NCBI RefSeq assembly: GCF_000177235.2
Contig: NC_014829.1
Coordinates: forward strand, 1-64,000
Length of the DNA: 64,000 nucleotides
Direction: 5' to 3'
Source of the DNA: Evansella cellulosilytica DSM 2522
Lineage (GTDB): Bacteria; Bacillota; Bacilli; Bacillales; Salisediminibacteriaceae
The notes beneath the pieces were generated by a model. It saw only the letters and a list, made by a program, of their open reading frames with translations, was not told the origin of the DNA and made no database searches. Below are positions 1 to 64,000 of this stretch, piece by piece (the stretch's first letter is position 1; each line of letters opens with the position of its first letter). Both the position numbers and the translations under genes were made by a program.

Positions 1-28
1 TTTTTTATATTTATACATCTATATTCAG

Positions 29-97
29 TGCGTTAAACAAAACTTATACACGTTGCATATTTAGTAAAGTTTTGTAAATTAAACGTGCTTTAACGCA
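29..97. promoter_or_regulatory. dnaA upstream region with inverted repeat and near-consensus DnaA box
   Basis: An 8-bp perfect inverted repeat, TGCGTTAA (29-36) and TTAACGCA (90-97), encloses a near-consensus DnaA box TTATACACG (44-52, two mismatches to TTATCCACA). The position just before dnaA matches the upstream part of a Bacillus bipartite origin, and the boxes could serve dnaA autoregulation (inference). More boxes may lie beyond the window start. The dnaA ribosome binding site AAAGGAGG lies at about 122-129. Confidence 0.45.
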
Positions 98-138
98 GTT
101 AAAGAAAAAATATAATTTCGTAAAGGAGGGTTAATAGC

Positions 139-1494
139 TTGGAAAACTTAAACGACCTTTGGGATCAAGCACTAAAGAAAATAGAAGAAAAAGTTAGTAA
201 ACCAAGTTTTGATACATGGTTTAAATTTACAAAGGCTGATTCCATTGATCAGAGTACGAATACGATAACAGTCATTGCTCCAAACGAATTTGCTCGTGAT
301 TGGTTAGAAAATCGTTATTTTGCAATTATTACAGAAACGTTAAATGAATTGACTGGTGCTGAATTAGAAGCTCGCTTCATTCTTCCTAAAGAAGATAAAA
401 ATGATGATATTGAATTACTAGAAAAAGTAAAATCCCCTAGTAAAGCACCTGTTACTACAAATGATGAAAAACCTAAGCATATGCTTAACCCTAAATATAC
501 GTTTGATACATTTGTAATCGGTAGTGGCAACCGTTTTGCACATGCAGCTTCTTTAGCGGTTGCAGAAGCACCTGCTAAAGCTTATAACCCGTTATTTATT
601 TACGGAGGCGTTGGACTAGGCAAAACCCATTTGATGCACGCTATTGGTCATTACGTTATCGATCATAAGCCAAATGCAAAAGTTGTTTATTTATCTTCTG
701 AAAAATTTACTAATGAATTCATCAATTCTATTCGTGACAACAAAGCAGTCAATTTTAGAAATAAATATCGTAATGTTGATGTACTTTTAATTGATGATAT
801 TCAATTTCTTGCTGGAAAAGAACAGACACAAGAAGAATTTTTCCATACTTTTAATGCACTTCATGAAGAAAGAAAGCAAATTGTGATATCTAGTGATCGT
901 CCACCTAAAGAAATTCCAACTTTAGAGGACCGTTTGCGTTCTCGATTTGAATGGGGCTTAATTACTGACATTACTCCTCCAGATCTTGAAACGAGAATTG
1001 CTATTTTAAGAAAGAAAGCAAAGGCTGAAAATCTCGACATACCAAATGAAGTCATGCTTTATATTGCGAATCAAATCGATACTAATATTCGTGAGTTAGA
1101 GGGAGCTTTAATAAGGGTGGTCGCCTACTCTTCCTTAATTAATCAAGATATGAATGCTGATTTAGCTGCTGTTGCATTAAAGGATATTATCCCGAATGCG
1201 AAGCCTAAAACAATTACAATCAAGGACATTCAAAAAACAGTCGCGGAGACATTCCAGATTCGAGTGGAAGAATTAAAAGCGAAGAAAAGAACAAAAAACG
1301 TTGCATACCCTAGACAAATTGCTATGTACTTGTCCCGTGAACTTACTGATAATTCGTTACCAAAAATAGGTACTGAATTTGGTGGAAGAGATCATACAAC
1401 AGTCATTCATGCTCATGAAAAAATAACAAAATTATTTTCTACTGATTCTGATTTACAGAAACAAATACAAGAAATTAAAGATCAGCTGAAATAA
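139..1494 (+). CDS. dnaA: Chromosomal replication initiator protein DnaA
   Basis: 451 aa, the usual Bacillus length. Residues 1-80 form the DnaB/loader interaction domain I. A short variable linker (about 85-115) follows, then the AAA+ domain with Walker [10 protein letters not shown] (156-164) and Walker B LLIDDIQF. The C-terminal domain IV carries the DnaA signature [15 protein letters not shown], which reads DnaA boxes. The start is TTG at 139, chosen because AAAGGAGG lies at a good distance and the N-terminus [10 protein letters not shown] matches the family. It binds the boxes in the dnaA-dnaN gap and opens the AT-rich DNA there. First gene of the conserved dnaA-dnaN pair. Confidence 0.99.
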
Positions 1495-1500
1495 TGGAAT

Positions 1501-1665
1501 GTGATTACTGTGAATAACTGGTACGCACTTATCAACACATTATCCACATGTGAATAACTATGATACCATTGAGGTGGCGATATATTATCCACATGTTAAC
1601 AAGCTATATTACTATTACTTCTATATTTTATAAATAAAAATAATATATTATGACTATCTTTTTTA
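1501..1665. other. oriC: oriC core: DnaA-box cluster, DnaA-trio-like tract and AT-rich unwinding element
   Basis: Perfect DnaA boxes TTATCCACA lie at 1540-1548 and 1585-1593. Near-consensus boxes are TTATCAACA at 1529-1537 and the reverse TGTGAATAA at 1509-1517 and 1549-1557. After the last box a trinucleotide-like tract (1604-1624, containing ACTATTACTTCTAT) closely resembles the DnaA-trio element of B. subtilis. An almost pure A/T stretch of about 35 bp (1620-1655) follows as the likely unwinding element. The order box cluster, trios, A/T tract is that of the basal unwinding system in Bacillus. Its location between dnaA and dnaN supports the call. Confidence 0.9.
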
Positions 1666-1868
1666 CTTTTAGAAATTAAATAAAACGTAAGAAAAAACTT
1701 CACGAATCTGTTATTAATATTTTTTTCTTTAAAGCGTTGAAATTTTACCGTATCTGATAAAGTACTAGCTAGTACACACGGTGGAAAAATCCCAATGCCA
1801 AGTTTTATACATTCTTAATCTAAAAAAAAATAGCTGTTCATAAATATATGAAAGTGAGGAAATTTTAA

Positions 1869-3011
1869 ATGAAATTTTCGATTAACCGTGATCAATTTGT
1901 TCAAAGTGTACAACATGTATCAAAAGCCATTTCACCAAGAACAACCATTCCTGTTTTAACTGGGATAAAAATCGAAGCTTCTTTTGATGGGGTTACATTA
2001 ACAGGAAGTGATTCCGATATTTCAATAGAGTCATTTATTCCTTTGGAAGATGAAGAAATACAAAATGTAGAATTAGAGCAACCAGGGAGTATCGTATTAC
2101 CAGCACGATTTTTTGCAGAAATAGTAAAAAAATTACCTGAGGATACGATTGAGCTATCTGTTTCTGAGCAATTTGTGACAACATTAAAGTCTGGTTCTTC
2201 TGTTTTCAATCTTAACGGTTTAGATCCAAATGAATACCCTCGTCTCCCTGAAATTGAGGAAGACAATGTTTTTAAATTAAAAACTGATTTACTAAAAAAT
2301 ATTATTAGACAAACAGTATTTGCAGTTTCCACTGTAGAAACAAGACCTATTTTAACAGGGGTACATTGGGCTATTGAAGAAGGAACATTAGCATGTACAG
2401 CTACTGATAGTCATCGTTTAGCGATGAGAAATGCGAAAGCAGAAACGAATACAAATGATCTATCATTTTCTAACGTTGTTATTCCAGGAAAAAGCTTAAA
2501 TGAGTTAAGTAAAATTCTTGACGATAACGAAGAATGGGTGGATATCATTGTTACAGAAAATCAAATTTTATTTAAAGCAAAGAACTTACTCTTTTTCTCA
2601 AGATTATTAGATGGTAATTATCCTGCCACGAACAATATGATTCCAACTAATTCTAAAACGAACGTGAAGCTTGAGACGAAAAAGTTTATGCAAGCGATAG
2701 AAAGAGCCCTTCTATTATCAAGAGATGGGAAAAATAATGTCGTTAATTTAAAAACATTAAGTAATACACATCTAGAAATCACTTCTGTCACTCCTGAAGT
2801 AGGTAAAGTTACAGAAGATGTCGCTACTCTCGACTTTAATGGAGAAGAACTCCGTATTTCTTTTAATGGGAAAAATATTATTGACGCATTAAGAGTGATT
2901 GATTCTACAGAAGTGACTATTGATTTTACAGGAGCTATGAGTCCATTTGTAATTAAGCCTACAGAACACGAAAATATGCTCCATCTATTCTCACCAGTTA
3001 GAACTTATTGA
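1869..3011 (+). CDS. dnaN: DNA polymerase III beta subunit (sliding clamp)
   Basis: 380 aa, against about 378 in B. subtilis. Three repeated clamp domains of roughly 125 residues each form half of the ring that tethers polymerase to DNA. The C-terminus ends in the family-typical SPFVIKP...HLFSPVRTY segment, which belongs to the partner-binding pocket. The ATG start follows GTGAGGA with normal spacing. It lies 374 bp after dnaA across the origin and is followed by a hairpin, so dnaN may be partly uncoupled from rlbA-recF. Confidence 0.99.
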   Translation: MKFSINRDQFVQSVQHVSKAISPRTTIPVLTGIKIEASFDGVTLTGSDSDISIESFIPLEDEEIQNVELEQPGSIVLPARFFAEIVKKLPEDTIELSVSEQFVTTLKSGSSVFNLNGLDPNEYPRLPEIEEDNVFKLKTDLLKNIIRQTVFAVSTVETRPILTGVHWAIEEGTLACTATDSHRLAMRNAKAETNTNDLSFSNVVIPGKSLNELSKILDDNEEWVDIIVTENQILFKAKNLLFFSRLLDGNYPATNNMIPTNSKTNVKLETKKFMQAIERALLLSRDGKNNVVNLKTLSNTHLEITSVTPEVGKVTEDVATLDFNGEELRISFNGKNIIDALRVIDSTEVTIDFTGAMSPFVIKPTEHENMLHLFSPVRTY

Positions 3012-3038
3012 TCACTTTTTGTGACCCATTGTTAATAC

Positions 3039-3070
3039 TACTACCGAGGGATTTTTCCTCGGTAGTATTT
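3039..3070 (+). terminator. Hairpin terminator after dnaN
   Basis: Arms TACTACCGAGG (3039-3049) and CCTCGGTAGTA (3057-3067) form an 11-bp stem with a 7-nt loop. Only a short T run follows, so termination may be partial. Confidence 0.55.
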
Positions 3071-3130
3071 GCCTTAATAAATAGAATCCTAAACCTTTTT
3101 TTGTATATGTTGTCATCTTTTTAAGCGCGA

Positions 3131-3160
3131 TTGGCTTATTTTAAGAACTTTTAGTACAAT
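3131..3160 (+). promoter_or_regulatory. Possible SigA promoter for rlbA-recF-remB
   Basis: TTGGCT (3131-3136), an 18-bp spacer and TACAAT (3155-3160). It lies about 55 bp before rlbA and after the dnaN hairpin. The -35 matches only in its TTG part. Confidence 0.35.
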
Positions 3161-3216
3161 AAAGGGTGAGGTATTTTTGTCGTGTCAAAATTGCTTTTAA
3201 TTAAACGGAAGCGAGC

Positions 3217-3447
3217 GTGGAAAATTTGGAACAAAAAGTAACGATCCATGATGATTACATTACTTTAGGTCAACTTTTAAAAGAAGTAGGTCTAATTAGC
3301 ACTGGTGGTCAAGCGAAATGGTTTTTACAAGATACACTAGTAGTCGTAAACGAGGAGAATGAAAATCGTCGAGGAAAAAAGTTGTATGCTGGGGACGTTA
3401 TTGTTATCGATGACTTTGGATCTATTTTAATCGAGAAGGAATCGTAA
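3217..3447 (+). CDS. rlbA: S4-domain protein RlbA (YaaA family)
   Basis: 76 aa, small S4-type RNA-binding protein. The segment LGQLLKEVGLISTGGQAKWFLQD plus VNEENENRRGKKLYAGDVI is the S4 fold, as in YaaA of B. subtilis (71 aa). The start is GTG at 3217; the ribosome site is weak. It sits between dnaN and recF, which start-to-stop lie only 3 bp apart, so it is probably co-transcribed and translationally coupled with recF. The family is linked to ribosome assembly; the exact role is not visible from sequence. Confidence 0.92.
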   Translation: MENLEQKVTIHDDYITLGQLLKEVGLISTGGQAKWFLQDTLVVVNEENENRRGKKLYAGDVIVIDDFGSILIEKES

Positions 3448-3450
3448 ACG

Positions 3451-4572
3451 TTGTATATAAAGCAAATAACGATTAGAGATTATCGAAACTATGACCACTT
3501 AACGCTCCCATTTAATAATAAAATTAATGTGATCATTGGAGAAAATGCACAAGGAAAAACAAATTTAATGGAATCCATATACGTTCTTGCAATGGCTAAA
3601 TCACATCGTACGACAAAGGATAAAGAGCTCATTAGATGGGATCAACCTTTTGCTAAAGTCGAAGGTCAGATAAATAATAAAAATGGTCCTTTACAGATGG
3701 AAGTGATATTTTCAACTAAAGGTAAAAAAGTAAAGATCAACCATTTGGAGAAAAAAAGACTAAGTGAATATATTGGTTCGTGTAACATTGTTATGTTTGC
3801 GCCTGAAGATCTATCACTAGTAAAAGGTAGTCCACAAATTCGACGACGCTTTTTAGATATGGAAATGGGACAAATACACCCTGTTTATTTATATTATTTA
3901 TCGCAATATCATAAACAGCTCAAACAAAGAAACCAATGGCTTAAAGATGTATTACAAAAAAAACAAAAGCCTGACGCAACGATGTTGGACGTCATGACAG
4001 ACCAGCTGATTATTTCTGCTGGTCATGTAATTGAAAAAAGGTATGATTTTATAAAAAAATTACAAAAATGGGCAGCACCTATACATCATGATATAAGTCG
4101 TGGTCTAGAAAGCCTAGAGATTAACTATGTTCCCTCAATTAACGTATCAGAAGACATGGACTTGTCGACACTGTTAACAGTACTAAAAGAGGAGTTCGAT
4201 AGGTTAAAGGATAATGAATTACGACGTGGTATCACTTTAATTGGACCTCACCGTGATGATTTGCAGTTTTTAGTAAACGGAAGAGATATTCAAACATTTG
4301 GTTCACAAGGTCAGCAGCGAACAACAGCACTTTCTGTTAAATTAGCAGAGCTTGAACTAATCCATGAAAAAGTAGGAGAATATCCGATCTTACTATTGGA
4401 TGATGTACTTTCAGAGCTAGATGATCACCGGCAGTCCCATTTACTTAATACAATTCAAGGTAAAGTACAAACATTTGTAACCACGACTAGTGTAGATGGA
4501 ATTGAACATGCTACACTCCGTAATGCTGACATGTTCTATGTACAAGAAGGAAAGATTGAAGTAAAAAAATGA
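3451..4572 (+). CDS. recF: DNA replication and repair protein RecF
   Basis: 373 aa, SMC-like ATPase that helps load RecA at gaps. Walker A is GENAQGKT (30-37); the ABC-type signature region reads FGSQGQQRT, and Walker B is [12 protein letters not shown] near the C-terminus. The start is TTG at 3451 with GAGAAGGA upstream inside the end of rlbA. It is followed immediately by remB, whose ribosome site overlaps the recF stop codon. Confidence 0.98.
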
Positions 4573-4582
4573 GGTGACTGTA

Positions 4583-4852
4583 ATGTTCATACACTTAGGT
4601 GCAGATATGGTAATAAGAGCAAATAAAATTATTGCTATATTAGATCATCAATCTAAAGATTTATCCCAAGATAATTTAGATTTTATTGATTATCAGATAA
4701 AAAATAAAAAGACGGTAGCTATTACAGATGATGACAATCCTAAATCTATCGTTGTTACGGATAAAGAAGTTTATTTATCCCCTATATCCTCTCAAACACT
4801 GAAAAGACGTGCAGAGACGGTTACAATTCTTGATGAAGAAGAAATGATGTAG
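4583..4852 (+). CDS. remB: Extracellular matrix/biofilm regulator RemB (YaaB, DUF370)
   Basis: 89 aa from ATG 4583. A GTG nine bases upstream overlaps the Shine-Dalgarno GAGGTG, so the ATG is preferred. The sequence begins MFIHLGADMVIRANKIIAIL and contains the DUF370 core with SPISSQTLKRRAE near the end. In B. subtilis the paralogue RemA activates matrix operons and RemB has a related role; transfer of that role is by family. It lies between recF and gyrB as in other Bacilli. Confidence 0.9.
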   Translation: MFIHLGADMVIRANKIIAILDHQSKDLSQDNLDFIDYQIKNKKTVAITDDDNPKSIVVTDKEVYLSPISSQTLKRRAETVTILDEEEMM

Positions 4853-4947
4853 TTATTATTCTTTTGTTTTAAAACTTTTAATCAACATTACTTTAAAATA
4901 GATATTAAATCGTTGCAGTTAAATGGCTACTGTACGGAAAAGTGTAG

Positions 4948-6870
<1,923 letters not shown>

Positions 6871-6928
6871 TCACTCGATGCGTTTATCATAAACATCCTC
6901 ATATCGTTACATTTCGATTGAGATAAAC

Positions 6929-6965
6929 ATCAAGGCCATGCAGCAATAGGGCTGCATGGTTGATG
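6929..6965 (+). other. Long hairpin between gyrB and gyrA
   Basis: CATCAA-GG-CCATGCAGC (6929-6944) pairs with GCTGCATGG-TTGATG (6951-6965), giving 15 paired bases with a 2-nt bulge. No T run follows, so it is not a standard terminator. It may be an attenuator or an mRNA-stability element between the two gyrase genes. Confidence 0.6.
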
Positions 6966-6986
6966 TACGTTTATGTAGGGTATAAT
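6960..6986 (+). promoter_or_regulatory. Possible gyrA promoter
   Basis: A perfect TATAAT lies at 6981-6986, 57 bp before the gyrA start. The best -35 candidate is TTGATG (6960-6965) with a short 15-bp spacer, overlapping the hairpin arm. Confidence 0.4.
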
Positions 6987-7043
6987 GAATAATAGAATGG
7001 AAAAGAAAGTTCGTTTTGTAAATAGGTGAACGGAGGTACTAGA

Positions 7044-9575
7044 ATGTCGGAACAAGATCAATCAAGAGTCAAAGAAATTAATATCAGTCAGGAAATGAAA
7101 ACATCCTTCATGGACTATGCGATGAGTGTTATCGTAAGCCGTGCATTACCTGATGTTCGAGATGGATTAAAGCCAGTTCACCGTCGAATACTATATGCGA
7201 TGAATGAGTTAGGAATGACTTCAGATAAAGCTTATAAGAAGTCCGCACGTATTGTAGGGGAAGTAATTGGTAAATACCATCCACATGGTGACTCTGCAGT
7301 TTATGAAACTATGGTAAGAATGGCACAAGATTTTAGTTATCGATATATGCTTGTTGATGGGCATGGAAACTTTGGTTCTGTCGATGGTGATGCAGCCGCA
7401 GCGATGCGTTATACAGAAGCAAGGATGTCCAAAATATCTATGGAGCTTGTTCGAGATATTAATAAAGATACGATAGATTATCAAGAAAACTATGATGGTT
7501 CTGAGACAGAGCCAATTGTTCTCCCAGCACGCTTTCCTAATTTACTAGTGAATGGAACGTCTGGAATTGCGGTTGGAATGGCTACTAATATTCCGCCTCA
7601 TAACTTAGGCGAAGTCATTGATGGAGTACTTGCGTTAAGTGAAAACCCTACGATCACTAGCACAGAGCTTATGGAATATATTCCAGGGCCAGACTTTCCG
7701 ACGGGAGCGGAAATTGTAGGTGTCTCGGGTATTCGTCGTGCCTATGAAACAGGAAAAGGTTCTATTACTATTCGAGCAAAAGCTGAGATTGAAGACAATA
7801 ATGGTAAACCGAGAATCATTGTTACAGAGATTCCTTACCAAGTTAATAAAGCTCGTTTAATTGAAAAAATTGCTGAACTAGTAAGAGATAAAAAGCTAGA
7901 TGGAATTACAGATTTACGCGACGAGTCCGACAGAACAGGAATGCGAATTGTTATAGAGCTTCGTAGAGATGTGAATGCAAATGTTTTGTTAAATAATTTG
8001 TATAAGCAAACAGCACTACAATCGAGCTTTGGTATTAACATGCTTGCCCTCGTTGATGGAAGACCTAAAGTATTATCTATAAAAGAAGTACTCTACCACT
8101 ACCTCGAGCACCAACGAGTAGTCATTCGTCGACGTACTGAATTCGAATTAAAGAAGGCAGAAGCAAGAGCACATATTTTAGAAGGATTGCGTATTGCGCT
8201 TGACCATATTGATGAAATTATTGCATTAATTAGAGGCTCTCAAACAACAGAAATTGCTAGACAAGGGTTAATGGAAAACTTCTCTTTAAGTCATGACCAA
8301 GCCCAAGCAATTTTAGACATGCGACTTCAACGCTTAACGGGCTTAGAGCGCGATAAAATTGAAGCAGAATATCAAGAGCTTGTGGAAAAAATTAAAGAAC
8401 TAAAGGCTATTTTAGCTGATGACGAAAAAGTACTTGCAATCATTCGTGAAGAATTAACAGATATTCGTGACCGCTATAACGATGAAAGAAGAACGATCAT
8501 TACGTTTGGTGAAGATAGTATGGAAGACGAAGATCTCATTCCACGCCAAAATGTCGTTATTACCCTTTCACATAACGGTTACATTAAACGAATTCCACTT
8601 TCTACTTATCGAAGCCAAAAACGTGGTGGACGTGGTGTCCAAGGAATGGGAACACATGATGATGATTTTGTACAACATCTATTCATAACAAATTCCCATG
8701 ACCACTTACTTTTCTTTACAAACAAAGGGAAAGTATATCGATTAAAAGGCTATGAAATACCGTCATTTAATAGAACAGCTAAAGGAATTCCTATCATCAA
8801 TTTATTACAAATCGAAAAAGATGAGTATGTAAGTACGGTTATTCCAGTTGATGAGTTTGATGAAGAAAGATATTTATTCTTTATGACGAAAGACGGTATC
8901 GCAAAGCGTACTGCATTAAAAGTCTTTTCTAACATTCGTCGAGGTGGTTTGTTTGCGATCAACCTCCGTGAAGGCGATGCACTACACGGTGTTAGATTAA
9001 CAGATGGTACTAAAGAAATTATCGCGGGAACAAGAAAAGGGATGTCTATTCGTTTCCACGAAAATGATGTCCGTTTAATGGGACGTACTGCAACCGGAGT
9101 AAAAGGTGTAACACTGCAGGAAAATGATCAAGTAGTTGGTATGGACACAATTGAAGAAGACCAGGCTGTATTAATTGTTACCGAAAAAGGGTTTGGAAAG
9201 CGTACACCAGTGAGTGAGTACCGCATTCAAACACGTGGAGGTAAAGGGATTAAAACATGCAATATTACCGATAAAAATGGTCCGTTAATTTCATTGAAAG
9301 TCGTTTCCGATGATCATGATTTAATGATTATTACAAACTCTGGTGTTATTATTAGAATGCACGTTGAGGAAATATCAACGACTGGACGTAATACACAAGG
9401 AGTTCGTCTCATCCGTGTTGGTGATGAAGAACACGTTTCAACCGTTGCACGTGTAAACATTGATGATGATGAGGAAATAATAGATGAGCAAGAAGAATCA
9501 ATGGAAGACAGTGACTTAAATAATAGTGAAGAAAACGAAGTAGCAGAAGCGGATGTAAATAAAGAAGAAGAGTAA
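7044..9575 (+). CDS. gyrA: DNA gyrase subunit A
   Basis: 843 aa from ATG 7044, which follows CGGAGGT at 7 bases; an in-frame upstream start at 7026 lacks this. The catalytic tyrosine is Tyr123 in AMRYTEARM. The quinolone-determining region has Ser84 and Glu88 (HGDSAVYE), the usual susceptible-type residues. The C-terminal beta-pinwheel contains the GyrA box QRGGRG(V)QG. The last 40 residues are a strongly acidic tail. Partner of GyrB in supercoiling. Confidence 0.98.
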
Positions 9576-9687
9576 TACTTCATTTTCTAGTGTTGTATTG
9601 AAATGGTGTCTCTCTTTCACTTATTTAGCTCTCTCCGTACATCAAACGGAGCATTGTCATTAAAAAATTTTAGCATAGCTTCATTTT

Positions 9688-9745
9688 AAAAAACTGTACG
9701 ATCATTATTAGAATTGTTTCTAATAATCGACCGTGCAGTTTTTTT
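9688..9745 (+). terminator. Strong terminator after gyrA
   Basis: A long stem pairs the segment starting AAAAAACTGTACGATC with one ending GTGCAGTTTTTTT. The inner part ATTATTAGAA/TTTCTAATAAT closes on a 3-nt loop, with two mismatches outside. The run of seven T supports intrinsic termination. Confidence 0.85.
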
Positions 9746-9818
9746 ATAGTATAAATCGCTATTTTTGGAAAATAATACTACTGTATTTTAAATTTCAAAT
9801 GTATTTGAGGTGTAGAAA

Positions 9819-11411
9819 TTGAGTAAAGAGACGAATGAACATACATCTGCTCAACATGATGAACTAACGAATCGGCAAGGTCATCCCGTAACAAACAATC
9901 AAAACGTCAGAACAGTTGGTAATCGCGGTCCAACAACATTAGAAAACTACGACTTTCTAGAAAAAATTAGTCATTTCGATCGAGAAAGAATTCCTGAACG
10001 CGTCGTCCATGCGAGAGGTGCAGGTGCACATGGTTATTTTGAAGCATATGGTACTGTAGGAGATGAGCCAATATCTAAATATACTAGAGCAAAGCTATTT
10101 CAAGAAAAAGGGAAACAAACGCCTGTTTTTGTGCGTTTCTCTTCTGTCGTTCACGGTGGTCACTCTCCAGAAACATTAAGAGACCCTAGAGGATTTGCAG
10201 TAAAATTTTATACAGAAGATGGAAACTGGGATTTAGTAGGGAATAATTTAAAGATCTTTTTTATTCGTGATCCTCTAAAATTTCCTGATTTAGTACATGC
10301 ATTTAAGCCTGACCCTGTAACAAATTTACAAGATGGAGAGAGAATTTTTGATTTTATATCGCAAACTCCGGAAGCCATGCATATGATTACTTTCCTTTTT
10401 TCACCATGGGGAATACCTGCAAACTATCGTCTCATGCAAGGATCAGGAGTGAATACATATAAATGGGTAAATGAGGAAGGCAAAGGACACTTAGTAAAAT
10501 ATCACTGGGAGCCAAAACAAGGTATAAAGAATTTAACACAAGATGAAGCGGAAAAAATACAAGGCAAGAACTTTAACCATGCAACACAAGATCTTTATGA
10601 AGCAATTGAAAATGGTGATTACCCTGAATGGGAATTATTTGTACAAATCATTAGTGATGATGAACATCCAGAATTGAATTATGATCCATTAGATCCAACA
10701 AAACTTTGGTACAAGGATGACATACCATGGCAGCCAGTAGGAAAAATGGTATTAAATAAAAATCCAGAAGACTATTTTGCCGAAGTTGAACAAGCTGCAT
10801 TTGGAACAGGAGTATTAGTGGATGGATTAGATTTTTCCGACGATAAATTGTTACAAGGGAGAACGTTCTCGTATTCAGATACACAACGTTATCGTGTTGG
10901 GACAAATTACTTGAAATTGCCAATTAATGCACCAAAAAAAGATGTTGCGACAAACCAACGTGGTGGTCAAATGGAATATGTAGTGGATAAAGGGAAGACG
11001 CAAAATCCACATGTTAACTATGAGCCTTCTATTATCGGCGGACTAAAAGAGGCAAATCAAAAAGGAAAAGAACATACTCCATATGTAGAAGGTGAACTAA
11101 AAAGAGAAACAATTGATCGCCAAAATAACTTTGAACAAGCTGGAGAAACATACCGTCGTCTATCCGATTGGGAGCGAGATGACTTAATAAAAAATCTAGT
11201 GACCACTTTAACCCCATGTCGTAAAGAAATTAAACAAACAATGATAGACATGTTTATGAAATGCGATAAAGAATATGGACAAAGAGTAGCAGATGGCATA
11301 AGTAAAATGGAAGATGAAAATACATCACATAGAAATCCGATTGGAAACGCGGAAGCGGATGAAGCGGTTGAACAAGCAGAAAAGCTTGGACATCCTTCTG
11401 ACCCTTATTAA
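9819..11411 (+). CDS. Monofunctional heme catalase
   Basis: 530 aa. Converts hydrogen peroxide to water and oxygen. Visible active-site elements are the distal His64 ([12 protein letters not shown]), the distal Asn in VGNN (142-143), and the proximal heme ligand Tyr352 in [12 protein letters not shown]. The core extends to about residue 390 and is followed by a helical tail of about 140 residues, so it is longer than typical small-subunit KatA (about 480) and nearer KatX/KatE-like length; no flavodoxin-like domain is present. No signal peptide, so cytosolic. Start TTG 9819 after TGAGGTG. Flanked by two terminators, hence monocistronic. Its place after gyrA is not part of the B. subtilis order. 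Confidence 0.95.
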
Positions 11412-11420
11412 GAAGAGTAT

Positions 11421-11469
11421 GAGGAAGGTAGAAAAGGAGCAATTCCTTTTTGTGCCTTCCTCTTTTTTT
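11421..11469 (+). terminator. Terminator after catalase gene
   Basis: Arms GAGGAAGG (11421-11428) and CCTTCCTC (11455-11462) enclose a further pairing AAAAGGAG/CTTTTT; seven T follow. Confidence 0.85.
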
Positions 11470-11896
11470 ATAGGATTTGTTAAAGATTATTTTCAAGAAA
11501 GATGCGAGCCGCCTTAGCTTGGGGCAGCTCACATCGGGAGAGGTCTCTGAAAAAATACAGAGCAACTTTTCCACTTAAAAGCCTACTTTAATTGGATTAA
11601 TTATCGTTTACGCTCGGCAAAAGTAGTGATTTACAGGGGCTTTTATTAACTTATATGAAACCGTCTTATTAATTATTTTCAGGGAATATATTTTCTGATG
11701 AACGAATCTCTTAACGTTGTAATTTATAAAAACTCAAAAAATATAAAAAGATGAAATTATATTCGGTTGAACATTATGTTAAACTTTATATAAAGTATAT
11801 TTGACTTAATTTGACATAATAGCTTAAGATTTTTATACATAAATAAGGATAATAGATAAAATAGCAAAAGCTTAAAGGTCTAAGGGGAGAATAGTA
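11470..11896. other. Gene-free gap before the HD-GYP gene, with a short dispersed motif
   Basis: No gene is seen. The segment 11549-11570 (GAAAAAATACAGAGCAACTT plus TT) matches a hairpin element at 45855-45876 with two differences, suggesting a degenerate copy of a dispersed repeat. The last 150 bp are A/T-rich and should hold the promoter of the next gene; no clear -35/-10 pair stands out. Confidence 0.4.
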
Positions 11897-12973
11897 ATGA
11901 AAGTTAAAATAGAATACTTAATACCAGGAACTATACTGGCTGAAGATATTTATAAAAAAACAAATACACCAATTATGAAGAAAAAAACAGTGTTAACTAA
12001 TGAGCTTATTAATATTCTTAAAATATTTATGGTTCCTTCTGTTACTATTGAAAATAAGCTTGAGAATGGTAGTTTGTTTAAAGCAAATAGTGTCATTGTA
12101 GAAGATGCAAAGCGAAAAGATACTATTGAAGACCCTTTTATAGACCGATATTTATTTGCAGTTCAACAATTTAAAAAACTATTTAATCACTGGCAAGGTG
12201 GCACGAAAGTTGATGCATTTGCAGTAAGGAAAGTGTTTCTCCCTTTATATAATAAGACCCCTAAGAAGGAAGATTTAATACAATTACACCACTATAGTAA
12301 CAAAAATGAATATATATATTTTCATTCCGTGGCAGTAAGTGTTCTATCGTCTTTAGTAGGTAGAAAAATGGGGCTATCGAACGGTGAAGTAATTCAATTA
12401 GGATTATCAGGCTTACTATCTGATTGTGGTATGGCAAAGTTACCGTTTAATGTGTTTGAAAAAAAAGGTGCTCTAACAATAGATGAATATGAGCAAGTTA
12501 AAACTCACCCTTTATTTGGATATCGCATGCTAGAGGATGTCGCAGGTTTTACAAAAGAAGCGTTATTAGGTGTCCTTCAACATCATGAAAGAGAGGATGG
12601 CAGTGGATATCAATATAAATTAAAAAGTAATAAAATCCACTTATTCGCAAAAATAATATCTATCTGTGATATTTACCATGCGATGACTTCAGAAAGACAC
12701 TATAGAACGAAAAAATCACCTTATAAAGTAATAGAATCTTTAAGAAAAGAGCACTTTGGTAAAATAGATCACATTGTTCTCCATCATTTTACTCAAGTTA
12801 TACTCGATTTATCGATAGGAACAAAAGTAAGATTGAGTTCAAATGATATAGGCGAAATAGTTTTTCTAGATGAAAAAGAACCAACTAGACCAACTATTAA
12901 ATTAGAAAACGGAAACCTTTTTGAGTTAACATCTCACCATGATGTTTATGTAGAGGAACAACTATTGGAATAA
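11897..12973 (+). CDS. HD-GYP-type domain protein with degenerate metal site
   Basis: 358 aa, no signal peptide or membrane segment. Residues about 130-300 fit an HD-GYP domain: His143 (YFHSVAVSV), the HD position reading Ser175-Asp176 (LLSDCGMAKLP), His204 (VKTHPLFGYRML), His229-His230 (LQHHERED), then GSGYQ where GYP is usual, and a later Asp in SICDIYHAM. HD-GYP proteins usually hydrolyse cyclic di-GMP, but the missing HD histidine and altered GYP make catalysis uncertain; a sensor role is possible. ATG 11897 follows AAGGGGAG. It stands alone between the catalase gene and the first rRNA operon. Confidence 0.8.
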   Translation: MKVKIEYLIPGTILAEDIYKKTNTPIMKKKTVLTNELINILKIFMVPSVTIENKLENGSLFKANSVIVEDAKRKDTIEDPFIDRYLFAVQQFKKLFNHWQGGTKVDAFAVRKVFLPLYNKTPKKEDLIQLHHYSNKNEYIYFHSVAVSVLSSLVGRKMGLSNGEVIQLGLSGLLSDCGMAKLPFNVFEKKGALTIDEYEQVKTHPLFGYRMLEDVAGFTKEALLGVLQHHEREDGSGYQYKLKSNKIHLFAKIISICDIYHAMTSERHYRTKKSPYKVIESLRKEHFGKIDHIVLHHFTQVILDLSIGTKVRLSSNDIGEIVFLDEKEPTRPTIKLENGNLFELTSHHDVYVEEQLLE

Positions 12974-12987
12974 TAATAAATAAATTA

Positions 12988-13016
12988 TTGACTTGTACAA
13001 TCTATCTAGTTATAAT
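12988..13016 (+). promoter_or_regulatory. rRNA operon 1 promoter P1
   Basis: TTGACT (12988-12993), 17-bp spacer, perfect TATAAT (13011-13016). Position and strength fit the upstream promoter of a Bacillus rrn tandem pair. Confidence 0.85.
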
Positions 13017-13061
13017 AGAAAAAGTCGCTCATGAACACAATATTCTTTCGTAAAAAAGTTA

Positions 13062-13090
13062 TTGACTTTATGAGTGCAAAATGATAAGCT
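13062..13090 (+). promoter_or_regulatory. rRNA operon 1 promoter P2
   Basis: TTGACT (13062-13067) with 17 bp to TAAGCT (13085-13090). The -10 is weak. The same TTGACN-N17-TAAGCT arrangement is found before guaB. Confidence 0.6.
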
Positions 13091-13123
13091 ATTATAGCTG
13101 TCGAAAAAACAGTACTAATAATT

Positions 13124-13138
13124 TGACCTTTGAAAACT
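13124..13138 (+). promoter_or_regulatory. boxA-like antitermination element, rRNA operon 1 leader
   Basis: TGACCTTTGAAAACT resembles the Bacillus rrn boxA. A second copy, TGTCCTTTGAAAACT, lies in the 16S-23S spacer at 15019-15033. NusB/S10 recruitment is inferred from the family. Confidence 0.6.
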
Positions 13139-13268
13139 AAACAAAAAGCCAAGCGAAGTGGGATAGACACATTAGTCGTATATACGATTGATGAAAGGAT
13201 ATCCCGTCAATAAGATTTAAAAATTAGCCAAAATTTGGCTTGATGTCAGAGACATCGAACTCAACAAT

Positions 13269-14824
<1,556 letters not shown>

Positions 14825-15149
14825 TAAGGAGCAGTTATTTTCTACAACAACTGTAGAAACATAAAGCTCATTACTTTTGAACTTCGCTTTGGACTTTTTG
14901 TTTAGTTTTGAGAGGTCATACTCTCAAAATGAAGTCGTTGTGCTCGCTGAACGCTAACGCGTATCAGCTCAAAAGACAGCACAACTACTTGATTATCGCA
15001 CACTTGCGTGGTGCGATTTGTCCTTTGAAAACTAGATAACAAAAACTGATTTAAATGATCACCAGTAGATATCAATAGAAGTCTATTCTTCTAACGAAAT
15101 CAACTGTGTGTCTTAGTTAAGGCGAATGTAAGACGCCACACTTTTTAGT
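14825..15149 (+). other. 16S-23S spacer without tRNA genes, operon 1
   Basis: About 325 bp. No tRNA-Ile or tRNA-Ala is present; in B. subtilis both origin-proximal operons carry these. It holds a boxA-like element (15019-15033) and inverted segments such as TGTGTCTTAG...ACGCCACAC that likely form the 23S processing stem. It differs from the second copy by at least two substitutions (near 14878 and 14930). Confidence 0.8.
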
Positions 15150-18082
<2,933 letters not shown>

Positions 18083-18151
18083 ACTTTACTAAGACGATCA
18101 TTTAATCAGAATATGTTATCTAGTTTTGAGAGGATAAACTCTCATAAAAAG

Positions 18152-18267
18152 TCCAGTGACGATAGCGGAGAGGTCACACCCGTTCCCATGCCGAACACGG
18201 TAGTTAAGCTCTCCAGCGCCGATGATAGTTGGGGGTTTCCCCCTGTGAAAGTAGGACGTTGCTGGGC
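18152..18267 (+). rRNA. 5S ribosomal RNA, operon 1
   Basis: 116 nt, the B. subtilis length. Contains GGTCACACCCGTTCCCATGC and CCGAACACGG, with ends pairing approximately (TCCAGTGACG with CGTTGCTGGGC). It lies about 70 bp after 23S. Confidence 0.95.
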
Positions 18268-18271
18268 AGAT

Positions 18272-18304
18272 AAAGTCATTCTCAATAGAGAGTGGCTTTT
18301 TTTA
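18272..18304 (+). terminator. rRNA operon 1 terminator
   Basis: AAAGTCATTCTC (18272-18283) pairs with GAGAGTGGCTTT across a short loop, followed by a run of T. The stem allows a G-T pair. Confidence 0.85.
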
Positions 18305-18419
18305 TTTGTTTACGATTTGGACTTTTGTGTACCGAAGGTAGGGTTTGATTTGATAAATGTAGTGAAATGAATGAGGAGTGTTCTTTTAGGGAGGAGCGCA
18401 ATGATGCGGAAATAATGGT

Positions 18420-19600
18420 GGAAATAGAATAAAGTGTATCATACGAGGCCAATGATACGCGAGAAGGTAGTGGGAACGAGATAAAGTGTATCATACGAGA
18501 CCAATGACACGCGAGAAAGAAGTGGGAATGAAATAAAGTGTGTCATACGAAGGCAATGACGCATATAAAAGTGGGAGGAACGGAATAAGGTGTATCATAC
18601 GAGGCCAATGACACGCGAGAAAGTAGTAGGAACGAGATAAAGTGTGTCATAGAAGTGCAATGACACGTGAGAATTTAGGTGGAAACGGATAAAGTGTATC
18701 ATACGAAGGCAATGACACATATAAAAGTGGGAGGAACGGAACAAAGTGTATCATACGAGGCCAATGACACGCGAGAAAGTAGTGAGAATGAAATAAAGTG
18801 TGTCATACGAGAGTAATGAAACATGAAATCTTAAGTAAAATAAAATAAGGTGTATCATAATCAAGCAATGCTACCCCAAAACCAACCCCGCACTCAACGA
18901 AGGTCATCATAATCAAGCAATGCTACCCCAAAACCAACCCCGCACTCAACGAAGGTAATCATAATCAAGCAATGCTACCCCAAAACCAACCCCGCACTCA
19001 ACGAAGGTAATCATAGTAAGCCAATGCTACCCCAAAACCAACCCCGCACTCAACGAAGGTAATCATAGTAAGCCAATGCTACCCCAAAAACCAAACCGCA
19101 CTCAACGAAGGTAATCATAGTAAGCCAATGCTACCCCAAAAACCAAACCGCACTCAACGAAGGTAATCATAGTAAGCCAATGCTACCCCAAAAACAAAAA
19201 CTCACCTAACGAAGGTAATCATAGGCGGCCAATGCTGCCCCAAAAGCCAACTCACACTCAACGAAGGTAATCATAGTAAGCCAATGCTACCCCAAAAACC
19301 AAACCGCACCCAACAAAGGTAATCATAAGCAAGCAATACTACCCCAAAACTAAACCACCACTCAACGAAGGTAATCATAGTAAGCCAATGCCACCCCAAA
19401 ACCAAACCCGCACTCAACAAAGGTCACCAAAAGCAAGCAATGCTGCCCCAAAACCAAACCAGCACTCAACGAAGGTCATCATACCCAAGCATGCCGCCCC
19501 CAAAACCAATCCTCACTCAACGAAGGTCAACATAGGCAATCAAAACAGCCCGACCCCCGAACCCCCGAACCCCCGAACCCTCACCTAACGAAGGCCAACT
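18420..19600. repeat. Composite tandem array, exact 52-bp period (array 1), types A and B
   Basis: The core TCATA starts at 18439 and recurs every 52 bp up to 19479 (21 consecutive positions, one degenerate at 19427). A further unit follows after 51 bp, then decay. Cores 1-8 (type A) share GTGTATCATACGAGGCCAAT then GACACGCGAG and a purine-rich remainder. Core 9 is a hybrid. Later units (type B) share GGTAATCATAGTAAGCCAAT then GCTACCCCAAAACC and CACTCAACGAA. The first 21 positions align between A and B; the rest does not. There are no unique spacers and no frame maintained over units (52 is not a multiple of 3). A matching array follows rRNA operon 2. Confidence 0.95.
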
Positions 19601-19737
19601 AACAAAAGCACTGCTCCCATAGAGATCACTACTACCAATAGCAATAATTATTGAGAAAAAAACTATATCACCAATTCCGCTCACCAACACTCATTTAACA
19701 ACTTTAACTCCAACTCAATTTCTGACTCCAAACCAAT
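19601..19737. other. G-poor tail between array 1 and yaaC
   Basis: No gene. The plus strand is strongly depleted in G, continuing the composition of the type B units although the 52-bp pattern is lost. It may be decayed array. It abuts the end of yaaC, which lies on the minus strand. Confidence 0.4.
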
Positions 19738-20679
19738 TCACTTCGCCTTAAACAACGACTCCATTAAATAAGGGGTCTTTCGTTCTGTGCAATCTAAAAA
19801 GGATTGTATATATGGACGATCATTTGATGAGAAGGAATAAAGTAGTTCACCCCACCACTCTGTTTCATAACGGCAAATCATACTTAAATTGTATAATAAT
19901 AAGAAATGAGAAAGTATTTCCGGTATTTTCAAATACAAATGAGGGACAGATGGTAAATAGTATTTCTTATCATTTAAATTATAATATAGAGGAAAATTGT
20001 TTTTATCGTTGTTACCGCTATATGAAATAATCAGATTTTCCTCCTTTTCAATACATTGCACAATAGTATTTGTTTTTTCTTTTATCATTAACTCAAATCT
20101 TCTAGGTGTTATTTTCATTTTTTTAAGCAAACTTAATGGGGCATAAACTTTATTTTGAACTTTATTAACTTGTATTAAAATCGATTCTCCTTCAAACTTT
20201 TCAATTAAAAAAGCTAATTCAGGGATCGACATGATTAAATGACGCATTTTATATTTTTCCCCTGTTAGCTCTTTTATGTTAAACAGTGATTTTGATACAT
20301 ATGGATAAAAGCCTTCCTTTTGTATTTTTATTTCATCTGTTAGAAATCTGTATCCTTGTTTCTTTCGTTTTCTTGTCGAGACACCGTGTGCTAACACTTG
20401 CGTTGTTGCAGGGTAATTTGGATCAATAGTAAGTAATGCTCCTTTTAGCCAATGGCTTAGTCCGTAAAAAAATAGTACAGGCTTTATGGATAAGGGTGCT
20501 TTTTTTCCTTGTTCAAAATAAGATTGACCAAGTTCAATATAATATACAAAAGAATAGCTATTTTGAAATGCTAACTCTTTGGGGGATGAAAACCCAGCTT
20601 CTTTATATCGTTCATATAAATATTTTTTTACATATTCAACCGATTTAAATAACGTTATAAATGAAATGTCATTATACAT
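19738..20679 (-). CDS. yaaC: YaaC family protein
   Basis: 313 aa, close to YaaC of B. subtilis (about 315) and in the same place and orientation, between the first rRNA operon and guaB. Recognisable family text includes SYSFVYYIELGQSYFEQGKK and FYGLSHWLKGALLTIDPNYP, then STRKRKKQGYRF. No catalytic motif, signal peptide or clear membrane segment is seen. The function is unknown. It is divergent from guaB with about 137 bp between the two starts, so their promoters may share this gap. Confidence 0.85.
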   Translation of the reverse strand: MYNDISFITLFKSVEYVKKYLYERYKEAGFSSPKELAFQNSYSFVYYIELGQSYFEQGKKAPLSIKPVLFFYGLSHWLKGALLTIDPNYPATTQVLAHGVSTRKRKKQGYRFLTDEIKIQKEGFYPYVSKSLFNIKELTGEKYKMRHLIMSIPELAFLIEKFEGESILIQVNKVQNKVYAPLSLLKKMKITPRRFELMIKEKTNTIVQCIEKEENLIISYSGNNDKNNFPLYYNLNDKKYYLPSVPHLYLKIPEILSHFLLLYNLSMICRYETEWWGELLYSFSSNDRPYIQSFLDCTERKTPYLMESLFKAK

Positions 20680-20746
20680 TGATTATCACTCCAATAAAAT
20701 TGCGAATAGTTTGTGTATTCAAATAAATAAGACATTTTCCCCTACC

Positions 20747-20775
20747 TTGACAGTAGTTTGTCCTCTTGATAAGCT
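20747..20775 (+). promoter_or_regulatory. guaB promoter
   Basis: TTGACA (20747-20752), 17-bp spacer, TAAGCT (20770-20775). The perfect -35 and weak -10 resemble rrn P2 at 13062. Confidence 0.6.
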
Positions 20776-20783
20776 ACTAATAA

Positions 20784-22274
<1,491 letters not shown>

Positions 22275-22299
22275 TGGGAATAAACAACAATAAATTTCC

Positions 22300-22332
22300 A
22301 ATAGATAGGGTCACTCCCTATCTATTTTTTTT
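22300..22332 (+). terminator. guaB terminator
   Basis: AATAGATAGGG (22300-22310) pairs perfectly with CCCTATCTATT around TCACT, followed by a T run. Confidence 0.9.
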
Positions 22333-22437
22333 TATATTTATATGGTAAAATGACGTTTGTTCATATCAAAAAAAAATACTAGATTGAAAAGTTAAATCAA
22401 TAAATATTTAATAAATCGAGGTTGATAGGAGAGGGTA

Positions 22438-23877
22438 ATGTTGTTGAAAAGAATGGGTATGATAGGTCTACTAATTATATTTACATTTACGAGTTTACTT
22501 ACTGGAGTAACAACGACAAAGGCAGACTATGAGTCAGACTTGTTAGAGACTGGTATATTAGTTGACGCTGATACAGGAAAGATTCTTTATGGACGAAATA
22601 TTGATCAACCATTACCTCCAGCAAGTATGGTAAAAATGATGAGTATATATTTAATTCATGAATCTATTGAAAAAGGGGATATTTCTTGGGACGATATCGT
22701 CTATATTAATGACTATTTAGTGAATGATTTATCGAAACAAATCAATCTTTCTAACGTACCATTACGTAAAGATGAGGATTATACTGTTAGAGAATTATAT
22801 GAGTCGATAGCAATATACTCTGCTAATGCTTCGATGATGGCTGTAGCTGAGCATATAGCAGGTTCAGAAGGAAGCTTTGTTGAGATGATGAATGAAAAGG
22901 GGAAGGAACTCGGGATGGGGAATCTTCTCCGAGAAGAAGGAGAAAAACATGGAATATCTAACCTTAATGAGATTGCGGAAGCAAATTTAGGAGATTTTCA
23001 ATTTGTTAACTCTACCGGATTACCGAACTCAGTTTTATTGGAAAATCGGCCAAGTGGAACAGAAATCGATGATGATAACTTTATGTCTGCAAGAGCAACA
23101 GCAACGTTGGCATACCACTTATTAAATGATTATCCTGAGGTGTTAGAAACGGCAAGTATTCCAGAGATGACTTTTAAAGAGGGTACGGAAGATGCGATTG
23201 TCATGCCAAACTGGAATAAGATGCTTGAGGGACGAGGTCATTTTTACGAGTACGCTGATGGATTAAAAACAGGTACTACAACTGCTGCTGGAGCATGTTT
23301 TACAGGAACTGCAGTAAAAAATGGTCGACGTTTAATTACTGTTGTTATGGGGTTACCTCGACCTTTAACATCAAGACCCGAAGACGATTTAGCAAGGTAT
23401 GATGAAACGAGAAAGTTAATGGAATATGGTTTTAATAACTTCTCAAGAGTTGAGTTATATCCTGAGAATATGACAATTGAAGGATTTGAAGAAATCCCTG
23501 TTGTAAAAGGAAAAGAAGATGTAGTTAGTATCTCAACAACAGATGCAGTATCGGCATTCGTTCATCGAAACGATGAGGAATCTTATCAATACTCTGTTGT
23601 ATTTAATGAAGATGATGAACTTTTTGACAGTGAAGGTCGTTTAATAGCGCCGATAGAAGCTAATACTGTCATCGGTCAATTGGTTGTTGAATATGTCGGT
23701 GATGGTGAGGAAGAATATTTACTTGGTAATGGAGCTTCTGCACGAACAGTAGACATCGTAACGAATGAAGCTGTAGAAAAAGCTGGTTGGTTTTCATTAA
23801 CGATGAGAGGGATAGGAGACTTCTTTTCAGGCTTATGGAATTCAATTGTTAACGCGTTAGGTGGCGGTTCTGAATAA
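22438..23877 (+). CDS. dacA: D-alanyl-D-alanine carboxypeptidase DacA (PBP5 type)
   Basis: 479 aa. An N-terminal signal peptide (hydrophobic 7-23, likely cut after TTTKA near 29) directs export. Penicillin-binding motifs are SMVK (Ser63-Lys66), SAN (128-130) and KTG (277-279). It removes the terminal D-Ala from peptidoglycan side chains. A beta-rich PBP5 C-terminal domain follows, then an amphipathic anchor (SLTMRGIGDFFSGLWNSIVN) to hold it on the membrane face. ATG 22438 after AGGAGAGGG. A terminator follows directly. Confidence 0.97.
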   Translation: MLLKRMGMIGLLIIFTFTSLLTGVTTTKADYESDLLETGILVDADTGKILYGRNIDQPLPPASMVKMMSIYLIHESIEKGDISWDDIVYINDYLVNDLSKQINLSNVPLRKDEDYTVRELYESIAIYSANASMMAVAEHIAGSEGSFVEMMNEKGKELGMGNLLREEGEKHGISNLNEIAEANLGDFQFVNSTGLPNSVLLENRPSGTEIDDDNFMSARATATLAYHLLNDYPEVLETASIPEMTFKEGTEDAIVMPNWNKMLEGRGHFYEYADGLKTGTTTAAGACFTGTAVKNGRRLITVVMGLPRPLTSRPEDDLARYDETRKLMEYGFNNFSRVELYPENMTIEGFEEIPVVKGKEDVVSISTTDAVSAFVHRNDEESYQYSVVFNEDDELFDSEGRLIAPIEANTVIGQLVVEYVGDGEEEYLLGNGASARTVDIVTNEAVEKAGWFSLTMRGIGDFFSGLWNSIVNALGGGSE

Positions 23878-23882
23878 GGATG

Positions 23883-23909
23883 AAAGTGGAGACATTCTCC
23901 ACTTTTTTT
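23883..23909 (+). terminator. dacA terminator
   Basis: AAAGTGGAGA and TCTCCACTTT form a perfect stem with a small loop, followed by T's. Confidence 0.9.
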
Positions 23910-24155
23910 AAAAGGTAGAAATATAGGAAGAATATCTAAGACATTACGAAAAAATTTTTATTATAACAATCATCTTTATTTTTCTTATAATTGGAATAAA
24001 ATAAAACATGTATGCAATAAAAAATCGAAAATTTTTGCTAATCAGTGAAGATTCCTATCGAAATACTAGAAATTAACGTTATAATAAGTAAGGAATCAAA
24101 ATTATATTGGATATTCATAAAACATCCAAAAGAATACCTAAGGGGGATTTATATA

Positions 24156-25043
24156 ATGGAAAAGCAAGTTGGTACTGATCGAGTAAAACGTGGTATGGCT
24201 GAAATGCAAAAAGGCGGCGTTATTATGGACGTTGTTAATGCAGAACAAGCTAAAATTGCAGAAGAAGCTGGCGCAGTGGCAGTAATGGCACTAGAACGTG
24301 TTCCTTCTGATATCCGTGCTGCTGGAGGAGTTGCACGGATGGCTGACCCTACAATTGTTGAAGAAGTACAAAATGCAGTGACAATTCCAGTAATGGCAAA
24401 AGCACGTATTGGTCATATTGTTGAAGCACGTGTATTAGAAGCTATGGGTGTAGACTACATTGATGAAAGTGAAGTTTTAACACCTGCAGATGAAGTATAT
24501 CATTTATATAAGCGTGACTACACAGTACCGTTCGTATGTGGTGCGCGTGATATTGGTGAAGCTTCTCGTAGAATTGCAGAAGGTGCATCGATGATTCGTA
24601 CAAAAGGTGAGCCTGGTACAGGGAATATCGTAGAAGCTGTACGTCATATGCGTATGATGCAGTCTCAAATTAAAGAAGTAATTAACATGTCAGTAGACGA
24701 AATTATGACATATGCTAAAAATACAGGTTCTCCATTTGAAGTACTATTAAACATTAAAGAAAATGGTAAGCTCCCTGTAGTTAACTTTGCTGCTGGTGGA
24801 GTAGCGACTCCTGCTGATGCTGCATTAATGATGCAACTAGGTGCTGATGGTGTATTTGTTGGTTCTGGTATATTCAAGTCCGATAACCCAGCTAAGTTTG
24901 CAAGAGCAATTGTAGAAGCAACAACACATTACGAAGACTATGCGCTCATTGCTGAACTTTCGAAAAATTTAGGAACAGCTATGAAGGGAATTGAAATTTC
25001 TACTTTAGAACAAAAAGATCGTATGCAAGAGCGTGGTTGGTAA
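24156..25043 (+). CDS. pdxS: Pyridoxal 5'-phosphate synthase subunit PdxS
   Basis: 295 aa from ATG 24156 (AAGGGGGAT upstream); the longer open frame from 24045 lacks family similarity in its extra residues. PdxS builds PLP from ribose 5-phosphate, glyceraldehyde 3-phosphate and PdxT-derived ammonia. The barrel shows Asp25 (GGVIMDVVN) and Lys82 ([11 protein letters not shown]), which binds the ribose, with the second lysine in the segment [13 protein letters not shown]. Forms a 12-mer with PdxT. It is followed by pdxT after 38 bp, so they form an operon. Confidence 0.98.
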
Positions 25044-25081
25044 TTTCTGATCTGATATTGCATGGAGAGGAGTAACACACC

Positions 25082-25666
25082 ATGATAAACATAGGAGTTT
25101 TAGCCCTACAAGGGGCAGTAAGAGAGCATGTACAGGCTATTGAAGCTAATGATGTCAATGTTGTTATCGTAAAAAAAGTAGAACAGTTAGAGGATATAGA
25201 TGGCCTTGTTTTCCCTGGTGGCGAAAGCACAACGATGCGAAGGCTTATAAATAAATATGGTTTTTATGAGCCACTAAAAGATTTCGGTAAAAATGGAAAG
25301 CCTATTTTCGGAACTTGTGCAGGTGCTATCCTTATGGCTAAAGAGCTTGTTGGACATGCAGAACCACATATTGCATTAATGGATATGAAAGTGGAAAGAA
25401 ATGCATTTGGTAGACAGCGTGAAAGTTTCGAGGCTTTATTAAAGGTAAAAGGCATTGGCGATGATGTACAAGGTGTATTCATTCGTGCACCAATTATTGT
25501 TGAAGTAGGTAAAGATGTCGAAGTACTTGCTGAGTACGAAGGCGAAATTGTGGCAGCTAGACAAGGCCCATTTCTGGCTTGCTCCTATCATCCAGAATTA
25601 ACGGACGATGTTCGTATGCATCAATACTTCGTTAATATGGTGAGAAATATTGTTGTTCCTACTTGA
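25082..25666 (+). CDS. pdxT: Pyridoxal 5'-phosphate synthase glutaminase subunit PdxT
   Basis: 194 aa, class I glutaminase that supplies ammonia to PdxS. The nucleophile is Cys79 in FGTCAGAIL; the oxyanion segment is PGGEST (46-50 region), and the catalytic His-Glu pair is in [12 protein letters not shown] 25082 follows GAGAGGAG. No terminator is seen before the Ser T-box leader that follows. Confidence 0.98.
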
Positions 25667-25699
25667 TTATCTTTTGTAAGTTCGGTTAAAATAAGTAAT

Positions 25700-25946
25700 A
25701 CATTTTATCATATACGAGTGATGACAGGAAATAGTAACAAGTACTGTGCTTTCAGAGAGCCGATGGGTGCTGTGAATCGGTAGGACATATTTGTGAATCC
25801 ATCCTAGAGCAAATTGTTGAACAACTAGTAGGCAATTTCGGTAATCGGCCGTTATCCGATTTAAAGTGAAGGTATATGATATATACTTTAACTAGGGTGG
25901 CAACGCGGGTTAACTCTCGTCCCTTATATGGGGACGGGAGTTTTTT
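25700..25946 (+). promoter_or_regulatory. T-box riboswitch leader, serine specific, of serS
   Basis: Stem I includes AGAGAGCCGATGG and the GTGAA context, with a TCC serine specifier at 25798-25800 (GTGAATCCATCC). The T-box core AGGGTGGCAACGCGGG lies at 25894-25909. The terminator stem ACTCTCGTCCC/GGGACGGGAGT with six T's (25912-25946) precedes serS. Uncharged tRNA-Ser should favour read-through. Confidence 0.9.
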
Positions 25947-25981
25947 ATATTTTTACATAAATTTTAAGGAGGAATTTACAA

Positions 25982-27259
25982 ATGTTGGATGTAAAACTAC
26001 TTCGTTCTAGTTTTGATGAAGTGAAGGCAAAGCTAGAGCATCGCAATGAGGATATATCTGAGTTAGATCGCTTTGGTGAATTAGATGAGACACGTAGACA
26101 GCTTATTCAGGAAGTAGAAGATTTAAAAAATAGGAGAAATACGGTCTCGCAAGAAATATCTCAGTTAAAAAGAGAAAAAAAGAATGCAGATGACTTAATT
26201 AAGGAAATGAAGGATGTATCAACAAAGGTAAAGGAGTTAGATGACAAGCTAAGAGAAGTAGATAGCACATTGTCACAAATATTACTCTCCATTCCAAATA
26301 TACCTCATGAAAGTGCCCCAATTGGTGCAACTGAGGATGAAAATGAGGAAGTTAGAAAATGGGGAGAGGTACCAGCGTTTGATTTTGAACATCAAGCACA
26401 TTGGGATATCGCTACTAATTTAGGAATTCTTGATTTTGAGAGAGCCGCAAAAGTGACGGGAAGTAGATTTGTTTTTTATAAAGGGTTAGGTGCTCGTTTA
26501 GAAAGAGCATTAATTAATTTTATGATGGATTTACACCAAGATGAACATGGCTATGAAGAAATATTACCTCCTTATATGGTCAACAGAGATAGTATGACCG
26601 GGACCGGACAATTGCCAAAGTTTGAAGAGGATGCATTTAAAATCCGTGAAGAAGAGTATTTCTTAATACCGACAGCTGAGGTGCCAGTAACGAATCTACA
26701 TCGTGATGAAATTATGCAGGCTGAAGAACTCCCAAAAGCGTATACGGCATTTAGTGCTTGTTTTAGATCTGAAGCAGGATCTGCTGGAAGAGATACAAGA
26801 GGGCTTATCCGACAGCACCAGTTTAATAAAGTGGAGCTTGTGCGTTTTGTAAAGCCAGAGGAATCATATGAGCAATTAGAACAATTAACATCTCAAGCAG
26901 AAAAGGTTCTACAACTATTAAAACTACCATATCGTGTATTAAACATGTGTACAGGTGATTTAGGATTTACTGCAGCTAAAAAGTATGACATAGAAGTATG
27001 GATCCCTAGTAATAATGCTTATCGTGAAATTTCTTCTTGTAGTAACTTTGAGGCATTTCAAGCAAGACGAGCGAATATCCGATTTAAGCGTGATATTAAA
27101 GGAAAAGCAGAGTTTGTTCATACATTAAATGGTTCTGGATTAGCGATCGGTCGTACAGTTGCTGCAATTTTAGAAAACTATCAGCAACCAGATGGGAGTG
27201 TAAAAATACCAGACGTATTAAAACCATATATGGGTGGAAAAGAAGTAATTTCAAAATAA
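25982..27259 (+). CDS. serS: Seryl-tRNA synthetase
   Basis: 425 aa, class II synthetase. Residues 1-100 form the long antiparallel coiled-coil arm that holds the tRNA-Ser variable arm. Motif 2 is in [21 protein letters not shown], and motif 3 in [19 protein letters not shown] 25982 with AAGGAGG at 25966-25972. Controlled by the Ser T-box just upstream. The tRNA-Ser gene and the dck/dgk pair that follow in B. subtilis are absent. Confidence 0.98.
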
Positions 27260-27264
27260 TAATA

Positions 27265-27308
27265 AAAAAACAGTCAAACTATATTTTATAGTGAGACTGT
27301 TTTTTTTG
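27265..27308 (+). terminator. serS terminator
   Basis: AAAAAAACAGTC and GACTGTTTTTTTT close a stem that continues inside as ACTATA/TATAGT. Symmetric A and T runs could let it act on both strands. Confidence 0.9.
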
Positions 27309-27543
27309 CATGTGAAATACATAACAAAAAGTAAACGCTTTCAAAAAAATGTCTACTATTATAGAAAAATAGATAATGAAAAAAGGTAAAAACCTTTTGT
27401 CAAAAGACTTTAAAAAATCTCTGTGAGAAATTCTGACAATTTTGATTTATTTATATTCATTTTTTATAAGTAAAAATGAATATAAATGCATAAATAACGT
27501 GTATTATTTAAAAATAGTACAATACCAATGAATAAATATTAAA
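27309..27543. other. A/T-rich gap before the transporter operon
   Basis: No gene is seen. The gap continues to 27790 (482 bp) and holds the control region of the app-type operon. Direct reading shows only A/T-rich DNA and a weak CodY-like site with four mismatches near 27427-27441. Confidence 0.4.
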
Positions 27544-27558
27544 AGTTTTCAGAAAGTT
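27544..27558. promoter_or_regulatory. Possible CodY box 1
   Basis: AGTTTTCAGAAAGTT differs from the consensus AATTTTCWGAAAATT at two positions. It lies about 235 bp before the transporter operon. Peptide transporters of this type are CodY targets in B. subtilis; binding here is inferred. Confidence 0.45.
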
Positions 27559-27752
27559 TCGGATTGCGAAGTTTTTTAAAAAGAAATAATTTTTAGAAAA
27601 CTATATACTTATTATTTATTCTATGGTAAATTATTTTTTATAAAACTGAGAGAAAAATCACTGAATACTAGTGAGAGATTGTAAAATAAAATTTCAATTA
27701 CTCATTAATGTATAAATTATCAAAGAAAATTAAAAGTATTTTCCGAATATAA

Positions 27753-27767
27753 AATTTTCAGATGATT
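27753..27767. promoter_or_regulatory. Possible CodY box 2
   Basis: AATTTTCAGATGATT has two mismatches to the CodY consensus and lies 24 bp before the first transporter start, where binding would block transcription. Confidence 0.45.
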
Positions 27768-27790
27768 TTGAGAATAAATGGGGTGGCAGA

Positions 27791-28807
27791 ATGCAAGAGC
27801 AAGATCTTAAAAGTGAAGTTAAGCAAAAAACAAACGAACAACAACTTTTAGAGGTAAAGGGTTTAAAAACATACTTTTACATGGAAGGTAATAAAGTTGC
27901 CAAAGCTGTAGATGGTGTAGACTTCTCTGTAAAAAAGGGTGAAACTCTTGCAATAGTAGGTGAATCAGGAAGTGGAAAAAGTATTACTTCATTATCTATT
28001 ATGAGGTTAATTCCATCACCTCCTGGAAAAATCGTAGAAGGATCTATTGAGCTTGATGGAAAAGATCTATTAAAGCTCTCTGATAAAGAAATGAGAAAAG
28101 TTAGAGGGAATGACATTGGAATGATATTCCAAGAACCGATGACTTCATTAAATCCTGTTTTTACGATTGGTAATCAAATCTCTGAAACACTAATGAAACA
28201 TAAGAAAATGAAGAAGAAGGAAGCATTAAAGAAGTCTATTGATCTGCTAAAGCTTGTTGGTTTTGCTAGAGCTGAAGAAATTGTTCATGAGTACCCGCAT
28301 CAATTGTCAGGTGGTATGAGACAACGAGTCATGATTGCAATAGCAATGTCGTGTGATCCAAAACTACTTATTGCAGATGAACCAACAACAGCGTTAGATG
28401 TTACGATACAAGCACAAATCCTAGATTTAATGGTTGAAATGAAAGAAAAGTTTGAGTCTTCCATACTACTTATTACACACGATTTAGGCGTAGTAGCAGA
28501 AGTATCAGATAGAGTATTAGTTATGTATGGTGGTCAGGTTGTTGAGGAAGCAACGGTTCAAGAGTTATTTACTAATCCAAAGCATCCTTATACAAATGGT
28601 CTATTAGCTAGTATTCCAAATATAGATTCAGATGTAGAAAGACTAGAATCAATTCCAGGTTCGGTTTTACCTGCACATCGTTTTCCAAAGGGTTGTCGAT
28701 TTGCTCAAAGATGTAAACATGTTATGGACAAATGCAATGAAGCAAATCCTGATCTCTTAGAGACGGAAGCTAATCATAAAGTCAGATGTTATCTCTATGA
28801 GGATTAA
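27791..28807 (+). CDS. appD: Oligopeptide ABC transporter ATP-binding protein (AppD/OppD type)
   Basis: 338 aa. Walker A GESGSGKS (57-64), signature LSGGMRQR, Walker B LLIADEPTTALD, and the H-loop ITHDLG. The C-terminal oligopeptide extension has a cysteine cluster (GCRFAQRC...KC...RC). It energises peptide import with AppF. ATG 27791 after GGGGTGG. The order D-F-A-B-C is that of the B. subtilis app operon, not opp (A-B-C-D-F), which is the basis for the symbol; substrate range is not readable. Confidence 0.85.
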   Translation: MQEQDLKSEVKQKTNEQQLLEVKGLKTYFYMEGNKVAKAVDGVDFSVKKGETLAIVGESGSGKSITSLSIMRLIPSPPGKIVEGSIELDGKDLLKLSDKEMRKVRGNDIGMIFQEPMTSLNPVFTIGNQISETLMKHKKMKKKEALKKSIDLLKLVGFARAEEIVHEYPHQLSGGMRQRVMIAIAMSCDPKLLIADEPTTALDVTIQAQILDLMVEMKEKFESSILLITHDLGVVAEVSDRVLVMYGGQVVEEATVQELFTNPKHPYTNGLLASIPNIDSDVERLESIPGSVLPAHRFPKGCRFAQRCKHVMDKCNEANPDLLETEANHKVRCYLYED

Positions 28808-28820
28808 GGAGGGGTCTTAG

Positions 28821-29804
28821 TTGGCTGAGAGAGAAAAATTACTAGAAGTACAAAATCTAAAAAAATATTTTCCTATAAAAGGTGGTGTTCTGCAGCGAAC
28901 GATCGGTCATGTAAAAGCTGTAGACGATGTCTCTTTTGATTTATATAAAGGGGAAACATTAGGAATTGTAGGTGAGTCCGGATCTGGTAAATCTACTTTA
29001 GGTAGAACAATTTTGCGACTATTAGATCCAACAGAAGGAAACATCATTTTTGAAGGAGATGATATTTCCAAACTTAGTAATCGCAAAATGAGGCCTTACC
29101 GAAAAGATATGCAAATGGTTTTCCAAGATCCCTTTGCTTCACTTAATCCGAGAATGAGCGTTGGCGAAATCATTGAAGAGCCAATGATCGTTCAGAAAAT
29201 CTTAAATAGTGCGGAGAGAAAAGAAAAAGTGCTAGATTTACTTGAAAAAGTAGGGTTGCCACCTGAAGCGAGAAATAAATACCCACATGAGTTTTCAGGA
29301 GGACAAAGGCAAAGGATTGGTATTGCAAGATCATTAACATTAAATCCAAAGCTCATTATTGGTGATGAACCCGTTTCTGCATTAGACGTGTCAGTACAAT
29401 CTCAAGTATTGAATTTAATGGAAGATTTACAAGATGACTTTAATTTGACTTATTTATTTATTGCGCATGATCTAAGTGTTGTTAAGCACATAAGTGACCG
29501 GATAGCTGTTATGTATTTAGGGAAAATCGCTGAAATTTCACCTAAGGATGATTTGTTTGCAAAACCGTTGCATCCTTATACACAGGCGCTTTTATCTGCA
29601 GTACCAATTCCAGATGTACAAAGGAAACGTGAGAAGATTACGTTAAAAGGTGAGTTGCCAAGTCCTTCGAATCCACCTTCAGGTTGTCCTTTCCATACGA
29701 GATGTCCAGAGGTCCATGATCGATGTAAGGTAGAATTACCAGAGTTAACTGAACAAGGTAATGGGCAGTATGTGGCTTGCCACTTATATACAACAGAAAA
29801 GTAG
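28821..29804 (+). CDS. appF: Oligopeptide ABC transporter ATP-binding protein (AppF/OppF type)
   Basis: 327 aa, the second ATPase of the transporter. Walker A GESGSGKST (51-59), signature FSGGQRQR, Walker B LIIGDEPVSALD, H-loop IAHDLS, and the C-terminal cysteine motif GCPFHTRC. Start TTG 28821 with AAGGAGGGG directly after the appD stop (13-bp gap), so the two are coupled. The heterodimer of D and F drives the B-C permease. Confidence 0.85.
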   Translation: MAEREKLLEVQNLKKYFPIKGGVLQRTIGHVKAVDDVSFDLYKGETLGIVGESGSGKSTLGRTILRLLDPTEGNIIFEGDDISKLSNRKMRPYRKDMQMVFQDPFASLNPRMSVGEIIEEPMIVQKILNSAERKEKVLDLLEKVGLPPEARNKYPHEFSGGQRQRIGIARSLTLNPKLIIGDEPVSALDVSVQSQVLNLMEDLQDDFNLTYLFIAHDLSVVKHISDRIAVMYLGKIAEISPKDDLFAKPLHPYTQALLSAVPIPDVQRKREKITLKGELPSPSNPPSGCPFHTRCPEVHDRCKVELPELTEQGNGQYVACHLYTTEK

Positions 29805-29909
29805 GTTAAAACAATCACTTTTAAGGAGGTGAGGGCGGGAAAGGGAACCGTAATCTTGCATAATTATTATTTTTAGAATTTTCCAACAAACTAAGGGGGT
29901 AAATGAACA

Positions 29910-31655
29910 ATGAAATTCAGTAAATTTTGGCTTATGCTAATTGTATCTTTAGCATTCATGCTAGTAATAGCAGCTTGCGGAAGCGACGATGAAGCAGGTG
30001 GAGATGTTGATGATGAAACAGAAGAGGTAGATGAAAATGGAGACGATGCTACAGAAGATTCTGGTGAGAGAGGCTCAATTGTAGCAGGTATGTATTCTGC
30101 TCCTGGGCATCAGTTTAACCCATTATTTTATTCTGATGCATATGAAGCAAATATCTTAGATTTCACACATGAAGCACTAGCTAGATTAGATGAAAACCTA
30201 GATTGGGAGCCATCTTTAGCAGAGAGCTGGGAAATTAACGACGATTACACTGAAATTACATTTACTTTAAATGATGGTGTGACTTGGCATGATGGTGAAC
30301 CATTTACTTCTGCTGACGTTGTATTCACTTATGAAACACTAATGGATGAGGATTATGTTGCTGCAGGTGGTGTACGTACAAACTACGTATCTGACCTTGA
30401 GTCAGTTGAAGCTATAGACCCACTTACAGTTAAATTTACTTATACAGATACAAACATTAACGCTGTTTTTGATGCTGCATTTATTATCGTTCCTGAGCAC
30501 GTATTTGGCGATGTTCCAGTTTTAGAAATGCCTGATTACTCTGCATCTAGAAATGCAGGTGAAATCATCGGTACTGGTCCTTTCCAATTAACAGATATGC
30601 TTGAAGGAGAGCAATACGTTTTAACAGCTTATGATGACTACTGGAAAGGTGAGCCAGGTCTTGCTAGTATTACTTGGAGAGTTATCGAGCAGTCAGTAAT
30701 GCCAGGTTTACTTGGAAATGGTGATATCGATATGATCGCTGCACCTAATGGTGTTCCGCCAGCAGACTTTGGTTCAGTTGATGCGTTAGATCATATTAAC
30801 ACTTATGTGTTCCAAGATTTTGGATATCAATATATGGGCTTTAAATTACACCACAGAACATCTGAGGATGTAGAAAACGGAGTTATTGACCCAGATAACT
30901 GGATTGAAAATGAAAAAGTAGCTGATGTACGTGTACGTCAAGCAGTCGTTTATGCAATTGATCGTGAAGGTATTGTAGAAGGTTTATTACACGGAATGGG
31001 TACAGTGTTAAATGCAAACTTCCCAGAAGCATCTTGGGCATTTGACGAAAGTGCTGTAAACCCTTATGAGTATAGCCCTGAAACTGCAGAAGCATTATTA
31101 GATGAAGCTGGATACGTTGATGTAACTGGTGACGGATTCCGTGAAGATCCAGACGGAAACGAGTGGGTATTAAATCTTGACTACCCTACTGGTAACCAAA
31201 TTCGTGAGCGTTCTGCACCGATTATTCAAGAAGACTTAGAAGCTGTAGGTATTAAAGTTAACTTAAGACAGCCACGTGAAGCTGGTCCTCACTTCGACTT
31301 AGTTGAGGAAGATGATCACGATTGGGATTTATATTTAGCTGGATGGAGTTTATCGGCAGCTGACCCAGATCCATCTGCACTATGGTTATCAACTGCACCA
31401 TATAACTACACTCGTTGGAATGATCCTGTAAGTGATGAGTTAATCAGAGCAGGTATCCAAGCACCAGAAGCATTTGACCAAGACTATAGAAAACAAGCGT
31501 ATTCTGATTGGGCAGCTCATATGTCTGAGCAAGTTCCACAAGTATTCTTGTATTCAAATGATAATATTTATGCTTACAATGCAGCGTTACAAAATGTAAA
31601 AGAGTACCCTGCAGGTATTTACACTGATTCTTATTTATGGGAATTAGCAGAATAA
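29910..31655 (+). CDS. appA: Oligopeptide-binding lipoprotein (AppA type)
   Basis: 581 aa. Lipoprotein signal peptide with lipobox VIAAC; the lipidated residue is Cys23. A very acidic linker of about 30 residues (25-55, rich in D/E) follows, then the SBP_bac_5 peptide-binding fold (WHDGEPFTSADVVFTYE, NINAVFDAAF, GTGPFQL). It captures extracellular peptides and hands them to the B-C permease. ATG 29910 after AAGGGGGT. A terminator follows the gene inside the operon, which would yield more binding protein than permease. The high acidity fits a salty or alkaline habitat (inference). Confidence 0.85.
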   Translation: MKFSKFWLMLIVSLAFMLVIAACGSDDEAGGDVDDETEEVDENGDDATEDSGERGSIVAGMYSAPGHQFNPLFYSDAYEANILDFTHEALARLDENLDWEPSLAESWEINDDYTEITFTLNDGVTWHDGEPFTSADVVFTYETLMDEDYVAAGGVRTNYVSDLESVEAIDPLTVKFTYTDTNINAVFDAAFIIVPEHVFGDVPVLEMPDYSASRNAGEIIGTGPFQLTDMLEGEQYVLTAYDDYWKGEPGLASITWRVIEQSVMPGLLGNGDIDMIAAPNGVPPADFGSVDALDHINTYVFQDFGYQYMGFKLHHRTSEDVENGVIDPDNWIENEKVADVRVRQAVVYAIDREGIVEGLLHGMGTVLNANFPEASWAFDESAVNPYEYSPETAEALLDEAGYVDVTGDGFREDPDGNEWVLNLDYPTGNQIRERSAPIIQEDLEAVGIKVNLRQPREAGPHFDLVEEDDHDWDLYLAGWSLSAADPDPSALWLSTAPYNYTRWNDPVSDELIRAGIQAPEAFDQDYRKQAYSDWAAHMSEQVPQVFLYSNDNIYAYNAALQNVKEYPAGIYTDSYLWELAE

Positions 31656-31675
31656 AACTAATGTCGTAATAAGGT

Positions 31676-31719
31676 GAAAACAGTGCACGGTATGTGCCGT
31701 GCACTTGTTTTTATTTTTT
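31676..31719 (+). terminator. Intra-operon terminator between appA and appB
   Basis: AAAACAGTGCACGG pairs with CCGTGCACTTGTTTT around TATGTG, followed by T's. It sits 2 bases before the appB ribosome site GGAGGA, so read-through is likely needed for appB-appC. Confidence 0.85.
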
Positions 31720-31733
31720 AGGAGGAATGATGA

Positions 31734-32699
31734 ATGCATAAATATATAGCGCGGCGTATACTTCAATTCATTCCAATGCTATTTCTTGTCACTGTTTTAG
31801 TGTTTGCACTTGCTATGGCGGCACCAGGTGACCCGTTGTCGGGTGAAAGAGTTGACCCGAATATTGACCCAGCTGTCTATGAGGAAAGAAGAGAAGCGCT
31901 TGGTTTGAATGATCCTATTCCTGTACAGTATTGGAGATGGTTGACTTCAGTTGCACAAGGAAATTTTGGAGATTCACTACAGTATACTGGTAGAAGTGTA
32001 ATGGAATTGATACAGGCTAGAATATGGAATACGTTTTACCTCTCAATATTCGCTTTAGCTGTAACCTTGGCAATAGCTATCCCGATAGGTATTTATTCCG
32101 CGAATAGAAAATATTCACTTTTTGATTATGGAGCTACGACCTTTGCCTTTTTAGGTCTGGCAACACCCAACTTTTTTGCAGGGTTGTTAGCGATCTATGT
32201 ATTTGCCTTGACCTTGGGATGGTTCCCTGCGCAAGGTACAACATCGGCTATTGGCTTGAGCGGGTTTGAGCTCTTCATTGACAAATTAAGACACCTTGTA
32301 TTACCTGGTTTAACGTTGGGACTAGCCAGTACAGCTGCATATATGAGGTATATGCGAACGGAAGTATTAGAAGTCAAAGGTAGTGACTTTATACGGACAG
32401 CCAAAGCAAAAGGGCTTAGTAATGAATCGGTTCTTTATAAACATACATTGAGAAATGCTCTTATACCAATCATAACTTTACTTGGTTTAGAGTTCGGTAC
32501 GTTATTAAGTGGTGCAATCATTACAGAACGAATTTTTAATTATCCTGGTTTAGGTACATTGTTTCTAAACGCCATTACGAATCGGGATTACCCCGTAATA
32601 ATGGCCATTAACTTAATTCTTGCGGTAACAATTCTTGTTGGAAATTTATTAGCGGACATTTTCTACGCCATTGTAGATCCGCGCATTCGTTACGATTGA
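31734..32699 (+). CDS. appB: Oligopeptide ABC transporter permease (AppB type)
   Basis: 321 aa. The N-terminal membrane segment (about 9-30) starts MHKYIARRILQFIPML, as usual for OppB/DppB-like permeases. Five further hydrophobic segments follow. The EAA loop that contacts the ATPases is around GSDFIRTAKAKGLSNESVLY. ATG 31734 with GGAGGA 8 bases upstream. Pairs with AppC in the membrane. Confidence 0.87.
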   Translation: MHKYIARRILQFIPMLFLVTVLVFALAMAAPGDPLSGERVDPNIDPAVYEERREALGLNDPIPVQYWRWLTSVAQGNFGDSLQYTGRSVMELIQARIWNTFYLSIFALAVTLAIAIPIGIYSANRKYSLFDYGATTFAFLGLATPNFFAGLLAIYVFALTLGWFPAQGTTSAIGLSGFELFIDKLRHLVLPGLTLGLASTAAYMRYMRTEVLEVKGSDFIRTAKAKGLSNESVLYKHTLRNALIPIITLLGLEFGTLLSGAIITERIFNYPGLGTLFLNAITNRDYPVIMAINLILAVTILVGNLLADIFYAIVDPRIRYD

Positions 32700-32710
32700 G
32701 GTGAGAGCTA

Positions 32711-33625
32711 ATGCAAACACAAATACAAAACAAAATGGATCCAACACCTGAGGTAAATGAACAGCCTGAAAAAAGCTTAAGTCCTTTTCAGTTAGCGATG
32801 CGTCGTTTTCTAAAAAATAAATTAGCCATAGCTGGAATATTTATATTATTATTTTTCGTTATCGTTGCTATATTCGCAGATCAAATTGCGACACACGATC
32901 CGAGGGCTAGTGAAAGATATAATGTAGAAGCGAAGGCAAGTAGTGAAAACTGGCTAGGGACAGATAGCTCCGGAAGAGATAACTTTTCTAGGCTCGTTCA
33001 TGGTTCAAGAGTTTCTTTAACAATTGGATTTTTTGCGATGTTCTTTACGGTAGTTATTGGAGTCATATTAGGTTCTATTGCAGGTTTCTATGGAGGGAAA
33101 ATAGATGGCATTATTATGAGGATTACTGATTTAATGATGATCATGCCATTTATGCTCTTAGTTTTAACGGTAGTTGCAATACTCGAAAGGACCACAATAG
33201 TGATTTTTATTGCTGTAATTGCACTTACCGCCTGGCCAACATTAACGAGGCTCATTCGAGCAACTTTTCTTTCTTTAAGAGAGAAGGAATATATACTCGG
33301 AGCGAGGTCGATAGGGGCTTCGGATTTTAGAATTATATTTAAACACTTTTTACCGAATGCGGTTGGTCCAATTATCGTAAACGCAACGTTAATGATGGCA
33401 ACGATGATTATTATCGAATCAGGACTAAGCTTTATCGGTTTTGGTATACCTCAACCGACACCAACTTGGGGTAATATGATTACAGAAGGTAACAGTTTAC
33501 GTATGTTAGAAAATAACTGGGAAGCGTGGTTACCTGCAGGTCTAGCTATTTTACTAACAGTATTAGCTATTAACTTCATTGGGGATGGCTTACGTGACGC
33601 ATTTGATCCAAAAAGTTCAAACTAA
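32711..33625 (+). CDS. appC: Oligopeptide ABC transporter permease (AppC type)
   Basis: 304 aa. A cytosolic N-terminus of about 35 residues precedes the first membrane segment (LAIAGIFILLFFVIVAIFA). The family stretch LGTDSSGRDNFSRLVHGSRVS is present. The EAA loop is KEYILGARSIGASDFRIIFK. The gene starts 11 bp after appB. Last gene of the operon, followed by a terminator. Confidence 0.87.
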   Translation: MQTQIQNKMDPTPEVNEQPEKSLSPFQLAMRRFLKNKLAIAGIFILLFFVIVAIFADQIATHDPRASERYNVEAKASSENWLGTDSSGRDNFSRLVHGSRVSLTIGFFAMFFTVVIGVILGSIAGFYGGKIDGIIMRITDLMMIMPFMLLVLTVVAILERTTIVIFIAVIALTAWPTLTRLIRATFLSLREKEYILGARSIGASDFRIIFKHFLPNAVGPIIVNATLMMATMIIIESGLSFIGFGIPQPTPTWGNMITEGNSLRMLENNWEAWLPAGLAILLTVLAINFIGDGLRDAFDPKSSN

Positions 33626-33656
33626 AACTCGTGCATAAGCACGAGTTTTTCTTTTT
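33625..33656 (+). terminator. Terminator after the transporter operon
   Basis: AAACTCGTGC and GCACGAGTTT form a perfect stem around ATAA, followed by T's. Confidence 0.9.
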
Positions 33657-33709
33657 CAGTTATATCGTATATGATGTATAAGACAAAGCCTTACCTAAAT
33701 ATGTTATGA

Positions 33710-34213
<504 letters not shown>

Positions 34214-34241
34214 TGTATGAATAAGCATTGGAGGTGTAATA

Positions 34242-34400
34242 ATGAAACCGAACCAAATATCACTTGAAACGGCAAAAATGTTTTCAGAGAAACTAAAAAT
34301 GCCCATTGAACATGTCATGCATACACCACCCCATATATTAGTTGCTAAGCTGAAGAAAGTAGAAGAGGAAGCGGCAAAGACGAATGAGGGTAAGGAATAG
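34242..34400 (+). CDS. YycC-like small protein
   Basis: 52 aa, read directly: starts MKPNQISLETAKMFSEKLKM and continues with PIEHVMHTPPHILVAKLKKV then a charged tail. ATG 34242 follows GGAGGTG at 7 bases. The pattern (helix, PIEHVMHTPPHIL) resembles the YycC family of Bacilli, of unknown function. It is not at this place in B. subtilis. It lies between tadA and the SRP RNA promoter; the pseudo-frames on the opposite strand are shadows. Confidence 0.7.
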   Translation: MKPNQISLETAKMFSEKLKMPIEHVMHTPPHILVAKLKKVEEEAAKTNEGKE

Positions 34401-34437
34401 TTAACCATAGCTTCCATAAACTGAATGGCGTCATCTA

Positions 34438-34466
34438 TTGCAAATTAGCTAAAAAACCTCTATACT
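34438..34466 (+). promoter_or_regulatory. SRP RNA promoter
   Basis: TTGCAA (34438-34443), 17-bp spacer, TATACT (34461-34466). Initiation near 34473 would give a precursor of about 355 nt up to the terminator, like the processed B. subtilis scRNA precursor. Confidence 0.75.
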
Positions 34467-34509
34467 ATTATTTGCACCACAAAAACTGGTGCCTAACAAC
34501 GTTATAAAC

Positions 34510-34783
34510 TTTGCCATGCTAAGCGGGGAGGTAGCGGTGCCCTGTACTCGCAATCCGCTATAGCGAGGCCGAACCCCTTCTCGAGGTTTTAGTATTGTAA
34601 GGTCTGACCTAAGTAAGTGGTGTTGACGATTGGGTTCTACGCAACGGAAACCTGTGAACCCTGTCAGGTCCGGAAGGAAGCAGCAGTAAGCAGTCATTTC
34701 CGTGTGCCGTAGAGTCGCCTGATCCGAGCTAACTGCTTAGGTAACGCTTATGATACTATTATCGACAGAAGGTGCATGGCATT
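34510..34783 (+). ncRNA. scr: Signal recognition particle RNA (large Bacillus type)
   Basis: About 274 nt. The 5' part GGGGAGGTAGCGGTGCCCTG forms the Alu domain, and the Ffh-binding S domain loop GTCAGGTCCGGAAGGAAGCA is near 34665. The ends TTTGCCATGC and GCATGGCA pair, setting the mature boundaries. The length with an Alu domain is the B. subtilis form rather than the short 4.5S RNA. Confidence 0.93.
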
Positions 34784-34800
34784 TTAATAATAATGAATGA

Positions 34801-34829
34801 AGCTATCTGGTATTCCAGATAGCTTTTTA
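34801..34829 (+). terminator. SRP RNA terminator
   Basis: AGCTATCTGG and CCAGATAGCT form a perfect 10-bp stem around TATT, followed by T's. Confidence 0.9.
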
Positions 34830-35074
34830 CTTTTTATAATTAGATGGTGCAATATAACCACACTTAGTAGCGAGAAAAGCTTTCAAACTTCTTCAATGGT
34901 TCAAATATAGACTGGTAACTTGTGAAGCTAGTTGTCAGTCTTCTTTATCATGTTATAAGAGAGATTCATTTTGAAAAAGGACACGTTAATCGGTATAATG
35001 AGAAAGAGTAGAAACGATTACTTTTAAAAAAATTAAAGAGGTTTTCGGTAATAAGGAAGGGAAGGGTACGCTTT

Positions 35075-36799
35075 ATGAGCTATCAAGCACTATATCGAGT
35101 TTGGCGACCGACATGTTTATCAGATGTAGTTGGCCAAGAGCATATCACGAAAACTTTAAAGAATGCACTTATCGAAGAAAAGCTTTCCCATGCCTATTTA
35201 TTTACTGGGCCTCGAGGAACTGGTAAAACAAGTGCAGCAAAGATTATTTCGAAAGCGATAAACTGTGAACACGCACCTGTTACTGAGCCTTGTAACGAAT
35301 GTGCTGCGTGTAAAGGTATTTCAGACGGTACGATCGTTGATGTAATGGAAATTGATGCGGCAAGTAATAATGGCGTTGATGAAATACGTGATATTCGTGA
35401 TAAAGTGAAGTTTGCTCCTAGTGCAGTAAAATATAAAGTATATATTATTGATGAGGTTCACATGCTTTCTACAGGAGCCTTTAACGCATTGCTAAAAACG
35501 TTAGAAGAACCGCCAAAGCACGTTATTTTTATATTAGCAACGACGGAACCTCATAAAATACCGTTGACCATTATTTCTCGCTGTCAACGATTCGACTTTA
35601 AACGAATTAGTGCACAAGCAATGATCGATCGTATGCGAGAAATTATTGAAGCTAGTCATGTACATGTAGAGGAAGCTGCTTTATCATTAATTGCGCGAGC
35701 ATCTGAAGGTGGGATGCGAGATGCCTTGAGTTTGTTAGATCAAGCTATCTCCTATGCAGATGAATCTGTAACAGAGGATGATGTACTATCCATAATAGGA
35801 GCTGTATCTCAGCAACTTCTTTATGATGTCGCACTTGCACTTAATGAAGGTCATGTTGCGGGAGGATTGGAAGCAGTTGATCTCATTATTAAAGAAGGAA
35901 AAGATCCTAATCGTTTTTTAGAAGATCTAATCTTTTTTTATCGTGACGTTCTGATGTTTAAAGCTGCGCCTCAACTCGAGGAGAGTAAAGAGAGGCTATT
36001 AACCGACGAACGTTTTAAGGAAATAGTTGAAAAATTAGAAGCCGCCTGGATCTATAACGTTATGGAGCAATTGAATCACTTTCAGCAAGAAATGAAATGG
36101 TCTAATCATCCGAGAGTATTTTTAGAGATGTTTATAGTAAAGGCATGTCAACTAAAAACGCCTGTAAATGCATCTTCATCTACTGAGCTAGACCAGAACG
36201 ACACAATAAAAGCGTTACTGAATCGTGTAACTGAATTAGAGAGCGAGCTTAAAAAAATAGCAAATGGGCAAGTTGCTGCACAGGCAGACAATACACAGAC
36301 AAAAGAAGTAGCACGTTCTCGCCCAAAGCCGTTACAATCTAGTGGGAAAAGTAGGGCACAAATAAGTCGTGCTAAAGGAATGTTGCAAAAAGCGACAAAA
36401 CAGCACCTTCAGTCTATTCAAGGGTTTTGGCCACAAGTGATGGAACAAATAAAGGAACAAAGTGTTCCTGCATCAGCGTGGTTAAACGATTGTAAGCCAG
36501 TAGCTTGCTCAGAAAAAGAAATAGTTTTATCTTTCAAAAATGAAATGCATCGTGATATGATTGATAATAAATTTAGAGATATGGTAGAAAAAACGTTAGC
36601 GACGTTTCTGAACCGATCCGTTACTTTAATAGCGCTATTATCAACACACTGGGAAGAAACGAAGGATGCATTTTTAAAGGAACAAAATCAATTGGATGCT
36701 GATAATGGTGAGGCGCCTGCAAGTAATAAAGAGGAAAGCCCCCTTATTGATGAAGCTTTAAAGTTAGTTGGCGAAGACTTGGTAGAAATTAAAGAGTAA
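35075..36799 (+). CDS. dnaX: DNA polymerase III gamma/tau subunit
   Basis: 574 aa. Clamp-loader AAA+ ATPase: Walker A GPRGTGKT (45-52), four zinc cysteines (64, 73, 76, 79), Walker B IIDEVHML, and SRC motif ISRCQRF. A collar domain and a tau-like C-terminal region (about 380-574) follow. ATG 35075 after AAGGAAGGG. Forms the usual cluster with ebfC and recR, 30 bp before ebfC. Confidence 0.98.
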   Translation: MSYQALYRVWRPTCLSDVVGQEHITKTLKNALIEEKLSHAYLFTGPRGTGKTSAAKIISKAINCEHAPVTEPCNECAACKGISDGTIVDVMEIDAASNNGVDEIRDIRDKVKFAPSAVKYKVYIIDEVHMLSTGAFNALLKTLEEPPKHVIFILATTEPHKIPLTIISRCQRFDFKRISAQAMIDRMREIIEASHVHVEEAALSLIARASEGGMRDALSLLDQAISYADESVTEDDVLSIIGAVSQQLLYDVALALNEGHVAGGLEAVDLIIKEGKDPNRFLEDLIFFYRDVLMFKAAPQLEESKERLLTDERFKEIVEKLEAAWIYNVMEQLNHFQQEMKWSNHPRVFLEMFIVKACQLKTPVNASSSTELDQNDTIKALLNRVTELESELKKIANGQVAAQADNTQTKEVARSRPKPLQSSGKSRAQISRAKGMLQKATKQHLQSIQGFWPQVMEQIKEQSVPASAWLNDCKPVACSEKEIVLSFKNEMHRDMIDNKFRDMVEKTLATFLNRSVTLIALLSTHWEETKDAFLKEQNQLDADNGEAPASNKEESPLIDEALKLVGEDLVEIKE

Positions 36800-36829
36800 A
36801 TTAAAAAGAGGAAGAGAGGCTATACTAAT

Positions 36830-37141
36830 ATGAAAAATATGGGTAATATGATGAAGCAAATGCAGAAAATGCAAAAAGATATGGCAAAGGCACAGGAGCA
36901 ATTGAAAGAGGAAACTGTAGAAGCATCTGCTGGCGGCGGTATGGTTACTGTTATCGCTAGCGGTGAGAAAAAAATATTAGACATTCAAATTAAAGAAGAA
37001 GTAGTTGACCCAGATGACGTTGAAATGCTCCAAGATTTAGTTTTAGCAGCTACAAATGAGGCATTAGTAAAAGTAGATGAGCTTGTTAATGAAAAAATGG
37101 GTAAATTTACGAAAGGTATGAACATACCTGGATTGTTTTAA
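36830..37141 (+). CDS. ebfC: Nucleoid-associated protein EbfC/YaaK
   Basis: 103 aa, YbaB/EbfC family DNA-binding dimer. The N-terminal methionine/lysine-rich helix ([20 protein letters not shown]) is followed by a beta core with [20 protein letters not shown]. The last residues IPGLF are typical. Located between dnaX and recR as in most bacteria. Confidence 0.95.
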
Positions 37142-37160
37142 TTATAATTTAAAAGAATTT

Positions 37161-37188
37161 AAAAGACTTGGTGTAAACCAAGTCTTTT
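37161..37188 (+). terminator. Terminator after ebfC
   Basis: AAAAGACTTGG and CCAAGTCTTTT pair perfectly around TGTAAA. It separates dnaX-ebfC from recR. Confidence 0.85.
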
Positions 37189-37275
37189 CTATGAACAATA
37201 AAATTGTATCTTTATCAATAATATAATGCACTAATAAGTGTTTTTACATTTAGAAATTGAAGGGAAGATGTCGAC

Positions 37276-37872
37276 ATGCAGTACCCTCAACCGATATCGA
37301 AGTTAATAGAAGGGTTTATGCGATTACCTGGAATTGGTCCTAAAACAGCTGCTAGGCTAGCGTTTTATGTATTAGATATGAGAGAAGACGACGTATTAGA
37401 CTTTGCAAAAGCATTAGTTAATGCGAAGCGACAATTAACTTATTGTTCCGTTTGCCATCATATTACAGACATAGACCCGTGTAGAATATGTGAGGATAAT
37501 GGACGAGATCAAACGGTGCTATGCGTTGTACAGGAATCGAAAGATGTTATCGCGATGGAAAAAATGAAGGAATATACTGGTTTATATCATGTGCTACATG
37601 GCTGTATATCTCCAGTTGATGGAATAGGACCAGAAGATATTTACATTCCTGACTTATTGAAAAGACTACAAGATGATACGATTCAAGAAGTAATTATTGC
37701 AACAAACCCCAACATTGAAGGTGAAGCTACGGCAATGTATATTTCAAGGTTAATAAAGCCAACCGGATTAAAGGTAACGAGAATTGCGCATGGTTTACCT
37801 GTAGGGGGAGACCTCGAGTATGCAGATGAAGTAACGTTATCCAAGGCGATAGAGGGTAGAAGAGAAATCTAA
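37276..37872 (+). CDS. recR: Recombination protein RecR
   Basis: 198 aa. Helix-hairpin-helix near the N-terminus ([15 protein letters not shown]), C4 zinc finger [16 protein letters not shown], and a Toprim domain from about residue 80 ([12 protein letters not shown]). It forms a DNA-clamping ring and works with RecF and RecO. ATG 37276. Likely in one unit with yaaL, which starts 18 bp later. Confidence 0.98.
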
Positions 37873-37890
37873 CGAACTGGAGGGAAAGCT

Positions 37891-38112
37891 GTGTTCTTTA
37901 GTAAAAAGGGTAAAGTGAGAGAAAAAGAGGACGCTAATCTTTTATGGCATTTAGCTAAGTTGAAAAAAAGTTTGAATCAAAGAGAAGCTTTAATAAATAA
38001 TAGTGTCGATCAAAACAACCAAGTCATTTACCAAGCGCTAACTGAAAAAGCAAAATACTTATTTTTACTTAAAGAAGCGCGTATAAGAAAAACAAAAATG
38101 AGAAATAAGTAA
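37891..38112 (+). CDS. yaaL: YaaL family protein (DUF2508)
   Basis: 73 aa, charged helical protein beginning MFFSKKGKVREKEDANLLWH. Start GTG 37891 with GGAGGG at 37879-37884. Position between recR and bofA and length equal B. subtilis YaaL. Function unknown; no membrane segment. Confidence 0.88.
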   Translation: MFFSKKGKVREKEDANLLWHLAKLKKSLNQREALINNSVDQNNQVIYQALTEKAKYLFLLKEARIRKTKMRNK

Positions 38113-38226
38113 AAGGTTATATTTTCAAACAATTGGACATACATTCATAGTAAGCTTGTACAGAATTAAAATGGAAATAAATATAGGGGCCATTCGCTGT
38201 CTAGCAAACATGTAGGGGGTGTTCAG

Positions 38227-38493
38227 TTGGAACCAGTCGTTATCATATCGTTATTAGGCGCTTTGATTTTTTTACTATTAATAGTAGGTGCTCCAATGAA
38301 GCCGTTAAGATGGCTAGGTCAAGGGGCAGTAAAATTATTAATAGGTGCATTACTGTTATTCTTTTTAAATGCTTTCGGGTCGATGTTTGGTTATAGTTTA
38401 CCTATAAATGGATTTACAGCTGCAGTTTCAGGCTTTTTGGGTATTCCTGGCCTAGTAGCATTAGTATTTGCTGATTTATTATTAATATCATAA
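38227..38493 (+). CDS. bofA: Pro-sigmaK processing inhibitor BofA
   Basis: 88 aa with two hydrophobic regions (4-22 and 38-60) and a glycine-rich end NGFTAAVSGFLGIPGLVAL typical of the family. With SpoIVFA it holds the SpoIVFB protease inactive in the outer forespore membrane until the engulfed forespore signals. Start TTG 38227 after AGGGGGTG. Followed by the second rRNA operon, as in B. subtilis. Confidence 0.93.
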   Translation: MEPVVIISLLGALIFLLLIVGAPMKPLRWLGQGAVKLLIGALLLFFLNAFGSMFGYSLPINGFTAAVSGFLGIPGLVALVFADLLLIS

Positions 38494-38537
38494 TAGAAAT
38501 GATAGTCAACAGCCTTTTATTTATTTTATAAAAACTG

Positions 38538-38566
38538 TTGACTTTGTTTTGCGTAAATGATATATT
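38538..38566 (+). promoter_or_regulatory. rRNA operon 2 promoter P1
   Basis: TTGACT (38538-38543), 17-bp spacer, TATATT (38561-38566). The sequence differs from P1 of operon 1. Confidence 0.8.
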
Positions 38567-38610
38567 ATTATTTGTCGCCAAAACGAGCGGCAAAAATATA
38601 AAAAAAGTTG

Positions 38611-38639
38611 TTGACAGTGATTTGTTTTACTGATATAGT
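38611..38639 (+). promoter_or_regulatory. rRNA operon 2 promoter P2
   Basis: Perfect TTGACA (38611-38616), 17-bp spacer, TATAGT (38634-38639). Closer to consensus than P2 of operon 1. Confidence 0.85.
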
Positions 38640-38674
38640 ATAAGAGTTGCTGCAAAAACAACAACATCAAATTT

Positions 38675-38689
38675 TGACCTTTGAAAACT
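38675..38689 (+). promoter_or_regulatory. boxA-like element, rRNA operon 2 leader
   Basis: TGACCTTTGAAAACT, identical to the operon 1 element. Close similarity between the two operons starts at this point; everything upstream differs. A second boxA copy is in the spacer at 40570-40584. Confidence 0.6.
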
Positions 38690-38819
38690 AAACAAAAAGC
38701 CAAGCGAAGTGGGATAGACACATTAGTCGTATATACGATTGATGAAAGGATATCCCGTCAATAAGATTTAAAAATTAGCCAAAATTTGGCTTGATGTCAG
38801 AGACATCGAACTCAACAAT

Positions 38820-40375
<1,556 letters not shown>

Positions 40376-40700
40376 TAAGGAGCAGTTATTTTCTACAACA
40401 ACTGTAGAAACATAAAGCTCATTACTTTCGAACTTCGCTTTGGACTTTTTGTTTAGTTTTGAGAGGTCATACTCTCAAAATAAAGTCGTTGTGCTCGCTG
40501 AACGCTAACGCGTATCAGCTCAAAAGACAGCACAACTACTTGATTATCGCACACTTGCGTGGTGCGATTTGTCCTTTGAAAACTAGATAACAAAAACTGA
40601 TTTAAATGATCACCAGTAGATATCAATAGAAGTCTATTCTTCTAACGAAATCAACTGTGTGTCTTAGTTAAGGCGAATGTAAGACGCCACACTTTTTAGT
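40376..40700 (+). other. 16S-23S spacer without tRNA genes, operon 2
   Basis: No tRNA is found here either. It differs from the operon 1 spacer at about 40429 (C for T) and 40481 (A for G). The boxA-like element is at 40570-40584. Confidence 0.8.
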
Positions 40701-43633
<2,933 letters not shown>

Positions 43634-43702
43634 ACTTTACTAAGACGATCATTTAATCAGAATATGTTATCTAGTTTTGAGAGGATAAACTCTCATAAAT
43701 AG

Positions 43703-43818
43703 TCCAGTGACGATAGCGGAGAGGTCACACCCGTTCCCATGCCGAACACGGTAGTTAAGCTCTCCAGCGCCGATGATAGTTGGGGGTTTCCCCCTGTGAA
43801 AGTAGGACGTTGCTGGGC
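43703..43818 (+). rRNA. 5S ribosomal RNA, operon 2
   Basis: 116 nt, same sequence as the operon 1 copy. The spacer just before it differs by one base (CATAAATAG against CATAAAAAG). Confidence 0.95.
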
Positions 43819-43822
43819 AGAT

Positions 43823-43855
43823 AAAGTCATTCTCAATAGAGAGTGGCTTTTTTTA
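43823..43855 (+). terminator. rRNA operon 2 terminator
   Basis: Same AAAGTCATTCTC/GAGAGTGGCTTT hairpin and T run as operon 1. Near-identity between operons continues about 120 bp past it, into the start of the 52-bp array. Confidence 0.85.
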
Positions 43856-43970
43856 TTTGTTTACGATTTGGACTTTTGTGTACCGAAGGTAGGATTTTAT
43901 TTGATAAATGTGGTGAAATGAATGAGGAGTGTTCTTTTAGGGAGGAGCGCAATGATGCGGAAATAATGGT

Positions 43971-44875
43971 GGAAATAGAATAAAGTGTTTTATACAAGTG
44001 TAATGACGCAAGAAAAAGTGGGAGGAACGGAATAAGGTGTATCATACGAGACCAATGACACGCGAGAAGGTAGTGGGAACGAGATAAAGTGTGTCATAGA
44101 AGTGCAATGACACGTGAAAAAGTATGTGGAAACGAATAAAGTGTATCATACGAAGGCAATGACGCATAAGAAAGTGGGAGGAACGGAATAAGGTGTATCA
44201 TACGAGGCCAATGACACGCGAGAAGGTAGTGGGAACGAAATAAAGTGTGTCATAGAAGTGCAATGACACGTGAAAAAGTATGTGGAAACGAATAAAGTGT
44301 ATCATACGAAGGCAATGATGCATAAGAAAGTGGGAGGAACGAAATAAAGTGTGTCATATGAGGCAAATGACACGCGAGAAAGAAGTGGGAACGGAATAAA
44401 GTGTATCATACGAAGCCAATGACACGCGAGAAAGTAGTGGGAATGAAATAAAGTGTGTCATACGAGAGTAATGAAACATGAAATCTTAAGAAAAACAAAA
44501 TAAGGTGTATCATACGCAAGCAATGCTACCCTAAAAGCTAATCCTCACTCATCGAAGGTAATCATACGCAAGCAATGCTACCCCAAAAGCTAATCCTCAC
44601 TCAACGATGGTCGCCATACGCAAGCAATGCTACCCTAAAAGCTAATCCTCACTCATCGAAGGTAATCATAGGCAAGCAATGCTGCCCCAAAAACGAATCC
44701 CCACTCAACGAAGGTCATCATATGAAGCCAATGCTACCCCAAAACTAAAACCGCTCCCAACGAAGGTCACCATATGAAGCCAATGCTACCCCAAAAGCCA
44801 ACCCACACCCAACGAAGGTCATCATACGAAATCAATACTGTCCCAAAACCCAAACCTCAACCTTTAAACAAGCAC
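43971..44875. repeat. Composite tandem array, exact 52-bp period (array 2), types A and B
   Basis: The core (TCATA, or TTATA/CCATA in three units) starts at 43990 and recurs every 52 bp to 44822, 17 consecutive positions. The first ten units are type A, the eleventh is hybrid, the rest type B (CAATGCTACCCCAAAAGC...CTCACTCAACGAA). Within type A there is a three-unit super-repeat of 156 bp starting at 44018, 44174 and 44330. The A-to-B junction unit is nearly the same as in array 1. Nothing convincing is encoded. Confidence 0.95.
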
Positions 44876-45284
44876 AAAAAACTATCGAGAACTCAAACAA
44901 TAACCAAGTGTGGCTCAATCATGCCAATTCACCATTCAAAAGAAGCATCCCCCAAAAAAACTAACAAAATAATCCCAAAGAAACACAAAAAACATCATAC
45001 CGGTGAGCAACCTCTGAAAAATAGCTCGTTTAACGATCTTAAAAATAGATTTTCTAACGTCTCCGCACACCTCAACACGTAAAAATGACTAAGCAAAACA
45101 TTACAAATGAGCTCACTAACAAACTATTGTGTTACTATATTAAAATATTTTATTTAGAAGTTTATAAGGTAATAATCACACATACAAAGATGATAGCATA
45201 GGTTGAACTGTGATTATTTATAAAATTAAAAATGTATGAAAATAGGAAGTCTAGTCCATAATAAATAATGGAGGTGGAGATAAA
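44876..45284. other. Gap between array 2 and csfB
   Basis: No gene is supported. The first 200 bp are C/A-rich and G-poor like type B units, without their pattern. An open frame at 44774-45082 runs from the array into this part but lacks a ribosome site and has low-complexity composition. The rest is A/T-rich and should contain the csfB promoter; no SigF or SigG site could be fixed with confidence. Confidence 0.4.
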
Positions 45285-45509
45285 TTGAAAAGTTTATTAG
45301 AAGAAAAGAAGTATGAGAGTTTAAAAGAATGCTTAATTTGTGAAGAAGAGAAAGGTAAGGGAATACACTTATTAAACTATTTTATTTGCACTGAGTGTGA
45401 ACATGACATCGTTACGTCAGATACAGATAATAGTAGTTATAGATACTATTTAAATAGACTTAAAAAAGTGAAGGAAGCGTTAATGCCGTCAACAGAAAAG
45501 AATGCATAA
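45285..45509 (+). CDS. csfB: Anti-sigma-G factor Gin (CsfB)
   Basis: 74 aa with two zinc-binding pairs, CLIC (residues about 17-20) and CTEC (about 36-39), as in Gin. In B. subtilis it is made under SigF and holds SigG inactive in the early forespore, and also antagonises SigE. Start TTG 45285 after GGAGGTGGAG. It follows the second rRNA operon as in B. subtilis, but xpaC and yaaN, which come next there, are missing. Confidence 0.88.
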   Translation: MKSLLEEKKYESLKECLICEEEKGKGIHLLNYFICTECEHDIVTSDTDNSSYRYYLNRLKKVKEALMPSTEKNA

Positions 45510-45654
45510 TTATTATTATTATGAAAAAATTTTAGTATAGCAATAATATATTTCGTAATTATTAAGAATAGTTAACAAGGTTGGTTCATATAAGCTATAG
45601 AAATTTTTTTGCTATGGCTAAACTACTATTAGAAACTGATCCCGTTTCATTGTT

Positions 45655-45705
45655 AAAAGGTTGATTCAAAAGATAAAAACAAACTTTTGGGTCAACCTTT
45701 TGTTT
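45655..45705 (+). terminator. Terminator-like hairpin after csfB
   Basis: AAAAGGTTGA-TTCAAAAG pairs with CTTTTGG-GTCAACCTTTT, a stem of about 17 bp with few mismatches, then TGTTTAT. It lies about 145 bp after the csfB stop. Confidence 0.65.
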
Positions 45706-45835
45706 ATCTTTAGAATGTTAGGATATTGAAGGATGTTCAGCTTTATTATGAGCAATACATTATTAGGTCTCTACGATATATCTCGAAATTCTTAAAAAAT
45801 ATCTACACGGAAAAGAATGATATGAGAAGTCCCTC

Positions 45836-46016
45836 CTCCTTTAAGGAGGCCATTGAAAAAGTATAGAGCAACTTTTTCAGTGGCTTTTAATTGTATTACA
45901 GTCGCTCGCCTGATAGGAGAAACTTAACCCTATCAAGCTTTTTAACGATTACGACGGCTACGCACATTATTTAGCGCACTGAAAAAGTGAAAGACCAAAT
46001 TTTTTCAGTGCCCTCC
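45836..46016. repeat. Cluster of related hairpins (possible dispersed repeat or IS remnant)
   Basis: Three stem-loops occur in a row. CCTCC-TTTAA-GGAGG comes first. Then GCCATTGAAAAAGT pairs with ACTTTTTCAGTGGC (45849-45882). Then GCACTGAAAAA pairs with TTTTTTCAGTGC (45988-46014). The last two share the CACTGAAAAA end. A degenerate copy of the second occurs at 11549-11570. No transposase remnant is seen. Confidence 0.6.
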
Positions 46017-46201
46017 CTTTAAGCGGTCGAAGATTTTACCTCCCCCCCCTCTAAGATGGACAACCCTTACCTTAGCGCGATGATACTGCTCCGTTTTTTC
46101 ACAAAAATAAAAACATGAGCTACTTGAACATTAACTAACGATGAAACTAAATAAAAACTTCTGTATAATAATAGGTACAATTTGTAGAAAGAGGCAAAGA
46201 A

Positions 46202-47656
46202 ATGAATCAAAATAGAACCCCACTATTTGATAAAGTAATAAGACATGCTAAAAAGAAGCCCACATCCTTTCATGTACCTGGTCATAAAAATGGGCTATTT
46301 TTTTACGAAAAAGCGGTAAGTACGTATAAATCGATTTTAGAAATTGACTTAACGGAAATTACAAATTTGGATGATTTGCATCACCCTACAGGTGTAATTA
46401 AAGAAGCACAACAGTTAACTAGTGCTCTTTACGGCGTGAAAAATAGTTTTTTCTTAGTAGGTGGTACGACTGTTGGCAATATAGCAATGATTATGTCTTC
46501 CGTTAGTGAGGGAGATACGATCCTTGTCCAAAGGAATAGTCACCAATCAGTTTTTCATGCAATAGAGCTAGCGAAAGCAAGACCGGTGTATTTAGAGCCA
46601 GAGGTTGATAATGAAACTGGACTAGCCCTCGGCATTTCCGAAAAGGTGGTCGAAGAGGCTGTTACAAAATATAGCGATGCAAAAATGTTAGTATTAACGA
46701 GTCCAACTTATGAAGGCTACGCCCAATGTCTTAAAAAGCACGTAGAACATGCACATAAAAAAAATATGATTGTCGGTGTTGATGAAGCACATGGTGCACA
46801 CTTCATTATTGGTGATTCAAATTGGCCTACATCATCGATAGCTGCCGGAGCGGATATTATCGTTCATTCTGCGCATAAGATGCTACCAGCAATGACAATG
46901 AGCTCTTTTGTACACGTAAACAGTAAGCTGGTAGACGTTAATAAATTTAAATACTATTTAAAAATTTTTCAATCGAGTAGTCCTTCTTATCCACTAATGG
47001 CATCATTAGATGTAGCAAGAGCTTATTTAGCTAATATTATTCATGAAGGAACGAATGCTTTGTTAAAGCAAATCTCAACATTAAGAGAAAAACTGGGAGA
47101 AGGTCCAACATGGATGTTATCTCCGAGTTTAATAGGTCATTATAGGCAAGATCCGTTAAAAGTAGCTTTTATTTCAAAAAATAAGGTTGCTTCGAGTTGG
47201 CAAGGTGAATTGGAGAAGCTAGATATTTATCCAGAGTTGGTTTCTCCTAACCATTTATTATTAGTGCTTCCATTAGCAAGTGGAGCGTTACCTATAGGTG
47301 ATTGGGCAAAAAAGATAGTAAAAGGTCTTAAAGAAGTAGGTAAATCAGATCCAATTTCGCCAATAGTAATGAATGAGTATGATCAAAGTTCTAGTCCAGC
47401 ACTTTCTATACATGAAGTTGATAAGTATCAAAAAGAGCGTGTGGAGTTGGAGGCTGCAGTTGGCAAAATTTCAGCTGAAACAATAACACCTTATCCTCCA
47501 GGAGTTCCATTTATAATGAAGGGTGAGGTAATAACAAAAAATCATGTTTTAAAATTAATGCAGTTAAAAGATAATAATAGCTACTTCCAAACAGGAAATG
47601 ATTGGAAGGGATTAGGAATACTAATTGTACGTAAAGAGAAGGAGAATGGCATGTGA
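46202..47656 (+). CDS. yaaO: Orn/Lys/Arg decarboxylase family PLP protein (YaaO)
   Basis: 484 aa, group of fold-type I PLP decarboxylases. [10 protein letters not shown] is the N-terminal family motif; VDEAHGAHF carries the PLP-binding Asp, and [10 protein letters not shown] contains the Schiff-base Lys226. YaaO-like proteins resemble SpeA but the substrate is unproven. ATG 46202 after AAAGAGG. The stop overlaps the tmk start by 4 bp, so the two are coupled. Confidence 0.92.
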
Positions 47657-48294
47657 GTGGAGTTTTCATAACTTTTGAAGGTGGAGAAGGTGCAGGAAAA
47701 ACGACAGTACTAAAGGAAATAAAAGATAGACTAGAAGCTTCTGATGAAAAAGTAGTGATGACGAGAGAGCCAGGAGGCAGCATAATAGCCGAGAAAATTC
47801 GTGATGTTATTTTAAATCCAGACCATACAGAAATGGATGCAAGAACAGAAGCATTATTATACGCAGCTGCTAGAAGGCAGCATTTAGTTGAAAAGGTTTT
47901 TCCGTATCTTGATAAAGGTTATATTGTTCTCTGTGATCGATTTATAGACAGTAGCCTCGTTTATCAAGGGGTAGCTAGAAAAATAGGGATTGAAGAAGTA
48001 TTAAATATTAACCTTTTTGCTACTGGAGGATTTATGCCGAGTAAAACGTTGTTCTTTGACATCGATCCTAAAATAGGTTTAGAACGTATTGCAAAACACG
48101 GAAATAGAGAGTTTAATCGACTCGATCGAGAAGCTTTAGACTTCCATTATATAGTCAGGAAAGCGTATCACGAATTACAAGGAAGAGAACCAGATCGTAT
48201 TGAAATGGTTGATGCTTCACTTTCTTTAACTGAAGTTATAGAAGCTGCTTGGACAAAAGTTTTCGACATTGTACAAGCTAAAGAAAAAAAGTAA
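47653..48294 (+). CDS. tmk: Thymidylate kinase
   Basis: 213 aa. P-loop GGEGAGKTT near residue 10, the DR-containing segment [13 protein letters not shown], and the lid region EFNRLDRE. Phosphorylates dTMP to dTDP. Start GTG 47653 overlaps the yaaO stop. The tmk-darA-holB order matches B. subtilis. Confidence 0.97.
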
Positions 48295-48335
48295 TATGCA
48301 ACGTTTGTTTCTTGTTATAATACACTATATAATAA

Positions 48336-48692
<357 letters not shown>

Positions 48693-48722
48693 TTATATAG
48701 TGTCTTTTAAGGACGGAGATAT

Positions 48723-49712
48723 ATGATGATTTGGGAAGAATTAAAAGCGACCCAAAGTATTGTTGTAAAAATGTTAACGAATAGTATTAAGAAGAATCGA
48801 TTAAGTCATGCCTACTTGTTTGAAGGACCACGTGGTACTGGAAAAAAAGAAGTAGCTAATGCGTTAACTAAATCATTTTTTTGTCAACAAAAGCAAGGGT
48901 TTGAGCCGTGTGATAACTGTAGCGACTGTAAAAGAATAGATTCTGGTAATCATCCAGATGTTCATACAATAAAGTCAGAAGGACAAACGATAAAAGTTGA
49001 CCAAATTCGTCACTTAAAGAAAGAATTTAGCTTTAGAGGTATGGAATCTACGAAGAAGGTTTATCTTGTAGAAGATGCTGAGAAAATGACGATTGGTGCA
49101 GCTAACAGTATTTTAAAGTTTTTAGAGGAACCCGATGGAGAAGCATTAGCAGTTTTAATGACAACGCAATACCAACAAATTATTAAAACAATAGTTTCGA
49201 GATCACAAGTATTGTCCTTTGCGCCTTTGTCACAGCAAATATTAGTAGAAAAGCTAATAGATAAAGGAATAAATAAACCTGATGCATTGGCAGTTTCTCA
49301 AATTACCTTTGATTTGGAAGAAGCAATCCAGTTTTGCCATGATAATTGGATTGCACAGGCTAGAAGCAAAGTGATACAATTAGTTGATGAGATACATTTG
49401 CGTCCAAAGTTTGTATTCATAACATTACAAGATCAATGGATGTCCTTTTTTAAAGAAAAAGAGGACATGCTGCTAGGATTGGATTTATTGATGATTTGGT
49501 ATCGAGACGTATTACGTATCCAAGTAGATCAAAAAGAGCAAATCGTTAATATAGATCAAGAGAATAAGCTTGAAGAACAAGCTTTAAAATTATCACAAAG
49601 AAAGCTGGGATCCAACCTCCAGGCGGTTATGGATGCAAAACGTCGATTGGGTGCTAATGCCGCTCCCCAGCTATTAATGGAGCAAATGCTCCTTCGGTTA
49701 CAGGAGGGATAA
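48723..49712 (+). CDS. holB: DNA polymerase III delta' subunit
   Basis: 329 aa, clamp-loader AAA+ protein. Retains a P-loop GPRGTGKK, a zinc module CDNCSDCKR with an earlier Cys, and the SRC-like ISRSQ sequence reading VSRSQ. Complexes with DnaX and delta. A tandem ATG-ATG (48723, 48726) leaves a one-residue start ambiguity. Followed after 1 bp by ricT. Confidence 0.95.
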   Translation: MMIWEELKATQSIVVKMLTNSIKKNRLSHAYLFEGPRGTGKKEVANALTKSFFCQQKQGFEPCDNCSDCKRIDSGNHPDVHTIKSEGQTIKVDQIRHLKKEFSFRGMESTKKVYLVEDAEKMTIGAANSILKFLEEPDGEALAVLMTTQYQQIIKTIVSRSQVLSFAPLSQQILVEKLIDKGINKPDALAVSQITFDLEEAIQFCHDNWIAQARSKVIQLVDEIHLRPKFVFITLQDQWMSFFKEKEDMLLGLDLLMIWYRDVLRIQVDQKEQIVNIDQENKLEEQALKLSQRKLGSNLQAVMDAKRRLGANAAPQLLMEQMLLRLQEG

Positions 49713-49713
49713 C

Positions 49714-50541
49714 GTGCATCGAGTAGTAGGTGTTCGATTTAAGAAAGCCGGTAAAATATATTATTTTTCACCGGGGGATATAGATATACAAGAAGACGAT
49801 TATGTTATCGTTGAAACAGCAAGGGGTATTGAGTTTGGTAAAGTCGTCATTGGTATAAAGGAAGTACATGAAAATGATGTTGTATTACCTTTAAAAAACG
49901 TTTTACGCCTTGCAACGGATAAAGACAAACTAATCGTAGAAGAAAATCATAGTGAAGCTCAAAAGGCATTTACTGTGTGTATTGAAAAGATTAATGAACA
50001 CGATCTAGACATGAAATTAGTAGATGTTGAGTATACTTTTGATCGTAATAAAGTTCTTTTCTATTTCACAGCAGATGGGCGTATTGATTTTCGGGAGTTA
50101 GTAAAAGATTTAGCATCAATTTTCCGAACGAGAATTGAGTTACGACAAATTGGCGTTCGGGATGAAGCAAAAATGCTTGGTGGTATAGGACCTTGTGGAC
50201 GTATGCTTTGTTGCTCTACTTTCCTAGGAGACTTTGAACCTGTTTCAATAAAAATGGCCAAAGATCAAAATTTATCGTTAAATCCAACGAAAATTTCAGG
50301 TTTATGTGGTCGTCTCATGTGTTGTTTAAAGTATGAGAATGATATGTATGAAACAGCAAAGAAAGATCTTCCAGACCTCAATGAAGAAATTAAGACATCT
50401 TATGGAAAAGGAAAAGTTGTAGGACTTAATATGCTAGAAAGACTTGTTCAAATCGAATTATTTGAGTCAAGTCGTGTCATTGAATTTACAATGGCTGAGC
50501 TAATGGAAGAGGGAGCTATCGCCACGGAAACCACGAAATAA
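49714..50541 (+). CDS. ricT: RicT (YaaT), subunit of the Y-complex
   Basis: 275 aa, PSP1-domain protein. The cysteine-rich core GPCGRMLCCSTFLGDFEPVS and SGLCGRLMCCLKYEND supplies ligands for the Fe-S clusters of the RicAFT complex, which promotes RNase Y-dependent mRNA processing, biofilm formation, competence and sporulation in B. subtilis. Start GTG 49714 after GGAGGG. Tight coupling to holB and yabA. Confidence 0.95.
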   Translation: MHRVVGVRFKKAGKIYYFSPGDIDIQEDDYVIVETARGIEFGKVVIGIKEVHENDVVLPLKNVLRLATDKDKLIVEENHSEAQKAFTVCIEKINEHDLDMKLVDVEYTFDRNKVLFYFTADGRIDFRELVKDLASIFRTRIELRQIGVRDEAKMLGGIGPCGRMLCCSTFLGDFEPVSIKMAKDQNLSLNPTKISGLCGRLMCCLKYENDMYETAKKDLPDLNEEIKTSYGKGKVVGLNMLERLVQIELFESSRVIEFTMAELMEEGAIATETTK

Positions 50542-50556
50542 TGAGGTGTGGGAATC

Positions 50557-50937
50557 GTGAAAAAACATGAGATATTTGCTCGTGTCAGTCAATTAGAGGA
50601 AAGCATTGGCGGACTTCATAGTGAATTAAAGGATTTAAAAGAACAACTTGCCCTATTACTAGAAGAAAATCATCACCTTCAAATAGAGAATGATCATTTG
50701 CGTGATCGTATAGATCAAGATATGAAAGAAAAAGAAAACGATTCAAAAAACAACACCAGTCCGTCTCCAAAAGGCGATCAAGAAAGTGCAGGTCGTACTC
50801 ATACTGATTTTCGTGAAGGCTATGATAATCTTGCACGCTTATATCAGGAAGGCTTTCATATTTGTAATATGCACTATGGAAGTATTCGTAAAGAGGGCGA
50901 TTGTCTTTTCTGTTTAACATTTTTAAATAAAGTGTAA
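50557..50937 (+). CDS. yabA: Replication initiation control protein YabA
   Basis: 126 aa from GTG 50557, which has GAGGTG 7 bases upstream; a GTG at 50548 overlaps that site. An N-terminal leucine-zipper coiled coil (6-55) leads to a linker rich in D/K/N, then a zinc-binding C-terminal domain with HICNMHYG and CLFC. It binds DnaA and DnaN and restrains re-initiation. A terminator follows. Confidence 0.95.
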
Positions 50938-50945
50938 GCGGCTTT

Positions 50946-50982
50946 AAGTCTTTCCTTAAGTTAATAGGAAAGGCTTTTTCTT
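50946..50982 (+). terminator. yabA terminator
   Basis: AAGTCTTTCCT and AGGAAAGGCTT form a stem with one G-T type mismatch, followed by five T's. Confidence 0.8.
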
Positions 50983-51039
50983 CATAGTCGCTATATTTTA
51001 AGACAGCATGAGAGAACACTGTTAATGGAGTGATGTAAA

Positions 51040-51777
51040 TTGCAGGAGCAACCGATGGAAAGATTAGACTATATGCCAGGTAAACAACGTTATATTTATC
51101 AGAGGAAAGACATTTTTTCATTTTCAATGGATGCTGTACTATTAGGAAAATTTGCAAAAGTACCTAAAGAGCAGGGAAAAGTAATAGACCTTTGTTCAGG
51201 GAATGGTGCAATCCCATTAATGTTAAGCGTCAGAACAGAAGCGAAAATAGACGCAGTAGAAATTCAAGATATTCTTTGTTCATTAGCTGAAAGAAGCGTT
51301 AGTTATAATGGTTTAGAAGAACAAATAAACGTAATAAACAAAAATATTCTTCATTTACAAGATGAGGTGGAGTGGGGCACATATGATCTTGTGACATGTA
51401 ATCCCCCTTATTTCCCTGTAATTGCGCTAGATCGAATAAATAATAATGAAAAAGTCTCTTATGCTCGTCATGAGATTGCCTGTAACTTAGAGGATGTCAT
51501 ACGTATTTCTTCGAGGTTAGTAAAACAAACTGGAAGGTTAGCGATGGTGCATCGTCCAGAACGTGTAGTGGAAATAATAACGTTAATGACAAAATATCAA
51601 CTCGAACCGAAACGAATACAGTATGTTCATCCAAAAAAGGATAGAGAAGCAAATATGGTATTAATTGAAGGTTCACGAGCTGGAAAACCAGGGATAAAGA
51701 CATTACCTCCGTTTATCGTATACGGTGATGGGAAAGAATTTACAGAGGAATTTAATAAATATTATCATGAAAAATAA
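51040..51777 (+). CDS. trmN6: tRNA1(Val) N6-adenine methyltransferase-type protein (TrmN6/YabB)
   Basis: 245 aa. SAM-binding motif IDLCSGNGAIPLML and the catalytic CNPPYF for N6-adenine methylation. Start TTG 51040 after TGGAGTG; an ATG at 51055 is an alternative. Same place as yabB in B. subtilis. The GIY-YIG gene yazA, usually next, is missing: rsmI starts 27 bp later. Confidence 0.9.
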   Translation: MQEQPMERLDYMPGKQRYIYQRKDIFSFSMDAVLLGKFAKVPKEQGKVIDLCSGNGAIPLMLSVRTEAKIDAVEIQDILCSLAERSVSYNGLEEQINVINKNILHLQDEVEWGTYDLVTCNPPYFPVIALDRINNNEKVSYARHEIACNLEDVIRISSRLVKQTGRLAMVHRPERVVEIITLMTKYQLEPKRIQYVHPKKDREANMVLIEGSRAGKPGIKTLPPFIVYGDGKEFTEEFNKYYHEK

Positions 51778-51803
51778 ATGGCGCTTAGAAGGGAAGACCA
51801 ATC

Positions 51804-52685
51804 ATGTTTATACAGCAAAGCTTTCGGAGTAACGATGAGGCAGGTTGTTTATATCTTGTTCCTACACCGATAGGAAATCTTCAAGATATGACATATAGAG
51901 CAGTGGATGTATTAAAAGGTGTAAATGTTATCGCAGCTGAAGACACAAGGCATACAAAAAAGTTATGCCATGTGTTTTCTATTGATACCCCGTTAATTAG
52001 TTATCATGAACATAATAAAAAAGAACGAGAAAACTATTTAGTAGAGCGAGTAAAGTCAGGAGAGAAAATTGCTTTAGTGAGTGATGCTGGTATGCCAGCT
52101 ATTTCTGATCCGGGGTCTGATCTTGTTGCTAGGTTTACAGCTGAAGGGCTATCAGTCATTGCTTTACCTGGGGCAAATGCGGCATTAACAGCATTAATTG
52201 CGTCTGGCTTATCTACAGATGAGTTTACTTTTTTAGGATTTTTAAATAGAAAGAAAAAAGAAAGAGAGACAACACTAAAAAGATGGCAAGCATCATTGAG
52301 CACCCTCATCTTATATGAGGCTCCGCACAGATTAAAGGAAACTTTAGAAGCGGTACGAGAAGTATTAGGGAATAGACAAATAGCATTATGCCGTGAGATC
52401 ACGAAACAGTATGAAACATTTGTACGAGGAAGAATCGAAGAGGTTTTATCACATATTGAGCAAGAAGGTATAAAGGGAGAATGTGTAATTATACTATCAG
52501 GCGCAACAGAAGAAGAGATAGAGCAATTACAGGAAGCTCCTTGGTGGGAATCCCTCTCGATTAAAGAACATGTGCAAGCGTATATTGATGATGAAGAGAT
52601 GATATCTAAAGATGCAATAAAACGAACAGCAGAGGACCGCGGGTTAAAAAAACGAGATGTTTATCAGAAATATCATATAAACTAA
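51804..52685 (+). CDS. rsmI: 16S rRNA 2'-O-ribose C1402 methyltransferase RsmI
   Basis: 293 aa, tetrapyrrole methylase fold. Motifs LYLVPTPIGNLQDMTYRA, AAEDTRHTKKL, SDAGMPAISDPG and YEAPHRLKETL are characteristic. Methylates C1402 in the ribosomal P site. ATG 51804. Convergent with abrB; four hairpins fill the gap. Confidence 0.97.
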   Translation: MFIQQSFRSNDEAGCLYLVPTPIGNLQDMTYRAVDVLKGVNVIAAEDTRHTKKLCHVFSIDTPLISYHEHNKKERENYLVERVKSGEKIALVSDAGMPAISDPGSDLVARFTAEGLSVIALPGANAALTALIASGLSTDEFTFLGFLNRKKKERETTLKRWQASLSTLILYEAPHRLKETLEAVREVLGNRQIALCREITKQYETFVRGRIEEVLSHIEQEGIKGECVIILSGATEEEIEQLQEAPWWESLSIKEHVQAYIDDEEMISKDAIKRTAEDRGLKKRDVYQKYHIN

Positions 52686-52719
52686 CGATGCATTGATTAG
52701 TATTAGCGTAGATGACCTA

Positions 52720-52759
52720 AAATTTTTCAGCCAATGAAACTATAATTGGCTGAAAAATT
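52720..52759. terminator. Hairpin terminator after rsmI
   Basis: AATTTTTCAGCCAA and TTGGCTGAAAAATT pair perfectly over 14 bp. A/T runs on both sides could serve either strand. Confidence 0.75.
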
Positions 52760-52764
52760 AAATA

Positions 52765-52815
52765 AAAAGGGAGACTCTTTAGGTGATAATCAACCTTTTG
52801 AGTCTCCCTCTTTAT
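52765..52815. terminator. Second hairpin in the rsmI-abrB gap
   Basis: AAAGGGAGACTC and GAGTCTCCCTCTTT pair with an inner AGGTGA/TCAACCT stem. Confidence 0.6.
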
Positions 52816-52846
52816 AAAGGATATGAATGTTTAAATTTTGCGGTGG

Positions 52847-52910
52847 AAATGATGCTACGCGTATTAGCGAGAAGAGCACTCAATACTACTTTAAAGACTA
52901 GCATCATTTC
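52847..52910. other. Third hairpin in the rsmI-abrB gap
   Basis: GAAATGATGCTA (52847-52858) pairs perfectly with TAGCATCATTTC (52899-52910), separated by 40 nt. There is no T run, so the role is unclear. Confidence 0.5.
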
Positions 52911-52921
52911 TTGATCGCTTC

Positions 52922-52973
52922 TAAGAAAAGACTAAAAACGAGCTTCGTCAAGCTCGTTTTTAGTCTTTTCTTA
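52922..52973. terminator. Bidirectional terminator, 24-bp perfect stem (abrB end)
   Basis: Arms 52922-52945 and 52950-52973 are perfect complements around CGTC. TAAGAAAAGACTAAAAACGA begins the left arm. It lies 18 bp after the abrB stop on the minus strand, where it ends abrB transcripts, and can also stop rsmI transcripts. Confidence 0.85.
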
Positions 52974-52991
52974 TTAAGTATAAATAAAGTT

Positions 52992-53276
52992 CTAGTCTTG
53001 CTTAGTTAAATAATTTTCAAGCTCACGAATGATTTCTTTTGCACCTTGTGGGCTTAAAATAATTTTTCCATCTGCAATAGATAGGTTGTCGTCAGAAACT
53101 TCTCCAGTTACTTGACAAGTCATATTTGGCTTATATTTCTTCAAAACGATTTTTTCATCGTCTACATATATTTCTAGAGCATCTTTTTCAGCAATATCAA
53201 GTGTACGACGTAGTTCAATTGGAATAACAACTCTCCCTAATTCGTCAACTTTACGCACAATTCCAGTAGATTTCAT
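52992..53276 (-). CDS. abrB: Transition-state regulator AbrB
   Basis: 94 aa. The N-terminal swapped-hairpin DNA-binding domain (MKSTGIVRKVDELGRVVIPI, 1-50) is nearly as in B. subtilis; Cys54 is conserved in MTCQVTGEVSDDN. It represses post-exponential genes and is itself repressed by Spo0A~P. Ribosome site GAGAGGAG precedes ATG at 53276 on the minus strand. The only plus-strand break in this part of the window. Confidence 0.97.
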   Translation of the reverse strand: MKSTGIVRKVDELGRVVIPIELRRTLDIAEKDALEIYVDDEKIVLKKYKPNMTCQVTGEVSDDNLSIADGKIILSPQGAKEIIRELENYLTKQD

Positions 53277-53334
53277 ACAATAAATTCTCCTCTCAATTAA
53301 TATATCTTGATGTTATTTGTCATATCATGTCATT

Positions 53335-53433
53335 TTTCGACAAAATTCTATTAAACTTAGAATACCAAGTTTTCCAAAAGAAGTCAATTGAAAAATACTC
53401 TATATTTGTAAATTTAAATAGATATTTGTCGAA
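53335..53433 (-). promoter_or_regulatory. abrB promoter with Spo0A boxes on both sides
   Basis: Minus-strand promoter: TTGACT (53382-53387), 17-bp spacer, TATTCT (53359-53364). A Spo0A-type box TTTTGTCGAAA reads on the minus strand at 53335-53345, just after the expected start. A second, TTTGTCGAA, reads on the plus strand at 53425-53433, upstream of the -35. Repression by Spo0A~P is inferred from B. subtilis. Confidence 0.7.
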
Positions 53434-53624
53434 TACGCAAAAGATTATAAAAAAGATGTTATTTTTTTATGTGAATTACAAAATCTTTTATAAAAAGTAC
53501 TTACTCCTTTCTGTAAATTTGGAAAATGAGTATTGACTATATACCCTAAACTACATAGGCAAAACCTTTTTTTTCATATTTTTCCATAAAAGAAGTTTTA
53601 AAGCAGTAAAACTCGTGTTACACC

Positions 53625-53654
53625 TTGACATGGAACACGTTGATTATGTATATT
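53625..53654 (+). promoter_or_regulatory. Promoter of the Met T-box/metG unit
   Basis: Perfect TTGACA (53625-53630), 18-bp spacer, TATATT (53649-53654). It opens the T-box leader. Confidence 0.7.
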
Positions 53655-53664
53655 TTGTAGAGTA

Positions 53665-53972
53665 AGATGGCATTTTATAAACCATGAAATTTACATATCA
53701 TATGTCCAATGACAGGATGAGTAAAAGGTCGTATTTCATGACAGAGAGCCAGGGTAGCTGAAAACTGGTATGAAAAGCACTTTTGAATATGGTCCTTGAG
53801 GAATTTTCCTTCGAGCAATTAGGTTGTAAGGGGGAAACGTATCTAAGCGTTATTTAGTTAGCTACGACTATATTGTGTAGCTTCAGAGGCTGTCAAAGGA
53901 TAAAGTAGACAGTGAATCTGGGTGGTACCACGTGAGTGTAACTTTCGTCCCAAGTTGGATGAGAGTTTTTTT
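53665..53972 (+). promoter_or_regulatory. T-box riboswitch leader, methionine specific, of metG
   Basis: Stem I contains AGAGAGCCAGGG and a specifier region TTTTGAATATGGTCC with ATG at 53789-53791. The T-box core CTGGGTGGTACCACG lies at 53918-53932. The terminator AACTTTCGTCC/TGGATGAGAGTT plus seven T's ends near 53972. Uncharged tRNA-Met should favour read-through. Confidence 0.85.
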
Positions 53973-54060
53973 ATTTTTAACAAGTTATTTACAGGAAATC
54001 TTATGTTTTATTGTTTTTAAGTGTTGAATAACAGGAATACTAGTAAAAGGGAAAAGTTAG

Positions 54061-56043
<1,983 letters not shown>

Positions 56044-56065
56044 AGGAGTAGTTTTACTAATGAAA

Positions 56066-56111
56066 TGAAAAGTGTCTCAGAAGGTATGATTACCATTTGA
56101 GACACTTTCTT
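56066..56111 (+). terminator. metG terminator
   Basis: AAAAGTGTCTCA pairs with TGAGACACTTTC; the inner AATGGTAATCATACC part also pairs. A short T run follows. Confidence 0.75.
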
Positions 56112-56144
56112 ACTATAACAAATAGAAAAAGGAGCATAGTAAAC

Positions 56145-56912
56145 ATGTTATTTGATACACACGTACACTTAAATGCAGATCAATATGAAGAAGATGTAAA
56201 CGAAGTGATAGAGCGAGCTTTGGCTAACGAAGTTACAAACATGGTCGTTGTTGGCTTTGATGAGAAAACGATACCGAAAGCAATACAGTTAGCTGAAACG
56301 TATGACTTTATATATGCGGCTGTTGGATGGCATCCTGTCGACGCCATCGACTTTGAAGAGCGTCATTTACAGTGGTTAAAAGAGCTTTCGTCACATGAAA
56401 AAGTTGTAGCTATTGGTGAAACAGGCTTAGATTATCATTGGGATAAATCACCTAAGTCCGTACAAAAAGAAGTTTTTCGCAAGCAGATTCAATTAGCAAA
56501 AGAAGTAAAGTTGCCACTTATTATTCATGATAGAGAAGCCCATCAAGATATTGTAAATATATTGAAGGAGGAAGATGCACAAGAAGTAGGAGGTATCATG
56601 CACTGCTTCGGTGGTGATTTACATATAGCGAAACAGTGTCTAGACTTACGTTTCCATATATCTTTTGGGGGACCTGTTACTTTTAAAAACGCCCAGCTTC
56701 CAAAGGATGTTGCTAAAGAAATACCAATGGATCGTATTTTAGTTGAAACTGATGCACCATATCTAGCGCCACACCCATACAGAGGAAAAAGAAATGAACC
56801 AGCTTATGTAAAGCTAATAGCAGAAAAAATAGCTGAGCTAAAAGAAATAAATGTAGTCGATTTTGCAAAAATGACAACTGAAAATGCAAAAAAACTTTTC
56901 GGAATAAAGTGA
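56145..56912 (+). CDS. yabD: TatD family metal-dependent hydrolase (YabD)
   Basis: 255 aa from ATG 56145 with AAAAAGGAG upstream; the longer frame from 56097 overlaps the metG terminator and is rejected. Metal-binding residues are in FDTHVHLN, IGETGLDYH, IIHDREAH, IMHCFGGD and VETDAPYLAP. TatD proteins are DNases acting in DNA damage responses; the exact substrate here is unproven. Likely transcribed alone. Confidence 0.93.
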   Translation: MLFDTHVHLNADQYEEDVNEVIERALANEVTNMVVVGFDEKTIPKAIQLAETYDFIYAAVGWHPVDAIDFEERHLQWLKELSSHEKVVAIGETGLDYHWDKSPKSVQKEVFRKQIQLAKEVKLPLIIHDREAHQDIVNILKEEDAQEVGGIMHCFGGDLHIAKQCLDLRFHISFGGPVTFKNAQLPKDVAKEIPMDRILVETDAPYLAPHPYRGKRNEPAYVKLIAEKIAELKEINVVDFAKMTTENAKKLFGIK

Positions 56913-57075
56913 CATAGATTGATAGCGGATATTAAATAACAATGTCTAAAATAATCACGGAAATGTATTGTTCTACATAGCATGTACAAAACATAAAATA
57001 GTTGTGTCGAGAAGTTTCCCTACCAATATTTTTGGAAATACTAGATAATGGCAAGGATGATTCACAACAATTATG

Positions 57076-57104
57076 TTGACAAGATGGTGGCTCTGTCATA
57101 TAAT
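57076..57104 (+). promoter_or_regulatory. Perfect-consensus SigA promoter of yabE
   Basis: TTGACA (57076-57081), 17-bp spacer, TATAAT (57099-57104), all consensus, 27 bp before the start codon. Confidence 0.9.
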
Positions 57105-57130
57105 TTGGATTCTGAAGGAGGGGTTCAACC

Positions 57131-58348
57131 ATGACTCAATGGATGAAGCAATTTTTCTCTCGTCTTTCATGGAGAAAATTTGCCATATCCAGTGTTGGCC
57201 TCCTAACGTTGATGGGAATTCTCGTATTCGCTATCTATGAGGCTACGAAAATATCAGTTACCGTTGAGGTAGATGATGAGCAAGAAACGATTTACACTCA
57301 TGCATCAACAGTTGGAGAGGTTTTAAAGGAGCGCGGGATAGAAGTAGGCGTTCACGATTACATCGAACCATCCCTAGATACAGTAATCAATGACGCAACA
57401 GAAATTGTATATATACCAGCACAACAAGTGATTGTCACAATTGATGGAAACGAAGAGGAAGTATGGACAATTGCTAGTAACGTTAAACAATTATTGGACG
57501 AATTAGATGTTGAAGTGAATGAACACGATGTCATCAGCCCATCGTTACATGAAGCTATTACGAGTAATATGACTATTACTTATGAAGAAGCATTTAAAGT
57601 AATAGTACATAGTGACGGTGAGGAAAAAGAATTTTGGACAACTTCGACAACGGTCGCTGACTTTTTAGAGAGAGAAAATTTCACCTTAGGTGAATTAGAC
57701 CGAGTAGAGCCATCTTTAGAAGAAAAACTCGACGAGGAAGTAGAACTTAATGTAGTTCGTGTAGAAAAAGTCACCGATGTTGTGGAAGAAACTGTAGACT
57801 TTGCCACAGTAAGAAGAAACGATTCATCATTAGAGCAAGGCTCTGAAGAAGTCGTACAAAATGGTCAAGAAGGTCGCATTGAAAAACACTATGAGGTCAT
57901 TTTTGAAGATGGAGAAGAAGTTTCTCGAGAGTTAGTGAAAGAGGAGAAAGTACGTGACAGCGAAGATAGAATCGTCGCCGTAGGTACAAAAGCACCTCAA
58001 CAAACAGTCTCAAGAAGCGCATCATCCGATTCAGCATCAGGCGATTGGCAGACCTTTACTGCTACAGCTTATTCTGCATACTGTAATGGATGTTCAGGAA
58101 ACACAGCGACAGGCTTAAACTTAAGAGCTAATCCAGATAAAAATGTTATTGCTGTTGACCCGAATGTGATTCCATTAGGATCACGTGTAGAAATTAAAGG
58201 GATGGGTACATTTTTAGCAGCTGATACTGGAGGAGCAATTAACGGTAGAATAGTAGATATTTTTATGCCTGATCCTAACGGAGCAACAACAAATAATCGT
58301 GCCTTGTCATTTGGTAGGCAAACGGTAGAACTTCGAATACTTGATTAA
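57131..58348 (+). CDS. yabE: YabE, cell-wall lytic protein with ubiquitin-like, G5 and 3D domains
   Basis: 405 aa. An N-terminal membrane segment (17-38) anchors or exports it. Three DUF348 ubiquitin-like repeats follow (about 42-90, 100-145, 158-200), then a G5 domain (about 215-290), a serine-rich linker, and a C-terminal 3D domain (about 310-405) with the DPNVIPLG and AADTGGAINGRIVDIF aspartates of Rpf/MltA-like muralytic proteins. Similar to B. subtilis YabE. Predicted to act on peptidoglycan outside the cell. Terminator follows. Confidence 0.93.
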   Translation: MTQWMKQFFSRLSWRKFAISSVGLLTLMGILVFAIYEATKISVTVEVDDEQETIYTHASTVGEVLKERGIEVGVHDYIEPSLDTVINDATEIVYIPAQQVIVTIDGNEEEVWTIASNVKQLLDELDVEVNEHDVISPSLHEAITSNMTITYEEAFKVIVHSDGEEKEFWTTSTTVADFLERENFTLGELDRVEPSLEEKLDEEVELNVVRVEKVTDVVEETVDFATVRRNDSSLEQGSEEVVQNGQEGRIEKHYEVIFEDGEEVSRELVKEEKVRDSEDRIVAVGTKAPQQTVSRSASSDSASGDWQTFTATAYSAYCNGCSGNTATGLNLRANPDKNVIAVDPNVIPLGSRVEIKGMGTFLAADTGGAINGRIVDIFMPDPNGATTNNRALSFGRQTVELRILD

Positions 58349-58354
58349 TTTTTG

Positions 58355-58383
58355 CACAGAGGGTGAATCCTCTGTGTTTTTCT
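58355..58383 (+). terminator. yabE terminator
   Basis: CACAGAGG and CCTCTGTG pair around GTGAAT; T's follow. Confidence 0.85.
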
Positions 58384-58494
58384 TTTCTTAAATTATTCGT
58401 TATATTAGACGTATACAAAAATAAAAAGTTTCAAAAATAGAGGGGAAAATAAATTATGTTTGAAATTGTCATTTAGAAAGGTTGTTCCACATAC

Positions 58495-59935
<1,441 letters not shown>

Positions 59936-59986
59936 TGGCAACGAACATTCTCCTTGCATAAGTTATGTCGTGAGGAGGCGTGTGTC

Positions 59987-60856
59987 ATGTCAGATATTAA
60001 AGTTGGCCATATTGTAGGTAGGGCTTCATATAATTGTGATATCTTATTTCGAGTAGTCAATATAGACGGTGACCTCGTAGAGTTGCACGGGGAGGACATG
60101 AGGATTGTTGCAGACGCCCCAGTAAGTGATTTAGTAGCGATTACAGAAAAGGATCGTAAAAAAAGGGCTAAAAAGTTAAGACAAAAAGAAGAGAACTGCT
60201 ATCAACTATTCCGTCAAGATAGAAAGCTCACTCGAGAACGCAATGAGTATGAGATTACATCGGGATATACAAAGAGAAACACGTATTTTGAACTTCCAGG
60301 AAAAGTACTACATTTAGATGGTGATTCACTATATTTAAAAAAGTGTACACAAGTATATGATCGTCTTGGCGTCCCTGTTTATGGTGTGCACTTAGAAGAG
60401 AAGGAGATGCCTCTACAAGTAAAGTCACTCATTGAAATGATTAGACCAGATATATTAGTTATTACTGGTCACGATGCATATAGTAAATCAAAAGGCGATG
60501 AGCATGAAATGAAGGCTTATCGTAATTCACGCCATTTTGTGGACACTGTGAAAGAAGCGAGGAAGATTGTACCTTATATGGACCATCTCGTCATTTTTGC
60601 TGGTGCTTGCCAATCAAATTTTCAATCGCTACTAAAAGCGGGGGCAAACTTTGCTAGCTCCCCGGATAGAATTAATATACATGCATTAGACCCTGTATAC
60701 GTCGTTTCAAAGGTTAGTTTAACACCTTTTATGGAAAGAGTTGGGGTATGGGATGTACTTAAAGCCTCCCTAACCGGCAAACAGGGATTGGGTGGAGTAG
60801 AAACTAACGGCGCACTTCGAAGAGGAATGCCTAACTATCAAGATGAAGAAGAATAA
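59987..60856 (+). CDS. yabG: Sporulation-specific protease YabG
   Basis: 289 aa from ATG 59987 with GAGGAGG at 59972-59978; the longer frame from 59954 is rejected. B. subtilis YabG has about 290 aa, trims coat proteins before cross-linking, and is made under SigK. The stretch ITGHDAYSKSKGDEHEMKAY and CQSNFQSLLKAGANFASSP are family-typical. CATAAGTTA at 59957-59965 resembles a SigK -10, but a proper -35 (AC) is not at the usual distance. Confidence 0.95.
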   Translation: MSDIKVGHIVGRASYNCDILFRVVNIDGDLVELHGEDMRIVADAPVSDLVAITEKDRKKRAKKLRQKEENCYQLFRQDRKLTRERNEYEITSGYTKRNTYFELPGKVLHLDGDSLYLKKCTQVYDRLGVPVYGVHLEEKEMPLQVKSLIEMIRPDILVITGHDAYSKSKGDEHEMKAYRNSRHFVDTVKEARKIVPYMDHLVIFAGACQSNFQSLLKAGANFASSPDRINIHALDPVYVVSKVSLTPFMERVGVWDVLKASLTGKQGLGGVETNGALRRGMPNYQDEEE

Positions 60857-60866
60857 ATGATGAAGA

Positions 60867-60906
60867 GAGGGGCTGAAAAAGGTTGGATTACCTTTTTCAG
60901 CCCCTC
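60867..60906 (+). terminator. Long hairpin after yabG
   Basis: GAGGGGCTGAAAAAGGT and ACCTTTTTCAGCCCCTC form a perfect 17-bp stem. No T run follows, so it may stabilise the 3' end instead of terminating. Confidence 0.65.
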
Positions 60907-61275
60907 AAAGCAATGAAGATTAATGGTGCAATCTTTTGAAAGTCTGCTATGTGGAAGTTTCTCATAGTAGTCACGAAACGAACGTAGCCATTGCCATTGA
61001 ATTTATATGGTATGAAAAAGTTACTCTATACTTTTCATTGTCCTCTTGTTTTACCGCTGGAGTCCCCCTCGTCATATGCGTTGAAAAACAATGCTCCCTC
61101 CCTTTATTCGTTGTATTGTGATACATTTTGTAAAGCTTTATTTTCAGAAATTTATTGCAAGTAAAAAGATAATCTACATAATTTTGTCGAAATTGAACAT
61201 TATAAAAAATAGCACCGGAAATTGAGTGAAATGCATTGACACATGAACGATACATTGTTATAATTTTAATTTTAT
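60907..61275. other. Gene-free gap between yabG and veg
   Basis: About 370 bp without a supportable gene. Two short frames (plus and minus) overlap each other and lack ribosome sites. Nothing else recognised before the veg promoter. Confidence 0.35.
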
Positions 61276-61304
61276 TTGACGTGTGTACACCGGTGTGCTA
61301 TAAT
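61276..61304 (+). promoter_or_regulatory. veg promoter
   Basis: TTGACG (61276-61281), 17-bp spacer, TATAAT (61299-61304). The region just before it matches the strong B. subtilis veg promoter (AATTTTATTTGAC). The spacer contains the palindrome ACACCGGTGT. Confidence 0.9.
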
Positions 61305-61326
61305 TAGGACAAGTGAGGTGTGGTGG

Positions 61327-61599
61327 ATGGCAAAAACTTTAATTGAGATTAAACGGTCTTTGGATGAGAATGTAGGTAAAAGAATTACGATACTAGCAAA
61401 TGGTGGTCGACGTAAGACGATTGAGAGATCTGGTTTGTTAGAGGGGACATATCCATCTGTATTTACAATTAAGTTAGATCAAGATGAATATGCTGTTGAA
61501 AGAGTGTCGTATAGCTACACAGATATCTTAACAGAGACAGTTAAACTCTCTTTAGCAGATGAAGTTGATGTGGAATTGGAAGCTGCGGAGAACGCATAG
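61327..61599 (+). CDS. veg: Veg protein (biofilm formation stimulator family)
   Basis: 90 aa from ATG 61327 (GAGGTG at 61315-61320); a longer frame from 61276 would include the promoter and is rejected. Starts [20 protein letters not shown] and includes [21 protein letters not shown]. subtilis Veg has 86 aa and stimulates biofilm genes through the SinR pathway; the mechanism here is assumed. Confidence 0.96.
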
Positions 61600-61607
61600 A
61601 CATATTT

Positions 61608-61674
61608 AGCGGTTATACAAAAAGTAATCTACTTATTATCTTAATAAGTATTGATTATTTTTCGTATAACCGCT
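61608..61674 (+). terminator. Very long hairpin after veg
   Basis: AGCGGTTATAC...ACTTATTA-tct-TAATAAGT...GTATAACCGCT folds over about 67 nt with a few mismatches. The trailing sequence is TATTTATTTT. Confidence 0.75.
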
Positions 61675-61794
61675 TATTTATTTTACAAAGAAGAAAGTAT
61701 TAAAGCTTTTCGCTTTGGAAGCTACTTAGCATCTACAGCCTATGGCGTAAACTAAGATGCAGTATTTACTACATTTTTTATGCGTAAAATAGGA

Positions 61795-61801
61795 CATATT
61801 A
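61795..61801 (+). promoter_or_regulatory. Possible SigG -10 of sspF
   Basis: CATATTA matches the SigG -10 pattern and lies 36 bp before the sspF start. A matching -35 could not be fixed. Confidence 0.35.
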
Positions 61802-61837
61802 TAACTGTCACAGTATTGATGAAAGGGGTAGATTTGC

Positions 61838-62020
61838 GTGGGTCGAAGACGAGGTGTAATGTCAGATCAATTTAAAGAGGAACTGGCAAAAGAACTTGGC
61901 TTCTATGACACTGTCCAAAAAGAAGGATGGGGTGGCATTCGTGCAAAGGATGCAGGTAACATGGTGAAACGCGCAATAGAGCTCGCTGAGCAACAACTAT
62001 CGAATCGTTCAAGTCAATAA
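61838..62020 (+). CDS. sspF: Small acid-soluble spore protein SspF (alpha/beta family)
   Basis: 60 aa, starting [20 protein letters not shown], with [20 protein letters not shown]. Nearly the same as B. subtilis SspF (61 aa) and in the same place between veg and ispE. Coats spore DNA. GTG 61838 after GAAAGGGG. Expression in the forespore is expected from the family. Confidence 0.96.
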
Positions 62021-62031
62021 ATTACTGTGAC

Positions 62032-62059
62032 AGCTGGGGCAATTCGCTCCAGCTTTTTC
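62032..62059 (+). terminator. sspF terminator
   Basis: AGCTGGGGC and GCTCCAGCT pair with one G-T pair around AATTC; five T's follow. Confidence 0.85.
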
Positions 62060-62342
62060 ACAAAAGAGATTGATACTTTGAATTATATCTAGCATAAACT
62101 GCCATCTTATCAATACTTTTAATGAACATCGAGTGCTTTGATATTCGGCGTTCCCTACATCACTCGGTCGATTCAAGCTTTACAGTATTCTTAATGAACT
62201 GAAGTCAATACATATGATTTTACCTTTATAATGAAATGTGTATTTAACTGCGAAAATAGAAAGAAAGGTAGTATAGGGCCTTAACAAATGGTAAAATAAC
62301 GAAAGTGGATTTGAACGGATAAAATAAGCAGGTGATTGATTG

Positions 62343-63212
62343 ATGCATACTCATAAAATAATTAAAGCCCCAGCAAAGATTAACTTAACATTGGATGTTA
62401 TTCGTAAAAGAGATGATGGCTATCACGATGTTGAGATGGTGATGACAACTGTTGATTTAGCCGACCGTATTGAGCTGACAACTTTAGAAGAGAACCGAAT
62501 TAAAGTAGATGTTAATCACGGATTTGTACCGAGTGATAACAAAAATTTAGCCTATCAAGCAGCAAAGCTTTTAAAAGATAAAATGGACGTAAAAAAAGGT
62601 GTTCGTATCTTTATTGATAAGCAAATTCCTATATCTGCAGGCTTGGCAGGTGGGAGTACCGATGCAGCGGCTGTATTACGCGGATTAAATGAACTATGGG
62701 ATTTAAATTTATCAATAGATGAGTTAGCCGAATTAGGATTAGAAATTGGTTCTGATGTGCCTTTTTGCGTACATGGAGGAACTGCCTTAGCGACAGGGAG
62801 AGGGGAGACGCTTCAATTTTTACCAACGCCACCTCCTTGTTGGGTAATCTTAGTGAAACCACCAATGGGCGTTTCTACGAAAGAGATTTATCAACGCCTT
62901 AACCTTGATCAAATGGAACATCCAGACACGCAAGGGATGATAGCATCTATTAATAACGGAGATTTTAGCGGCATTTGTTCTAGGCTAGAAAACGTGATGG
63001 AAAAAGTAACTTTTGAATTATATAAAGATGTAGAGAGAGTAAAGAATAGTATGATTCAGTTTGGTGCAGATGGCGTCGTTATGAGTGGCAGTGGCCCTAC
63101 CGTTTTTGCATTAACACAAAATGAGACACGAGCAGATAGGCTTTATAATAGTTTAAAGGGTTTTATGGATCAAGTATTTGTTGTTCGGCTTCTCGGAACT
63201 AAACACGACTAA
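62343..63212 (+). CDS. ispE: 4-diphosphocytidyl-2-C-methyl-D-erythritol kinase
   Basis: 289 aa from ATG 62343 (AGGTGA 7 bases before; TTG 62340 is an alternative). GHMP kinase: [12 protein letters not shown], the ATP loop [20 protein letters not shown], and [10 protein letters not shown]. Fourth step of the MEP isoprenoid pathway. Starts about 320 bp after sspF; the gap shows no gene. Confidence 0.97.
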
Positions 63213-63226
63213 TTTTTATGATAAAC

Positions 63227-63255
63227 TTGTGAAACACGTATAAAAATGGTATATT
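63227..63255 (+). promoter_or_regulatory. purR promoter
   Basis: TTGTGA (63227-63232), 17-bp spacer, TATATT (63250-63255). Confidence 0.65.
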
Positions 63256-63314
63256 ACTGTTAAAATATTCGGTTTTTATCTAACAGTGGATATGTTCCAT
63301 AATTGGAGGTAGTC

Positions 63315-64000
63315 ATGAAATATCGTAGAAGTGGTCGTTTAGTAGATATGACAAATTATTTTTTATCGCATCCACATCAACAAATTCCTTTAACACATTT
63401 TTCTGAAGCTTATCAGTCTGCCAAATCTTCAATTAGTGAAGATATCTCAATTATAAAAGAGGTATTTGAAAGTAAACATATTGGAACAATTAGTACTACT
63501 GCTGGTGCCTCTGGTGGCGTTACTTTTGTCCCTACAGTTGCTAGGCAGCAAACAGAGGAATTGATTGATCGTTTATGTGATAGATTAGAGGAACCTGAAC
63601 GCTTATTGCCTGGTGGCTACTTATATATGATGGATATAATTGGTGATCCGAATTTAATGCAGGAGTTAGGAAGAGTTTTTGCATCAAAGTTCCGAGATGC
63701 TTCTGTCGACGCGGTTATGACAATGGCTACAAAAGGGATTCCATTAGCATATGCAGTTGCTGGGCATTTAAATGTGCCAGTAAGTATTGTCCGTGCACAA
63801 CATCGAATTACAGAAGGTTCGATAGTAAGTATTAACTATGTCTCTGGCTCTCAGAAACGAATCCAAACAATGTCATTAGCGAGAAGAAGTTTGAAACCTA
63901 ACTCTAATGTATTAATCATAGATGACTTTATGAAGGCTGGAGGTACGATAAGAGGAATGATGGACTTAGTTTCCGAATTCCAATCTTCTATTGCTGGTAT
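63315..64000 (+). CDS. purR: Pur operon repressor PurR (partial, runs off the window)
   Basis: About 228 residues visible of about 285. Winged-helix DNA-binding part at the N-terminus (MKYRRSGRLVDMTNYFLSHP, to about 75), then a phosphoribosyltransferase-like domain with the PRPP-binding VLIIDDFMKAGGT. PRPP prevents binding to pur genes. ATG 63315 with TGGAGGT. Follows ispE as in B. subtilis. Confidence 0.95.
   Translation, partial: MKYRRSGRLVDMTNYFLSHPHQQIPLTHFSEAYQSAKSSISEDISIIKEVFESKHIGTISTTAGASGGVTFVPTVARQQTEELIDRLCDRLEEPERLLPGGYLYMMDIIGDPNLMQELGRVFASKFRDASVDAVMTMATKGIPLAYAVAGHLNVPVSIVRAQHRITEGSIVSINYVSGSQKRIQTMSLARRSLKPNSNVLIIDDFMKAGGTIRGMMDLVSEFQSSIAG

Follow-up and report, generated by a model that had tools for sequence, protein, structure and literature searches.

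Tandem 52-bp arrays behind rRNA operons of Evansella cellulosilytica and their relation to NERD-domain genes in Bacilli

Two 16S-23S-5S operons are present in the window, by which we mean the whole 64,000-nucleotide stretch analysed (positions 1 to 64,000 of contig NC_014829.1, Evansella cellulosilytica DSM 2522), and each is followed by a tandem array of 52-bp units. Do such arrays belong to the rrn operons, or is their main link to something else in the genome? An earlier note on this DNA, seeing arrays at two of two operons, had suggested a functional or mechanistic tie to rrn loci. The features that bear on the question, all on the + strand, are as follows:

43703..43818, +: 5S rRNA gene at the end of rrn operon 2, without tRNA genes after it (Rfam RF00001, 99.6 bits)
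43828..43858, +: terminator-like inverted repeat and T-run 3' of the 5S gene (by eye)
43886..43988, +: degenerate lead units ahead of the array (by eye, in 52-bp register; alike in seven rrn copies)
43979..44474, +: A-type 52-bp units, core consensus GTGTRTCATACGARGNCAATGACAC (TRF period 52, 9.5 copies, score 505)
44509..44859, +: B-type 52-bp units, core consensus GGTMATCATANNNNNNCAATGCTRCCC (TRF period 52, 6.8 copies, score 423)
18152..18267, +: 5S rRNA gene at the end of rrn operon 1 (Rfam RF00001)
18428..18859, +: A-type units of the sister array behind rrn operon 1 (TRF period 52)
18854..19543, +: B-type units of the sister array behind rrn operon 1 (TRF period 52, 13.3 copies, score 824)

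The array behind rrn operon 2 and its family

The locus is built as the earlier note described it. A position-weight scan located 17 cores, the first at 43990 (then 44042 and so on) and the last at 44822, with all 16 steps equal to 52 bp; every A-type core keeps this step, and by eye a degenerate unit lies one step upstream of the first core, at about 43938. The A-then-B order of the units and the lead of about 130 bp between the T-run behind the 5S gene and the array are both visible in the sequence. A tRNA search of this 3' region (locus L032) found none. The sister array behind operon 1 is of the same kind, with 20 units (cores 18439 to 19427) and 19 of 19 spacings at 52 bp. The strict core TCATASNNNNNSAATGM matches 24 times in the window, counting both strands, whereas 50 mononucleotide shuffles of the window average 0.08 matches and never give more than 1. 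The same core matches 230 times in the 4,681,672-base genome, where the reversed control pattern has 0 matches. Within arrays, the unit is homogenised over its whole 52 bp (TRF match 58-93% in the period-52 rows, mostly >70%). Short 8-bp and 18-bp tandem repeats lie at the ends of two rrn-linked arrays (window 19549-19580 and contig 380564-380646).

Genome-wide, an array lies behind 7 of the 10 5S genes. All seven rrn operons without tRNA genes after the 5S have one, and a near-identical terminator-like stretch follows each of these 5S genes, whereas the other three 5S genes (at 106.5, 1111.5 and 3624.6 kb) lead directly into tRNA genes and have none. The family is also not confined to rrn loci: regions fetched from this genome hold 29 same-family arrays (including the home array described below, and some of 2-4 units only), and 22 of the 29 lie outside rrn loci, at intergenic sites of the convergent, divergent and tandem kinds. 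The earlier note had named many arrays without an rrn link, or rrn operons lacking arrays, as what would refute it, and both are found. The tie to rrn is real in this genome but secondary. The seven rrn arrays have about 150 bp of flank in common between 5S and array, and for this reason they probably go back to a single insertion that was distributed along with rrn by recombination.

Within the Evansella family, the tandem core pattern was found in 1 of 35 genomes, namely the window's own. An order-wide scan of 397 genomes gave 13 with at least 13 core matches (controls, 0-3 per strand); the cores are common to several genera, and the remainder of the unit differs. In this genome, where spacing was not preselected, 301 of 318 spacings are exactly 52 bp, and in other taxa the count is 580 of 627 chained spacings, in 103 loci which had been picked by a 52-bp tandem-core pattern. 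A profile scan found no chain in four loci (L062, L084, L085 and L142), three of which are Bacteroidetes, Desulfobacterales and Muribaculaceae records that look like chance matches. Oppositely oriented arrays lie near each other at L128, L133 and L139.

Arrays beside NERD genes

When 384 array-flanking ORFs were clustered, the cluster present in most genomes (eight) was a NERD protein of about 310 residues. In this genome, gene and array are arranged as follows:

contig 274882-275841: home NERD gene, with NERD (PF08378), Zn-ribbon and winged-helix-like parts
contig 275909-276363: home A-type array, starting 68 bp after the home NERD gene

Three array-flanking proteins match NERD (PF08378) at 57.3, 61.9 and 70.2 bits, against a gathering cut-off of 22.1, which makes the home partner gene a member of this group. 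The PD-(D/E)xK-type residues E58, Q89, D91 and K106, which we take to be catalytic by analogy with that fold family, are invariant in 41 aligned 52-type sequences, as are four cysteines, and the predicted catalytic residues and zinc cysteines are also invariant in 10 sequences spanning the period classes given below. In the predicted model of the protein (pLDDT 90.1, pTM 0.83), the NERD region is mixed alpha-beta, and the C-terminal unit, made up of three helices and two strands, looks like a winged helix. Among solved structures, the matches were all weak, to zinc ribbons and the like (best E 0.25).

The arrays and the genes are paired. Of 77 rows for 52-type NERD genes, 72 (and 32 of 35 protein clusters) have a 51-53-bp array within 1 kb downstream, each of the 72 starting <400 bp from the gene; the rows pool part of the strong matches from a search of 40 genomes with genes from other samples, and one gene is counted twice (L179/L303). 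The period is 52 bp in 61 of these arrays, 51 in seven and 53 in four. Five rows have no array within 1 kb, one of them at a contig end and one with an array at 0.9-1.0 kb. The control, ORFs from loci without 52-type NERD, gave an array in the 400 bp downstream for 3 of 118 ORFs, all three of 2.0-2.2 copies, and this control set takes in distant NERD genes themselves; an earlier control (41 of 225 ORFs) was discarded, having counted NERD arrays from the far side. A NERD alignment search of the 40 genomes gave 30 loci, 28 with a 51-53-bp array beside the gene and two without (L194, at a contig end, and L205), and among 20 further strong matches 19 have a downstream array, one of them 0.9 kb off. 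The strand of the array relative to its NERD gene is not constant (e.g., L111 and L060).

The 40 genomes had been chosen partly for presence or absence of the TCAT core, so we added a class-wide NERD search, which scored up to seven candidates in each genome and gave matches at E 1e-30 or below in 37 of 299 genomes. In this sample, which was not chosen for arrays, a tandem array flanks the NERD gene in 30 of 30 loci returned, though a few arrays have only 2-3 copies and two of the loci (L303 and L312) were already in earlier samples. The period follows the NERD subfamily: it is 51-53 bp in 15 of 15 arrays of the 52 class, 41-42 bp in 7 of 7 of the next subfamily (one of these 63), and 20-21 bp or multiples in 8 of 8 of the most distant group. 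In a second sample of distant NERD genes, 17 of 20 have arrays of 20/21-bp multiples at most 500 bp away, mostly upstream, and no such arrays were found in 300-bp flanks of 52-type NERD genes (0 of 124). No such array was found in the 3.4-kb locus around one short NERD gene at 4053.5 kb of the Evansella chromosome. Repeats of 21 bp lie on either side of a distant NERD gene in the same genome (contig 4282150-4284710, L209). DNA has a helical repeat of about 10.4-10.5 bp per turn, and the array periods lie near 2, 4, 5 and once 6 turns.

Our searches of open-licence PMC full texts found no description of NERD with tandem repeat arrays, and nothing relevant on '52-bp' repeats in Bacillus. The pairing appears to be new, and it is strongly supported; the mechanism proposed below is a hypothesis. 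The link to the NERD gene is stronger and more general than the link to rrn.

Could these be ordinary minisatellites, carried along with rrn by recombination, with the nearness to NERD incidental? Like bacterial minisatellites (VNTRs), the arrays are head-to-tail, intergenic and of constant period, their units vary as those of VNTRs do, and the flank common to the seven rrn arrays fits as well. We give this almost no credence, however, because NERD rows and control ORFs differ so widely in having an array, because periods are specific to the NERD subfamily, and because the core is kept across taxa while the spacers are not. Minisatellites also differ from these arrays in that here one period is found with unrelated sequences, and most of the families examined are tied to a nuclease gene.

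The tight linkage of the home array to its nuclease gene could also point to a defence or addiction module, in which binding sites in the array would restrain the NERD nuclease or mark self, and the nuclease would be set free when the array is lost or DNA enters. NERD-like stretches are found in defence proteins (partial PglW, MkoA and MAD6 matches), and PMC12458937 mentions an uncommon operon of defence type that includes a NERD nuclease. However, no defence-system model matched the NERD protein near its cut-off, and plasmid, phage and viral collections returned no relative of the 52-type protein with the one query put to each (a phage or plasmid origin was set aside on the same result). NERD matches, moreover, occur in several copies per genome, and different species have gene neighbours in common, at 12 NERD loci and at 8 NERD loci, which fits the expectation of stable inheritance. 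We therefore think a defence or addiction module improbable. Since NERD matches were found in 39 of the 40 genomes, with and without the TCAT core, presence of NERD fails as a marker of TCAT-core genomes. At L195 (genome G410), the NERD gene beside a TCAT-type array was hit as two distinct segments and could be broken, yet this genome retains 44 core matches.

Units and their copies

Only NERD proteins whose similarity exceeds about 0.6 have units in common (n=58), i.e., the unit goes with the lineage. Protein similarity and unit similarity are correlated (Spearman 0.18, with 0 of 1000 permutations as high and -0.008 for the reverse-strand control), and common descent alone can explain a correlation of this kind between sequences. 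This genome has three 52-type NERD genes (275, 4035 and 4603 kb) with three different units, and each unit also occurs in trans: that of the 275-kb gene recurs in the 29 A/B arrays, that of the 4035-kb gene at 494 kb, and that of the 4603-kb gene, with variation, at 3705, 3773, 4080, 4117, 4189 and 4366 kb. B-type units have the inner core in common with A-type units and different arms, and no separate NERD gene was found for them. Contig 3977323-3977923 and 913.7-914.1 kb (L054 and L302) hold a fourth family of 52-bp arrays, whose unit is different again and which has no neighbouring NERD gene.

Across unit consensuses CAT/ATG is invariant, and GGTAG is present in some units; the palindromes of REPIN/RAYT are tagged by GTAG/CGTC. 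An inverted repeat better than that of 95% of unit shuffles is found in 21 of 49 home units, although the arms are often unlike between the two sides of the dyad, and in B-type units the dyad is mismatched at two positions. Strong covariation across taxa is confined to one outer pair (-4/20, 0.89 vs 0.69, sd 0.021). The dyad, the invariant CAT/ATG and the one covarying outer pair suggest two half-sites. A tyrosine recombinase site (arms plus a 7-bp overlap, read from site shape only) was considered and dropped once the NERD link emerged.

Inverted repeats in an array directly downstream of a gene, here at a median distance of 78 bp, might instead act as RNA, with the transcribed array being cut to RNAs of about 52 nt that guide or hold NERD, as in CRISPR or omega-RNA arrays. 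A 9-bp stem closed by a 9-nt loop could form in A-type units, and the share of home units that beat their shuffles would fit. However, pairing is absent at the S positions flanking the loop (0.41 observed vs 0.50 in shuffles) and covariation is low for most arm pairs, which led us to reject the RNA hairpin. The array had no Rfam match at gathering score, its strand relative to the gene varies, and RNA gives no reason for a helical-turn period. CRISPR and other interspaced arrays resemble the NERD arrays in that a repeat array adjoins a nuclease-like gene, but CRISPR arrays have hypervariable spacers, whereas here there are no unique spacers between identical repeats: the whole 52-bp unit is homogenised, with a period set by the NERD subfamily. 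The cas genes were covered through recurrent-neighbour clustering only. A section of PMC10910872 deals with non-CRISPR interspaced arrays that go with nucleic-acid proteins, NERD arrays not being among those it describes, and a figure legend lists NERD among the domains of putative CRISPR auxiliary genes. A role as RNA is, in our estimate, very improbable.

A proposed origin, and the rrn 3' ends

We give roughly even weight to the reading that the array behind rrn operon 2 is a trans copy of a satellite whose home is at the NERD gene 274882-275841, and that the NERD protein nicks and spreads its own phased array, by analogy with REPIN/RAYT systems. Binding, cutting and copying by the protein are what we infer, as follows. 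The NERD protein would bind the interrupted palindrome of the unit via its C-terminal domain. Because the periods are near a whole number of helical turns, bound molecules would line up on one face of the DNA. The PD-(D/E)xK-type nuclease domain would then nick or cut in or near the array, driving unequal recombination or re-replication and thus expansion and homogenisation inside it. Now and then, units would be copied into other intergenic sites, where they may last if harmless (e.g., behind rrn terminators), and rrn recombination could move such copies from operon to operon. A stable nuclease gene would in this way maintain a population of its own repeats, as in REPIN/RAYT.

REPIN/RAYT is the nearest analogue in behaviour, not in protein. 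In both systems a chromosomal, apparently non-mobile nuclease gene (predicted to be one in the case of NERD) adjoins its own repeat class, there are several gene-repeat pairs per genome, and dispersed copies are intergenic. Among the NERD arrays, the repeat class is likewise specific to the adjoining gene, and dispersed intergenic copies were found, in one genome. PMC3116915 describes three RAYTs, each beside a different REPIN cluster, and tandem REP arrays too, and PMC8266576 describes co-evolution of TnpA-REP with its REP. The proteins differ, those of REPIN/RAYT being HUH/Y1 and the NERD protein here being of PD-(D/E)xK type, with cleavage predicted only; a Pfam search up to E 1 matched no Y1 transposase model in three home proteins, which are thus not HUH/Y1 (TnpA-REP) proteins. 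The repeats differ as well, since REPIN/RAYT repeats are mostly single REPs or doublets, whereas NERD repeats are long tandem arrays with a period near whole helical turns. The broader claim, to which we attach a little less than even weight, is that these arrays may be a satellite DNA of Bacilli, in which a NERD nuclease specific to each family would recognise a unit of a whole number of helical turns, produce and maintain the family, and spread its arrays through the genome, rrn 3' ends included, in a REPIN/RAYT-like manner which would have arisen independently in another nuclease superfamily.

NERD is a widespread bacterial domain of almost unstudied function (the authors of PMC9040797 state that to their knowledge its role in bacteria had never been studied before SmdA), and it gains a partner and a testable role. 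Unexplained regular intergenic repeats become pairs of gene and array that are open to assay. Such pairs are numerous, their units differ and their periods are fixed, which makes them a natural experiment on the joint change of a nuclease and its DNA site; they also bear on the origin of satellite DNA in compact genomes.

Repeats behind rrn operons are not limited to this genome. Sister species G002 has a 51-bp array unlike that of the window (unit AATGAGGACTGAAACTCATGAGAAATCAAATTTGAGTCCTCATTTTCCAAG, locus L272) about 230-840 bp downstream of five of its nine 5S genes; three of the other four run into tRNAs, and one has neither array nor tRNA. Set against the most similar of five home units from G002, this unit agrees at 25-27 of 51 positions, with shuffle maxima of 25-26, so a common identity is weakly supported and we do not adopt it. 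In sister species G004, four CGYGATAA motifs stand at 42/21/21-bp steps behind one 5S (L282). The motif occurs 25 times, mostly 21 bp apart, at the 21-type NERD locus of that species (L245) and 0 times in ten other loci, and direct BLAST of the G004 rrn locus against the NERD-21 locus gave no match; from the common motif and spacing, the rrn repeats would belong with the NERD-linked 21-bp array. Tandem repeats of about 101 bp also lie behind some rrn operons of sister species G003 and G004 (L262, L279 and L280).

Because different repeat families sit behind 5S genes in this genome, G002 and G004, the rrn 3' end may be a recurrent landing place, and it seems to be used again and again. In the 103 array loci of other genomes, by contrast with the rrn arrays here, a 5S is present in four and none is within 1.5 kb of the array. 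This is weak evidence, because about 37 of the 103 arrays (hand count) are <1.5 kb from a contig end of a draft assembly, so that a neighbouring rrn operon might fall outside the contig. Taken with the 22 of 29 arrays away from rrn, it led us to reject an rrn-specific function as the main link.

The arrays may nevertheless be useful to the host as an architectural or barrier element, in which a phased NERD filament insulates transcription, pauses replication forks at highly transcribed sites such as rrn or organises the nucleoid, and the nuclease resolves trapped DNA. Different units behind rrn in two to three species would fit this, as would periods near whole helical turns, an array between lspA and ileS both in this genome and in Sutcliffiella-type genomes, and the orientation of 24 of the 29 same-family arrays with replication (17 of the 22 non-rrn arrays), the terminus being assumed at half. 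Gene orientation may explain the last of these. Against it, the sites follow no common rule, the unit family is absent from the closest relatives, and 5S genes are missing beside arrays in other genomes, a point weakened by contig ends. We judge such a host function unlikely, while giving it serious consideration, and prefer a satellite made and copied by its NERD protein.

The lspA-ileS interval, with both names read from the proteins by inspection, holds an array at contig 2784050-2784414 (L052) in this genome and further arrays in Sutcliffiella-type genomes (L113, L116, L119, L120, L156 and L158), where the arms are different, i.e., the same site is occupied by a different unit.
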